Assembly (NCBI GenBank): GCA_964058845.1
Contig: CAXKVR010000147.1
Span: 1 to 64,000, forward strand
DNA length: 64,000 bases
Reading direction: 5' to 3'
DNA from: Carex sylvatica
Lineage: Eukaryota > Streptophyta > Magnoliopsida > Poales > Cyperaceae
Shown here in pieces: positions 1 to 64,000 of this stretch (its first letter is position 1; each line of letters opens with the position of its first letter). The translations under genes and the position numbers were made by a program. The notes under the pieces were generated by a model. It worked only from the letters and a program-made list of their open reading frames with translations, ran no database searches and was not told the DNA's origin.

Positions 1-503
1 ACAATCTAGTGTGTAGGTTAATAATTTATAATATATATATATTTTTTAATTTCCTTTTCAATGTATACTAAACTTACTTTTACGCAATTTATTCTCGAAC
101 CTTGTAAAATTAGCACATTGATTAATTAGACATAATTGAAATTAAATTTGAATTCAAGTGCATGCAGTTCGGATATGATCCGCATAAAATCATTTTGTTA
201 ATTTACTTTTTCTAAGACTATGGAATGGAATATGAAATGATAAATTCTGATGAAACAAGATTTCTGTACGGTTTGGACATGAACCGTGTAAAATGAGAAA
301 ACAATTCACTTGTACTTTTTTTATTAAAAAAAAATGATACAAAATAACTCATCTTTTTTATATGTACAATCTTCTTTTTTTATTTACAATCCAGTTAAAT
401 TCCAACAATAGTCACTGGTCGATGCATCAATCGGTCGGGAAAAAATTGTAGTTATATAATCATCCAATCAGCTATAGCCGAGTTCCGCGGGATAATTATT
501 ATA

Positions 504-527
504 CCCCCCCCCCCCCCCCCCCCCCCC
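504..527. repeat. Poly-C run (24 C)
   Basis: Uninterrupted C homopolymer inside copy A. Copy B at 14100 has only a few pyrimidines here, so the run arose or expanded in copy A. It lies just beyond an exon-like block (576 downward on the minus strand) and breaks it. Confidence 0.9.
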
Positions 528-529
528 TC

Positions 530-3170
530 CTCTCTTATGTAAAATCCATCAGAATTTCTATCTGCATCCTGAATACCCTGAAAAATATATAAAAATAAAA
601 ATTTGCATATTTAACATCTTAAAATACACTGTTTTCTCTTACCAAATATCAGACACAATTTTATTTTCATTTGAATCAATATGCCCCCATTGGCATAATA
701 GAAAAAGCAAGCTTCTTACGATATTTTAACAAAATGATCTATTTTGTATCGTACAGATATTTTATCAGAAATAAGAAATTGAATGAAATTTAAGTAATAG
801 ATTTGTACCTCTGAATTGGCAATCGTAACATTCCGACCAATTCATGCATTTTTATCAATGACGCATTTCCTGCAATAGAGACAATTTAGGAAAATTAATT
901 GTTATAATTTGGTTTTATGAATAATATTTGTAATTAACGCGAAATAAAGGTCTTGATTTAACATATCAATCTAAATTTATATATGAAGAAATAAAAAAAA
1001 TAAGCAAAAGGCCCCAAAAAGTATATATGTATAAACAATTAAATTAATTCTCTAACAAGTAAAATCATTAATATAAACAATTGATTAAATTCTCTAATTA
1101 ACCTTATTATTATGCTCTCTCCAATTCTGACCGGAATCACTGACATACTTGACCTCTCAGTATCAGTTTCATATAAGTCGGCACTAAACATAACTGTATT
1201 CCTGCATCGATTGCACCATAAAACAAAATCTTATATAAAGCATAAACATCCAGTATCATATAGGTCATGAAGTGATAAAACAGAAAGTATGAGAATTAAT
1301 GTTCTAAAAAATAACTTTCAGCATCTAAAGTATATTTTGTCTAAATTACAAAATGTATAAATGTATACTTCATGTATTAAGATATTAATAACAATTAAAT
1401 CAATGACATACCTGCGAGGCCTCTTTTCCTAAATCACTCATACCAAATTTGAGGCGAATTGTATTCTCAATTACAAATAACAAAGCCTCATTAGTATCTA
1501 CATTACAAGAATTAAAAATGGGTTATAACATATTAAACAATTGTGCCAAGGCTGAAAATAAATATACATGCTAAGACATTAATTGATAAGTTAATTTTGG
1601 AGACTGCTATCATCAAAATGTCATTTTGGTCATAATATTTGGATTTAATTAAGGGTTTTCAAAGCGGGTGTGAAGAAAAGTATGCAGTTGATTATTATAT
1701 CCATTATGCCAATAAGAGCAATGACTTCTTATAAGCATAATAAACAGATTGAGCATTTTCAGCCAATTCAAAAAAAGGTAAGAATTACACTGCAAATGTT
1801 ATATATGAATAGGAGTTCATTTTTCATCTATTTTTCTATATGTGCAACAGTATTCGTTCATCAACAATCTTGAGTTTGTATACATCTAGAATCATTATAT
1901 AGCATCATAAGATTGTCTTTTTATTGCCTTATATAGAAATATGATTCTTTGAAAAGTTATCATTCCAAAAATTCATGTATGTCTGTGCTTTTATGATTTT
2001 CGTTAAAAAAACTCCACGAAAATCAAATGACCAAAGCAACATTCTAAGAAATTTTCCCTCTGATAATACAAATTCTTGCAAACAACGGAGGCGATATTAT
2101 GTTTGAGGACAACTAATTAAAACTAAACCTTGTATACGTATCTCAATAATAAATAAAATATCCATGTAAGATGTCTAAGTTTTCGTACAATATATTTGCG
2201 AGATGTATAATAGAAAATAATTTTTTTGACAAGGTATCAAAAACTATTACTAGTTCCATATCCTATCTTACTAATAATTTATATAATCTATTCCAGTATT
2301 GGTTTCGAATCTTTAGAATAATCTTTTGACTTTTTTACTCTGAAGGAATTTTTTGATAGTAAATTTGGAATGATGTTTGATAGGTCAATGGCTGAGGATG
2401 TCACAACTTCATATAAAATTTTATCATTCAATATAAAAGTGATGGTTTCGGCTAAGATTTTGTGTCCCCTCATGTACCTGAGGTACAATTTAAAAAGATG
2501 GACGGACTAGATTAAATCCAGCTAAGCCAAACTCAATCTGGAGCCAGTTGGGACTGTAGGGGTCTGCTTTGAGATTCGTGACACATGAAAAGAATGGTCC
2601 AGATTAGTGACTTGCACCTCAGGTACCTGGGGTGATACGGATTCTTTGGGTAATGGGAACCAGCCAAACAATTACCAGGTGCCAATAATTAAAGCTTGTA
2701 TTTTATTTTTCCTTTTCCCATTTTTTTTTACTGTTGCTATTATAAATTAACAATTAACAATTATGCAATGGTCCCTGCAACAAACAGCTTACAAGTTACA
2801 ACCCTTATATCCTATTTGCTTAAAATTTATACAAGGCACCTCAGTATTGTTTCTTTAAATCATCTCCAATTTAGATAAACTTAACCGGTTTTTTACTCAA
2901 TTGAACAAAATAAGATAAGATCAACAAACAAGGGATGAAGAAACGATTCCATTTGGTACTCATGTTCACTAAATCGTGATATATACCCAAGTTCAAATTT
3001 CAAAGAACAGCTATATATCAATAAAAAAAAGCCAATAGGAGCAACAAAATTACCTCAGAGACGGTACATCAGGTGGTCGATCTTCTCTCCTACAAGCAGC
3101 CGATCTTTTCCTGTTTCTCTCAATCTCTCTGTGTCTCTCGATCTCTACAAATGAAGTTTCTAGAGCCCCT
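530..3170 (-). pseudogene. Exon-like blocks of an unrecognised gene, copy A
   Basis: Read on the minus strand, several short open blocks are bounded by AG before and GT after: 1412-1497 (86 nt), 1103-1201 (99 nt) and 809-869 (61 nt). Another block starts at 576 after TTTTTCAG and runs into the poly-C. A CT/GA-rich untranslated-leader-like block at about 3052-3170 ends in CTGAG followed by GTAATT. The open frames translate to pieces such as NTVMFSADLYETD and MHELVGMLRLPIQ, which I do not recognise. The open frames of successive blocks do not join in phase, and substitutions against copy B look about half synonymous. This is therefore more likely a decayed gene, or non-coding exons, than a working gene. 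It may continue left of the window. Confidence 0.3.
2466..2632. mobile_element. Small inverted-repeat element (MITE-like), copy 1
   Basis: Ends are imperfect inverted repeats of about 22 bp: CCCCTCATGTACCTGAGG on the left and CCTCAGGTACCTGGGG on the right. Related copies lie at 15928-16101 and, left-truncated, at 36917-37045. Similarity to the third copy continues a few bases past the right end into GATACGGATTC, so the true boundary may lie slightly outside. Confidence 0.55.
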
Positions 3171-3539
3171 TTTTAGGTCGGATATGTGGTCTGTATATAT
3201 ATATCTTCTTTTTATGTGTTATTTGTGAGATGTTAGGTGGCATTTCAGTTACAAAGTGTTTTATGATATGTTAGATGAAATTTTAGTTACAAATATTTTT
3301 AGGTAGGCATAAGTTAGGTTGATATAAATTTTTTTTATTTTATGAAAATTTAAAATTAAGAGGATTTAAATTCAACAAAGAGAGAAAATAATAAAAATAC
3401 ATTATTTTTGTTAACAATAAATTACAGATGAAATAAGTTAAATTATGTAACTAAGTGCTTTAATTTGGACCGACTTACAGTAACATTTACATCATTTTAA
3501 GCTGATCTAAATATTTTATATTTGCCAGCTTAAATGAAA

Positions 3540-4035
3540 ATTATATTTTTATTTTTTTATTTAGTTCTTAATTAAACATAGTTCTTTTATTTTGGATGTA
3601 GGCTTGCTTCATCTTTTTTTTTTTGGACTTATATTGGAGGAATTCGAATCATCTGCATTGACGGAAAGTGAGTTAATAGATATGGACCGTCCGACTGAGC
3701 TCTGTACTAATATTAAAGGACTCCATGCATCATAGGTGTGGACCAGATTGGCTCCGATTCTGATCAGACGGTCAAGATGTAGAAGATGTGGACTCATATC
3801 ATATTGGGGGAGCACGTTTTGTGTTTTCTTTCATCATAATATTTTCAATCTGAATAACAGCGCAATGAGAAACAACCCGACTCAGCATAAAAAAGAAATG
3901 ATGCGAGGAGAAAGAAAGAGAGCAAAGAGAAGACTAGTTTGACCGTACTTAGTCTGTGTTCGGTTACTCATTTCACAAATCACAACAATAAAATCAAAAG
4001 GAGGAGCAAACCAAAGAAGAAGAAAGCGAATATAA
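3540..4035. other. Copy-A-specific insertion
   Basis: About 500 bp absent from the matching place in copy B (16975-17100). It holds a GC-richer core (3636-3830) with sequence of MITE type and a purine-rich stretch (3890-4030). No gene is recognised. Confidence 0.5.
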
Positions 4036-4608
4036 AATCACTATATAATTTCAACGAATTTTCTCACTTATTCTCATCTCCGATCACAGAGGAGTTTATG
4101 ATTGAAGAGAAAGAAAAAGGTCTTGTAAATCAATCACTCGCAAAATAAAATATATGTTATCAGATTTTAAGCACTGATGCAAGCAAATAGAAAAATAAAT
4201 TAGCAGTTGTAGATTGGCTTAAAAAAAGGTTTTTAATACATGTCTTTTAATTCTATTTAAATTCGCATCAACATGCAAATATTACTCAGAAAAATATTCT
4301 TTGTTATTTGTCTGTTAATTAATTAAAGTAACCTAACATATAATATGTTGTAGGTTTTTATCTATTATGGTACATATTTTTTATTGCTATTAATCAAAGC
4401 TCAACTGCTAAGTCATAATTGTTGGATCATAGTGTCCAACGTTGAGCATATATGTGATATAATTATGAATTGTATGTTGTCATTTATGACTATCTAATCA
4501 AGTGATCTATATCTGAAATTTTTATTCATAATAAATAGGAAGAAAAAAAAAATTAAAAATCAGAAAGATTGAACAATATTTGTAAAAATGAGAAGGCAGA
4601 TATACAGT

Positions 4609-4740
4609 ATGGCGTCCCACCCTGATGCCATATTGTATCGCAACCTGATGGACGGATTAGCATTCAGTGCTTTTAAATTTATACTTACTCATAAACTCGC
4701 TACGCGTCAGAAACACTTGCTCACTCATTTGTGACATCAT
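4609..4740 (+). pseudogene. F-box-like N-terminal fragment, copy A
   Basis: An open segment starts with ATG at 4609 (MASHPDAILYRN...) and runs 41 codons to TGA at 4732. Part of it (FKFILTHK, then an out-of-frame match to the DRNAVSLVC-type segment) resembles the start of TIR1/AFB/COI1-type F-box proteins. The same DNA phrase, better preserved, recurs at 4978-5020. A one-base deletion relative to that copy explains the early stop. The copy at 17674-17800 has the same ATG and the same stop. The resemblance is by eye and short. Confidence 0.35.
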
Positions 4741-4954
4741 TTTAGTTCATTGTTTATACTACCACTGGATCACTCAACCGTGAGCTCTCCAGACTTCCTG
4801 ACATTAAATATTAAAAAGAAACCACACTCTTTTTCGTGAATATTAGTAAGAGAAGAAAATTAAAGTGTTGTGCTGTCTGCACACTCCTTCCTTCATGCAA
4901 CCACATCATATCAAAGCCTGCACTTTCTGAAGAGATAGTGCTTTAACTCTTGCT

Positions 4955-5256
4955 CCATGAAGTTTTTCAGCCCATAAACACACCACGTGACAGAAATGCT
5001 TACTCACTCATTTGTAATTTGTTGCACCATAAGTAAGCTAAGACCCGACAACATTTGTCGATTTCGGAACCTGTACTTCGTTAAGCATCTCTCGCTGTCA
5101 TCCGCTTCCCCAATATCTAATCTCTCTCTCTCTGAAGGGTCTCTCTCGGTTCAATGATTTTAAGTAGGTACTGGCATATTGAGGAGAAGCACTTAGGAAT
5201 AAACAGTTAAAAAAATAAACCTCAAGAGGGTTATCATTTCAAACTCATATATGCAT
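4955..5256 (+). pseudogene. TIR1/COI1-type F-box/LRR gene fragment
   Basis: In one forward frame, 4977-5140 reads DRNAYSLICNLLHHK, stop, AKTRQHLSI..., then RFPNI and SLSL separated by stops. This follows the order seen at the N-terminus of plant auxin/jasmonate F-box receptors: the F-box end (DRN..SLVCK.W), a TR.H segment, then RFPN..SL.LKG. After a pyrimidine-rich, intron-like gap, 5170-5253 reads NLKRVIISNSYM, like the first receptor LRRs, with a one-base deletion relative to the copy at 40801. It breaks off where a ttccatag array begins (5258). Several stops make it a pseudogene. Family assignment rests on remembered consensus and needs a protein search. Confidence 0.45.
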
Positions 5257-5257
5257 C

Positions 5258-6470
5258 TTAACGGTTGAAGTTTCGATTCCATAAAAGAAATTGAAAAAAA
5301 AATTCATAGAAGGAATCAATTTTTTTTCCAATTCCATAGATAAAATTGAAAATAAATTCAATTCTATAGAAATAAGTAAAAAAATTAAGTTCCATAGAAA
5401 AAAATTAAAAAAAATTAAATTTCTGATTGGATTTAACAACAATTGAGTTGCAGCTTTTGTCTCAAAGAGAGAGTATTGATTAGGGATTTTTGCTATATTT
5501 GGAATATATGAGATTTAGCAAGGTTTTGCCATGGTATTTGATCTCTGACTCTAATTGTATATATTTTTTGCTTCTGAGATGCTCCTTATATACCCTCAAG
5601 GCTATGGAAACATTAGGATTTTAATCTTGTAGATTAATCTTGGACATTCATTTCATCGAACGATTGATATGCAAGAGGAGTAGGGACAACTAGCATCTTA
5701 ATAGGCCAGCTAGAAGGTTTCATACCATATTCTTTATATCAAGCATAATCCAATTAGTGTTTGGCACGTGAAACTGAGACTTGGAGCATTGGAAGAGCAT
5801 CTACAGGTTGGCACTGGCTTCCTGTCGTTTCTTCTCTAATTTTTGTCTGTTATGAGAAGGAGGGAGATCCCTTTGAACCGTATGGACAATAAGTAGTATA
5901 AATCGTGAGACTAACTAGGACCATGGTCCATGTAAGCCATGCTTAGGCAGAGGGCATAAGGCATAGAGGCGCTTTTCATTCAAATTCGATTGGATATTGG
6001 CTTGAGCTCAATGCTGATTGGTTGACGCAAAGTCGGTTGAAGTTTCGATTTCATAAAAGAAATTAAAAAGAAATTTCAATTCCATAGAAATAATAAAAAA
6101 TTATTCAATTTCATAGAAATAATAAAAAAGTTATTCAATTCCATAGAAATAATGAAAAAAAATCAATTCCATTGAAGTAATCAATTTTTTTTTTTCAATT
6201 CCATAGATCAAATTGAAAAAAAAAATCAATTTCATCTATCAAATTGAAAAAAAATTCAATTCCATAGATGGAATAAAAAAATTAATTTCATAGAAGTAAG
6301 TAAAAAAATTTAGTTCCATAGAAAAAAGCAAAAAAAATTAAATTCCATATAAAGAAGCGAAAATAAAATTGTTTAATAATCAAAATGATAACATTTCAAT
6401 CACATATTGAAACAATAAACATCATAAAGAAAAAATAATGAAAATAAAATAAATAAATGATGTAGCATAG
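5258..6470. repeat. Two ttccatag arrays with unique spacer
   Basis: Arrays at 5258-5425 and 6031-6365 repeat a motif near ATTCCATAGAAATAA separated by A-runs, with a variable period of roughly 25-35 bp. Both begin with the same phrase, GGTTGAAGTTTCGATT. The second continues into a conserved tail (6355-6465, containing TTTAATAATCAAAATGATAACA) that also follows arrays at 18511, 28085 and 40670. Between the arrays (5430-6030) I see no gene or recognisable repeat. The arrays look like subterminal repeats of one transposon family. Confidence 0.6.
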
Positions 6471-8319
6471 GATCACCATCAGTTTTAATGGCTTCTTCAT
6501 GGTATAGTGATTGATATTGAGCAAATTAGAAAATGTGAAAGATCACTTCAAGTGTAAATACTAAATATTTAAAACATCTGTTGCAACATGTAAATTGTTT
6601 CATTTGATAAACATAAAGTATTAACTATTGTTAAATTAAGAATTTATCCGTAATTAAGACCAATACTATGAATAAACATTTAAATCTGCTTTCTTTCCAA
6701 AAAAAAATTACATTCCCCAAGAAAGTATTTAACCCTATATAGAAAATTTACTTTTTAAAATAACAACGATGTTTTAACAGTTGATGTGAAATGACATACT
6801 TGATGTTATTCTCTATATATGTGTTCACGTAAAGAAAAATGTTTATGTCTGTGTTCATTATATGACAAACAATATGTGATACAAACAACAAAGTGTCCAA
6901 CATTGATTATATATGTAATATAATTATGAATTATATCCTGTCATTTATAACTGTCCAACTAAGTGATCTGTATGGATCAAGGATGTTTAACAATCTACTA
7001 GTATCGTGCCCATGCGTTTCAACGGAAACAAATTATGAAATGAAGAAGATCAAGAGTTTGATTTACAATTTGAATTTCAAATTTTGATGCGAGTAAAGAG
7101 ATTTGATTTAAAAAAAACAAATGGCTTGTAGAAATTAGACAAAATTCAAAAGGACAAAAAATATTTAATGAGAGTAAATTCGTATTAATAAATTCGTTGC
7201 TTCATTTTGTGGCACTAATTATAGTTTATGTTACTAAAATTTCTTCTCAACATAGGTTCTCCATATAATTAACAACTGAAACTGAGAATCAAACTGAACA
7301 TACTAATAAAAAAAGAACATTTTATCTTATCAAAATTAAAGAAGTAAAATTGTAAAAAGATTAATTATAGTTTTAATTGAGTAATATATTAAATTTGGAG
7401 ATATCAAATACTTTGATAAGATATTAAATCCTGATAAAATATTTTGTCAAGATATCAATATTTGATATTCTTAAAAACAAATTGATCATCCATCATGATT
7501 CTTAAATAAGGAAATAAGGAATGGAAGATAGTTGGAGAAGATAAATAAGAAAATTAATAAAAAAAAATTTCTAATTTTGTTCTCTATTCAATTTTAATTG
7601 TAACATATAGTGTGACAGTATGTGTGACGAGTATACTTCCAACTAAATTTAGACTTCTACACGTAAAAAAAAATTTAATCAAAAGAAGACAAATTATTTA
7701 ATTCGAGGGCTGATATTAAATTCAAAATTTCATATTTCAATCATAGCCGTTGACAGATCAAGACATTTACGTACATAATATAAAAATGGAGATATACGCA
7801 TTCATTAAGGTGTGGTCTATAAATGCGTAGACCTATATAGACAAAACTCAAATCGTTGATAAACTAATTATGAGATTTACAATAAAGAAGAACTACATAT
7901 ACATAGTAGGTCAGATAATTTACAGAGAGTTATGCGAGGCCTACGTGTCAAGTTGGTTGATTTTTTGAGAGTTGTGCACGCTGCCAGTTTTGTAAAAAAG
8001 AATTTAATGATAGACTCGTCTCTTTGAAACTCTGATTAATTAAGAAGCGTTGGTCAAATAAGGCAATTTGGGAAATAGTCCTGAAGATTATAATATTTTA
8101 GTTCATCGAAATGCCATTTGATATCAATATTTCTTAAACTAATTAAGTCAATCTGTCATTCTTACGTTTAAATTGTACTTTTTCTTTACTGATTGCTTAA
8201 AATCACATAAGTAGTTAATGGTAGATATATATTCTAGTATTTTACACCATTCAATGATTCAACAAAGAGCACAGAGTTCGCATTGCCTACATGCTGTATT
8301 CAGGGGCGAACTCAACATA

Positions 8320-8321
<2 letters not shown>
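6471..8321. other. AT-rich intergenic sequence
   Basis: No gene recognised. Positions 6880-6975 repeat a phrase also found at 4430-4520 and 17490-17575 in the duplicated segments, so this short repeat exists outside the duplication too. The rest is unstructured AT-rich sequence. Confidence 0.5.

Positions 8322-8351
<30 letters not shown>
8322..8351. repeat. Poly-G run (30 G)
   Basis: Uninterrupted G homopolymer set in CAGGGGCGAACTC...AGCCGTCCTCC. The phrase before it resembles the CAGGGGCGGA start common to some plant hAT elements, but no matching opposite end was found. Confidence 0.85.
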
Positions 8352-8352
<1 letters not shown>

Positions 8353-9035
8353 GCCGTCCTCCTTGAATTTTGAATTTTAGTGGTGATTTATTGATACCGA
8401 TCGACTTTGTCTCTCTGAAATTTTTTTTGCCCTCCTCTGGATATTTGATTTGTAATTTGGGTAAAATTTAGTGTTAATTAAAATCAAAATAAATTTCTTG
8501 AATTATAATTAGTAATTAAAATTATAAGTTAAAACATTAGAAATTACAAGTCAAAATATGATGTCGTCAATTGTAAAGGAAGTATGATACGGTCAAATTT
8601 TGGTTTCTTTTGGATGAAATAGATGGTGCCACTTTTTCTAGAAAAAAAAGAAATTATTATGCGCATCAATTTTCTATAAATAAATATGAAATTAATGAAG
8701 ATTAATTAGTTCTGAACATTTGTTCATCTTCTCTAGATTATAATTTTACAGGTAAATAATTATTTAAACCTTTTTTTTCTTTTAATATAAATAATTAAGG
8801 TTCAAGCGATCTCAAATATGTGGGATCGCCTTAAATATTCAGAAAAATGCTTCAATCACAATTTTGAACATACAATTTCTTATATAAAAAATATGTTCAC
8901 CTCTCCTCTTTTGTGAGGAATATTCCTCAAGATAAATGTCCACTTAATGCTTAAATGAAGATTATTAGCGCCTTTTTGAAGCTACAACTGATTTTGGACC
9001 TTTTTTTTTTTTTTTTTGCAATGAGTCGACATATA
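8352..9035. other. AT-rich intergenic sequence
   Basis: No gene or clear element seen. It ends with a T18 run at 9001-9018 near the start of a dispersed-repeat copy. Confidence 0.5.
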
Positions 9036-9870
9036 TAAAAAGTGTCATATCATCAACTTCAAAGAGAAAGTTAACCCAATAAATACAGGAACCATTCTTA
9101 AAATTTAATCCAAACCTAATTTTTTTTTTATGTGATCATTTAATTGACATGACCCGGCATCCTTTTTATGAGATTAGTTTTATAGCTCAAGTGTTTTTGT
9201 GTGATTCAACTGACACTATTCACAATTTGTAAATGATTTTCCTATTTAATTTATTTATACTCTGTTGTTTATATACATTTGCATTATTATAAATTATAAA
9301 TTACTAGGCAATGCACATTCTTTTTATATTTACTAGAAATTAGAAATTCAGTTTGAAACATTCTTGAGACATTGGAGAAAACAAAAGAAGATAGTAAATG
9401 GTTTATTTATTTATTTTGAAGTTAATTTTTACAAATAAGAAAATTAATATTTTTGGAGAGATAGTTGCTTTGCTAATTGTACTCAGATGAATCTTAGCTT
9501 CAGGAAAATTAGTGTAGACAAATAGTGTAATGCATATTGAAATTCCATTAGAAATAAGATTAATTGGTACATAAAGAGTTATAACAAACGCTATATACTT
9601 GTCCGTTTTCTCTAATTTGACCACCATTTTAGATTTTATGATAGAAGCGACAATTAAAGAAATGGAATAAGAAAACCATTTATTATTTTTGAAGCAAGAT
9701 TAAAGAAATATAATCATATGACCCACATTAATGATAATGAACATTTTATTTTTCATTGACTGACATTTTATACAAGAGGAAATTAATGATAAATGTTTGT
9801 TTTTTTATAGTAGAGAGGAAATGATGAATGTTTTTTGTAAGCAACTCTATAAAACTTCATATAAACAATG
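9036..9870 (+). repeat. Dispersed repeat X, copy 1
   Basis: Carries the anchor TTGACATGACCC..GCATCC (about 9146) followed by a conserved order of phrases: TGTGTGATTCA, ATTCACAATT, TTTGCATTA, ATTGGAGAAAACAAA and finally GTAAGCAACTCTA (9838). The same order recurs at least eight times in the window. Family unknown. Confidence 0.6.
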
Positions 9871-11869
9871 TTCAATAGTTTATTTTTGGGTGCGAGTTAA
9901 AGTTATGATAAATTAAGTTGTTTTTTTTTTCTAAATTTAAATTACGTAAGATATTATTGTTTGGTTATGAGTTAAAGTTATATATGATGAAATAAGTTGA
10001 ACCTCTTAATCTCCATATTTTTGTCTTACACATTTAAAAAATAAATGCATTAAAATTAATTTATAAATATTTTAATTTTGACCGCTTGACTTTATACTAA
10101 ATTAATTAGAAAGTTTAAAAAGTTTCACATGTAAATGCATCACTCATATTGTAACTAGATTTCAATTGTTCGGATTCGTCGTTTGAAGTCAATTCAATAG
10201 ATTCTAGTGTTGAGTTCACAAAAGAGCTTAGTGAATTAAGAACACCCTTGTTCTACTTCACTTATACACATAAAAAGTTCGCGATCGATATAACATTATG
10301 ATATCTAAAATAATTTTAACCGTACTAATTGGTTTTGAACGTAAAATTATCAATATGTGATATATAATTATTTAATGAGCTAGGCTATGATACTATTCAT
10401 AACATGAATTGGTTCGTACTATAGATTGATGTCTTTATTTTTAAAATTCAAATCAATTGATATAAACTATTTAATATAATCTTTATATAAAAATATACTT
10501 GTGGAATAAATTTTGTATTTTTTACAATTGTTTTATGTAGGTAGAAATTCGGTTGATTTAAAAAATCTATACCATTTAAAAGTAGAGTTAATTTTTTATT
10601 TATCCTTCACAACTTGTTCATTTTCTTATTTACCTTTAAACACTTTAATTTATTCTATTTCTCTCTCATTTCTTTCAACTCTTTCTTATTTACCTCTTAT
10701 ATAGTTAATTAGTCTCATGTTAATTCTAATTAAATTATGTAAAAATCTTAATTTACCTCATTCAAATAGTCTCTTTGTAATAAGTTCTATGATAAGATGT
10801 TAGAAGAGGTTAGTCAGAAAAGGGTTGGAATTATCTCACATGCCAATGCAAAATTCTCAGAAAGTTTCATACCTTCAAGAACTGTTGACAAATGAGATAT
10901 TATTTACCAAACGACTACGAGGGAACTGATCCGTAAACTAAGCACATAAAGCACAAATTATATCAGTTTTCACAATTGAATGAGCAGTAAAAGAGAAACA
11001 GAGAGAAGAAAAGCTAAAGCAATGAAATTAAGCAACTCAAATTGCAATTGCAATTAATCACTAACAACTCCAGAATTTTCGTGGGGATCGCGCTTGTACA
11101 TCAACAAGCAATTCTCTCCGAGAACCAGATAGAAGAGATGGCAGTACCACCACCCGGGTATTCGCTGTTCTCTTGCTATACTATGTTATCTCACTGTATG
11201 GATCAAGTAATTAACAAAAGATTGAGGAAAAAGTTCCGTTTTGGGAAAATATTTTCAGTATCATGAAGGGGTATTTAAATCTATGCTTAGCTCTTGCAAT
11301 TAAAATTAATATGAAACTAATTATACGAGGAGTAAATAAGGAAGAGTTGTAAGAGCAGTTAAAAGATAAATATAATAAATTAATGTGTCCAAGTAAATAA
11401 CAAAATGGACAAGTTATGAAGAGTAAATACAAAACTACTCCTTAAAATAGTGATCTCTTACCTATCTAATAAAATAACAGGGCTCTGCTATCAATACTTT
11501 GATCATCTGATTTGATCTGACGGTGGGAAATGATCTTTATCAGTCGAATCTGATTTGTTTAATTGCAGGGAATAAAGATATCCTCTACGATCACTTTTTT
11601 AGGTCATATCTTTTTCGTCTTTTATTTAGTTTCCGTTATAGAATTATTTTCAATTTGTTGACGCTTTTGTCCCTGCCGCGCTGTTTATTTTTTATTGGTT
11701 ATTGGGCCTAATTCTATTCTAACTTCTTAATTGTACGTAGCCCACGTAGGTAATTTTGGGCTGAAATTATGGGAACAATTTCCATGTTTGTTTCCATAAT
11801 GATTAATATCTTTAATTGTAATTGTAGTATTGTACATATCTGCACTATATCAGTGTCATGAGCTACGGT
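9871..11869. other. Intergenic; one possible lost exon
   Basis: Mostly AT-rich. A GC-richer island at 11084-11180 follows a purine-rich, leader-like stretch and contains an ATG at 11138 (MAVPPPGYSLFSCYTM...) that soon ends. It could be the first exon of a decayed gene, but nothing downstream supports it. Confidence 0.3.
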
Positions 11870-12263
11870 GAGCTATGGAGTAAAACGTGTTTGCACTCCG
11901 CACCATATTTTTATTTTAAAAATTCAAACAACCGATTCGAACCTTTTAACATGTTCTCCATATTGAAATGTGATTGGAAACTAAATTTTACATTTTTTTG
12001 GAATTTTTTTTACTATTTATTAAACAATTTTGAAAATTACTGTTTTGCTGTTAACAGTAAAAAACAATAAAAATTTCTGGACCATTAGATCAGCAATTTT
12101 CAAAGTGGCTTAATAAATAGTAAAACAATTTCAAAAAATGTAAAATTTGGTCTCCATGCACATTTCAATATGGAGATCATGTTGAGCGGTTCGGATCGGT
12201 CGTTTGAATTTTCAAAATAAAAATATAGTACCATGGAGCACAAACTCATTTTACTCCACGACT
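11870..12263. mobile_element. MITE with long inverted repeats (family M1)
   Basis: About 394 bp. The left half beginning GAGCTATGGAGTAAAAC and the right half ending TTTTACTCCACGACTC are inverted copies. They stay alignable for about 70 bp (through the TATTTTTATTTT and AAATTCAAAC segments) and more loosely to the centre. A half copy lies at 50938-51123 and a related element at 45485-45846. Confidence 0.7.
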
Positions 12264-12289
12264 CATTTTAGTCCAACTCCTACAAATAA

Positions 12290-13145
12290 TACGTATATTA
12301 ATGTAAATTTGTTATAATATTAGAGAAAGAGTTATTGGAAAATTATTTATCTTGACAATCCTGATTATATTTTGAAATTAATTGAAATAAAGTAGAAAGT
12401 TTAAATTGGAACTTATAAGTATATTTTTGGCCATGCGTAACGTACTAACTAAATTTCATGTTGAATATTGTTTAGTGATGAATTTATTAAGCATTAAATT
12501 TATATCATTGAAAATTTAAATTATTTATTTTAAATAGTAAAACATGTGTAAAAACGCTTAATTATTTCTAGGAATGATATATGCAACTTTTTTTTTTAGG
12601 AAATAGAATGAACGGTAAATATTGGAGAAAAAAAAAGTGCCATGTCATCAAATTTTTAGTCCGGATAATCGTTGCCTATAATTAGATATGACAAAAAATA
12701 TTTTAAGATCATTTATTTGACATGACCTGCATCCTTTCTATGAGATCTATTTTTGTTGCTTAAGCTTTTTGTGTGATTCATCTAACACCATTCACAATTT
12801 TTAGATGATTCTCCCATTTAAAATCGTTCAAACTTTGTTGTTTGTACATACAAATTTGCACTAGGATAGATCACTAGGCAATATAAATTCTTTTTATATT
12901 TACTAAAAACTCTTATTTTATATATATTGAGGTTGAAACATTGGAGAAAACAAATGAAAAAGGTAATAATTTATTTATTCTTTGGAGTTAATTTTTTTTT
13001 TCAATTAATGTTGAATGCTGGTGAGAATAAATGAAGTGAACAATGAACCGTTTGTTTTGCTAATTGGAACAAAATAATTAATCTGGTTCATTCTTTATAT
13101 TTTTTATAACATAAAATGTTATTATGATAATGAACTTTATGTGGA
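12290..13145 (+). repeat. Dispersed repeat X, copy 2 (longest continuous)
   Basis: Contains both the upstream part (AGAGAAAGAGTTATTGG, TTATCTTGACAA, GCATTAAATTTATATC) and the downstream part with the anchor TTGACATGACCTGCATCC at 12717. This is the best single copy for defining that portion of the family. Confidence 0.6.
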
Positions 13146-13653
13146 AAACCGAAATACTGAACTAGATAAAATGATAAAATTTTGTTCTAAGCCTCGTTGA
13201 ATATATTTATATAGATACAATTAATCTTATTTTATAATGTTTATATAAATGAAGACGGATAGTTACTTAATTTATTTACATAATTATTTTGGATAAACAA
13301 ATTGCAAGATTTAGCATATGCAATTGAGAAGTAACCGTGTACATTTTGTGTTGATATTTTGTGTGAATGAATGCATATGCAGTTGAGGAGCAACCGTGTA
13401 CATTTTGTATTCTTTAATGGCATGCTGACAAAGTTGTAGTGTTTTCAAAATGTTTGGAGATATAAAAATTCGAAAATTATTGCAGGATATAAAAGAAAAT
13501 AATAAGTGAAGCTAATAAAATTATAGTTTTTAGATTAGTGGCTTGTTGTTATTCCGATAATAGAACATTCCTTCTAGAATAACTAAAATTAGAATTTCCT
13601 TATACCTGTAATTTAAAACAATAGACAAATACTAATAACTATGTAAAAAATAT
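13146..13653. other. Spacer before copy B
   Basis: No gene. A phrase of about 30 bp containing GCAATTGAGAAGTAACCGTG (13319) repeats imperfectly at 13379, giving a local direct repeat of about 60-bp period. Confidence 0.45.
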
Positions 13654-14099
13654 ACACAATCTAGTGTGTAGGTTAATAATTTAGAATTTTTTTTTTTAAT
13701 TTCCTCTTCAATTTGTACTAAATCTTAATTTATACAGGTATAATTGAACCGTGTGCAATTAGCACCTTGACAATTTTCATCAGACATAATCAAAATTAAA
13801 TTCGAATTCAAGTGCATACAATTCAGATATTATCCGCATAAAATCAATTTATTAATTTATTTTTTCTAGCACCCTAGCTATGAAATGAGAAATTCTAATC
13901 GAACAAGATTTCTATATGGTTTGGATATGAACCGTGTGAAATGAGAAAACAATTCACTTGTACTCTTCTTTTATTTACAATCCAGTTAATTTTCAACATA
14001 AATCACTGGTCGATGCGTCGATCGGTCGGGAGAAAATTGTAGTTATATAATCATCCAATCAACTATATATAGTCGATCGAGTTCTTCGGAATAATTATT

Positions 14100-16612
14100 A
14101 TACTCCCTCTTATGTAAAATCTGTCAGAATTTCTATCTGCATCCTGAATACCCTGAAAAATAAATAAAAAGGAAAATTTGCAGATTTAACATCTTAAAAT
14201 ACACTGTTTTTGTTTTACCAAATAACATGCACAATTTTGTTTTCGTTTTTATATGCTGCCATTGGCAGAATAGAAAAAGCGAGCTTCTTACGATATTTCA
14301 ACAAAATGACCTATTTTGTATCGTACGAATGTTTTATCAGAAATAAGAAATTGAATGAAATCTAAATAATGGATTTGTACCTCTAAATTGGTAATCGTAA
14401 CATTCTGACCAATTCATGCATTTTTTATCAATAACACATTACCTGCAATAGAAATAGTTTAGAAAAATTAATTGTTATAATTTGATTTTATGAATAATAT
14501 TTGTAACACGACATAAAGATCTTGATTAAACATATCAACCTAAAGTTATCAAGATATTAAAATAGATAAGCAAAAGGCATCCAAGAAGTATATATTTTCT
14601 GCTGCATCATTTATATTTAAACAATTAAATTAATTCTCTAACAATTACAAACATTAATATAAACAATTGATAAAATTCTCTAACCTTATAATTGTGCTCT
14701 CTCCAATTCTGATTGGAATCACTGACATACTTGGTCTCTCAGCATCAGTTTCATAGAAGTCAGCACTAAACATAACTGTATTCCTGCATCAATTGCACCA
14801 TAAAACAAAATCTTATATATATATAAAGCATAAATACCCAGTATCATATAGGTCATGAAGTGATAAAACAGATAGTATGAGAATTAATGTTTAAAAATTA
14901 GATTTCAGCATCTAAAGTATATTTTGTCTAAATTACGAAAAGTATGTATACTTCATGTATTAAAATATTAATAACAATTAAATCAATTACATACCAGCGA
15001 GGTCTCTTTTCCTAAACCACTCATGCCAAATTTGAAGCGAATTCTATTCTCCATTAGAAATGACAAAGCCTCATGAGTGTCTACATTACAAGAATTAAAA
15101 ATGGGTTATAACATATTAAGAACAATTGTGCCAGGGCTGAAAAAAAAAATATATATGCTAAGACATTAATTGATAAGTTATTTTTTGGAGACTGAGATCA
15201 TCAAAATGTCATTTTGGTCATAATATTTGGATTTAATTAAGGATTTTCAAAGCGGGTGTGAAGAAAAGTATGCAGTTGATTATTATATCCATTATGCCAA
15301 TAAGAACAATGACTTCTTATAAGCATAATAAACAGATTGAGCATTTTCAGCCAATTCAAAAAAAAAGGTAAGAACTACACTGAAAATGTTAGATGAATAA
15401 GAGTTCATTATTTTTCATCCATTTTTCCATGTATGTTTATGCTTTTTTATTATTGTCATTAAAAAAAAACTCCGCGAAAATCAAATGACCGAAGCAACAT
15501 TCTAAGAAAATCAAATGATAATACAAACTCTCGCAAACAATGGAGGCGATATTATGTTTTGAGGACAACTAATTAAGCCTAAACCTTGTATACGTATCTC
15601 AATACTAATTTAAATATCCAAGTAAGATGTGTCTAAGTTTTCCTATAATATATTTGCGAGATGTACAATAGAAAAAAAACTTTCTTAATTAGCAAGGTAT
15701 CAAAAACTATTACTAGTTCCATATCCTATCTTACTAATAATTTATATAGTCTATTCCAGTATTGGTTTAGAATCTTTAGAATTATTTTTTTCACATATTT
15801 ACTCTGAAGACATTTTTTAATAGTAAATTTGGAATGACGCTTGAGAGGTCAATGGCTAAGGTTGTCACAACTTCATAAAAAAATTTAACATTCAATAAGA
15901 GTGCTGGTTTCAGCTAAGAGTTCGTGTCCCCTCAGGTACTTGAGGTACAATTTTAAAAGATGGACGGTCCAGATTAATTTCAGCCGAGCCAAACTCAATC
16001 CGGAGCCAGTTGGAACTGTATGGGATATGGGTCTGCTTTCATATTCGTGCCACATGAAAAGAACGATCCACATTTGTGACTTGCACCTCAGGTACCTGGG
16101 GTGATACGGATTCTTCGGGTAATGGGAACCAGCCAATCAATTACCAGGTGCCAATAATTAAAGCTTGTATTTTATTTTTCCTTTTCCTTTTTTTTTGTTG
16201 CTATTAATTATAACAATTATGCAATGGTCCCTGCAACAAACAGCTTACAAGTTACAGCCCTTATATCCTATTTGCTTAAAATTTGTACAAGACATCTCAG
16301 TATTGTTTCTTTAAATTAATCATCTCCAGTTTAGATAAACTTAACCGATTTTTGCTCAATTGAACAAAATTAACATCAACAAAAGAAGGGATGAAGACAT
16401 GATTTCATTTGGTACTCATGTTCACTAAATCGTACTGATACCCAAGTTCAAATTTCAAAGAGCACCTATTAATAAAAAAAAAAAGCCGATAGGAGCAACG
16501 GAATTACCTCAGAGACGGTAGATCAGGTGATCTTCTCTCCTACACGCAGCCAATCTTCTCCTGTTTCTGTTGATCTCTCTGTGTGTCTCTCTCACTCTTC
16601 AAATGAAGTTTC
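14100..16612 (-). pseudogene. Exon-like blocks of the same unrecognised gene, copy B
   Basis: Counterparts of the copy A blocks lie on the minus strand at about 14998-15082, 14690-14785, 14385-14445 and 14100-14155, with a CT-rich leader block at 16506-16610 again followed by GTAATT. The open frames and flanking AG/GT dinucleotides are kept. The changes relative to copy A include conservative and non-conservative replacements in near-equal number. No start codon leads into these blocks and the phases do not join, so I see no evidence of a working protein. Function unknown. Confidence 0.28.
15928..16101. mobile_element. Small inverted-repeat element (MITE-like), copy 2
   Basis: Orthologous to 2466-2632 within the segmental duplication. 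Its inverted ends are better preserved here (CCCCTCAGGTACTTGAGG and CCTCAGGTACCTGGGG). Open frames across it on both strands merely reflect its inverted structure and higher GC. Confidence 0.55.
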
Positions 16613-17673
16613 TGGAGTCCCCTTTTTAGGTCGGATATGTGGTCTGTATATATCTTCTTTTTATGTGTTATTTGTTCTTTTATGAGATGTTAGGTGAAAT
16701 TTCAATTACAAAGTGTTTTATGATATGTTAGATCGAATTGAAGTTACAAAGATTTAAATTAGGTAGACATAAGTTAGGTTGATCTCAATTGTTTTTATTT
16801 GATGAAAATTTAAAATTAATAGGATTTAAATACAACAAAGAGAGAAAATAATAAAAATACATTATTTTTGTTAACAATAAATTACAGATGAAATAAGTGC
16901 TTTAATTTGGACCGACTTACAGTTAAATTTGCATCATTTTAAGCTGATCTAAATATTTTATATTTGACAGCTTAAATTCTTTAGTTATAGATTAATTCTT
17001 TGAGCTACTGTGCTCCGTCAAGCCAACTCACGCTCTTGTCCGCTTAAATATGGTTAGTTTTTTAAATTTAATTTTTTAAAGATATTTATAAAAAATTCGG
17101 TAAAATCACTATATAATTTCAACAATTTTTCACAATGATTCTCATCCCCGATCACAGCTTATGAGGAAAAGACAAAGAGAGAAAAAAAGTCTTGTAAATC
17201 ATTCACCTGCAAAATATATAAAATAAAGGTTATTAGATTTTAAGCATTGGTGCAAGCAAATAGAAAAATAAATTGGTGTTTGTGGATTGGCTTTAAAAGA
17301 GTTTTAATACATGCCTTTTAATTTCATTTAAATTCGCATCAGCATGCAAAAAGTACTTAGAAAAATGTTCATTGTTATTTGTTTGTTAATTAATTAAAGT
17401 AACCTAAAATCTGTTGCGGTTCTTGCGTATTATGTTACATTTTTTTTGTTGCTATTAGTCAAAGCTTAACTATTAAGTCATAATTGTTGGATCATAATCT
17501 AATGTTGACCATATATGTGATATAATTATGAATTGTATGCTGTCATTTATGACTGTTCAACTAAGTGATCTATATCCGAACTTTTTATTCATAATAAATA
17601 GGAAAAAAAAAGAAAATTAAAAAAAAAAAAGATTGAACAGTATTGGTAAAAATGAGAAGACAAATATACAGTA

Positions 17674-17800
17674 TGGCATCCCACCCGGACGCCATACAGT
17701 ACCGCAACATGATGTACAGATTAGCATTCGGTGCTTTTAAATTTATACTCACTAATAAACTCGCCACGCGTCAGAAATACTTGCTCACTCATTTGTGACA
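17674..17800 (+). pseudogene. F-box-like N-terminal fragment, copy B
   Basis: Counterpart of 4609-4740, with ATG at 17674 (MASHPDAIQYRN...) and the same stop position, so the frame survived in both duplicates despite several replacements. The downstream F-box/LRR part present at 4955-5256 is absent here, because the duplication ends at about 17950. Confidence 0.3.
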
Positions 17801-17950
17801 TCATTTTAGTTCATTGTTTTATACTACCACTTAATCACTCTTCCGTGAACTCTCTAGACTTCCTGACATTAATATTATATGAGACAGAAAAAAAATTAAG
17901 ATGTTGTGCTATCTGCACACTCATTTCTTCATACAGCCCCATCATGTCAT

Positions 17951-19495
17951 TTTAAGTGAGATACATTCATAGCTGCATTATTTTTCATTTGAATACTGCC
18001 AAAATATTTGAAGCCCAACTAGGAACACTCCAATTCGGCCCATGCAATCAAATTGATTTTTAATTCGGATGATCTATCCTTCATTCGGTTTGATTTATGC
18101 TCCAACTAACTCCAATTGATTTGGGCCATTTCAATTTCAATTGATTTTGTTTCTTCTTTTTTTTACTTCAATGAAGCCGTGAACATGGCTCTCAATTTGA
18201 TGATTTAAATAGATGTATCCATTTCAAATTATAACGGACACCTCCATTTCTCATTTTATTTAATTTTCAAAATTCAATAACTCTCCAACCATTTTGAGTT
18301 AGAAAATATATAATATATCAAAATTCATGATTATTTGAGTATAATTTAGTTAAGAATTTTATTTTGTGGAATTTGTTTTCTATTTTGTGGATTTGTACCA
18401 ATTAACGTATGATTGTCATATTAATTGGTAAATTTTAATTTAATTAAATGGTATCTTCGTCCAGATAATTATTTTCATCCTTTTTAGGGTACAATAATTC
18501 CATAAAAAGATGCGGAAATGAAATTATTTAATAATCAAAATGATAACATTTCAATCTCAGATTGGAACAATAAACATCATAAAAGAAAAAACAATAAAAA
18601 TAAAATAAATGGAGGATATAGCTACTGTGTCATGAAACTGATGCTTAACTGAAATGTATAAATTACATTTTTTTTTCTTCTTCATTGAACCAGATAACAC
18701 CTCACATAATAATACGTTTGTTTATTCTCACAGTGTTCATCGATTGAGCTTCTTTTATCTAGACTATTATTATATTCCATTGTTTTACTGTTGGTGGAGA
18801 CCTTGAAATAGAACTCATTAATGATTTTTTTTTTTTTTTTTGCTTTGTTATACTAAGGAATTCACACTCTGAAACGAAGAGAGTACATCTGTTTTTATAA
18901 TGTTTCAAGTGACATTTCACATTCTCCAAGGAAAACTTTGTTCTTGTTCTCTTATATTCATATCTATGGGGAAACGTTTTGAAATATGAATGGTATATCT
19001 GTGTTATATGAAGTATTCATATACATATAAAACATGTTTTCAGAAATAACAATTACTTTTTACTTGAATTGTGAAAGGTTACTTCAAACATTTGTTCAAA
19101 AGGTTTCAGTGTGAAACATGCAATATTTACATTGGTTATATGAAGTATTCATCTATACATTAGAAATTGAATTTCTTAAATAACAATGATGTTTTCACAG
19201 TATTGATTGATGTTATATGACATACTTGATGTAATTCAAATTGTTTTGTGTTCACATGAAGAACAGTATTCATGTGATTATGAAAAATTAAGAGGCAAAC
19301 TCTATTAGTCATATAAATAAATTATATTGAGACAATCTTATATTATAATATCAATATGAATAAAAACAAATAATTAATTAACTCTACAAAAACATTGCAG
19401 ATTCAAAAAATTAAAGATCTTATTTATTTGCAAATTCAACATTTGTAAATCTGGTAGATGATGAAGGAAAACAAACTCTATGTGTGTGTTCATGT
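17951..19495. other. AT-rich intergenic sequence
   Basis: No gene seen. Positions 18490-18605 carry a short ttccatag remnant and the conserved tail of that repeat family, ending in a phrase (TATAGCTACTGTG) similar to 43535 and 40777. A T18 run lies near 18825. Confidence 0.5.
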
Positions 19496-19496
19496 G

Positions 19497-19615
19497 TAAA
19501 GATGCCACAATGATTTGGCAGATGATCTATCAAGGAAAGGAAGAATACATGGCTGGAATCACCTAGCCATACATTCCCCTGTTTCGATTTGTAAGAAGGC
19601 TTTTACTAGTGATAT
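19497..19615 (+). pseudogene. RNase H-like tail of a retroelement, fragment
   Basis: One frame reads CHNDLADDLSRKGRIHGWNH and continues about 20 more residues. The pattern N..AD.LS+.GR resembles the C-terminal end of the RNase H domain carried by plant LINEs (RVT_3 type). Only this tail is visible, and the Mutator-type MITE follows at once at 19625. A short match; confirm by protein search. Confidence 0.35.
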
Positions 19616-19624
19616 TAACTTATC

Positions 19625-19812
19625 GGAAATAAATCTGTTGTTATTCCAAAGAGATAACAGAATCTTGTTATTTCTATCTCAACTATTCAAAATTTTCTAT
19701 GCACAAATTTCAAGAAAAAATATGTTTTATACACGAATTTCAATAAAGATCAACAGCTGTGATCATAATAACAGTCTTGTTATCCCTTTGGAATAACAAC
19801 AATTTTATTTCC
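19625..19812. mobile_element. Mutator-type MITE (family M2), copy 1
   Basis: 188 bp with inverted ends GGAAATAAATCTGTTGTTAT and, reversed, GGAAATAAAATTGTTGTTAT. It is flanked by a perfect 9-bp duplication, TAACTTATC (19616-19624 and 19813-19821). A 9-bp duplication is the mark of Mutator-like elements. Copy 2 is at 49268-49457. Confidence 0.85.
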
Positions 19813-20085
19813 TAACTTATCAGGAAATTAATCACTCCCTGTTTGAAGTGCGCTGTAACTAACTTAATTACGCATTTTTTATAACAAAAAAAAAAAAAAA
19901 ACACGGTCCTTTAACTATTTTATTTGGATACCATGCACAAAATGTGAACAAGGACTCAGTTATTTTGTTATAACTTTATACTCCAAAAAAAGTTATATAA
20001 TATGAAATAGAATGAATCAAATGAGTAGGGTAGCGCTGAATAATAAGGTGGCTTTTTATCTAGTAGGACTATTGTTTTATGAGTA

Positions 20086-20165
20086 GGGTTCAAATGTCCT
20101 TATTTTTTTTGCCTCTTTCATACCTTCATTGTCTCTTTCATACTTCCATCTTGGTTTTTTTTTTA
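20086..20165. mobile_element. Fragment of MITE family M3
   Basis: Begins GGTTCAAATGTCCTTATTTT, matching the left end of the complete element at 32066-32472. Only one end is present. Confidence 0.4.
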
Positions 20166-20277
20166 AAGTCAGTGAGCATAGCTCAACTGACAATTTTATT
20201 GAAAATTCAATTACAAAAACAGTAAGAAATAAATATATACATATTTACATATTTGTAAAAAGAAAAAGCTCTTTACT

Positions 20278-21172
20278 CCGTCTTGTTCCTATGATCAGAG
20301 GCTCCTCTGCCAATTGTCAATCTCAATTGCAGTGGTATGCTCTTTGCCTTAGATGTGAACAAATGCCTGTTACGCTCTCGCCATGCACAAAGCCCAACAG
20401 CCCGAGGTCCATACCGAGTCCCAGAGTTTGATCATCGATTGAACCATGCGTTTCTTTGCTTCCCACCATAGATCAACGATCTTCTCGTGTTGATGTAAAT
20501 CTATCCTCAGGTTATACCTGAATAGAATCATTCTCCAAAACCCCAATGCAAAGGTGCATGTAAATAACAGGTGGTTCATTGTCTCCATGCATGCCAACAT
20601 CCATCAAGGCAGAGATGACAACCAAGATTAACCTGACATCCTCGTTGGCTCAGTTCCTCCTGTGTTAAGAGGCTTTCTTGGAATATAATCCAGATGAAAA
20701 CTCTAACCTTATGTGGAGCCTTTAATTTACAAATGATGCCATTTTGCGTGCTACGTGCCCCTCTGTCATGAATCATCGAGTAGGCCGATGAAGTAGTGAA
20801 ATTTCCATGTGTTGTCCATCGCCAGTGTATAATAGGAAGATCTTCATCCGGTCTTATTGATGATTTGTTAAAAGGCATACAAGTGGAAATATTTTTGAGA
20901 AAATCGGATGGGTTAGTATCCTCAGTTATTTGTGATGTGGAAGTAATACCATGCAACCGTGCTATCTCCTGAGCCCAAAGGCTTTGTGAATCTCTGTCAA
21001 TTTTCCAAAGCCATTTCGTTAGAAGTGCCTCATTTTGAACTTCTAAATGGAGGATCCCCATGCCTCTATTTTTCTTGAGTGTACAAACTGTCGGCCAATT
21101 GACCAAATAATTAATCCCTTTGCATGTGTCATTGTCTTTCCATAGAAAGACTGTACGTGCTTTGTCAATGTG
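20278..21172 (-). pseudogene. LINE reverse transcriptase, C-terminal part with zinc domain
   Basis: Starting near 21172 on the minus strand, the frame reads HIDKARTVFLWKDND..., the post-catalytic FLW segment of plant LINE reverse transcriptases, then NEALLTKWLWKI. Further on come TTSSAYSMIHD, KAPHKVRVFIWIIFQESLL and LSQRGCQVNLGCHLC, the hallmark order of the reverse-transcriptase zinc-binding domain (zf-RVT). A frameshift near 20590 moves the continuation (METMNHLLFTCTFALGFW) to another frame. A second near 20388 moves WRERNRHLFTSKAKSIP to a third. The catalytic domain is missing upstream. Non-functional remnant, probably 5'-truncated. Confidence 0.8.
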
Positions 21173-21283
21173 CACAACAACAAGGTAGAAACTTTTCGCG
21201 AGAGAAAAATGGCATCTATGACGGTATTTGGTCGCTAAAATTCACTTTTTACCCTCGCGAAAAGTACCTACCTTGTTGTTGTG
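21173..21283. mobile_element. CACTA-like mini-element (family M4), copy 1
   Basis: 111 bp. Ends CACAACAACAAGGTAG and CTACCTTGTTGTTGTG form an inverted repeat that continues inward through ACTTTTCGCGAG. A perfect 3-bp duplication, GTG, flanks it (21170-21172 and 21284-21286), as expected for CACTA-type insertion. It sits inside the LINE relic: LINE-like sequence continues on its other side. Confidence 0.75.
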
Positions 21284-21286
21284 GTG

Positions 21287-21360
21287 GTTGGTCACACCTT
21301 AATTTGGATAATTTCATAGCCTGCATGTAATGAAGCGAAGGGCCGAAAGAACTCTCCTCT
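21287..21360 (-). pseudogene. Upstream continuation of the LINE relic
   Basis: Minus-strand frame reads SSFGPSLHYMQAMKLSKLRC, matching the pattern Y.MQ..KLP....C that precedes IDK.RR.FLW in plant LINE proteins. Together with 20278-21172 it shows that the mini-element landed within the LINE. A few extra bases at the junction put the two parts out of frame. Confidence 0.55.
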
Positions 21361-21479
21361 TGTTGTATTACCATAGTTGTTGTACTGTGTAATTAACCAA
21401 TAACCATGACATATAATTTCCATTCGAGTCAAATTAAATATGCAAATCAGTTGTGTTTTTAAGATAGTTTTTGAAATAT

Positions 21480-21870
21480 CTGCCAGATTAAAATTATGCA
21501 GCCTAAATTACGAGAACGATAGCAATTATATAAACTATTTATCACGTACAGTGCCTAAAAATATAACACATATTTATGTAAAATTTGTTTAATATTTTAG
21601 AGAAATATTTATTGGATAATGTTTATCTTAACAATTTTAATAATATTTTTTAAAGTTAATTAAGTAAGTTTAAAAAAAAATGGAACTTATAAGTTTTTTT
21701 TTGGCATATACGTAACGTGCAAACTAAATTTCATGTAATTTGAATATTATTTAGTAAAGAATCTATTAAGCATTAATTTAATATTAGTGAAAATTTTAAT
21801 TGTTTAATGAATAGTAAAACATCTATAAAAATACTTAATTACTTGTAGGGGATGATATATGTACCATATT
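21480..21870 (+). repeat. Dispersed repeat X, copy 3 (upstream part)
   Basis: Shares the ordered phrases of 12290-12560 (ACAGTGCCTAAAAATATAAC, TTATCTTAACAATTTT, AACTAAATTTCATGTAATTT). The downstream anchor part is missing. Confidence 0.5.
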
Positions 21871-22059
21871 TTATAATTTTGACGATTTTACTTTTGAATC
21901 CTGATAACAATCTCCGCAGCTTTATTCCTGCAAAAAAACTCCACACAAACTGTCAAAAAAATAATTGAGGGACCGCTCAATCATTAATAAGAGTTTAGAA
22001 AATTATTAGTATTTAACTTAAAGCATCAAAATATTTATCTTGAATTTGTAAAGTATTAA

Positions 22060-23460
22060 TCCGTCTGCAATGATCTCTATTTATGAAAGAATAGATCAAT
22101 CTATCAGTTGTCTCCGCACAAAATTTTCTTTTTTTTTAATCATCCCCGCACAATTGGAGACCATTAAATAAACAATCCCCTCATAAATACTTGTCATTTA
22201 TCGCCGCACAAAATTTTCATTTTTTCTGGATTGTCCCCGCACAATTGTGGACCATTAAATAAACAATCCCCTCACCCAATGATAAATATTTCTCAGACAT
22301 ATAAATACTTGTCAGACATAATGATAAATACTTTATGTTAAATGGATAAATACTTCTCATACATAATTGTAACTTTCAGTAAAACAACAATGAGAAATAT
22401 TTTTAAGACATAATGATAAATACTTTATGTTACATGGATAAATACTTTATGTTACATATAAGTTGTTACATGGATCGAAATTTAACTAAGAATTTTTATT
22501 CTCTATTATGTATGTATGCACATATAAGTTGATCCTTGTATTTTTTTTATTGGAGATGCAATTTTGTTGGAGACCTTTAACCAAGAGACATCATGTCATA
22601 GATCACATGAACACTTTTTTTTTGATATGTTGGATCTAATACAACTAAGTATGTATGAAATTTCGATCCAAACTAGATCGTAACCAAACGTGTTGGCAAC
22701 ATGAACTCAACTTTACAAAGTGGTAAGGATATAACTTTTATACAAACATTGTATTGGATCCTGAGGAGTATATATTATGTTTTATCACATAGGATTGCAT
22801 GTACAAAAGGCTATGTATATATATATATGTTGAACGAATTGTAATCTGTTAGTATTTTCTATGATTTTATATGAATTCATATATAATAATCGGCCCTACG
22901 GAAGTTTATTGTATATTTTTCATATAAATAATTTAAACCATATAATGTTATTTTTTTTTAATAATTGGTTGTTATCAATTTTTATCAACTTTAAATTGCA
23001 ATTTTCAATAAAATATATGTATGCCATACACAACGATAAATACTTCTCAGGAGCAATGATAAATACTTGTCAGAAACAATGATAAATACTTTCTTGAACT
23101 TTGTTCTTCAACTTATTAATAAGTAGTGTTTAATCAAATCAAAGTATTATCATGTCAGAGACAATGATAAATACTTGTCAGAAACAATGATAAATTCTTT
23201 CTTAAACGTTGATAAATAGATAAGCATTTATTAACGGGGATTGTTATTAGATGACAGCATAATTAATGCAGGGATTATTATTAAAGGAAAATATAATTAA
23301 TGCGGAGATTGTTATTAAATGAAAGTCTAATTTAATGCGGAGATAAATCGAAATTATTAGCGAAATAAATGAGAGGATAAATGACTGTTAAGAAATTTAA
23401 TATTGAGGAGAGAGAGTGCGGGGGAAAAAGGGGGACAGGGGTGAGGGGATTTGTATAATT
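22060..23460. repeat. Composite repeat with ATGATAAATACTT motifs
   Basis: The motif ATGATAAATACTT, often followed by GTCAGA or CTCAGA, recurs about a dozen times in two clusters (22280-22445 and 23030-23215). On the left lie short blocks with AAACAATCCCCT (22170, 22260). On the right lie inverted counterparts (GGGGATTGTTATTA at 23237 and variants at 23275 and 23307). This looks like a transposon with subterminal repeats and an AT-rich centre. No coding sequence was found inside. Confidence 0.45.
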
Positions 23461-23527
23461 ATTCTTAACTTTTAAGTAATCCTCCTCGATCAATATCTAA
23501 AAAATCAGAAGATGATAAATGCCTTTA

Positions 23528-24033
23528 GAGCATCTATATCTTAGCAACTCAAATGAGTTTCTAAATCATTGTTAACTATTTTTTAGAAATTAGTCTCTAA
23601 AGTTTCTAACTCTTACATCTCTAAAATTAATTTAGAGTTTCTATTAAGTCACGTCAGTAATAAATTACAAGGTTTTAAATAGCGATTATAGTACTATAAC
23701 TTTTAAGGTCCAAAAATACTATAGCACAGCTATAGCGCACCCATAGCTAACTATTTAGAATCATTATAAAAGAAAAATGATAAATAAAGTTATAGCTTTT
23801 GAAGTCCGAAAAAACTATAGCACAGCTATAGCTAGCTATTTAGAACCCTGATAAATTATAAATGAGAAATAATTTGAGTCGATTATTTAATCAGCATGGA
23901 GTTTATAAACAGTTTCTTAATAAGAAACTTTATGCAGTTTCAAAATAAGAAAAATCTCTCACATCTCTAAAACTAAATTAAAAACTGTCACATCATATTA
24001 GAAACTCTCATAATACCAAAGATGTAGATGCTC
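23528..24033. mobile_element. Tourist-type MITE with nested hAT MITE
   Basis: Inverted ends GAGCATCTATATCTT and AAGATGTAGATGCTC, with a TTA duplication on both sides (23525-23527 and 24034-24036), as for PIF/Harbinger-derived Tourist elements. The GAGCATCT start is common in plants. Removing the nested element and one copy of its duplication leaves 315 bp. Confidence 0.8.
23668..23850. mobile_element. hAT-type MITE nested in the Tourist MITE
   Basis: 183 bp. Ends CAAGGTTTTAAATAGC and GCTATTTAGAACCCTG are inverted repeats (14 of 16). A perfect 8-bp duplication, ATAAATTA, flanks it at 23660-23667 and 23851-23858, typical of hAT elements. Its interior carries two inverted copies of CTATAGCACAGCTATAGC. 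Confidence 0.85.
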
Positions 24034-24134
24034 TTACAATCTTAAATAAATAAAAAATATAATTATAATCTGACTGCACAGCAAGTCTGTATAACTCATT
24101 AATAAATTTATGATAAAAAAAATCAGTGGTACGT

Positions 24135-24400
24135 TAATATTACAGTGAACAATAAAAATAGATAAGTTAAATTTTTTACTGACAACATGTGATTGGTTTT
24201 AGTCAGCTATTAGCCTATAACAGTTTTTAAATTACATAAGACCAAAAAAAATGATCACCGTATATAGTTTTTGTTTTCTTTGTTGGGATAGATCTCAGAA
24301 TATAAATCATATTTTTTCAAGTTAAGTCAGACTCTTTACTACCTGGGAGATTTATAATAATAGGTCGAAAAATTCTGCATCATCTGATCAATATTTGATG
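24135..24400 (+). repeat. Dispersed repeat X, middle part
   Basis: Shares AACATGTGATTGGTTTTAG, AAAATGATCACCGTATATAG and ATCTGATCAATATTTGATG with 31040-31360 and 31890-32640, where the same phrases precede the anchor part of the repeat. Confidence 0.5.
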
Positions 24401-24409
24401 ATTCACAAC

Positions 24410-24741
24410 ATAGTCACAAGATTTGTGAATTAAATCAAAATAATTCAATTTTTTGGTGATGCCGAACCGAATGCCGAATTATTTGGTTAACTAAACTTTG
24501 ACCGAATTAAACCTGAATAATTCATGAATTTTACAAAAAATTTCCAAATTTTCTGAATTATTCTCGAAATTTTACCGAATTTTTCTCAAAACACTTTTTT
24601 TTGTTTTTGTTTTTTTGCTCTCTTGCAGGACTGAGATCTCTGGTCCAGATGAATCGTTTCCAAATTATACTCAAATTATTTTCGAATCACGAATTTTTGA
24701 CATTGCCGAAACGAACCCGAATAATTCATTTGTCACTATGG
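24410..24741. mobile_element. hAT-type MITE (family M5), copy 1
   Basis: 332 bp, rich in AATTCGG/CCGAATT phrases. Ends ATAGTCACAAG and CTTTGTCACTATGG-like are inverted. TTCACAAC occurs directly on both sides (24402-24409 and 24742-24749). An unoccupied version of the site is seen at about 32628-32650 (GATTCACAACAGTTAAAAAC), which supports the 8-bp duplication. Other copies: 33681-33975 and 32976-33222. Confidence 0.75.
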
Positions 24742-24749
24742 TTCACAAC

Positions 24750-25270
24750 AATTGAAACATTTTTATATCAGCGGCAGCACGAAGGCCACATAACGAATTG
24801 CGCATAAGATTTTTTATTCAGGGCTGCCACGCGTCAGTACATCATTTGGGCCGATGTAAATATGGTGTTGTGAGGCATATTTTTGTTGCTTAAGCTTTTT
24901 TGGTGTGATTCATGTTACACTATTCACAATTTTTAGATGCCAAAATATACTTCAGAGACTTTCTTATTTATATATATAGATACATTTGCATTAAGATAAT
25001 CATAAATCATTAGACAATACACATGCTGTTATTTTACTAAAGATTCTTGTTATATATGTTAAGTTTGGAATATGTTTGAGATATTGGAGTAAACAAAAGA
25101 AGATGGCAAATAATTTATTTATAAGTGAGAAATAATTAAAATGAACCATCAAATATTTATAGTTACAAATTAGAATAAAAAACAACTTTTCATTTTTATA
25201 TTTGTTTTATAGCATAAAATTTTCGTTATTGTAATAAACGTTTTGTTTTCCTTTTAACTAGCATATTATG
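24750..25270 (+). repeat. Dispersed repeat X, copy 4 (split by a hairpin element)
   Basis: Contains GGCAGCACGAAGG (24771), TTTTTGTTGCTTAAGC (24880) and the usual downstream phrases. It is interrupted at 25270 by the inverted-repeat element and resumes at 26255-26285 with GTAAGCAACTCTA, as in copy 1. Confidence 0.55.
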
Positions 25271-26104
25271 CCGACATTTTTATTTTTACCCAAAAAAAAA
25301 ATTATTTTATTAAAAATAACCAAGATTTAAAAACAATTTTAAAAATACCCAACCCGTGGAAATTTTCCACGGGCCAGAATTTTTTTATTTTTTTATTTTT
25401 TTTATTTTTTTACAAAAACAGAAATTTTTATTTAATTTTTATTTTTTTATGAAAATATTAGAAATGTTGGATATATTTTTTTGAAAATAGATGAAATACA
25501 ATACAATTTGATTTATTAGAAAGATTGTAACAAATAATCCGATCAATATTTTTCAGGCCGGATTTTTCGCAGCTGTAAGAAAAATTAATATATTTCATTA
25601 TGTGTTCTTGTAAAAAAATAAAAATGCATGAATTCTGAGTTATTGATCCCGGTTCAAAAGTCACTTCTAGGTAATATAGAAATTATTGTGATCTTTCTAG
25701 TACATTTAATTTATAAAAAGTTGTATCTATTTTGAGAATTTTTTTTGAATAATAATCATTAAATAACTTAAAGTTTTTTTTTTTTTTAAAATAGATACAA
25801 CTTTTTATAAATTAAATGTACTAGAAGGATCACAATAATTTCTATATTACCTAGAAGTGACTTTTGAACCGGGATCAATAACTCAGAATTCATGCATTTT
25901 TATTTTTTTACAAGAACACATAATGAAATATATTAATTTTTCTTACAGCCGCGAAAAATCCGGCCTGAAAAATATTGATCGGATTATTTGTTACAATCTT
26001 TCTAATAAATCAAATTGTATTGTATTTCATCTATTTTCAAAAAAATATATCCAACATTTCTAATATTTTCATAAAAAAATAAAAAGTAAATATAAATTTC
26101 TGTT

Positions 26105-26135
<31 letters not shown>

Positions 26136-26246
26136 TTCTGGCCCGTGGAAAATTTCCACGGGTTGGGTATTTTTAAAATTGTTTTTAAATTTTGGTTATT
26201 TTTAATAAAATAATTTTTTTTTTTGGATAAAAATAAAAATGTCGTT
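25271..26246. mobile_element. Foldback element, about 465-bp arms (Mutator-like size class)
   Basis: Left arm (25271 to about 25735) and right arm (about 25785-26246) are near-perfect inverted copies. Within 25458-25664 versus 25857-26063 only one encoded residue differs and there is no indel. Ends read CCGACATTTTTATTTTTACC and, reversed, AACGACATTTTTATTTTTAT. An 8- or 9-bp duplication containing ATATTATG flanks it (25263-25270 and 26247-26254). Each arm also holds a 21-nt palindrome centred on CCGTGGAAATTTTCCACGG (25353-25373 and 26142-26162). No coding capacity beyond the mirrored small frames. Confidence 0.85.
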
Positions 26247-26504
26247 ATATTATGTAGCTTCATTGTAAGCAACTCTAAAAACATTTTTATTTCAACTGTT
26301 GCAAACATATTCATATCGGAAACAATCTTATTTTATAATATTAATATGAATGAAAACATATAGTTAATTAACTTATGTATAAATATTTCAGGGCTGAAAA
26401 TTGAAGATTCCAATTTCTTAATAATACAGAGAATTGATTGCAAATAGAAGATTACAATTTTTTGACAATCTGGACAGTGTAATGCACACAAGATATATAT
26501 ATAT

Positions 26505-26662
26505 CAACAACAAAGTAGGCACTTTTTGCAAGGATAAAAATTGACTTTTAGCGACGGAATATCATCATAAACGTGTTTTTTCTATTAGTGGCGGTACTTT
26601 TTGCGACGGAGTACCATCATAAATGTGTTTTTTCTCTCCTAAAAAGTGTCTACCTTGTTGTG
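26505..26662. mobile_element. CACTA-like mini-element (family M4), copy 2
   Basis: Ends CAACAACAAAGTAGGCACTT and AAGTGTCTACCTTGTTGTG are inverted and match 21173-21283. The interior repeats GCGACGGA.TA.CATCATAAA twice. Boundaries are approximate and the target duplication is unclear. Confidence 0.6.
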
Positions 26663-26669
26663 AGTGAAA

Positions 26670-27964
26670 TTGGAACCAATAATTTAACGATGCAAATTTA
26701 ATGACAAAGCAATTCTTAAATATTATGCGAATAATACAAATTTTGAATAAGGATTTATTTGATTTAATATTCATATCTTATTAATATTTCTTAATTATTG
26801 TGGAGGTACCAAAATGTCGTATCAATGAAATTATATTTTAAATTAGTATGTTGCATTAATGACATAATATTTTAAGTTGAAATTTTAATTTTATTATTAC
26901 AATTTCATTGTGCTATAAAAATCAACTATGAAACTTGAATAAAAAATAGCCATTTTAATTTTGATAAATTATAACAAAGCATTTGATAAAAGACTTTTAA
27001 AAGGAAAAAGATAAAATATTATAATATACATAGTATTTGTTCTCGAGAAAAAAGATTAATCAAATGCTCCGTCTGTTCTGAATTGGATCCGAAATTGAAC
27101 ATTTACAAACGAGTTTGAATATGTTAAATTTGAAAGGTGTTTCTTTAGACGTATGTAGTATTTGAAATTAATCAGTTCCAACTCAATTTAAATATAGAAT
27201 ATTAAAAAAAAATCGGTTTGAATATAAAATATATATAATAAATTTGAAACCGAACACTTTTAGAATATAAATCTAAATATAGTACATGTGCTCAAATCTT
27301 AAAATAGCATCTCTAGTCTAAAACTTGATGCACATATACACTCGTATGTTTGAGTCTCAAAGGATATTCCAAGCTCCTTTTTTTTTTACTTACAGCCCGT
27401 AGGCTTTCAGGTAGAGGTGTAAACGGTTAGATACGGATTGGATAATAATCAAACCGTATTCTTATTCGTTATAATTTTTCAGATACTAATAGTTTAGGAT
27501 AAGGATCAGATATTAAATGCTATGGACACGGATCAGATATTGGACGGATACGGATATTAAACGCTACGGACCCGAAACTGCATATATTGACCACATACAT
27601 ATTTCTATACGGATTACAACTGAATATGCATATGCGACCACATAGACCGTATTTTATTACATTGGTTATACTCTTATAAAAATAATAAGATTTAGTTTAT
27701 TCACTAAGTAATTTAAATATTTTTTTCAAAAACTAAAAAGTTTATGATTATTGTTGCATTATCAACAATACTCAATAATTCATTACTGACGTGTTATTTT
27801 TAAATATATTTTTTCATAATTTAATATGTGATAGATTTAGTTTATATTATTTTTTGAGTGTTCAAATATATTCATTTCGGTGCCTTCATTGTGTCTCTAT
27901 TTTAAAAACAGTAATAATTTTAAATTTAAATATAATAATAAAATAGTTAGATAAATAATATAGA
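26670..27964. other. AT-rich intergenic sequence
   Basis: No gene seen. Positions 27408-27660 hold a GTAGAGGTGTAAACGG start followed by repeated ACGGAT phrases, the look of one end of a plant hAT MITE, but the opposite end was not found. Confidence 0.45.
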
Positions 27965-28100
27965 TAATAAAATGAAAAGAAATTTTAATTCCATAGAAAT
28001 AATCGAAAAAAATTTAATTCCATAGATAGAATCGAAAAAATTCAATTCCATAGATAGAATCGAAAAAAATTCAATTTCATAGAAGAAAACGAAAATAAAA
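27965..28100 (+). repeat. ttccatag array, plus orientation
   Basis: Four to five units of AATTCCATAGA.A.AATCGAAAAA, followed by the conserved tail. It faces an inverted array at 29975-30170 across a transposase-like relic. Confidence 0.6.
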
Positions 28101-28189
28101 TTATTTAATAATCAAAACGATAACATTTTAACTCCAAATTGGAATAATAAACATCATAAAGAGAGAAAAAAATAAACATCATAAAAAAG

Positions 28190-29960
28190 TAATCAACTGT
28201 AAAAATAATATGAATGATTTCTTCATTCATGTTTGCCAACTTCTTTTCGCAATACTGATTAGCAGCCAAAAGAAAGTCATAGACCTCATCGCTAAGGTAC
28301 ATTTTTCGAGTATCTGTAGTATTAGTAGAAATATCTGACTCAAAATATATGGTTGATCTTCCACGAGGTGTTGTCTTTCTTTGTTTCACAGAGGTGTTTC
28401 CTAACCCATATAATTTAGCATGAGAGGTTGGTCCATTGACTTGTTGAAATACTAGGTCATTAGGCATAACATTATATTCCGGATCATTTCGTAACACGAG
28501 ATAATTTTTCTGTATTTAAAGTTGAAAATAAATAATTACGACATAATGATTATCAAACCCTATACAATCTTTACTTACTGTGATAGTTTCAAATGAATAA
28601 TAAATTTAAAAGAAATTACCAAAACTTTGAGGGATTTCTTATCACGTAACTACATAACATCAATGTCATTGCATGAAATTGACCTAGTTGTTTGAACTGG
28701 ATTCTCATTTGATTTATCATTGACTTGTAAGGTGGCTTCCAATTCCTTACATGCCTCGTCACCAAGCATACCACGGAGAAAGAGGGCAGGAAGGAATGGG
28801 GATCGTCCACTATTTTTTTCTACATAATATATGTTTATAACTGATTAAGACATTGGGTATGATATACTTTGTGAATCATAAGTCTAAACAAATGACAAAA
28901 AAACTGAATAGAATTGCTCAAAAAATAAGCAGTTCGATGTATCATACTAATGCAAAAAGGAGGAAACAAAAGACCCATCAAGCACTTTGTTTTGTCCTTT
29001 ATTTTTTTTCATGTTACTAAAGATTTTATTTTAATTATATTTAGATTTTTTTTCTACTTATTAATTTTATCCAAACTTTTTGTAAAATAAGCTGATACCG
29101 TACCACTTATGTCTATATAAATATAATTTGAAAACTTAACCTCTACATTTTTTATCAAAAAAAATATATATATTACAGGTTAGCAAAATAAAATGGACCA
29201 CATTTGACTTTGATAGATGTTTTCTATCAAGAATAGTTAAAATTGAGCAAGACTGATTATTAAATAATGGTAATAGTTTGAGTTGAAGAAAGAACCATGT
29301 CGGCTGCGATGAGTTTATAGGACTTGTTGTCCTAACAATGGACCACATCTGACTTTGACCAGTTAGCTTTGTTTTGATTAGTCATCTGCTGCTAGTTTGT
29401 TTGACTCCAAAGGGCAATAATTTTATCCCAACGCTCTTGGTGGAGGCACCAAAGAGCACAAAGTTCCTCCAATCTGTTGGTTTTAGACCATGCCGATCGA
29501 ATAATTTTTTTTTAAGTTGGCTCGTAAAATTAGACCACATCTTATTAGCACAGTCCTCGAGGACCTTGTGAACTTTAAGTCATCCACAAATAGAGTCCAT
29601 TGATACTGTGTCTATTCGGAAAAAAAAAAATTTAAGTCCAGATTGTATCAAAAATTATACATATTAATTTAAATTGAAAAATAACAGATTAATAAATTGA
29701 ATGTTTGTAATGAGACATCACCAAGAATTCTAGATAAATAACTTTTTTTTTCGATTGTGATGATTATATTAAAGATTAATGAGGGTTCATCATCCATGTA
29801 CTGTTGTATTAAAAATCGCAAGGTCGCCATGAGTTGGTCTTTATTTCCTATAGTGTGGATTTCTTCAGATCCAACAGGCCACACTAGTGGTTTCACTTCA
29901 TCACCCTTCGGGGTTGTTTAGATTTAGTAGGACATCGCTATTTAGCTTGTCTATTGGTGC
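28190..29960 (-). pseudogene. Plant transposase-like relic (En/Spm-type, tentative)
   Basis: Several minus-strand open pieces lie in order. 29700-29960 reads EEAPIDKLNSDVLL... then, after a frameshift, KPLVWPVGSEEIHTIGNK. 29395-29560 reads CANKMWSNFTSQLKKKLFDR then GLKPTDWRNFV. 28664-28785 reads LGDEACKELEATLQVNDK. 28239-28497 reads RNDPEYNVMPNDLVFQQVNG then HAKLYGLGNTSVKQRK. The W..F...L.+K.F pattern followed by a VNG....+.YGLG segment resembles plant Ptta/En/Spm transposase-like proteins. Inverted ttccatag arrays on both sides suggest one transposon. Stops and frameshifts separate the pieces, though introns could account for some gaps. Family call by eye only. Confidence 0.4.
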
Positions 29961-29974
29961 TTCCTCCACTTTCT

Positions 29975-30175
29975 TCTATAGAATTTAATTTTTTTCACTT
30001 TCTTCTATGTAATTTAATTTTTTTTGCTGTTCTCTATGGAATTTAATTTTTTTTCCACTTTTTTCTATGGAATTGAATTTTTTTTGCTTTTTCTATTGAA
30101 TTGAATTTTTCTCCGATTCCATCTATGAAATTGAATTTTTTTCTATTATTTCTATGGAATTGATTCAAAAATGAT
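29975..30175 (-). repeat. ttccatag array, inverted orientation
   Basis: About six units of TTTCTATGGAATTTAATTTT, the reverse complement of the motif at 27965-28100. It closes the transposase-like relic on the other side, as subterminal repeats would. Confidence 0.6.
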
Positions 30176-30654
30176 TTGATATTATAAATTGATTTTTGAA
30201 TACAAAATAACTTCAGTGTGTAAAATCTCATAAATAAAAAATTATTCATGCAAAATTATATATTAATTTATTATGAAAGGACTATAAAAAAATATTTTAT
30301 TGACACACAAAATTTGATATTAATTTATTGTTTTGCCTCAAAGTAATTAAAGTTTCAAGTATGTTGTACTTTGATTGATAGCTTGCCATTTTGATAAAGG
30401 AGAAGGCAAAAATTGAAATCGTCTCACTTTTTCTCACTACAGGGTCAAACAAGCGACATTTTTTTTGTATAAAATGCATTTAGTACGTAAAATTCATAAA
30501 ATTCGTGAATAATACACTAATAACTTGTTTAATTCACAAATTAACGTTTTATTCGTTGATTGATTTGTAGAGTGTTTAAATCTGAATTATTCGCGAATAA
30601 TTCACGAATCTTGTTACTGTGCTTTCATCTAACAGGACTACCATTTTACTACCA

Positions 30655-31850
30655 TAATTATTGTATTATGTCATAATGATATATATGTAACAATGTTAAT
30701 TATGTAAATTTTATTTACAGTGCCTAATAATAGAACTAATGCCTATGCAAAATTTAGTATATATTATCATAGAGAAAGAGTTATTGGATAATTATTTATC
30801 TTGACAATTTAGATAATATTTTTTAAATATATTGAAATAAGTTTTAAAATTTATAATGGAACTTGTAAGATTTGCAATGAAAAAAAATAGTTAGAGGACT
30901 GCTTTCTTTAAAAAAAAAATCCAGTAAAAATAGAATTATTTCCTCATAATATAACACATAACCAAATTTATTAAAAAATAGAAAAAAAAAAACTATCTAG
31001 TAATTGATAGTATATACAGTCAACAATGGAAAACAATGGAAATAAATAGGTTTAAATATTTTACTCAGCATCATGTGATTAGTAATTTAGTATATTTTTG
31101 AAAGAAAGATTAGTAATTTAGTATTAGTCAACTGTAAGCCTACAACATTTATTAAATCATGTAAGACAAATAAAAATGATCACCGTAGTTATTTTTGTTA
31201 TGATAACTCAAAATATAAATAATAAGTTTCCAAAGTTATGTACCTAGAAGATTTATATATAAAAAAAGAATACCGCATATTAAGTTTTAGATAAAGTAAG
31301 CCTTTGGACAAGAATAATTATTTCCCGGAAAAATCGTACATCATCTTCAATATCTGATTGTTGACAACAGTAAAAATATTTTTATGTCAGCAGCAGCACG
31401 AAGGGCACATAGCAAATTGCCACAAAATTTTCTATCCTTGGCTGCCACGCGTCAGTACGTGTTTGGACGAATTTGAGCCGCTGCAAAAAAATGCCATATC
31501 AGAAATATTGAAAAAAAAAAGTGTCATATGTCAGCTAGCTTTTACTGTAAATAGATATGATGAATATTTTTTATACGAGACAATTTAATTGACATGACAT
31601 GCATTGATTTTACGAGGTCTAAATTTTGTTGCTCAAGTTTTTGTGTGATTTATTTAACACTATTCACAATTCGTAGATGATTCTTTCATTTAATTCCTTC
31701 AGCCTTTGTTGTTTATATACATTTGCATTAAGATAAATTATAAATTATTAGACAATATCCATGCTTTCATATTTACGAAAGATTCCCGTTTTATATATGT
31801 TGAGTTTGGAATATATATGCTTGAGATATTGGAGGAAACAAAGGATGATC
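30655..31850 (+). repeat. Dispersed repeat X, copy 5 (upstream, middle and anchor parts)
   Basis: The upstream phrases (30690-30880), the middle part (31010-31300), the phrase AGCAGCACGAAGGGCACATAG (31387) and the anchor TTGACATGACATGCATTG (31589) follow each other here. This shows the repeat unit is at least about 1.2 kb long. The next unit's middle part starts immediately afterwards at 31855. Confidence 0.55.
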
Positions 31851-31854
31851 AACC

Positions 31855-32650
31855 ATATAATATTATAGTCAACAATAAAAATATAGAAGTTCAATTTTTT
31901 ACTTACAACATGTGATTAGTTTTAGTAGGCTATAAGCCTATAACATTTTTTAAATCACATAAAAAAAAAAAAAAATGATCACCGTACATAGTTTTTTTTT
32001 TTTATTCTTCTTTTGTTAGGATATATAGATCTCATAATATAAATAAAAAAAAATTTCAAAGAAAAGGTTCAAATGCCTCCATTTTTTTTCCTCCACCATG
32101 TCTTCATTTTTTAAAACTTAAATAATTCAAAATTTAGAACTTAAAAATCAAAATAAAGCCGTTGTACATGATCTACATCATTTTAACTATTCACGTGTAA
32201 AAAATTATGACATTTCAATGTTATTTTGATTGTCATCAAGAGCTTGTAAAAAACGTACCAATGTGGATAATTTCTAGGCATCAATTTTTTAACTTATTGA
32301 TTCACATAAAAATAAAATTGAAATGTAATAATTTTTTGTGAGCACATAGATAAAATAACATATATCACATCTAATGGTTTTATTTTAACTTTTAATTTTT
32401 AAATTTTGAGTTATTAAAGTTTTAAAAAAATGGAAGCATGGTGGAGGCACAAAAAATGAAGACATTTGAACCGTCTTTTTTTTCAAATCAAGTCGGACTC
32501 TTTATTACCTGGTAGGTTTAATAAAAAAAACAGAAGTAAAGACGTAAATTAATTTTGAGATAAAAAGATCTTCACAAAAGAATAATTAACTCCCCGAAAA
32601 ATTCTACATCTTCTTATCAATATCTGATGATTCACAACAGTTAAAAACAT
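31855..32650 (+). repeat. Dispersed repeat X, middle part interrupted by a MITE
   Basis: CAACATGTGATTAGTTTTAG, the GATCACCGTACATAG phrase and ATCTCATAATATAAAT lie before the MITE at 32066. The sequence resumes after 32472 with AAGTCGGACTCTTTATTACC and ends with the GATTCACAACAG phrase. Confidence 0.5.
32066..32472. mobile_element. MITE (family M3), complete
   Basis: 407 bp. The left end GGTTCAAATGCCTCCATTTT and the right end, reversed, GGTTCAAATGTCTTCATTTT form an inverted repeat of about 55 bp including a CCTCCACCATG box. The centre also pairs loosely. No clear target duplication. A fragment lies at 20086-20165. Confidence 0.7.
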
Positions 32651-32975
32651 TTATGTCGTCTGCAGTCCGAAGTGTCAGATTTTATTTTGACAATCTATAA
32701 AAGAAAATAAACCAAATAATTCTGTATTTCTGAAAATTCGAAATTTATTATGTGTCCAGTTTGAAACTACAGACTATTTCCTTCTTTTTTATTTGAATCT
32801 GTGTTTCTTAGTGTTAGATTGTGTTCACGCACGACACATATGCACATATGAGATAATAACAGAAAATCAAAGAAAAGGAACTGTTCAGTTTCACTGGAAC
32901 CGCTTTCTTATTTTGTTCTTATGTTTCTTTCCCATGTAGGTATCCGTGTTAATTTCTCATTTATCATGTTGAATT

Positions 32976-33222
32976 CATAGTGACAAATTAATTATTCTGG
33001 TACGGTTCGGCAAAATAAAAAATTTATGATTCGGAAAAAATTTGGATATAATTCAGAAATTAATGATTTGTAAAATTCGGAAAATTCGGAAATTTCGTGA
33101 ATTATTCGGGTTTAATTCAGTCAAAGTTTGGTCAACCAAATAATTCGGCGTTCGGTTCGGCATCACCAAAAAAGAATTATTCTAGTTTAATTTGCGAATA
33201 ATTTGTAAATCTTGTGACTATG
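32976..33222. mobile_element. hAT-type MITE (family M5), copy 3, opposite orientation
   Basis: Ends CATAGTGACAAATTAATTAT and CTTGTGACTATG match copy 1 in reverse. The interior has GGTTCGGCATCACC and AATTCGG phrases. No clear target duplication. Confidence 0.6.
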
Positions 33223-33680
33223 TTTTCTTAAGCTTTTTTAGCTGTCGAACACCGATTTCTTGATATTAAGATCACTTCCTCTAGTTTTTTTTTGTCTGAA
33301 TCTTAATTTTTTGTTTGGACTTTAAGATACCTCTATCACTTTAATTTCTTTAGCTTTTATTCATGAATTAAGACAACTGAATATTAACTCCTTAGTGCTC
33401 CTTAAACTCTTAATTTTTTATTGTCGAACAGTCTCACAATCTAAATGAATTGTCATCTGACCCAAAACAATATAAAAAAGAAGAAGAAGCGTTGTTTGGA
33501 AAAAAAAATCTGTTAGTCTAATTTGAAACTAAAGACACTTAATTTTAGTAACTGCCAATAATGTAAAAAAACAAATCTTTGAAAAATAGACAGTAAAAAT
33601 AAAAGTTCCGGCCGAAGTGCACATAGCGAATTGCGCACAAGATTTTCTATCCTTAGTTGTATATATGACGTTGCATATGA

Positions 33681-33975
33681 CCACATTCACAAGATTCGTA
33701 AATTATTCACGAATTAAATATGAATAATTCGTATTTATAGTGATGCTGAACCGAATGCTGAATTATTCAGTTGACCGAACTTTGACCGAATTAAATCCGA
33801 ATTATTCATGAATATTTTTGAATTTTTTCCATATTTCTTTTGGTTCTTTTGCAAAATTGAGATCTTTAGTCCAGTTAATTCTGAATTATTTCTTAATTAT
33901 ACCTGAACTATTTCCGAATCACAAATTTTTAACCTCGTCAAACCGAACTGAATCCGAATAATTCATTTGTCACTA
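33681..33975. mobile_element. hAT-type MITE (family M5), copy 2
   Basis: Same ends and interior as copy 1. Flanked by TTGCATATGA on the left and TTGCATACGA on the right, a target duplication with one later change. Confidence 0.6.
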
Positions 33976-34029
33976 TTGCATACGACAGCCGCATCGTTGA
34001 AAAAAAAGTGAACGACATAAATTGGGAAA

Positions 34030-35395
34030 AAAAAGTGTCTATGTTAGATCCGGATAACCATTTTCTATAATTAGATATGAACAAATAAGTTATTTTATAA
34101 GATCTTTTAATAAATATAACATGCATCCTTTTTATAATATCTAGTTTATTGTTTAAGCATTTTGTCTGATTCATCGAAAATTATTCACAATTCGGAGATG
34201 ATCCTCCCATCTAATTCTTTCAAACTTTGTTGTTTATACACATTTTTATTATGATAAAACATAAATCATTAGACATTAGACATTCATTTATATTTACTAA
34301 ATTTGACATGCATATATGTTGAGTTTGAAATATGCTTGAGACTATAGAGAAAATAAAAGAAGTTGGTAATGATTTATTCATTTTATTGAAGTTAATCATT
34401 ACTATCAATACTATCAAGGTTAGTTACAAGTTAGAACAAAAATTAACTTGTTTAATATTTTCTTATAACATAAAAGTGTTAATTTCGTGTTAATTTCAAA
34501 CCATAGCTGTTTTTGGGATCATTTTATTTGAATTAAGAGTAGGTCAGATGCTCATCGGACCTACATTGGTACGATGAGTGTAATGACTATCCGATACATC
34601 AAGATTTGCGTGCTCCGCATTGAAATCCATGTGTGCCTGTATAAATTTCCGTGTGCATAGATCTTAATGCTAATCGTACGGTGTTAGAACTAATTGGACC
34701 TAAAAGTAGGTCCAATGCCTATCAAACCTACTCTTTCTTTATATTTGCAATGAATTCACTCAAAAAGTGTCACGTAAATAGTAAAAATCAGTTCAAAAAA
34801 TTTGCAATTCCATTCCTATACATCCGTCAAACATGACCTTAGGCTCGGATAACTGTTGTATGCATGTCTATATATGATTGGATTTGAACAAATTATTTTT
34901 TCTTATGAAATCATTTAATTGACATGACATGTACGCACCCTTCTTATGAGGTCTAATTTTGTTTCTCAAGTTTTATGTGTGATTCATCCAACACTATTCA
35001 CGATCCTCACATTTATTTTGTTCAGACTTTGTTGTTTATATATATATGTACATTTGCATTAAGATAAATCATAAAATAGTAGGCGATACACATTCTTTTA
35101 TACATTAATTTATGTTTGCAGAAATTCAGTTTAAAGTTTGAAGTATGTATCAGACATTGAAGGAAACAAAAGTAAATGGTAAGAATTTTTTTTATTTCTT
35201 TCTGAGTTAATTTTTACAATCAAGATTAAGTATAACTGAGAAATAAATAAATAAACTATCAATTATTTCTACTTGCAAATTATAAAAAAAATTATATTTT
35301 TCATTTTATATTTTTTTGTAATATAAAGTGTTAATAACAGTAATAATTTTTATTTTACTTTGGCTAACATATTATACTAAATGAATGAAAGTAGA
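34030..35395 (+). repeat. Dispersed repeat X, copies 6 and 7 in tandem
   Basis: Two anchors, near 34110 (AACATGCATCC) and 34918 (TTGACATGACATGTACGC), each followed by the standard downstream phrases, lie about 810 bp apart in the same orientation. The join between them carries a MITE (34536-34734). Confidence 0.6.
34536..34734. mobile_element. MITE with AGAGTAGGT ends
   Basis: 199 bp. The left end AGAGTAGGTCAGATGCTCAT and the right end, reversed, AGAGTAGGTTTGATAGGCAT pair for about 29 bp. The related sequence at 52095-52130 lacks the element (TTTTATTTGCAAGAATTCAC), giving an empty-site comparison. Confidence 0.65.
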
Positions 35396-36916
35396 GAGAA
35401 GAGAGTTTGAAATGAAGGCTATAATTGTCAACTTAATTTGTAAAATAACTAAATGTAAAGTTAAATAAATAAAAGAAGATATTAGGTAAAATGTTAAGTT
35501 TTCACCTGTAAAACGTAATAAAATTAAAGCTCAATTGAACTTATTAAAAGAAGTAGTATGTTAATAACAATTTGGAAGAGATTTTTCACTTTCATATCAA
35601 TATTTGATCTCAATTTCAGGGGTGTGTTGAACTCTGAATCTTTCTGAATTTATTTGCTAACCCAACTTGTTGATACTTCATACTATGTTTATCTGTTTGA
35701 CATAATTTTATTCTTATTTTAAAGTGAATATTCAAAATTTTATATCAATTGCAGATAGTTAGGATTATTGCTTTCTTGATTTTCTCAAATATCTCACTTA
35801 AACAATATGTATATGTCAAACATAATACTTATTTAAATGTGTAATAAATATAAGGAAAAATTTCTAGTGTGCCCATCTAAACTTTCAAAATAGTCAATTT
35901 TCTCATCAAAACACCACAATATTCAACATACCCATTCAAATTTAACATCCTTTGTTCTATTCCCATTTAACTATTTAACATTTTATTTAGTAATTTTAAA
36001 AATTAAAGTAAAGAACTGTAGATGATGAAGTTAATTTAACCCATAAATTGTGTTTACTTTAGTCATGACTACAAATTGTACCTGTATATAGTCATGACTG
36101 GTATTGCTGCATCCAAATTTGTGTCACTATTTATTCCAATATCCAAATTTTGAGAATTTCTAACAATTCACTGCAGGTTCAAAATCCAATTTGATTAAGC
36201 TCGATCCTCTCCAAACTTCAAAGATTCAACAAGCTTTGGGATTTGTGCTACTGGTATTTGAACGGTTGAGATTAATCCGAAAATAAAAATAGTTCTGCTT
36301 TGAAATTATTTAACCAAACAATCCTTTTAATCAAGCACCAATGTGTAGCAGATTTTAATATGGCTTCGATTATTTCTAAATTTAATTTATTTATACGAAT
36401 CTTATTATTTTATTTGTCTTTTCTAACTCCTATACGAATCCAATTGTCTTTTCGATTTGATCTAAAATGAATGGCGGGTGATTTTATGAGATTCAAACAT
36501 AAAAGTTCGCGAATCCATTTTAATCGAATCAGGCTAGATTTGAATTTGGTTTGAAATAATTTTGAACTGAACCTGATTTGATTCGTTTCAATTCGAACTA
36601 ATTTTAAATCTAATTAAACTCTAATCAAACCTGAATTGACTCACGAATTACGATTTTTTTTCCAACCCTAATTACATATGTATGACATGATAAGTTTTGA
36701 TAGTTTATTTATAAAAATAATAAAACTATTATATTTATATTATTCGTTATTCGCTCACTATCGTTTTGTTATCTGCAAATTTTAACGGGCATGGATAGGG
36801 TAGTATAAGGCAAATTCTTAACGGATATGGGTAGGATATAAGTAAGGTCAATTCTTAGTGGGTATGGATATGAAAATAGTTTCACCCTACCCGTATCGTA
36901 TCCATTGACACCCCTA
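35396..36916. other. AT-rich intergenic sequence
   Basis: No gene. Positions 36740-36916 end with TATCCATTGACACCCCTACC, the reverse of a typical hAT MITE start (GGGGTGTCAATGG); the other end is not clear. Positions 36470-36660 contain GATTCGAACC-type phrases common in plant MITEs. Confidence 0.45.
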
Positions 36917-37045
36917 CCTGGTGGGGTCTGGGGATCCGAATTCGCTACAATAGCATTAACTGTAGGGATTTACTTTAATATTCGTGCCACATGAAAAGAA
37001 CGGTCCACATTTGTGACTTTCACCTCAGGTACCTGCAGTGATACG
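36917..37045. mobile_element. Left-truncated third copy of the 2466-type element
   Basis: Matches the right part of 15928-16101 (GCCACATGAAAAGAACGGTC, CACCTCAGGTACCTG) and its flank GATACGGATTC. The left part is unrelated. Confidence 0.5.
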
Positions 37046-37812
37046 GATTCTGGTCAGTCACACATTATGCTAAATGAAAGTCAATGCTGTTAATTGTGAC
37101 TAGAGTGTTGTTTACCAAAAAGAATTTTTTAACTTAACCGAGTGATGCATTTATCTGGAGAATTTTCAAATTTATTTAGAACAAAATTAAAGATAAAAAA
37201 AGAAAAAGAAAATAAATGTGTTAAAATAATTTATAAATCATTATTTTTTTTTTTACCATTTGACTTTGTACTAAATATTTTTAAATATTATAACTAAAGT
37301 AAAACACTTTACCAAGTTCATTTGTGAACTTAACTCTAAAATTTATTAGATTCACTTCAAATGACAAATTAGTCAAACCATTGAAATCAATCTTACTAGT
37401 GATAGGTCTCCAATTCTCCATGCAAACATTTTAAATTTTGAATAAATTTATATTTATCCAAATGATATAAAATATTAAAAAAATGAAAGCATTAAAATTA
37501 ATTTATAAATCATCTAATTTTGACTGCATGACTTTATATTAAATTGATGAGTAGAATTAAGGTGTTCCTAAGTTCACCAAGCTTCTCTGCGAACTGAACT
37601 CTAAAACCTATCGAATTTGTTTCAAACGATAAATTCAAACTGCTGAAATTCCTCTATCTTATAAGTGATGTGTCTACATGTGAAAATTTTTAAGTTTCAA
37701 ATTAAATTAGTATAAACTCAAATGGTCAAAATTCTGAAATTTTTATAAATACCCAAAAAAATATATTACAAAATCTACCCTGATTTTAAATGTATTTCAA
37801 AATGTACCCCTT
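37046..37812. other. AT-rich intergenic sequence
   Basis: No gene or element recognised. It contains phrases (TTCACATGTAGACACATCACT type) that recur at 10120, 38650 and 52910, so it belongs to a low-grade dispersed repeat. Confidence 0.4.
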
Positions 37813-37932
37813 CCGGTTACTAAATAACCAGATATGGGTTCTCTTTCCGCTCACTAAATAAGCGGACTTGAAAATATTGTCCGCTTACTAAGTAAGTCGA
37901 AAGAGGCGTCCGCTTACTAAGTTAGCGGAAAG
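37813..37932. repeat. Short repeats with CCGCTTACTAAGTAAG motif
   Basis: Four units of a 16-20-bp motif, CCGCT(T/C)ACTAA(G/A)T(A/T)AG. Two of them extend to near palindromes (TCCGCTCACTAAATAAGCGGA). Spaced about 30 bp apart. Confidence 0.55.
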
Positions 37933-38027
37933 TAGCCCATTTTCTATTTCAAACAAAATTTCGTCGGTTTGGGTTTATCGAAGAGGCAGAGAAGAGAAGA
38001 AAGCACGAGAGGGAAAAGAGAGTGCCT

Positions 38028-38194
38028 GAGTTATGGCTTTAGGGTTTTGACTGGTACTGGATCGGGATTGAGTTATGGGTTCAGGGTTTCGACTGGTACT
38101 GGGTCGAGATCGAGTTATGGGTTCAGAGTTTCGACAGTACTAGGTCGAGATCGAGTTATGGGTTTAGGGTTCCGACTAGTACTAGGTCGGGATC
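38028..38194. repeat. 42-bp tandem repeat, four units
   Basis: Units of 42, 42, 41 and 42 bp, each starting GAGTTATGG. They contain TTTAGGGTTT or TTCAGGGTTT, then CGACTGGTACTGGGTCG. The first and last units contain the plant telomere heptamer TTTAGGG. A short plus-strand frame (37969-38202) reads a periodic peptide through the first three units, but the 41-bp unit shifts the phase, so coding is unlikely. Confidence 0.8.
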
Positions 38195-40014
38195 GAGTTT
38201 AAGGGATCTGACTGTTCATATTTAATTGGGAATTAAAACTGGTATGGTTCGGTTGTAATTCTACATATAACTCTACAACCAGCAACCTTTGTGGAAAAGA
38301 CGCTACAATTCCTAAAATTATTTCGAACGATTGCTAGTTTGTTATCGGTACTAATTGATAGTCACGTTGGTCATCTGTAAACATGTTAAATCTGGCTTGG
38401 ATTTCTAGATTTGCTTCACTAACAGTATACCCAACCAGTTTATAAATCTCATTCTGAAGATAATCAAAGTTATGGTTTACAGTTATATGTAATGAGTAGG
38501 TTGGGTGTCGTAAAAAACCTCATCATCATTTACATGATTTCTCCTCCAACAAAAATTCTTACACAGATGGCGATCATTTTTTGTTTTAATTGGTTTGGAT
38601 AACAGACTACAATTTAAAAACTCTGTTAAAACCCATCCAACTTACGAGTGATGTGTCTACATGTAAAAAAAGAAAAGAAAAATTGAATTAATTTTGTATA
38701 GAGTTAAGTAGTAAAAGATGTAAAAAAAATGAATGCATTAAAATAAATATATAAGCCTTCTAATTTTGACCTCTTGACTTCGTATGAAATTAATTTGAAA
38801 GTTTACACATAGACATATCATTCATAAAATAGTTGGATTTCAATCAGTTCGATTTGTTGGTTAAAAACTAATCTGCTAAATTTCAGAGTTGAGTTCACAA
38901 AAAAATTTAATGAAATTATAAAATCCTAGTTCTACTCCAACAATTTTTATATAACAAACACATGCGTGCCCTTAAGACAAACCGAAAGTACAACAATATA
39001 TAAGAGAGGCATAATAATGTCAACTGACAATTACAAAAACAAAAGTTTAATGTGTTGAAGGATAATTTTACATTTATTCACTAGTTGATAAATTTCATTG
39101 CACAATTTTGCTACTATATCATTGCAAACTATTGATAATTGCCAACAAACAATTTCAACGATATTTTAAAAAAATATTACGTGCTCTAAAAACGTTATGA
39201 AAATTAAAATAGCAAAAGGGATACACAAATAATGCTAACCGTTACTATTGAAACTATGATAACTATCTACTAACAAAATGCACTTTGATTCAATTAATCA
39301 ATTTGGAATATTAGAATGTGGCATATTGAAAAAATACTCTTTGATGCAATCAATCAATCTGGAATATTAGAATGTGGCATCAATCCTAATTTTATAATTT
39401 TGTCTAATTAAAGCATTATTTTTTTTGAGGTCAAGGATATCAACTGTGAAAATTGTAGCTAGATACTTTGTTTTAATTTTTTATTAATTTTTTTACAATA
39501 TCAACTATTATGTTATACGAGAATTGGTTCTAAAAAAAAAAAAAACTATTATGTTATACGACAATTAATTTCTCAACCCAAATTAAAGTATTTAGGGTTA
39601 ACACTTAAATATCTCAAGATTCAAGTACTATATCTGTTAAAATTTTCAAAATTTAGATTTTAACAAGCTCTGTATTTACATGTAAAGTTAATAATTTGGG
39701 TCTTATTTAGAACCAAAATTATTCTAAAAAACTAAATGAGATGACAGAGTCATATAATATTTATCTTATTTAGAACCAAAAGTTATTCCATTGCTAGCAG
39801 TCTAGCACCTAGCAACCTAGCACATATATTCGATATTAGAGGCGTTGTACCAAGAGTTGTTTATCTATCACCTTTTTTGTTTTTGATTTGATTTGAGCTA
39901 AAACTCTCCATTCATAATATAATTGGAGATATCCATTTTTCCGTTTTAAGATTTTGCTTACTAGATTTTCCAAGTTCTTCAGTTCTATGCTTTCATGTAG
40001 AGGTTTGATTTAGA
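38195..40014. other. AT-rich intergenic sequence
   Basis: No gene. A phrase around CAATCAATTTGGAATATTAG repeats directly at 39295 and 39355. Nothing else stands out. Confidence 0.45.
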
Positions 40015-40228
40015 CCGTGGGGGCTAAATTTGGTCCGGTCCGCCCGTGCTCTATACTCGACCGAACTGTGCCCGTGCCCCGGGTATGCACGGGTACACCG
40101 GTACGGATTTGAAACGGACCGGACCTAGTTTTTTGGGCAAAAATCCATGCATACCCGGACCAAATTGAACTCGTGCCCGCCCGAATCGGTCCGTGAGACC
40201 GTGCCCGTGAGCCCATGCCCGATTATTT
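40015..40228. other. GC-rich island of MITE type
   Basis: Much richer in GC than its surroundings, with GGTCCGGTCCG and its inverse CGGACCGGACC, and CCCGTGCCC repeated several times. Probably the core of a small transposon. Open frames on both strands come from base composition. Confidence 0.45.
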
Positions 40229-40429
40229 AATTTGAGTAGTGTCCCGTTATTTAATTTTGGCGTAACTTTTTTTATCTCATCTTTGTACTTTTTTCTCATT
40301 TTATTAATATTTTTTGTTCTGGACTTTGAACTATCTGACGACAAAAATACCATCGACAAGTACGATATTGATGCTGGTTCACTTATAGCAAAATATAATA
40401 TACACAATTCGGGTCAGAGATCAAACACC

Positions 40430-40765
40430 TGATCCATAAAAGAAGTTCAAAATAAATTTTAATTTCATAGAAATAATGAAATAAAGTTAATTCCATAGAT
40501 GGAATAAAAAAATCAATTTCATAGAAGGAATCAATTTTTTTTTCAAGTTCCATAGATGAAATTAAAAAAATATTCAATTTAATAGATGGAATAAAAGAAT
40601 ATTCCATAGAAATAAGCAAAAAGTTTAATTCCATAGAAAAAAACAAAGAAAAATTAAATTTCATAGAAGGAAGCGAAAATTAAAATTGTTTAATCATTAA
40701 AACAATAAGATTTCAATCTCAGATTGGAACAATAAATATTATAAAGGAAAAAATAATGAAAATAA
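40430..40765 (+). repeat. ttccatag array with conserved tail
   Basis: About seven units of TTCCATAGA.A.AA, then the tail containing TTTCAATCTCAGATTGGAAC. It ends directly upstream of the F-box/LRR fragment. Confidence 0.6.
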
Positions 40766-40917
40766 AGTAAATGGAGAATTTAGGTACCGTGCATGGGCAG
40801 AAACGCTTAGCAATAATCAGTTGATGAAACTAAATCTCAAGAGAATTACCATTTCAAACTCAGATATATATCTCATCGGGCATAATTTCTTAGACATTGG
40901 CGAGTTGACCCTGATAA

Positions 40918-43400
40918 TGTCACACCCCGCGGCCCCACGAGGCGCGACAGGTGCCTCCTGCCGTAGACATATGGTTGCCCGTATGCCTACAAGGCAATTA
41001 CGATATAATAGAAAGTAAAACACAACCAAACAAAACAAACAAATACCTAAGAAAAACAGTTCATAAATCCCAACTGGTCAGGTAATATCATACAAAACCC
41101 GTATCTCGATGGATACGCATCACAAAATGACATAGAAAATACATATATATATACAATCAAAACATAAATATATACATGTCTCTAGTCACAATACCAGACA
41201 AGCTAAGCAGCAGTGAAACCAGGCCTACCGACCTCGTGTCTCTCTCAGATCCGCCGAACCGGAACCTGAAAAATTAACCCAAAAGAGGGGGTGAGAATTG
41301 AATTCTCAGTGCGATAAATTGCCACAAATCGTTCCTGGACTTGCAATCACAGATTATATTCAAAAATAAAACACAAATAAAGCTCAGATCAGTTTATAAT
41401 CATATATAAACATGAATGCACAAACCCGACAACATATATCCAAATGAAATCACAGTTCAAGAATTGCCAAGATGAAATTCAAGCACACAATATTTGGTTT
41501 AACTCGATTTCAGAATATCTGGTAGTAACTACAGATGTTCCACCAAACTGGACCCCAATTCGTTCCCACCCATCTGTAGGGTTACAAACACCTACAGACG
41601 GCTGCGCCAGGTAAAACCTTTTCTCATGACACTCATATGTAGTTACAGGCTTAACTGTTTAATTAAAAGTCTGGTTCCAATTCATATCCGGAAAATCCAT
41701 ATAAATCCAATTGACCATCCAAACGCATTACCCCCTGGGTAATGCCTCCGATACACAGTCACCCATAACCAAAATCATAATACAAAGTCACTTACCCCTT
41801 GTCCCAACCGGTACTGGGAACTGCCGAGGGCCAGACGATCTAAAGCTTTAGAACACTGGGCGTCAAAGTCCATGCATAGACTTTGACAAATCCGGATTCA
41901 CCCCCTGGGTGACGTCATCACGGTGGATGACAATAATACCATATCCACCAACCGAAGGTGATATAAAGCACGGTGACTTTAATTCCAAAATCAGATCATT
42001 CAGATCAACACAAATAATAACCATACCAGCATGCGAATCAATCAGATAAAACAATTCGAGTTTCACTTTATTTGGGCAATGCAATGCATATGAATCGAAA
42101 CACAGTTTAATTTCTGAATATAAAATATCAAACAAGTCCAGAAACCCCGCACCTGAGTAATAGCGCGCTCGACTAAGGCTCAGGCGTCTCGAACGACCCA
42201 GAAATCCTTTGCCTCGTATGATTACCACCTATTGCATACATTGATTCGATTAAAGCGTTTGATTACTATCCGATAGGTTATCACGAGTTAATTCAAGTTA
42301 AACACGGTCTAGGGTTGGTATTCGGGTCTTATTTATATAGGTTCATACTTAAGTTCAAGGAAATTAGGGTTTAAATAGACACAAGGATCAAGTAGGGCAT
42401 TCTGCATTTTGTATTACGGCCCGAGGCCAGTTTGCTGCGGCCCGCAGAGCTCCCAGCTGAGCACCTGAATTCTTTTCCTCACCTCTTGCGGCCCGGAGTC
42501 ATGGTCCTTGCGGCCCGCAACAATTGGCTTACGGCCCGCAACCCTCACTGCTCAACACACTTCAAATTTGGTTAAGTACCTTTTCTCCTTGCGGCCCGTA
42601 GGGTAAGTTGTTGCGGCCCGCAACATTGCACAAAATTTAGGTTTTCGGTTTAGTTTTCGATTCTTTTCGATCGGGGTTCGATTGGTTAACATATATTGTT
42701 ACGGTTATCAAATTCAAAGGTATCTACATAGCTAGAATCATCGATAATTAACACAATTACCAAACCCTAATTCGAATTCCAAATTCAATTGGTAGGTTTA
42801 ACCAAATAACAAGAATCGAATGTTTTAACGAAGTTATAACTCGATTAATTCCAACAATTTCCCGAGTTTCACATGAAACTATCACAATTCCACCAAATTC
42901 TCAATTTCATCCAAACCTTAACTCACAATTTCACTTTTCAAAAGAAATTCAATTGATTTAAACACAAGTCAAGTCGATTATCGAGTTATAACGTTTCAAA
43001 TCAAATTCGAATTCAAATTTCACCAAAATATAACAAAAAAATAGAATTAGGGTTTCAAGGAATTGCAAGGGAGAAAGATATACCAAATTGAAGCTTCAGA
43101 ATCGATCAAGGATCGTTAATTCAGCTCGAATCTCGATTTTCCGACAAGTTCGATCAGTTTCCGCGCTCGATTTCTCTCTCTCTCTCTCTTTCCCTTTTTG
43201 GTTCGGCTCTAAACCCTAGCTCTCCCGAATTTTAATTCAATTTTACGGTGGAAATGAAAGAAGAAGAAAGGAAATTTAATTAAAAATTGGAATTTTGCAC
43301 ATATACCCCTCCATTTTCTTAATATTACCAAACTTTGATAATTTCACAAATAAGCCCTTATGTAAAAATTTTATTTATTATAAAATTTCATAATGTCACA
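40918..43400. mobile_element. Solo LTR related to the 53508-63782 chromovirus
   Basis: 2,483 bp, starting TGTCACACCCCG and ending TAATGTCACA, flanked on both sides by GATAA (40913-40917, 43401-43405). Strongly similar to the full element's LTR over 40918-42235 and 42740-43390. It differs by a private stretch (42240-42735) rich in GCGGCCCG motifs and by lacking the GTGCGGAT-rich block seen at 55710-56070. A solo LTR with intact duplication arises by recombination between the two LTRs of a former full element. Open frames inside (for example 41863-42228 minus) are incidental. Confidence 0.93.
42410..42630. repeat. GCGGCCCG motif cluster in the solo LTR
   Basis: About eight occurrences of GCGGCCC or ACGGCCC, several inside the near-palindrome TTGCGGCCCGCAA. 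Absent from the LTRs at 53508 and 61134. Confidence 0.7.
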
Positions 43401-43510
43401 GATAAGGTGTGACGAGTTTGGCACGCATGATCTGGGTGATTTAGTGAAAAATTGCAACAATTTAAAAATATTATATCTAATTAAGTGTCTTGTAGAAGAT
43501 ATTAATGATA

Positions 43511-44149
43511 ATAACATGATTTTCATTGAGTGGTGTAGCTACCGTGCTACTAAACTGATACTCGACTCAACCTTTTAAGTGTGATTTAAATTTTATTTGG
43601 AGTCGCCACCCGCAATGCAATGAGAAAAACACAATCTAATTTTTTTATGCTTATGGATAATAGCTAGGTTTGTATCTTGATTATGAATGTGGAAGGTGTT
43701 AGACACTACATTCGCCCGATAAATTAATCTCTACTAATTTTAGCTTTCAAATTTTATTTCAACGATAATATATATTACAAAATGAGATAAACAAACATAA
43801 CAACAATAATAATAAAAAGAAGGGAAAAAGAAAGAAAGTGGAAATTAATCAAAAAATTTCAAGTCACGATGATATTCATTCTCGTTATTAGACCATCGTG
43901 ATGATCTCTTCAATGACTTGGATGGATGGTATTAGAATATTGAGAACTCGATTAAGAGAATAGCACAACAAGTTTGTCACTCATAATTTTTGGAAGCTGA
44001 TTATATTAGGGTTTTGTGGTAATGTTTGTGGAAATCATATTATTTTTCCTTGTTGTTTTCTTTTTTTTATGGGCTGAATTCTCAACGTTTTTGCTCTCTT
44101 TTTGTGCTTTGGATGCTCTCTTTTTGTGCTTTGAATTCTCAACGTTTTC
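43511..44149. other. Intergenic sequence
   Basis: No gene. GGAGTCGCCACCCGC (43598) and GGAAGGTGTTAGACACTACAT (43690) resemble phrases I associate with plant LTR retroelements, so a decayed one may lie here. Positions 44070-44148 hold a direct repeat of TTGTGCTTTG and GAATTCTCAACGTTTT. Confidence 0.35.
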
Positions 44150-44974
44150 TATTGGTTAATTTCAGTAGGTTTGAAGGATAATATATACACCGGTTTAAGT
44201 TAATTAGTTTGTTAATTGGCTATAAATCATCTTTTTGTTAGTTGTTATGGTCTCCTCACGGACTATATACCAGTTGTACATTAGGCAATCATCACCTGAA
44301 TTCTTTATAATTTGTAACAGGTTTTTATTTTGAAAATTTTTACAAACTACCTTATCTCTAGAAAAAATCAAACAAAATACTCTTGTGGCTCTAAATTTAC
44401 CTTCCTCTCTCCCTTCACGTTACTCTCCTGTGAACTTTTTATTTTGAAAAGCAACTAAAAAAGGGAAATGATTTAGACGGCCGTTTTAATGATAAAAAAA
44501 AAAAATTAGATGTAGTCTTATATATTAAGTATAAAATTAATTTAATGCAAACGACTTGTCTCCAATACTAATATATTGCATGTAACATATTTAGTATAAA
44601 ATCTTTGTAATTATTATTATTATTTTTTTTTTGAGAAATCAACGAGGGTCTAGCCGGCATGTAATGAAGAATCTTATTAGATAAACACATAGGTGGTGTT
44701 TGTTTGTGGACTAAAGCTAATGAGGTCTCAACTATTTTTTTTTAAAGTTAGATCATAGTTTAAGGTATTCCTTATTTGGTTATAGTTGACTACGGGTGGA
44801 GCCAGACTTTCAGACTTTGAAAATCAAATATATAAAAAATTTCTACTATAAATGGAAGTCAAATGTACACTACCCATAACAATTTACTCTTAACTATATA
44901 AGAAATAGGGTATAATTTAAACAACTTCACATGGTGGTTTAATTATATTGCACGTAGTGGCCTAACTCGAATGA

Positions 44975-45482
44975 TTATAATAATATATTATTAATATATA
45001 ATTAGTATATTATTATTAATAATTATTATTAGTATATAATTATATAATTAATATCTTATATTGTTAATATATTAAATAATAATTATAATAATATTATATA
45101 ATTAGTATCTTTTTATTAATAATAATAATTAATATATAATTATATAATTAATATATTATATTGTTAATATATTAAATAATTATTATAATAATATTATAAT
45201 ATATTATAGTTATTATTAATATATCAATATTATGTAATTAGTATCTTATTATTAATAATTATTATCAATATATAATTATATAATTAATACCTTATATTGT
45301 TAATATATTATAGTTATTATTAATATATTAATAATATATAATTATTATCTTATTATTAATAATAATAATTATTATATAATTATTATCTTATTATTATTAA
45401 TAATTATTATTATTATATAATTATATAATTAGTATCTTATATTGTTAATATATTAAATAATTATTATAACAATATTATAATA
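44975..45482. repeat. AT-only tandem array
   Basis: About 500 bp almost without G or C. Phrases such as ATATAATTATATAATTAATA, CTTATATTGTTAATATATTA and ATTATTATAATAATATTATA return in the same order four to five times, with a period near 110-140 bp. Likely strongly self-pairing DNA. Confidence 0.7.
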
Positions 45483-45484
45483 TA

Positions 45485-45846
45485 GAGGAGGGATCAACTT
45501 GTATCATTTTTTGGTGACACTGGATTACATCCTACATTTTTAAAGCCCAAACAGCTGATCCAAATTGTTCAACATGATAGATATACTAAAATGTGTTTGC
45601 AGATCAAATTTTACATTTTTTTTTTTACTATTTATTAAGATGAGTAAAAAAATTCAATGATCTGAAAACAATGATTTTGTAAAATACTCAATAAATAGTA
45701 AGAAAATTCAAAAAATATATAATTTGATTTTCAAACACATTGTACTATATCTATCATGCTGAACGATTTGAATCGACTGTTTGGAATTTGAAAATGAAAG
45801 GTGTAATTTGATGTCACAAAAAATGGGTTTAAGTGGAACCCTCCTC
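45485..45846. mobile_element. MITE related to family M1
   Basis: 362 bp. The left end GAGGAGGGATCAACTT and the right end, reversed, GAGGAGGGTTCCACTT begin an inverted repeat of about 70 bp. Interior phrases (TTTACTATTTATTAA, TGTTCAACATG) match the element at 11870-12263. Flanks are AT repeats, so the duplication cannot be read. Confidence 0.7.
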
Positions 45847-46325
45847 ATATATATAAGTATTAGAGAGAAGTATATGTCATTTGCATTAAATTAATTTTAT
45901 ACTAAATATATAAGACTCTACATCTAATTTTTTTTTTTTTAATCATTAAAACGCCCATCTAAATCATTTGTGTTTTTCAGTTGCTTTTCAAAATAAAAAG
46001 TTCACATGAGAGTAACGTGAAAGGAGAGGAGAAATAAATTTGGGGTCCACAAGAATATTTTGTTTGATTTTTTCTAGAGGTAAGATAGTTTGTAAAATTT
46101 ACCGAAATAAAAACCTGTTATAAATTATAAAGAAATCAGGTGATGATTGCCTAATGTACAACTGGTATAGTCCATGAGGAGACTATAACAACTAACAAAA
46201 AGATAATTTACAGCCAATTAACAAACTAATTAACTTAAACCGGTGTATATATTATCCTTCAAACCTACTGAGATTAACCAATACAACTTCAAATATTGAC
46301 ATCGTAGTTTAGTACACAATTGATG

Positions 46326-49141
46326 TCAAGTGAGAAACATTTGAGCAAAAGCATCCATATTCTCTGAAGACAGTGCCAAGGATACTTTAACCGTCCCCTC
46401 TTCTTTTCCACTGAGCATTACCACCTCTCCATCAAGGTCAATCGATGCCAACTCGATCCGATCAGGTTTGCCCCAGCCGAAGTCTGTCTCGTAGGCCTTA
46501 AACCGAGGTGACCCGGCAAAGTAAACCACTCGTCCAGCAGGAAGTTTTGAATATTTGTCAGGCCAACTTTCACACTCCACCAGTGGTTCCTTGGTCGCTT
46601 TTTGAATAGCCTGTCATAAAACCAAACAAGATTATTCTCTGATTTTGGTAAATCTGTTAGGATGAAAACATTTGAATAATTATGTAATTGACCTTACAGT
46701 TTTTGCTAGTACAACTCTTGAATAATTTTCAAAATAGATCTTAGCTGATAAATTTAACCTGCTGTTTGAATTAACATTGATCACTTCAAAGATCGAAGAA
46801 GAAGAAATGACCAATGTAAAATCTTGAAGTTTGCATCAAACCTAACCTGTTTCAAAGCGATACAAACCGGTACAAACCCATCAGGCCGGGCAACCTCCGA
46901 TGCAGTCATCGAGGAAAAGCAATATGAGACGCAATTTCCAGTGTAACAATCATCAATGATTGGATCCAATCGAGAACGGCAATCGGTGAGAAAAGCTGCA
47001 ACTAAAGGGCCATCATCATCGGCAAATCCACGCACACTCGCGACAGTCACCAGCACGCGTGCTGCTATGCATACAAATGTTGAAGGGTTCTCATGCCTGG
47101 CTAGTTTCTTCCAGGACCTAATTGTCGATTCATCAACTAAGAAGGTCCTTCGAGTTCTGAGCAGCCTCTCTTGAAGTGAACGTGGTGCTATTGTCAGCTG
47201 GTTCAAGAGTAAATTAATCAGAACAACTATAGATAGATATATATAGAGAGAGAGAGGAGAATGGCGAGGTAGCATAGTTGGCTAGAAAAAATGTCCTCGA
47301 TACTCAAAGGTCAAGAGTTTAAGCCCTTCTCACTAATTTGCAGTCTCGGTGATGATTTCGAAGAGAGAGAGAGAGAGTGAGTGCATATATATACCAATTA
47401 AGAACATAGAACAATTCAAGCCCATAATTTTAAGTTACAGAAGTACCAGTGATATGACATGAGTAAATCTTGGATCCATGTTATTAAACAAGAGTTAACT
47501 GAAAATCTATAAGATTTAATTTAAATTTTTTTTGCAAACTATAAGATTTAATTTTAAACAACAAATTAAAATTGTTCAAACTCATCTACTTCACTAATAA
47601 TGTGTTTATATATACAATCTATAAATTTTTGAATTACTTTATACTAAAGTCAACTAGTAATAATAAGAAAGTTCATAAGATGATTTTTATGCATTACTTT
47701 TTTGACATTAACTTTGTATTAAATTAATTCGAAAAATTATAAATTTTGCATATAAATATATTATTTGTGAAAGAAATTGGTTTTTAAAAGTTTAAATTCA
47801 TCATTCAAAAATCAATTTGATAAATTTTAAAGTTAACCCCATTAAAATTATCCTATTTCTACTCAATATGATATGCATGCTTTATCTGTGAGTTACAAAA
47901 AAGTTTCAGACTCAATGTTATTTATTTATTACAATATTTAACATTATAACCTGATTCTTCCAAATATCTTCAACTTCCCCACAAACTCTATTGACATATA
48001 TATATATATACCTTAGGCAAATCAGGAGCCATCTTCTTTGTGAAGTTTTTCGCAATCTTATCGCCTTCGGGATACTTGATTATTGCCCGGTCATGCACTG
48101 GCATGAATACCGATGGCACACTGCCGGTCCAGCAGGTGGAAGCCCAAGCCTCCATAAACTGCCACAACCCTCTCCCATCAGCCACTGTGTGGTGAATAGC
48201 AGTCCCTAATGCTACACCACCATTGGAAAACCTTGTTACCTGTAGGGGTGTTCAAACGGTCGGTTCGGTTAAAACTGAAGTAAAATGATTAAATTAAACA
48301 TTTTTTTGGTTTTCAAAAATAGAACTGAATGGAACCAATTAAATCTATCAACCGATTAGGAACTAAACCGAACATGCAGACCGAAGTAAATTTCGGTTTA
48401 TTCAGTTCAAACCGAAGTAAACTTATTGATATCATTATTAATGAAAAGAATACATTGTCATATACAACAATTCAAGTTCAGTTTGGTTTGGCCCGGTTTG
48501 GTTTAATGAAATCATTATAACACCAATAAAATTAGATTCGAACCAATATGAACCGGTTAGTTTGGTTTAATTGGTTTTGAGAGTCGAACCAATTTAAACC
48601 GAAATAATTCAAAATTTCAACCGAACCGATACATTTAAACTGAAATTTTCCGATTCGGTTAAAACCGAAAAAACCGAACCATTTGAATACCCCTAGTTAC
48701 CTGCACTGCAAAAACTTCTATTGGAAGCTCCAGCATGGTTATATTTGGCACCAATTGGAGAAACAACTCGAGGTCTAGTACTTCTTCCTTAGCAATACGG
48801 TGTATGTCTAGATCAGACTCTGCCTCTATAATTGCGACGCCTTCATGGATTGCTGATGCAGAGCAGTCGATAATTGCTTTGTCGTCAGAAGAAATGTAAG
48901 TGAGCTTACCGGCAAATGGATGGAAGGATGGCAACATGAGTGCAAGGGACGACTTGAGGGAACTAAGGATTGTAGCAAAAGAGGCATCGGCAGTGTCAGG
49001 GTAGAGAAAGATGCGTTGCATATGTGGTACGGCGACCCAGATTGAATCGAAGAAGGATAACTGTATGGTTTCACCGGGAGATGGGTATGGGCCTGGCTGG
49101 AGTGCCACCCGGGACACATTACGCACCCGTACTCCTGCCAT
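46326..49141 (-). CDS. BAHD acyltransferase, four exons (flavonoid/phenolic glucoside acyltransferase type)
   Basis: Exons on the minus strand are 49141-48701, 48239-48012, 47197-46847 and 46610-46326 (441, 228, 351 and 285 nt). All three introns are phase 0 with GT-AG ends, giving 434 residues, normal for BAHD enzymes. These transfer acyl groups from acyl-CoA to alcohol or amine acceptors in the cytosol. The protein begins MAGVRVRNVSRVALQPGPYP. The catalytic HHTVADG motif (HxxxD at residues 164-168) is in exon 2 and the structural DFGWG motif (383-387) in exon 4. Exon 3 has CYTGNCV where the anthocyanin/malonyl clade has YFGNC, which suggests glucoside acylation with one motif residue changed. 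The ATG context (AAAAATGG) is good. No stop or frameshift was found. Substrate cannot be read from sequence. Confidence 0.9.
47262..47340 (+). mobile_element. SINE-like pol III promoter fragment in intron 2
   Basis: TAGCATAGTTGG (47270-47281) fits the A box of tRNA-derived SINEs and GAGTTTAAGCCC (47315-47326) resembles the B box, at a suitable distance. AG microsatellites lie on both sides (47246-47258 and about 47362-47378). No poly-A tail or target duplication was identified. Confidence 0.4.
48240..48700 (-). other. Intron 1 of the acyltransferase, formed by a MITE
   Basis: The intron is 461 nt, exactly one 453-bp MITE plus one 8-bp target duplication. On the minus strand the duplication is CAGGTAAC. 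The upstream copy gives the exon end CAG and donor GTAAC; the downstream copy gives the acceptor CAG and exon start GTAAC. Splicing therefore rebuilds the pre-insertion codons, while the unspliced sequence reaches a stop after about 14 codons. It lies 17 residues before the catalytic HxxxD histidine. Confidence 0.85.
48243..48695. mobile_element. hAT-type MITE inside the acyltransferase gene
   Basis: 453 bp. Ends TAGGGGTGTTCAAACGGT and, reversed, TAGGGGTATTCAAATGGT are inverted. The interior is rich in GGTTCGGTT and AACCGAAC. A perfect 8-bp duplication, GTTACCTG, flanks it at 48235-48242 and 48696-48703. Eight-base duplications point to hAT. Confidence 0.92.
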
Positions 49142-49192
49142 TTTTGTACTGATAAGGCTACTTAATACCTTGGTGGACGATATGTATGCAAA

Positions 49193-49199
49193 TTTTATA
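49193..49199 (-). promoter_or_regulatory. Probable TATA box of the acyltransferase
   Basis: TATAAAA on the minus strand, 52-58 nt upstream of the start codon, which would leave a short 5' leader. The next sequence upstream is the Mutator-type MITE at 49268-49457, so upstream control elements may lie in or beyond that insertion. Confidence 0.5.
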
Positions 49200-49267
49200 A
49201 GATATAAAGAAACATGGAGCTAGATAGATACACATATACAGAAGCAACTAGTAAGACAAAAGGAAAT

Positions 49268-49457
49268 GGAAATAAATCTGCTGCGATTCTTTGGAATAAT
49301 CGCAGGACCCTGTTTTTCCAAATCAAACCATCAATTTGTTTTGAGATTCATGCTTTAAACCAACTGTTCTTGAGATCCGTGTATTCCAAAAAATAAATGG
49401 TTTGATTTGAAAGAGTAGAGTCCTGCGATTCCAAAGAATTGCACCAGATTTATGTCC
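49268..49457. mobile_element. Mutator-type MITE (family M2), copy 2, in the acyltransferase promoter region
   Basis: 190 bp. Ends GGAAATAAATCTGCTGCGAT and, reversed, GGACATAAATCTGGTGCAAT are inverted, and the pairing runs at least 60 bp. A perfect 9-bp duplication, AAAGGAAAT, flanks it (49259-49267 and 49458-49466). The outermost GGAAATAAATCTG matches copy 1 at 19625. Confidence 0.88.
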
Positions 49458-49646
49458 AAAGGAAATAAATGATCATGTGATAAACTACACATCTCTCCAG
49501 GCAAGACTAGTCTAGCTCTCAATTGATTAATTGCGTGATCCATATTCATAATAAAAGAAAATAATTCATTTCTGAGTAGGGACTATTTCTAAAGCATCTT
49601 AATATTGAATATCCTCATAAAAGAAAAATGAATTTTATATATTAAG

Positions 49647-49830
49647 GAAGACTACCGGTGGGATCCACGTTCATCATAAAAAAAAAAAAAAAAAAAAAAA
49701 CATCTATATAGTTGGCGTATTCCCTTAAAAAAAGGCAAATCCTCTAAAGCCCACATCGGCAAGACTACGGGTGGGATTCACGTTCATCATAAAAAATAAA
49801 AAATAAAACAGTTGGCGTTATTTAATTACC
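49647..49830. repeat. Direct repeat of about 70 bp, two units
   Basis: AAGACTACCGGTGGGATCCA at 49647 and AAGACTACGGGTGGGATTCA at 49760, each followed by CGTTCATCATAAAA and an A-rich run, then GTTGGCGT. The spacer is about 50 bp. Confidence 0.7.
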
Positions 49831-50937
49831 AAATTAGATCTGTTTTCTGCTGATGGAAGAGGAAGACACGACTTCTTGTCACATAATAAAATAATTAAAG
49901 AGAAAGTTAGATATATGTCGATCATAACTTTCAATTAGATCTCTTCTATCAACATTTCAAAATTAATTATCTTCCCATTTAAACCAATTCATTTTATTAA
50001 GGGATTATTGTACCCATAAAAACTTATAAAATAGCCAATTTTACCATGAAAACATTTTAATATTCATTATCTTCATAAAAATCTAATATTTTTTCTTTTT
50101 TCTGTTTTTATTTATTAAATTTATTTCTTATACAAATATATCTCTTTCTTTCAAATTGAGATGTCAACTTCAATTAGCAACAATATTGAATTTAAGTGTA
50201 AAACAAGATCAATAGTACCATAGCCTCACTCTACCAACAAATTGTCACACCCCTGATCCGGATGTTCAACAATTCTACCGCATCTATTTACCATTAAATA
50301 TAGGCAACATAAGGCCTGGATCTTTTGTATGCATTGTCAATAACATCCATTATATTTTTGCCACATCTCAAATAATTAACAAGAATTACCTGACATTTAT
50401 AGTGGATGAGGCTAGAGAAATATTATTTTCATCATGTCAGATAAAATAAATCCAAATTTCATATCTTTAGATGGCCTTGTTGTCAATTATAATCCGTAAG
50501 TATTTCTCTGACTTCGCATAATGAATCTGTAACCCACAAGGAAAAACTAGTGAGAAATAATAAATTATTTCTCAATGCTGATTGCCACTCAGATTATTGG
50601 ATTAGAATGAAATCCATATTCAGAATGAAATCACTACACGAGAAACATACAGTTCATTTCATAATGATGAATACAAATGCTCAATAACAATATTCAATTA
50701 AACAACAAAAATTACATAAAACTCTAAGAATCATATCAGAATAAATGGTTTGGGTCAAAATCTTTAAACCATAAAGTTTGGTAACATCTAGGACCTAATC
50801 TTTACAGCTGCTAAGTCTCGTAATTTTTGGTTTCTTAACTTTACAATTTTTAGTTTGGTCACTGATAGATACTATATATAACATGTATCTGTCATGTCAG
50901 GACTTAGACCATTGTAAATATCCTGACAATTTATTAA
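49831..50937. other. Intergenic sequence
   Basis: No gene. TGTCACACCCCTGATCCGG at 50244 resembles the outer end of a Ty3-type LTR, but no matching end was found. Positions 49995-50110 resemble 35865-36000 (a low-copy dispersed repeat). Confidence 0.4.
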
Positions 50938-51123
50938 CAGAACCAATAAAATTCTGAAATAATAGTAAAAAAAATTTCAAAAAAATATAAAATTTGGTCT
51001 CCAAGCACATTTTAATATGAAGAACATGTTGGAAGGTTCGAATTGACTATTTTAACTTTAAAAATTAAGATATGAGAGGAGGGTGCACGTTAGGAGCACA
51101 AAAAGATGATTCATTTTAACTCT
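50938..51123. mobile_element. Half copy of MITE family M1
   Basis: Matches the right half of 11870-12263 (TAAAATTTGGTCTCCA, GGTTCGAATTGACTATTTTA, GATTCATTTTAACTC). The left half is missing. Confidence 0.55.
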
Positions 51124-51344
51124 CATTATTTATAGGAGTTTGAAATATATTGGATGACTTGATCTCCAATCCATATTTCACAAAAAAAGAGAGTACAAAC
51201 TCATAAAAATTTAAGGGAATTATCCTACTACAATCAGATAAACTACTAAACCCTAAACTGCTTCTTCGGAGTTATTGTTTGCACATACACTAGGCTTCTA
51301 TGCTATTTTTCTGATATTCAAACATGCCAATGGCCTCCTCCAAT

Positions 51345-51560
51345 GGATTATCGGTCCGGATCCCCTAAAGTAATCCAATTTTTGATCGAGACCGTTTGAT
51401 TCGATTCCATCGCTCGAGATCATCTCGAAATTCGAATTCATTGCTCGAGATGTGTGCGCTCCACTTCGGATAGATTATCACGAATTTGAATTGGACGGTC
51501 CGGATTTAAAACCCAACTTTTGAGTTACTTGGGATCTGAACTCTGGATTATCAACCACAA
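51345..51560. other. Possible small inverted-repeat element
   Basis: CGGATCCCCTAAAGTAA near the left and TTACTTGGGATCTGA near the right are loosely inverted. The interior repeats GCTCGAGAT twice (51412, 51442). GC is raised. Weak support for a MITE. Confidence 0.35.
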
Positions 51561-51759
51561 TTAGAGGAGCCCACTTGCGCTCCCCTGTGCTCCGATCAAC
51601 ATCTCCATTTTATCAAACATTAATTTATCTAATTTTACTCCAGTTAAGTGTTTGATTTATTTTTTTCAGAAGCAGTCCGAAAATTGTAAAATTTCCACAT
51701 AGATCCGTTGTGGCGTTCTTGAAATTGATGTCAGATTATAATTGTGTAACCCATACTTG

Positions 51760-52215
51760 TAAATATGATAATTAATTAATTATGTAAATTTTATCTTATA
51801 ATTCCTAAAAACAAAATTTGATAATATCGAGGTTATTGACAATTATTTATCTTGACAACTTCTATAATATTTTTTAAATTAATTGAAATAAGCTTGAAAA
51901 ATTCAAAATGGAACTTATAAATATATTTTGGGACATATCGTAGCGTACTAACTAAATTTCATGCAATTTGGATTTTGTTTAGTGAAGAATTTATTTAACA
52001 TTAATTTAAGATCATAAAATAATTACAATGAACGCTTAAAACATTCATGGTGTGTTATTTGGGCCAATTTCAAATCAAAACTGTTTTTGGGCCTATTTTA
52101 TTTGCAAGAATTCACTCAAAAAGTGTCATGTGCTTGGATAACGGTTGTCCATATAAGATTGGATATGAACAAAAATTTATTTTTTATGAGATTATTTAAT
52201 TGACATGACCTGCAT
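51760..52215 (+). repeat. Dispersed repeat X, copy 8 (upstream part and anchor start)
   Basis: Contains TTATCTTGACAACTT (51845), AACTAAATTTCATGCAATTT (51950), CACTCAAAAAGTGTCATGTG (52110) and the anchor TTGACATGACCTGCATG (52200), where it breaks off. Confidence 0.55.
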
Positions 52216-53470
52216 GTCGAAATTTTGTTATCTCTAGAAATTAAGAAAAAGAAAGTGAGAGAAATATAAAGAGTACGTTATATTTTGATTGGTAGAAAGA
52301 TAGATATAATTTTTACTGATTCTAAAAATTTTAAAAATTTGAATAAGTAGGAATTCTACCTATCCAAACTTAATTTTTTTTTTATCTGATGCATATATTG
52401 AGAGATTCTTATATTATATATCTAGTAAAACATAAAAAAAATTTCATAAAATTTCATAAAATATTTCTATTATACATGAATTTTAAGAAATTCTATCTAT
52501 TTTTATAAAAACTGTTTGTATTTTACTAGAAAAAATTTAAAGGAAACAAATACAAACTCGTTTAGATCAGCATAATTACTATCAATAATAAAAATATAAT
52601 CTACTCTTTCTGTTTCTCTCCTTTTTTTTATATCTTATTGGTAGAAATTCTTCACTAAAAGTCTAAAAGTTCTGAATATTAGTAATTTTTATAATTTTTG
52701 TTGGCATTCATTAATTCATTCGTGAGTAGAACTAGGGTGTTCTTAAGTTCATCAAGCTTTGATGAACTCAAGTCTAAAACTAATCAAATCAGTTTGGTGA
52801 TTAAAAAATGTTCAAAAAATATTCAAAAAATGAATCCATTAAATTTAATTTATTAACCTTCTTATTTTGACCGCTTGACTTTGTACTAAATTAATTTGAA
52901 TATTTAAAATTTTCACATGTAGACGCATCACTCGTAAGGTAGACAGATTTCAACAGTTCGAATTCATCATTTGAAATTAATTTGATGAGTTTTAATTAGA
53001 CTTAAGTTCACCAAAAGACTTGTTGAACTTTAGAACACCCTAGTTCTAGTATTCATTCATTCCTTCCTTTTTTTAATCTTTATAGTGTTTGGTAGTATTC
53101 ATTAATTCCTTCCTCTCTTTTTTCTACACTTCAATTTTAGACATTTTTTTTCCTTTGGAATAACATTCTGCCTCTAATTTACTGGGCTTGATTGATAAAT
53201 TAATCTTTTTACGTCATAAAAAAATAGAGACTTATAGATGGATGATTTTTTTTAATATTTAAGGTTGGAAAGTCGGATCTCCATCATTTATCTCGAAAGA
53301 AAAAAAAAATAGAGAGACTTGTCTACTTATCAGCAAAATTGCAAAAAAAAAAACAAAAAACAAAAAAAAAAACAACAATAATAAAAAGAAAATTTTGGGG
53401 TGTGTTAAGAAAATGTCCGGAAATAAATTAATATTCACTATAATGCCCAATTTATTATTAATAGGGCTAA
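52216..53470. other. AT-rich intergenic sequence
   Basis: No gene. A-rich runs at 53300-53390. Phrases around 52730-53050 (TTCTTAAGTTCATCAAGCTT and others) resemble 37560-37690. Confidence 0.45.
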
Positions 53471-53507
53471 CATTGGAATATGAACAATTTTTTTATGAGA
53501 TCATATA
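53471..53507 (+). repeat. Dispersed repeat X, copy 9, left of the chromovirus insertion
   Basis: GGAATATGAACAATTTTTTTATGAGATCATATA continues, after the 10.3-kb element, at 63783 with ATATAATTGACATGACATGC. The uninterrupted arrangement is seen at 52165-52215. Confidence 0.65.
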
Positions 53508-56156
53508 TGTCACACCCCGCAGCCCCACGAGGCGTGACGGGTGCCTCCTGCCGTAGACATACGGTTGCCCGTATGCCTACAAGGCAAGTACGATATAATA
53601 GAAAGTAAAACACAACCAAACAAACAAACAAATAACTAAGAAAAACAGTTCATAAATCCCAACTGGTCAGGTAATATCATACAAAACCCGTATCTCGATG
53701 GATACGCATCACAGGATGACATAGAGAATATATATATATAATCAAAACATAAATATATACATGTCTCTAATGTCAAAATACCAGACAGCTAAGCAGCGGT
53801 GAAAACCAGGTCTACCGACCTCGTGTCTCTCTCGGATCCACCGAACCGGTACCTGAAAAATTAACCCAAAAGAAGGGATGAGAATTGAATTCTCAGTGCG
53901 ATAAATTGCCACAAATCGTCCCTGGACTTGCAATCAAAGATTATATTCAAAAAGTAAACACAAATAAAGTTCAAATCAGTTTATAATCATATATAAACAT
54001 ACTGCACAAACCCGACAACATTTAATCAAATGAAATCACAATTCAGGAATTGCCAAGATGAAATTCAAGCACACAATATTTGGTTTAACTCGATTTCAGA
54101 ATATCTGGTAGTAACTACAGATGTTCCACCAAACTGGACCCCAATTCGTTCCCACTCGTCTGTAGGGTTACAGACACCTACAGACGGCTGTGCCAGGTAA
54201 AACATTTTCTCATGACACTCAGCTGTAGTTACAGGCTTAACTGTTTAATTAAAAGTCTGGTTCTAATTCATATCCGGAAAATCCATATAAATCCAATTGA
54301 CCATCCAAACAGATTACCCCCTGGGTAATGCCTCCGATACACAGTCACCAATAACCAAAATCATAATACAAAGTCACTTACCCCTCGTCCCAACCGGTAC
54401 TGGGAACTGCCGAGGGCCAGACGATCTAAAGCTTTAGAACACTGAGCGTCAAAGTCCATGCATAGACATTGACAAATCCGGATTCACCCCCTGGGTGACG
54501 TCATCACGGTGGATGACAATAATACCATATCCACCAACCGATGGTGATATAAAACACGGTGACTTTAATTCCAAATCAGATCATTCAGATCAACACAAAT
54601 AATAACCATACCAGCATGCAAATCAATCAGATTAAACAATTCGAGTTTCACTTTATTTGGGCAATGCAATGCATATGAATCAAAACACAGTTTAATTCCT
54701 GAATATAAAATATCAAACAAGTCCAGAAACCCCGCACCTGAGTAATAGCACGCTCGACTAAGGCTCAGGCGTCTCGAACGACCCAGAAATCCTTTGCCTC
54801 GTATGATTACCACCTATTTTATACGTTAAATTCGATTAACGCGTTCGATTAATATCCGATAATTAATACCATTACCAAACCCTAATTCGAATTCCAATTC
54901 AATCGGTAGTCCTGAATAAACAACATAAATCGATATGTTTTACGAAGTTATAACTCGATTAATTCCAACAATTTCCAGAGTTTCACTTGAAACTATCACA
55001 ATTCCTTTCCATTACGACCCAACCCAAAAACCTTAGTTCAATTCCAAATTCCACAAGAAAATCAATCCGATTATCGAGTTATAACGTTTCAAATCAAATT
55101 CGACTTCGAATTTCACCAAAATATAACAAATCAAATAAAATTAGGGTTTCCAAGAGAAAAGGAAGATAAATCGTATCAATTATCACAAATTAACAACTAA
55201 TCTAGCTAGAACTCGATTATGAAACCCTAATTACAAATTTCAACCGAAATCATGACAAATCGAATAAATCGAATAAATTAAGGTTTTCAAGAAATCACAA
55301 GGGAGAAAGATATACCAAATTGAAGCTTTCTAATCGATCAAGGATCGTCAATTCAGCTCGAATCTCGATTTTCCGGTCAGTTCGATCAGATTCCGCGCTC
55401 AATTTCTCTCTCTTTCTCTCTTTCTTTTTTTGCTTCGGCTCTAGCCCTAGCCTTACGAATTCCTTTCAATTTTTACGGTGAAATGAAAGGAGAAGAAAGG
55501 TATTTGTTTAATAAATGGGAATTTTGCACATATACCCCTCCATTTTCATAATATTACCAAACTTTGATAATTTCACAATTAAGCCCTTATGTAAATGTTT
55601 AATTTCACAAATAAGCCCTTATGTAAAGTTTTATTTCAGTAGAATGATAATAAGAAGAAAGGTTTTAATTAATATTTAGAAATTTGCAAAATAACCCTCC
55701 AAAATAGCAAAAATACACACCAGTGCGGATCACTCATCCGCACTGCGGATCCATCCAGCCGCACTTACTGCGCAAATAGCAAACACACACCCCAGTGCGG
55801 ATCAATCATCCGCACTGCGGATCCGTCCAGCCGCACTCACGGCGCAGAAAAATGTCCGAGCCTAGTGCGGACGCACTGAGGCCAGTGCGGATGTTCCCAT
55901 CCGCATTCAGTACTTAGCAAAAATTCAGAAGAGTACAGAACTCACCCGCAGTGCGTGTGCCCATCCGCACCACCATCCGCACTCAGAGGAAATTACAGCC
56001 GTTTATTAAGGAACTTGTCCCAGTGCGGGTGAAGCCACCCGCAGTGCGGGTCATCCATCCGCACTGGACCGTTTTTCTATATTTATTATTCGATTCTTAA
56101 CGCCTTAACTCAATCAGTCAGTATAAAATATTTATTATAAAATTCATTATGTCACA
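53508..56156 (-). repeat. 3' LTR of the chromovirus
   Basis: 2,649 bp, the same length as the other LTR. In element sense it starts and ends with TGTGACA. It contains the GTGCGGAT-rich block (55710-56070) and telomere-box-like AAACCCTAA phrases. Short open frames in it are not genes. Confidence 0.97.
55710..56070. repeat. GTGCGGAT/ATCCGCAC motif cluster in the LTR
   Basis: More than a dozen copies of GTGCGG or CCGCAC in alternating orientation, including CATCCGCACTGCGGATC, in an otherwise AT-rich LTR. Same block at 63336-63695. Absent from the solo LTR. Confidence 0.75.
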
Positions 56157-56170
56157 TTTCTCCCCCCCTT
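56157..56170 (-). other. Polypurine tract of the chromovirus
   Basis: Minus strand reads AAGGGGGGGAGAAA directly before the 3' LTR start TGTGACA; the primer for plus-strand DNA synthesis. Confidence 0.9.
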
Positions 56171-56207
56171 AAAATGAAGTTCAGTCCGCTGAACTTGATT
56201 TCGTACC

Positions 56208-56942
56208 TTAATTGTCGAATAACTCCGGATACTTTTCTCGGATGCTCTCTTCGAGCTCCCACGTCGCTTCCTTATCGGAGTGGCGTCCCCATTTTACCAA
56301 CACGAGCCGAATCACTTTGCTTCGTAGCCGTTGCTCTTTTCGATCCAATATCTGCATTGGTTCTTCTTGATATGTCAGATCATCTTGTACGTGTAAACCC
56401 GAGTGATCAATACAATGCGACGGATCTCCCACATATCTGCGTAACTGTGATACATGGAATACCGGATGAACCCGGTCCAACGCTGGTGGTAACGCAAGCT
56501 CGTATGCAACCGGTCCAACTCGTCGCAAAATCTGGAATGGCCCAATATATCGAGGACTTAGCTTGCCCGAAACACCAAATCGATGCACGCCTCTAACAGG
56601 CGAAACTCGAAGCCATACGTGATCACTTTCTTGAAATTCCAACGGTCTTCGGTGAATATCCGCATATTTCTTTTGCCTTTCTTGAGCCGACTTGAGCCGA
56701 CTCAGAACCATCTTTGTTTTCTCAGCAATTTCTTCTAACATTTGCGGCCCTGTAGGTGGATAGGTACCCGCTGGTCCCCACCACAATGGAGTACGGCACT
56801 GCTGCCCTGTCAGCGCCTCTTGCGGTGACATACCAATGCTCGAATGATAACTGTTGTTATACGCAAACTCCACCAGATACAAATGATCAACCCACGAACC
56901 TTGTAAACTTAGCGCGCAGGAGCGCAGCATGTCTTCCAGCGT
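56208..56942 (-). pseudogene. Integrase C-terminal part and chromodomain-like tail
   Basis: Same frame as the upstream segments, beginning after the in-frame TAG at 56943-56945. It reads TLEDMLRSCALSLQGSW, then FAYNNSYHSSIGMSPQEAL (end of the integrase core), then a GPF.I..RVGPVAYEL.LP segment and VHPVFHVSQLRRYVGD, the usual Ty3/gypsy integrase C-terminal landmarks. The last about 50 residues (EPMQILDRKEQRLRSK to YPELF) resemble chromovirus chromodomains, which steer insertion to certain chromatin. Ends at its own stop codon 38 bp before the polypurine tract. Confidence 0.9.
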
Positions 56943-57779
56943 CTAAATGGTGCGCTCAGACTCAACGTCAGTCTGAGGATGGTGCGCAGTGCTGAATCTC
57001 AACTTGGTACCCATTGTTTCTTGAAAACTCTCCCAGAAATGAGAAGTGAACCGAGGATCTCGGTCAGAAATAATATTGCGCGAGCAACCATGGTACTTAA
57101 ACTGATATTTCAGAAACATTTCCGCCAATTCTTGCCCAGATGTCTCAATTCGAAGCGGAATGAAATGCGCTATCTTCGTTAATCGATCCACAATCACCCA
57201 AACTGTATTATACCTTCCGACAGTTCTCGAAAATCCACTTACGAAATCCATCGTGATTGATTCAAATTTCCTTGTAGGTATTTCCAGCGGTCTTAGCAAT
57301 CCTGCTTTTCTCTGCTGATCCGCTTTAACTTGCTGACATATTTGACACTTTTCAACGTACCTTTGTACTTCCTTTTTCATCTTTGGCCACCAAAAATACT
57401 TCTTTAGATCTTGATACATCTTTACCTCTCCCGGATGGATAGCGTATCCCGAATTGTGCGCCTCTGACAAAATCAGATCTTTCAACTCCGAATTACTTGG
57501 TACACAAATGCGGTCGTGAAACCGCAAGATGCCATCTCCTTGAACTTGAAACGGTGAATCTGCGTTTGACACATAGTGCATTTTGAATTTCTGACATCTC
57601 GGATCATTCTGTTGCTCTGCACGAATTTGCTCGTGTAATTCCGATCGGATTTCAACCGCTGCTAGCACAACCGACGCAATTGCAGTTGCGCTAGTCCCAA
57701 CCTCACTTCTATTACATTTAGATGCAACTTCCAACGCTAATTCGCGTGACGCGCCAACATGTATTTCCATTCTGCGCAT
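56943..57779 (-). pseudogene. Integrase zinc domain and catalytic core, between two stops
   Basis: 278 residues in frame with the segment before it. The zinc-binding HHCC set is at H108, H115, C145 and C148. The catalytic DDE residues are D178, D239 and E275 with 35 residues between the last two (DD35E). An in-frame TAG follows three codons after the catalytic glutamate, at a position where related elements normally have glutamine. The segment starts directly after a TAA that ends the first part. All catalytic residues are present, so only the two stops disable it. Confidence 0.92.
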
Positions 57780-60700
57780 TTACTCGAGAAGATACTTTTC
57801 ACTTGTAATCACCGACGCCAGGTTTACCTGACTCTTTCTGCTCAACGCATCTGCTACACTGTTCGCTTTTCCTGCATGATACTGGATATCCAAGTCATAG
57901 TCTTTCATCAATTCTAACCACCGCCTTTGTCTCAAATTTAACTCCCTTTGCGTGAAGATGTATTTCAGACTTTGATGATCAGTATAGATTCGGCATTTCA
58001 CGCCATACAAGGAATGCCGCCAAATTTTCAGCGCAAATATCACTGCCGCTAACTCCAAATCATGCGTCGGGTAGTTTTGCTCGTGCGGTCGCAATTGCCG
58101 AGATGCGTAGGCAATTACATGATCATCTTGCATCAATACGCAACCTAAACCTAATCGAGATGCATCGGTGTAAACCGTGTACTCTTTATCTGCAGTCGGC
58201 ATAGCAAGGACTGGCGCGGATACCAGCCGATTCTTCAATTCCTCAAAACTTTTATCTTGCGCGGTACCCCAATCAAATTTCACGCCTTTGTGCAATAATT
58301 TTGTAAGTGGTGCCGCTAACCGCGAAAACCCGAGTACAAATCTCCTGTAGTACCCGGCTAACCCCAGAAAGCTGTGAATTTCAGTAACTGTCTCCGGCCT
58401 TTTCCAATCTGTCACAGCCCGAATCTTTTCGGAATCTACCGCTAACCCTTTTCCAGAAACCACATGCCCCAAAAATGTAACTTCCTCCAACCAAAATTCA
58501 CATTTCGACAACTTTGCGAATAACTGATGTTCACGCAATCTTTGCAACACAATTCTAAGATGTACCTCATGTTCTTCTCGCGAACGCGAATACACCAGTA
58601 TATCATCAATGAACACCACAACTGTAGAATCCAACAGATCGTGAAACACACGGTGCATCAAGTCCATGAACGCTGCCGGTGCGTTCGTCAGCCCAAATGG
58701 CATAACCAGGTATTCATAATGCCCGTACCTTGTACGGAACGCTGTCTTATCCACATCACTCGGCCGTATTCTCAGCTGGTGATACCCTGTTCTCAGATCA
58801 ATTTTTGAATATATTGAGGATCCCTGCAACTGATCAAACAGATCGTCAATCCGAGGTAACAGATATTTATTTTTCACAGTTACCTTGTTCAGCTCGCGGT
58901 AATCAATGCATAACCGCAATGTTCCATCTTTCTTCTTGAAAAACAATACTGGCGCGCCCCATGGCGACGTACTAGGTCTGATAAATCCACTCTCCAACAT
59001 ATCTTCCAACTGCGCCTTGAGTTCTTTCAGTTCTGCCGGTGCCATTCGATACGGTGCTTTTGAAATCGGTGTTGTGCCCGGTACCAATTTGATACCGAAC
59101 TCCACTTCTCGTTCAGGTGGCAACCCTACAATCTCTTCCGAAAATACATCCACAAATTTTGAAACCACCGGAATGGTGCTGATTTCTGGAACTGCCGCAG
59201 GCGCATAAACCACAGCCGCCAAGTAAGCATCACACCCAGATTCTAATAAATGTTTCATCTCTACAGCCGAAATACACGGTGTTAGTTTCCCAATTTCTCT
59301 ACAATTGAGTATGCAAGACATACATCTTGAATTCGCGAAATGGATCCGACGATGCGGACAATCAATAGTAGCAGCGTGTCTCGTCAACCAGTCCATACCC
59401 AATAACACGTCATAACCGGTAATCTCCATCACCAACAAGTCCGCCTCGAACTCCCTCCCATCTATCTTAATCTTTCGGTTTCGGCATAAAGTGATTCCTT
59501 GATCAGTTGAACCAAACGGGGTTTGAACATTTACAACTTGATTACATGTCTCAATTGGCCAACTCCCTTTTTCTACCAATTCCCTCGACACAATAGAATG
59601 GCTGCACCCCGTATCAATCAAACAATACGCATCCTGATCAGATATAGAGAGTATACCTGTCATGACGTCAGTCTGGCCATCTCCCAGCGCAGTTGCAGCG
59701 TTGCGCGAATTTCCAGCTATGTTAAGCGCATGCGCCGCCGCCCTGCCGTCGTTCCTGCCGACGCTGCCAGCACCGCTAACCATGCCGACGCTACCGGCGC
59801 TACTAGCCCTGCTAGCGCTAGCCCCGCCAGCTTGAGATGCACCACGTCCATGCCACGTCGGCGCACCGCGCCCAACGCTAGCGGACCCTCCCGCGCTACC
59901 AGCGCCTCGCATTCTCATAAGCGCATTCGGGCACTCCCTCGCCCAATGTCCCGTGCTACCACATATGAAACAAGCGCTAGTCTTGCGCCTACACTCAACC
60001 TCATTGTGCGCTTGATTGCACGATCGGCACCATTGCGAAGGGATCACCGGTCTAAAACCCGGCATAGAGATCTGTCTAAACGGGGGTCTCGGCGCCATAT
60101 TCGACCGAGGGGGTCTAGCAAATGATGGTCCTCCCCTCGACCTCGACATTTGCCCACTCTGAGCATCCTTCTGTTTTACATTTCTCTCAGTCAGTTGCTC
60201 TTTCCTCCGCTTACCATGCCTCTCTATCTGCTCCGCATGATCCATCATAGATTGCAACTCCATAGCAGTCGGAGTATCAACAATCATCGAGATATTTCCA
60301 TCTAAACCATCCAAATAGTGCCTGTGATACCTTACCGCGTCATTCTGAATATCTGATGCATAACGCGATAACGCCAGAAACTCACTATTGTAATCCCCCA
60401 CCGGACGCCCATTTTGCCTCAATTCCAGAAACTTTCTCCGCAACGCTTCACGTTGAATATTGCTCAGAAATCTCTGGTTGAACTGCTGCTCAAACCATTC
60501 CCACGGAATCCTCGCTTCCTCCCCGACATAACTGCGTCGGGCCCCGTCCCACCAGAACCTTGCGTCACCCTCCAGTTGCTGCTCAGTTACCTCTACTTTG
60601 TCATCCTCAGGTGCGCGGCATAAATTCAGCTTTGCATTTATTTGCGCCAGCCATTCCTCAGCTACCGCATACCCGCCAGTTCCATCATAGCGCGGCGGAT

Positions 60701-60986
60701 TCAAGCGCAGAAACGAGTCATACAGCCTTCTGAACTCTTCGGGTGCACCACCGCGAACCACCGGTGCTGCATCCCGCATCTCTGCTTGGCGACCTCTCTC
60801 GTAGGCCGCAATCAGCCGGTCATCTATGTCCCGGTCTCTACCTGGCGCTCCTCCAACGCCACCAGTTCCCTCAGCACCAGCTGGACCAGCCCCAGCTTGA
60901 TCCGCAGCCGGCTCGATAATCAATTCCGGATTTCTCCGAGGTCTACCTCTACCTCGGTGTGGTGTTTCCATTTTCTGAATAAACAA
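57780..60986 (-). CDS. Gag, protease, reverse transcriptase and RNase H part of the polyprotein
   Basis: 1,068 residues to an in-frame TAA. The basic N-terminus (RGRGRPRRN) precedes a gag domain (about 90-260). Zinc knuckles follow at C320/C323/H327/C332 and C339/C342/H347/C352. The protease has DTGCS at 458-462, where DTGAS or DSGA is more usual. Reverse transcriptase spans about 640-840 with FIDD at 792-795. RNase H has its acidic residues at D941, E978, D1003 and D1046 and ends with ADALSRK. Start at 60986 gives METPHRGRG six codons in; the inner ATG could also be used. Gag and pol share one frame, as in many chromoviruses. Confidence 0.95.
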
Positions 60987-61107
60987 AGTTAGTTTATAAC
61001 ATTCGATATTCCTTACTTCTCATACGAAATTCATATAGTCGCGGCGACCCCATTAATACGTATACCACTCTCGTATCCAAACAAGTCTGGTTCAGGTTCT
61101 AAACCAT

Positions 61108-61119
61108 GCTCTGATACCA
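61108..61119 (-). other. Primer-binding site (initiator methionine tRNA)
   Basis: Minus strand reads TGGTATCAGAGC, complementary to the 3' end of plant initiator tRNA-Met. It lies 14 bp inside the 5' LTR, slightly further in than usual. Confidence 0.88.
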
Positions 61120-61133
61120 ACCGGGGAAGGACC

Positions 61134-63782
61134 TGTCACACCCCGCAGCCCCACGAGGCGTGACGGGTGCCTCCTGCCGTAGACATACGGTTGCCCATAT
61201 GCCTACAAGGCAAGTACGATATAATAGAAAGTAAAACACAACCAAACAAACAAACAAATAACTAAGAAAAATAGTTCATAAATCCCAACTGGTCAGGTAA
61301 TATCATACAAAACCCGTATCTCGATGGATACGCATCACAGGATGACATAGAGAATATATATATATAATCAAAACATAAATATATACATGTCTCTAATGTC
61401 AAAATACCAGACAGCTAAGCAGCGGTGAAAACCAGGCCTACCGACCTCGTGTCTCTCTCGGATCCACCGAACCGGTACCTGAAAAATTAACCCAAAAGAA
61501 GGGATGAGAATTGAATTCTCAGTGCGATAAATTACCACAAATCGTCCCTGGACTTGCAATCAAAGATTATATTCAAAAAGTAAACACAAATAAAGTTCAA
61601 ATCAGTTTATAATCATATATAAACATACTGCACAAACCCGACAACATTTAATCAAATGAAATCACAATTCAGGAATTGCCAAGATGAAATTCAAGCACAC
61701 AATATTTGGTTTAACTCGATTTCAGAATATCTGGTAGTAACTACAGATGTTCCACCAAACTGGACCCCAATTCGTTCCCACTCGTCTGTAGGGTTACAGA
61801 CACCTACAGACGGCTGTGCCAGGTAAAACCTTTTCTCATGACACTCATCTGTAGTTACAGGCTTAACTGTTTAATTAAAAGTCTGGTTCTAATTCATATC
61901 CGAAAAATCCATATAAATCCAATTGACCATCCAAACACATTACCCCCTCGGTAATGCCTCCGATACACAGTCACCCATAACCAAAATCATAATACAAAGT
62001 CACTTACCCCTCGTCCCAACCGGTACTGGAAACTGCCGAGGGCCAGACGATCTAAAGCTTTAGAACACTGAGCATCAAAGTCCATGCATAGACATTGACA
62101 AATCCGGATTCACCCCCTGGGTGACGTCATCACGGTGGATGACAATAATACCATATCCACCAACCGATGGTGATATAAAGCACGGTGACTTTAATTCCAA
62201 ATCAGATCATTCAGATCAACACAAATAATAACCATACCAGCATGCAAATCAATCAGATTAAACAATTCGAGTTTCATTTTATTTGGGCAATGCAATGCAT
62301 ATGAATCAAAACACAGTTTAATTCATGAATATAAAATATCAAACAAGTCCAGAAACCCCGCACCTGAGTAATAGAACGCTCGACTAAGGCTCAGGCGTCT
62401 CGAACGACCCAGAAATCCTTTGCCTCGTATGATTACCACCTATTTTATACGTTAAATTCGATTAACGCGTTCGATCAATATCCGATAATTAATACCATTA
62501 CCAAACCCTAATTCGAATTCCAATTCAATCGGTAGTCCTGAATAAACAACATGAATCGATATGTTTTACGAAGTTATAACTCGATTAATTCCAACAATTT
62601 CCAGAGTTTCACTTGAAACTATCACAATTCCTTTCCATTACGACCCAACCCAAAAACCTTAGTTCAATTCCAAATTCCACAAGAAAATCAATCCGATTAT
62701 CGAGTTATAACGTTTCAAATCAAATTCGACTTCGAATTTCACCAAAATATAACAAATCAAATAAAATTAGGGTTTCCAAGAGAAAAGGAAGATAAATCGT
62801 ATCAATTATCACAAATTAACAACTAATCTAGCTAGAACTCGATTATGAAACCCTAATTACAAATTTCAACCGAAATCATGACAAATCGAATAAATCGAAT
62901 AAATTAAGGTTTTCAAGAAATCACAAGGGAGAAATATATACCAAATTGAAGCTTTCTAATCGATCAAGGATCGTCAATTCAACTCGAATCTCGATTTTCC
63001 GGTCAATTCGATCAGATTCCGCGCTCAATTTCTCTCTCTTTCTCTCTTTCTTTTTTTTCTTCGGCTCTAGCCCTAGCCTTACGAATTCCTTTCAATTTTT
63101 ACGGTGAAATGAAAGGAGAAGAAAGGTATTTGTTTAATAAATGGGAATTTTGCACATATACCCCTCCATTTTCATAATATTACCAAACTTTGATAATTTC
63201 ACAATTAAGCCCTTATGTAAATGTTTAATTTCACAAATAAGCCCTTATGTAAAGTTTTATTTCAGTAGAATGATAATAAGAAGAAAGGTTTTAATTAATA
63301 TTTAGAAATTTGCAAAATAACCCTCCAAAATAGCAAAAATACACACCAGTGCGGATCACTCATCCGCACTGCGGATCCATCCAGTCGCACTTACTGCGCA
63401 AATAGCAAACACACACCCCAGTGCGGATCAATCATCCGCACTGCGGATCCGTCCAGCCGCACTCACGGCGCAGAAAAATGTCCGAGCCTAGTGCGGACGC
63501 ACTGAGGCCAGTGCGGATGTTCCCATCCGCATTCAGTACTTAGCGAAAATTCAGAAGAGTACAGAACTCACCCGCAGTGCGTGTGCCCATCCGCACCACC
63601 ATCCGCACTCAGAGGAAATTGCAGCCGTTTATTAAGGAACTTGTCCCAGTGCGGGTGAAGCCATCCGCAGTGCGGGTCATCCATCCGCACTGGACCGTTT
63701 TTCTATATTTATTATTCGATTCTTAACGCCTTAACTCAATCAGTCAGTATAAAATATTTATTATAAAATTCATTATGTCACA
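61134..63782 (-). repeat. 5' LTR of the chromovirus
   Basis: 2,649 bp, nearly identical to 53508-56156 without length change. The differences are scattered substitutions. Confidence 0.97.
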
Positions 63783-64000
63783 ATATAATTGACATGACAT
63801 GCATCCTTTTTATGAAGTCTAGTAAGTATTGTTGCTTATGTGTTTTTGTGTGATTCATCTAACATTGTTCATGATTTTTAGATGATTCTCACATTTAAGT
63901 TCTTCTGACTTTGTTGTTTATGTGCATTTGCATTTATATAGAACATATATAGCTAGGCAATATATTATTTTATATACAAAGTCTTGTTTTATATATATGG
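63783..64000 (+). repeat. Dispersed repeat X, copy 9, right of the chromovirus insertion
   Basis: Begins with the ATATA duplication and continues TTGACATGACATGCATCC, TGTGATTCATCTAACA and TTGTTGTTTATGTGCATTTG, the standard downstream part of the repeat, to the window end. Confidence 0.65.

Follow-up and report, generated by a model that had tools for sequence, protein, structure and literature searches.

Whether introns that occupy the same position in related genes descend from one ancestral intron or were gained repeatedly is an old dispute, and the first intron of an acyltransferase gene of the BAHD family in the 64,000-nucleotide stretch of Carex sylvatica DNA analysed here (hereinafter, the window) raises this question in a testable form, since the agent, its target duplications, seemingly uninterrupted relatives and an ancient intron position are combined in one gene. 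Did a transposable element, in this case a MITE, make a new intron where other members of the family have an old one?

The gene is located on the minus strand and consists of four exons separated by three introns, all in phase 0 (Table 1). The spliced coding sequence of 1305 nt encodes 434 amino acids followed by a stop codon and contains no internal stops. The encoded protein matches the Transferase family PF02458 with an E value of 3e-49, contains both the HTVAD and the DFGWGKP motifs in intact form, finds its best match among the solved structures in the malonyltransferase 2xr7, and has its nearest protein relatives in Carex, Rhynchospora and Juncus. Judging from the family match, the HxxxD and DFGWG motifs and the closeness to malonyltransferases, this appears to be a BAHD enzyme of the malonyltransferase type.

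Table 1. Features of the BAHD acyltransferase gene and of its first intron (positions in the window)
Feature	Position	Strand	Remarks
Exon 1	48701..49141	-	441 nt, codons 1-147, last codons GTG CAG
Intron 1	48240..48700	-	461 bp, GT-AG, phase 0, at the BAHD Q-intron position; splicing predicted
Target-site duplication, copy 1 (CAGGTAAC)	48696..48703	-	exon 1 end CAG and donor GTAAC
hAT-type MITE	48243..48695	.	453 bp, 18-nt terminal inverted repeats
Donor-side terminal inverted repeat	48678..48695	.	inverted-repeat pair
Candidate branch-point A in TTTTAAC	48269..48269	-	30th base from the intron end; motif match only
Acceptor-side terminal inverted repeat	48243..48260	.	on the coding strand, CACCCCTA directly before the acceptor CAG
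Target-site duplication, copy 2 (CAGGTAAC)	48235..48242	-	acceptor CAG and exon 2 start GTAAC
Exon 2	48012..48239	-	228 nt, codons 148-223, contains HTVAD
Intron 2	47198..48011	-	814 bp; same position seen in relatives as read-through
Exon 3	46847..47197	-	351 nt
Intron 3	46611..46846	-	236 bp
Exon 4	46326..46610	-	285 nt including the stop codon, contains DFGWGKP

An earlier note on this DNA had claimed that intron 1 is exactly one 453-bp hAT-type MITE plus one of its 8-bp duplications, and its coordinates agree with ours to the base, as they do wherever we compared them. The two flanking 8-mers are identical (GTTACCTG, or CAGGTAAC on the coding strand), the terminal inverted repeats (TIRs) of the element, TAGGGGTGTTCAAACGGT and ACCATTTGAATACCCCTA, are 89% complementary over 18 nt, and the longest stop-to-stop frame inside the element has 63 codons. 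The duplication, in which AGGT is included, provides both splice sites, just as the note had it: exon 1 ends with the CAG of copy 1, which continues into the donor GTAAC, and copy 2 contributes the acceptor CAG together with the GTAAC with which exon 2 starts. Excision of 48240-48700 leaves the 434-residue frame intact, so that splicing, if it occurs as predicted, would not affect a single codon. The early stop postulated for the unspliced message is there as well: if the intron is retained, the frame reads on as VTRGIQMVRFFRF for 13 more residues and meets a stop at the 14th codon. An element plus one duplication, with AGGT within the duplication, is the anatomy of a target-duplication intron.

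The hAT label of the MITE is based on the length of the duplication and the end sequence, and the element is one of many in the genome that was searched (labelled G000; 950 contigs that total 64 Mb and may be incomplete). It matches at least 52 pieces of this assembly, as scored for 40 of the 176 candidates; identity is approximately 79% for full-length relatives, and for partial ones it rises to 81% (about 410 bases) or 85% (280 bases). The 15-base end of the MITE, TAGGGGTGTTCAAAC, which is also common to elements with different interiors, occurs 178 times with at most one mismatch, compared to 3 occurrences of a reversed-pattern control. Among 27 TIR pairs in readable loci, some of which are copies of one duplicated segment, the 8-bp flanks are identical in 19 and differ by 1 to 7 mismatches in the remaining 8, as expected of a hAT-type MITE; with the 8-bp duplication, short TIRs, small size, multiple copies and the lack of a long frame, the element belongs to this class. 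The duplicated segment is represented by three copies (L005, L006 and L007, at G000:C2:290335, C2:125050 and C49:1143, respectively) that have one target duplication in common, ATTGGAGG or its complement, so the DNA around them seems to have been duplicated. These data also bear on the possibility that the locus was joined chimerically in the assembly, in which case the precise fit of the element would mean nothing. Only a single, possibly incomplete assembly is at hand, but 8-bp duplications without mismatches are nothing unusual in the MITE family (19 of the 27 pairs) and the reading frame is intact over four exons; we regard a chimera as extremely improbable.

Intron 1 follows Gln147 and lies 17 residues before the HxxxD motif (His164). 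The earlier note had given this distance correctly and missed the identity of the position, which, by sequence, is that of the classical Q intron of the BAHD family, reportedly described by St-Pierre and De Luca in 2000. The text available to us from one study (PMC11875395) describes a 'widely conserved Q-intron' after a Gln codon, 17 residues upstream of HxxxDG, and that from another (PMC4893494) places the Q intron between Gln and Val.

Introns apparently occur at this position in many paralogs from the same genome. A paralog search yielded 26 places, 4 of which represent the BAHD gene itself; the remaining 22, with the exception of L030-L033, were classified, with the Q introns of the paralogs predicted from DNA. 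Fourteen places, which correspond to 12 genes (L014, L015, L016, L018, L019+L027, L020, L021+L026, L022, L024, L028, L029 and L034), are of the Q-intron type. In nine distinct BAHD genes (L014, L015, L019, L021, L022, L024, L028, L029 and L034), the coding similarity starts at a CAG/GT-like junction at the Q site (here and below, the slash denotes the junction); L018 and L020 bring the number of such genes to eleven, and the diverged L016 is an unsure twelfth. Another four places, or three genes (L013, L017 and L023+L025), are continuous across the site. We also considered L027 as a continuous paralog and rejected it, given that its frame crosses CAG/GTAAAG, a donor; because of this, and because L019 follows it on the same strand of one contig, L027 is taken as exon 1 of the L019 gene (G000:C886:11119-15881), a BAHD gene with a Q intron of, seemingly, about 3.8 kb. 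The paralogs L017 and L028 are sisters in the tree (100/98, with a short row for L017), and L028 appears to possess the Q intron, whereas L017 (CAA/GTG) appears to lack it, so that loss of a Q intron in this genome is possible.

The note had named, as an observation that would count against its reading, the presence of an intron at this codon in MITE-free relatives. Taken literally, such introns do appear to exist, but they belong to distant paralogs. In our view the reading is not refuted by them, since the site is read through in the closest relatives and the Q-intron paralogs lie beyond a well-supported branch (see below); what the distant paralogs do imply is that intron 1 is located at an ancient position rather than at a new one.

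Relatives were collected with a query made of the first two exons plus the read-through into intron 2, and 17 of the 18 proteins obtained (all except P0053) were inspected; such a query favours uninterrupted proteins, and frames of at least 126 residues that consist of exon 1 only are findable with it as well. The comparison with relatives that the note had called for had a twofold outcome: 16 of the 17 proteins run through the Q site and 11 of these are apparently unspliced, which agrees with the expectation, but a MITE-free intron appears to be present in the distant paralogs, which does not. The one protein that does not run through, P0072 (141 residues, from a 1186-bp contig), ends approximately 7 residues before the Q site, be it due to a frame shift, the contig end or another cause. 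The 11 proteins read Val beyond the intron 2 junction and terminate after 1 to 43 further residues; six come from lgn or jgi sources (P0066, P0068, P0016, P0047, P0073 and P0077) and five from annotated genomes (P0067, P0069, P0074, P0075 and P0076). A Val followed by an early end is what the reading of an unspliced phase 0 GT donor produces, and therefore these proteins look unspliced; some of the lgn-source proteins could stem from transcripts that retain intron 2, and in the annotated models the Q site could have been spliced. The read-through peptides of P0066 and P0068 could be derived from a close variant of the intron 2 start of the BAHD gene. When exon 2 was used by itself as a mirror query, a single protein was obtained, and it likewise runs through the Q site. 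The uninterrupted site in the relatives is deduced from proteins rather than from orthologous DNA.

In the tree of the first part of the protein, the BAHD gene joins P0067 from Carex littledalei (100/99) and then P0066 and P0012 (100/99), with P0068 and P0016 further out. The gene is thus bracketed by apparently uninterrupted sites. The nearest relative, P0067, has a shifted frame over approximately its first 35 residues and its end reads into intron 2; it looks like a faulty model or a damaged gene, and the respective gene could carry the MITE. The tree of the part after Gln147 separates the BAHD gene and 20 outside proteins from 15 paralogs of the searched genome with 100/99 support, several of the paralogs having long branches and two rows being less than half filled. 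Twelve of these 15 paralogs (L027 left out) carry the Q-intron label, which requires 3 changes on this tree, an uninformative number in that 148 of 500 shuffles need no more; the outside proteins are unlabelled. The malonyltransferase-type clade that includes the BAHD gene appears, from these sequences, to lack the Q intron, either by loss or because it was never present. Among published accounts, to the extent of the text at hand, three Populus genes of clade Ia have no predicted introns (PMC3123328), and most seed-plant BAHD genes contain 0-1 introns, with the ancestral gene structure described as unclear (PMC9950517).

These comparisons do not point to common descent of intron 1 and the Q introns of the family. 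The codon boundary after Gln, phase 0 and the 17 residues to HxxxD are shared with the Q intron of those partial descriptions, but the body of intron 1 is a MITE, and the close relatives, on protein-level evidence, appear to have no intron at the site; therefore, it shares the location of the Q intron but apparently not its ancestry. Conceivably, an ancestor with an ordinary Q intron could have received the MITE at the donor, with the remainder of the old intron deleted later. This replacement scenario draws on the apparent abundance of Q introns in the same genome (11 clear and one diverged), on exon 2 of L014, L015 and L029, which also starts with GTAACA, and on a copy of the MITE family in contig C56 that adjoins the donor of an apparently older intron. 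Against it, the duplications are identical and contiguous with both the element and the exons. No remnant of an older intron is left between them, and a deletion would have needed an exact end; furthermore, P0066, P0068, P0016 and more distant relatives appear uninterrupted at the site. We consider a replacement very unlikely.

In our assessment, it is quite probable that the MITE created the intron in a gene whose Q-intron position had until then been empty. The starting point would be a gene of the malonyltransferase-type BAHD clade, apparently without a Q intron, in which Gln-Val-Thr was kept in the protein, so that the site would have read CAG/GTAAC, a proto-splice site. Insertion of the hAT-type MITE at this site would place one copy of the 8-bp target duplication on each side; copy 1 would then become the exon end and the donor, and copy 2, directly after CACCCCTA, the acceptor and the exon start. 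The spliceosome would excise the MITE with one duplication exactly and, the protein being unchanged after excision, the insertion would be tolerated. The hairpin formed by the inverted repeats would leave both splice sites unpaired and may help splicing.

Why should this have happened at the Q site of all places? Gln147 is invariant in an alignment of 16 sequences and the next residue is usually Val, so CAG/GT is rarely more than one codon choice away. In the coding sequence of the gene, AGGT has five occurrences and CAGGT a single one, which coincides with the junction of intron 1, and only 25 and 4, respectively, of its 1298 8-mers contain these strings. Given such small numbers, surviving, spliced exonic insertions are expected at the Q site more than elsewhere in the gene, and therefore it is no great surprise that the intron coincides with the ancient position. 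A proto-splice bias of this kind may be the reason why introns recur at one place. We are inclined, with some reservation, to go further and propose that Gln-Val keeps an intron-free Q site at or near CAG/GT as a standing landing site, and that some of the introns at conserved positions are independent, recurrent transposon gains, of which the present gene would be an example with the element still intact. If true, it is the amino acids, not an old intron, that keep the proto-splice site available, and this is why some positions recur.

With respect to the splicing signals, the A+T content of intron 1 is 0.68, compared to 0.52 in exon 1, 0.50 in exon 2, 74% in intron 2 and 71% in intron 3, and the first AG downstream of the candidate branch point is the terminal CAG of the intron. 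The donor has C at +5, the acceptor is preceded by a short pyrimidine run, and a competing AG (TTTACTTCAG) is located 35 nt upstream of the acceptor. Intron 1 is predicted to be spliced precisely from RNA. The intron RNA is predicted to fold as a hairpin with both splice sites in the unpaired ends (z of -5.64 with 100 shuffles), a score that is no test of function because any MITE with inverted repeats folds well. The imperfect donor and the upstream AG leave some room for the possibility that the MITE is unspliced or spliced at that AG, in which case this copy of the gene would be disabled and the match to the splice sites coincidental; precise splicing is itself a prediction, and P0067 is likewise in a shifted frame. 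However, all 434 codons, HTVAD and DFGWGKP are intact, the end branch in the protein tree is 0.019 for the BAHD gene compared to 0.052 for P0067, and AGGT is found in just the 25 8-mers of the coding sequence indicated above, so that we view a disabled copy as unlikely. The age of the insertion is also relevant. For the MITE copy, the end branch measures 0.129 and the K2P distance to a 5-copy consensus is 0.149, with 9 indel events. A neutral coding sequence at 0.12 would be expected to accumulate 4.5 nonsense changes, with a probability of 0.011 of having none (frame shifts left out), and the frame is intact; this argument is an upper bound because the divergence of the MITE may partly predate the insertion. 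In addition, 30 of the 57 MITE differences are C>T or G>A, and hence the divergence may be inflated by methylation.

Creation of introns by transposons is not without precedent. The reference list of a 2012 review of insertions into AGGT includes the plant papers of Iwamoto (1998) and Giroux (1994). In the part of that review available to us (PMC3443670), 35 events of transposon insertion into AGGT are given for Oryza, Drosophila, Oikopleura and Zea, and the likeness is close in that the duplicated target yields both donor and acceptor while the coding sequence is unchanged; in contrast to those events, as presented there, the intron described here involves a hAT-type MITE, both 8-bp duplications intact and a site homologous to an old intron of the family. 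Introners, which the accessible portion of a 2022 survey (PMC9860276) does not report in land plants, resemble the present case in that an element of the DNA-transposon type forms the intron. They are, however, described there as families of many introns per genome, whereas here one of 30 readable copies is an exact intron, with both splice sites supplied by the target duplication. As for recurrent gain, a 2014 study of grasses (PMC4256211), in the text at hand, confirmed none in 883 presence/absence cases, with three groups reconstructed as loss followed by gain, found convincing plant evidence for recurrent gain lacking and stated that no fixed gain in plants had been linked to a transposable element. 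The recurrent gains in Daphnia that it cites are similar to our case in that an intron arises where the family has or had one; compared to the grass cases as given there, the element and its duplications are visible here, in one assembly. Intron gain or loss was reported also in sugarcane (PMC4902974), where the available text gives no MITE origin. In the open-licence literature searched, parts of which were accessible, we found neither a MITE-derived BAHD intron nor a transposon-made intron at an ancient homologous position, which is no proof of absence. Thus, the insertion of transposons into AGGT was already known; what is apparently new, as it was not found in these sources, is a plant MITE that acts in this way at an ancient homologous intron position.

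The note had further surmised that this case could represent a general route by which the MITE family makes introns, and had suggested a search for other copies exactly between splice sites. This part of its claims found no support: the BAHD gene was the only exact case found, accompanied by one copy, in C56, that abuts the donor of a seemingly existing intron. We joined the flanks of 30 readable elements with two TIRs, using a slightly laxer TIR and 8-bp flanks that differ by at most one base. With one exact intron among the 30 elements surveyed, we reject the idea that the MITE family makes introns in general; the hallmark of introners, a single element family that accounts for many introns of a genome, was not seen. 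The joined flanks of the MITE in the BAHD gene yield 256 codons, the sole frame among the 30 recognised as a host gene (all other frames were judged by eye), followed by L069 with 183 codons (copia-like by eye) and L075 with 145 codons (unrecognised by eye).

Searches for splice-site strings next to TIRs gave similar results. A close TIR match preceded by AGGT at a distance of 0-4 bases was detected at two places in the genome, the BAHD gene and C56, compared to one for the reversed-pattern control. A looser pattern matched 12 places compared to 43 for its control, so these places are mostly noise; 10 of the 12 were examined (C10 and C121 left out), and among these AGGT-adjacent ends only the BAHD gene is an exact intron. 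The locus L035 has matching duplications, but its joined frame comprises just 23 codons; at L059, L093 (twice) and L094-L097 (7 ends), no matching second end was found and no upstream coding sequence was seen by eye. Duplications that start with GGT, with the acceptor CCCCTAG/GT, occur at six places compared to none in the control. Four of these, C3, C10, C44 and C49, were examined (C36, C609 and the loci L087-L092 themselves left out) and correspond to elements from the joined-flank survey, with frames of 72, 39, 95 and 60 codons, respectively, none of which was recognised as a host gene.

Two further copies of the family deserve mention. At L065 (G000:C56:52413), the MITE directly adjoins coding sequence, with the exon boundary at CAG/GTTAGGGG. 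The respective intron extends about 70 bp past the diverged other end of the MITE, and no matching duplication was seen, so the element probably landed at the donor of an already present intron. The gene in question, which we take to resemble peptide N-glycanase, had no match in a search of solved structures. The copy at L069, flanked by perfect duplications (GCTGGAGC), lies within a frame that, by eye, resembles a copia-type polyprotein and is interrupted by it.
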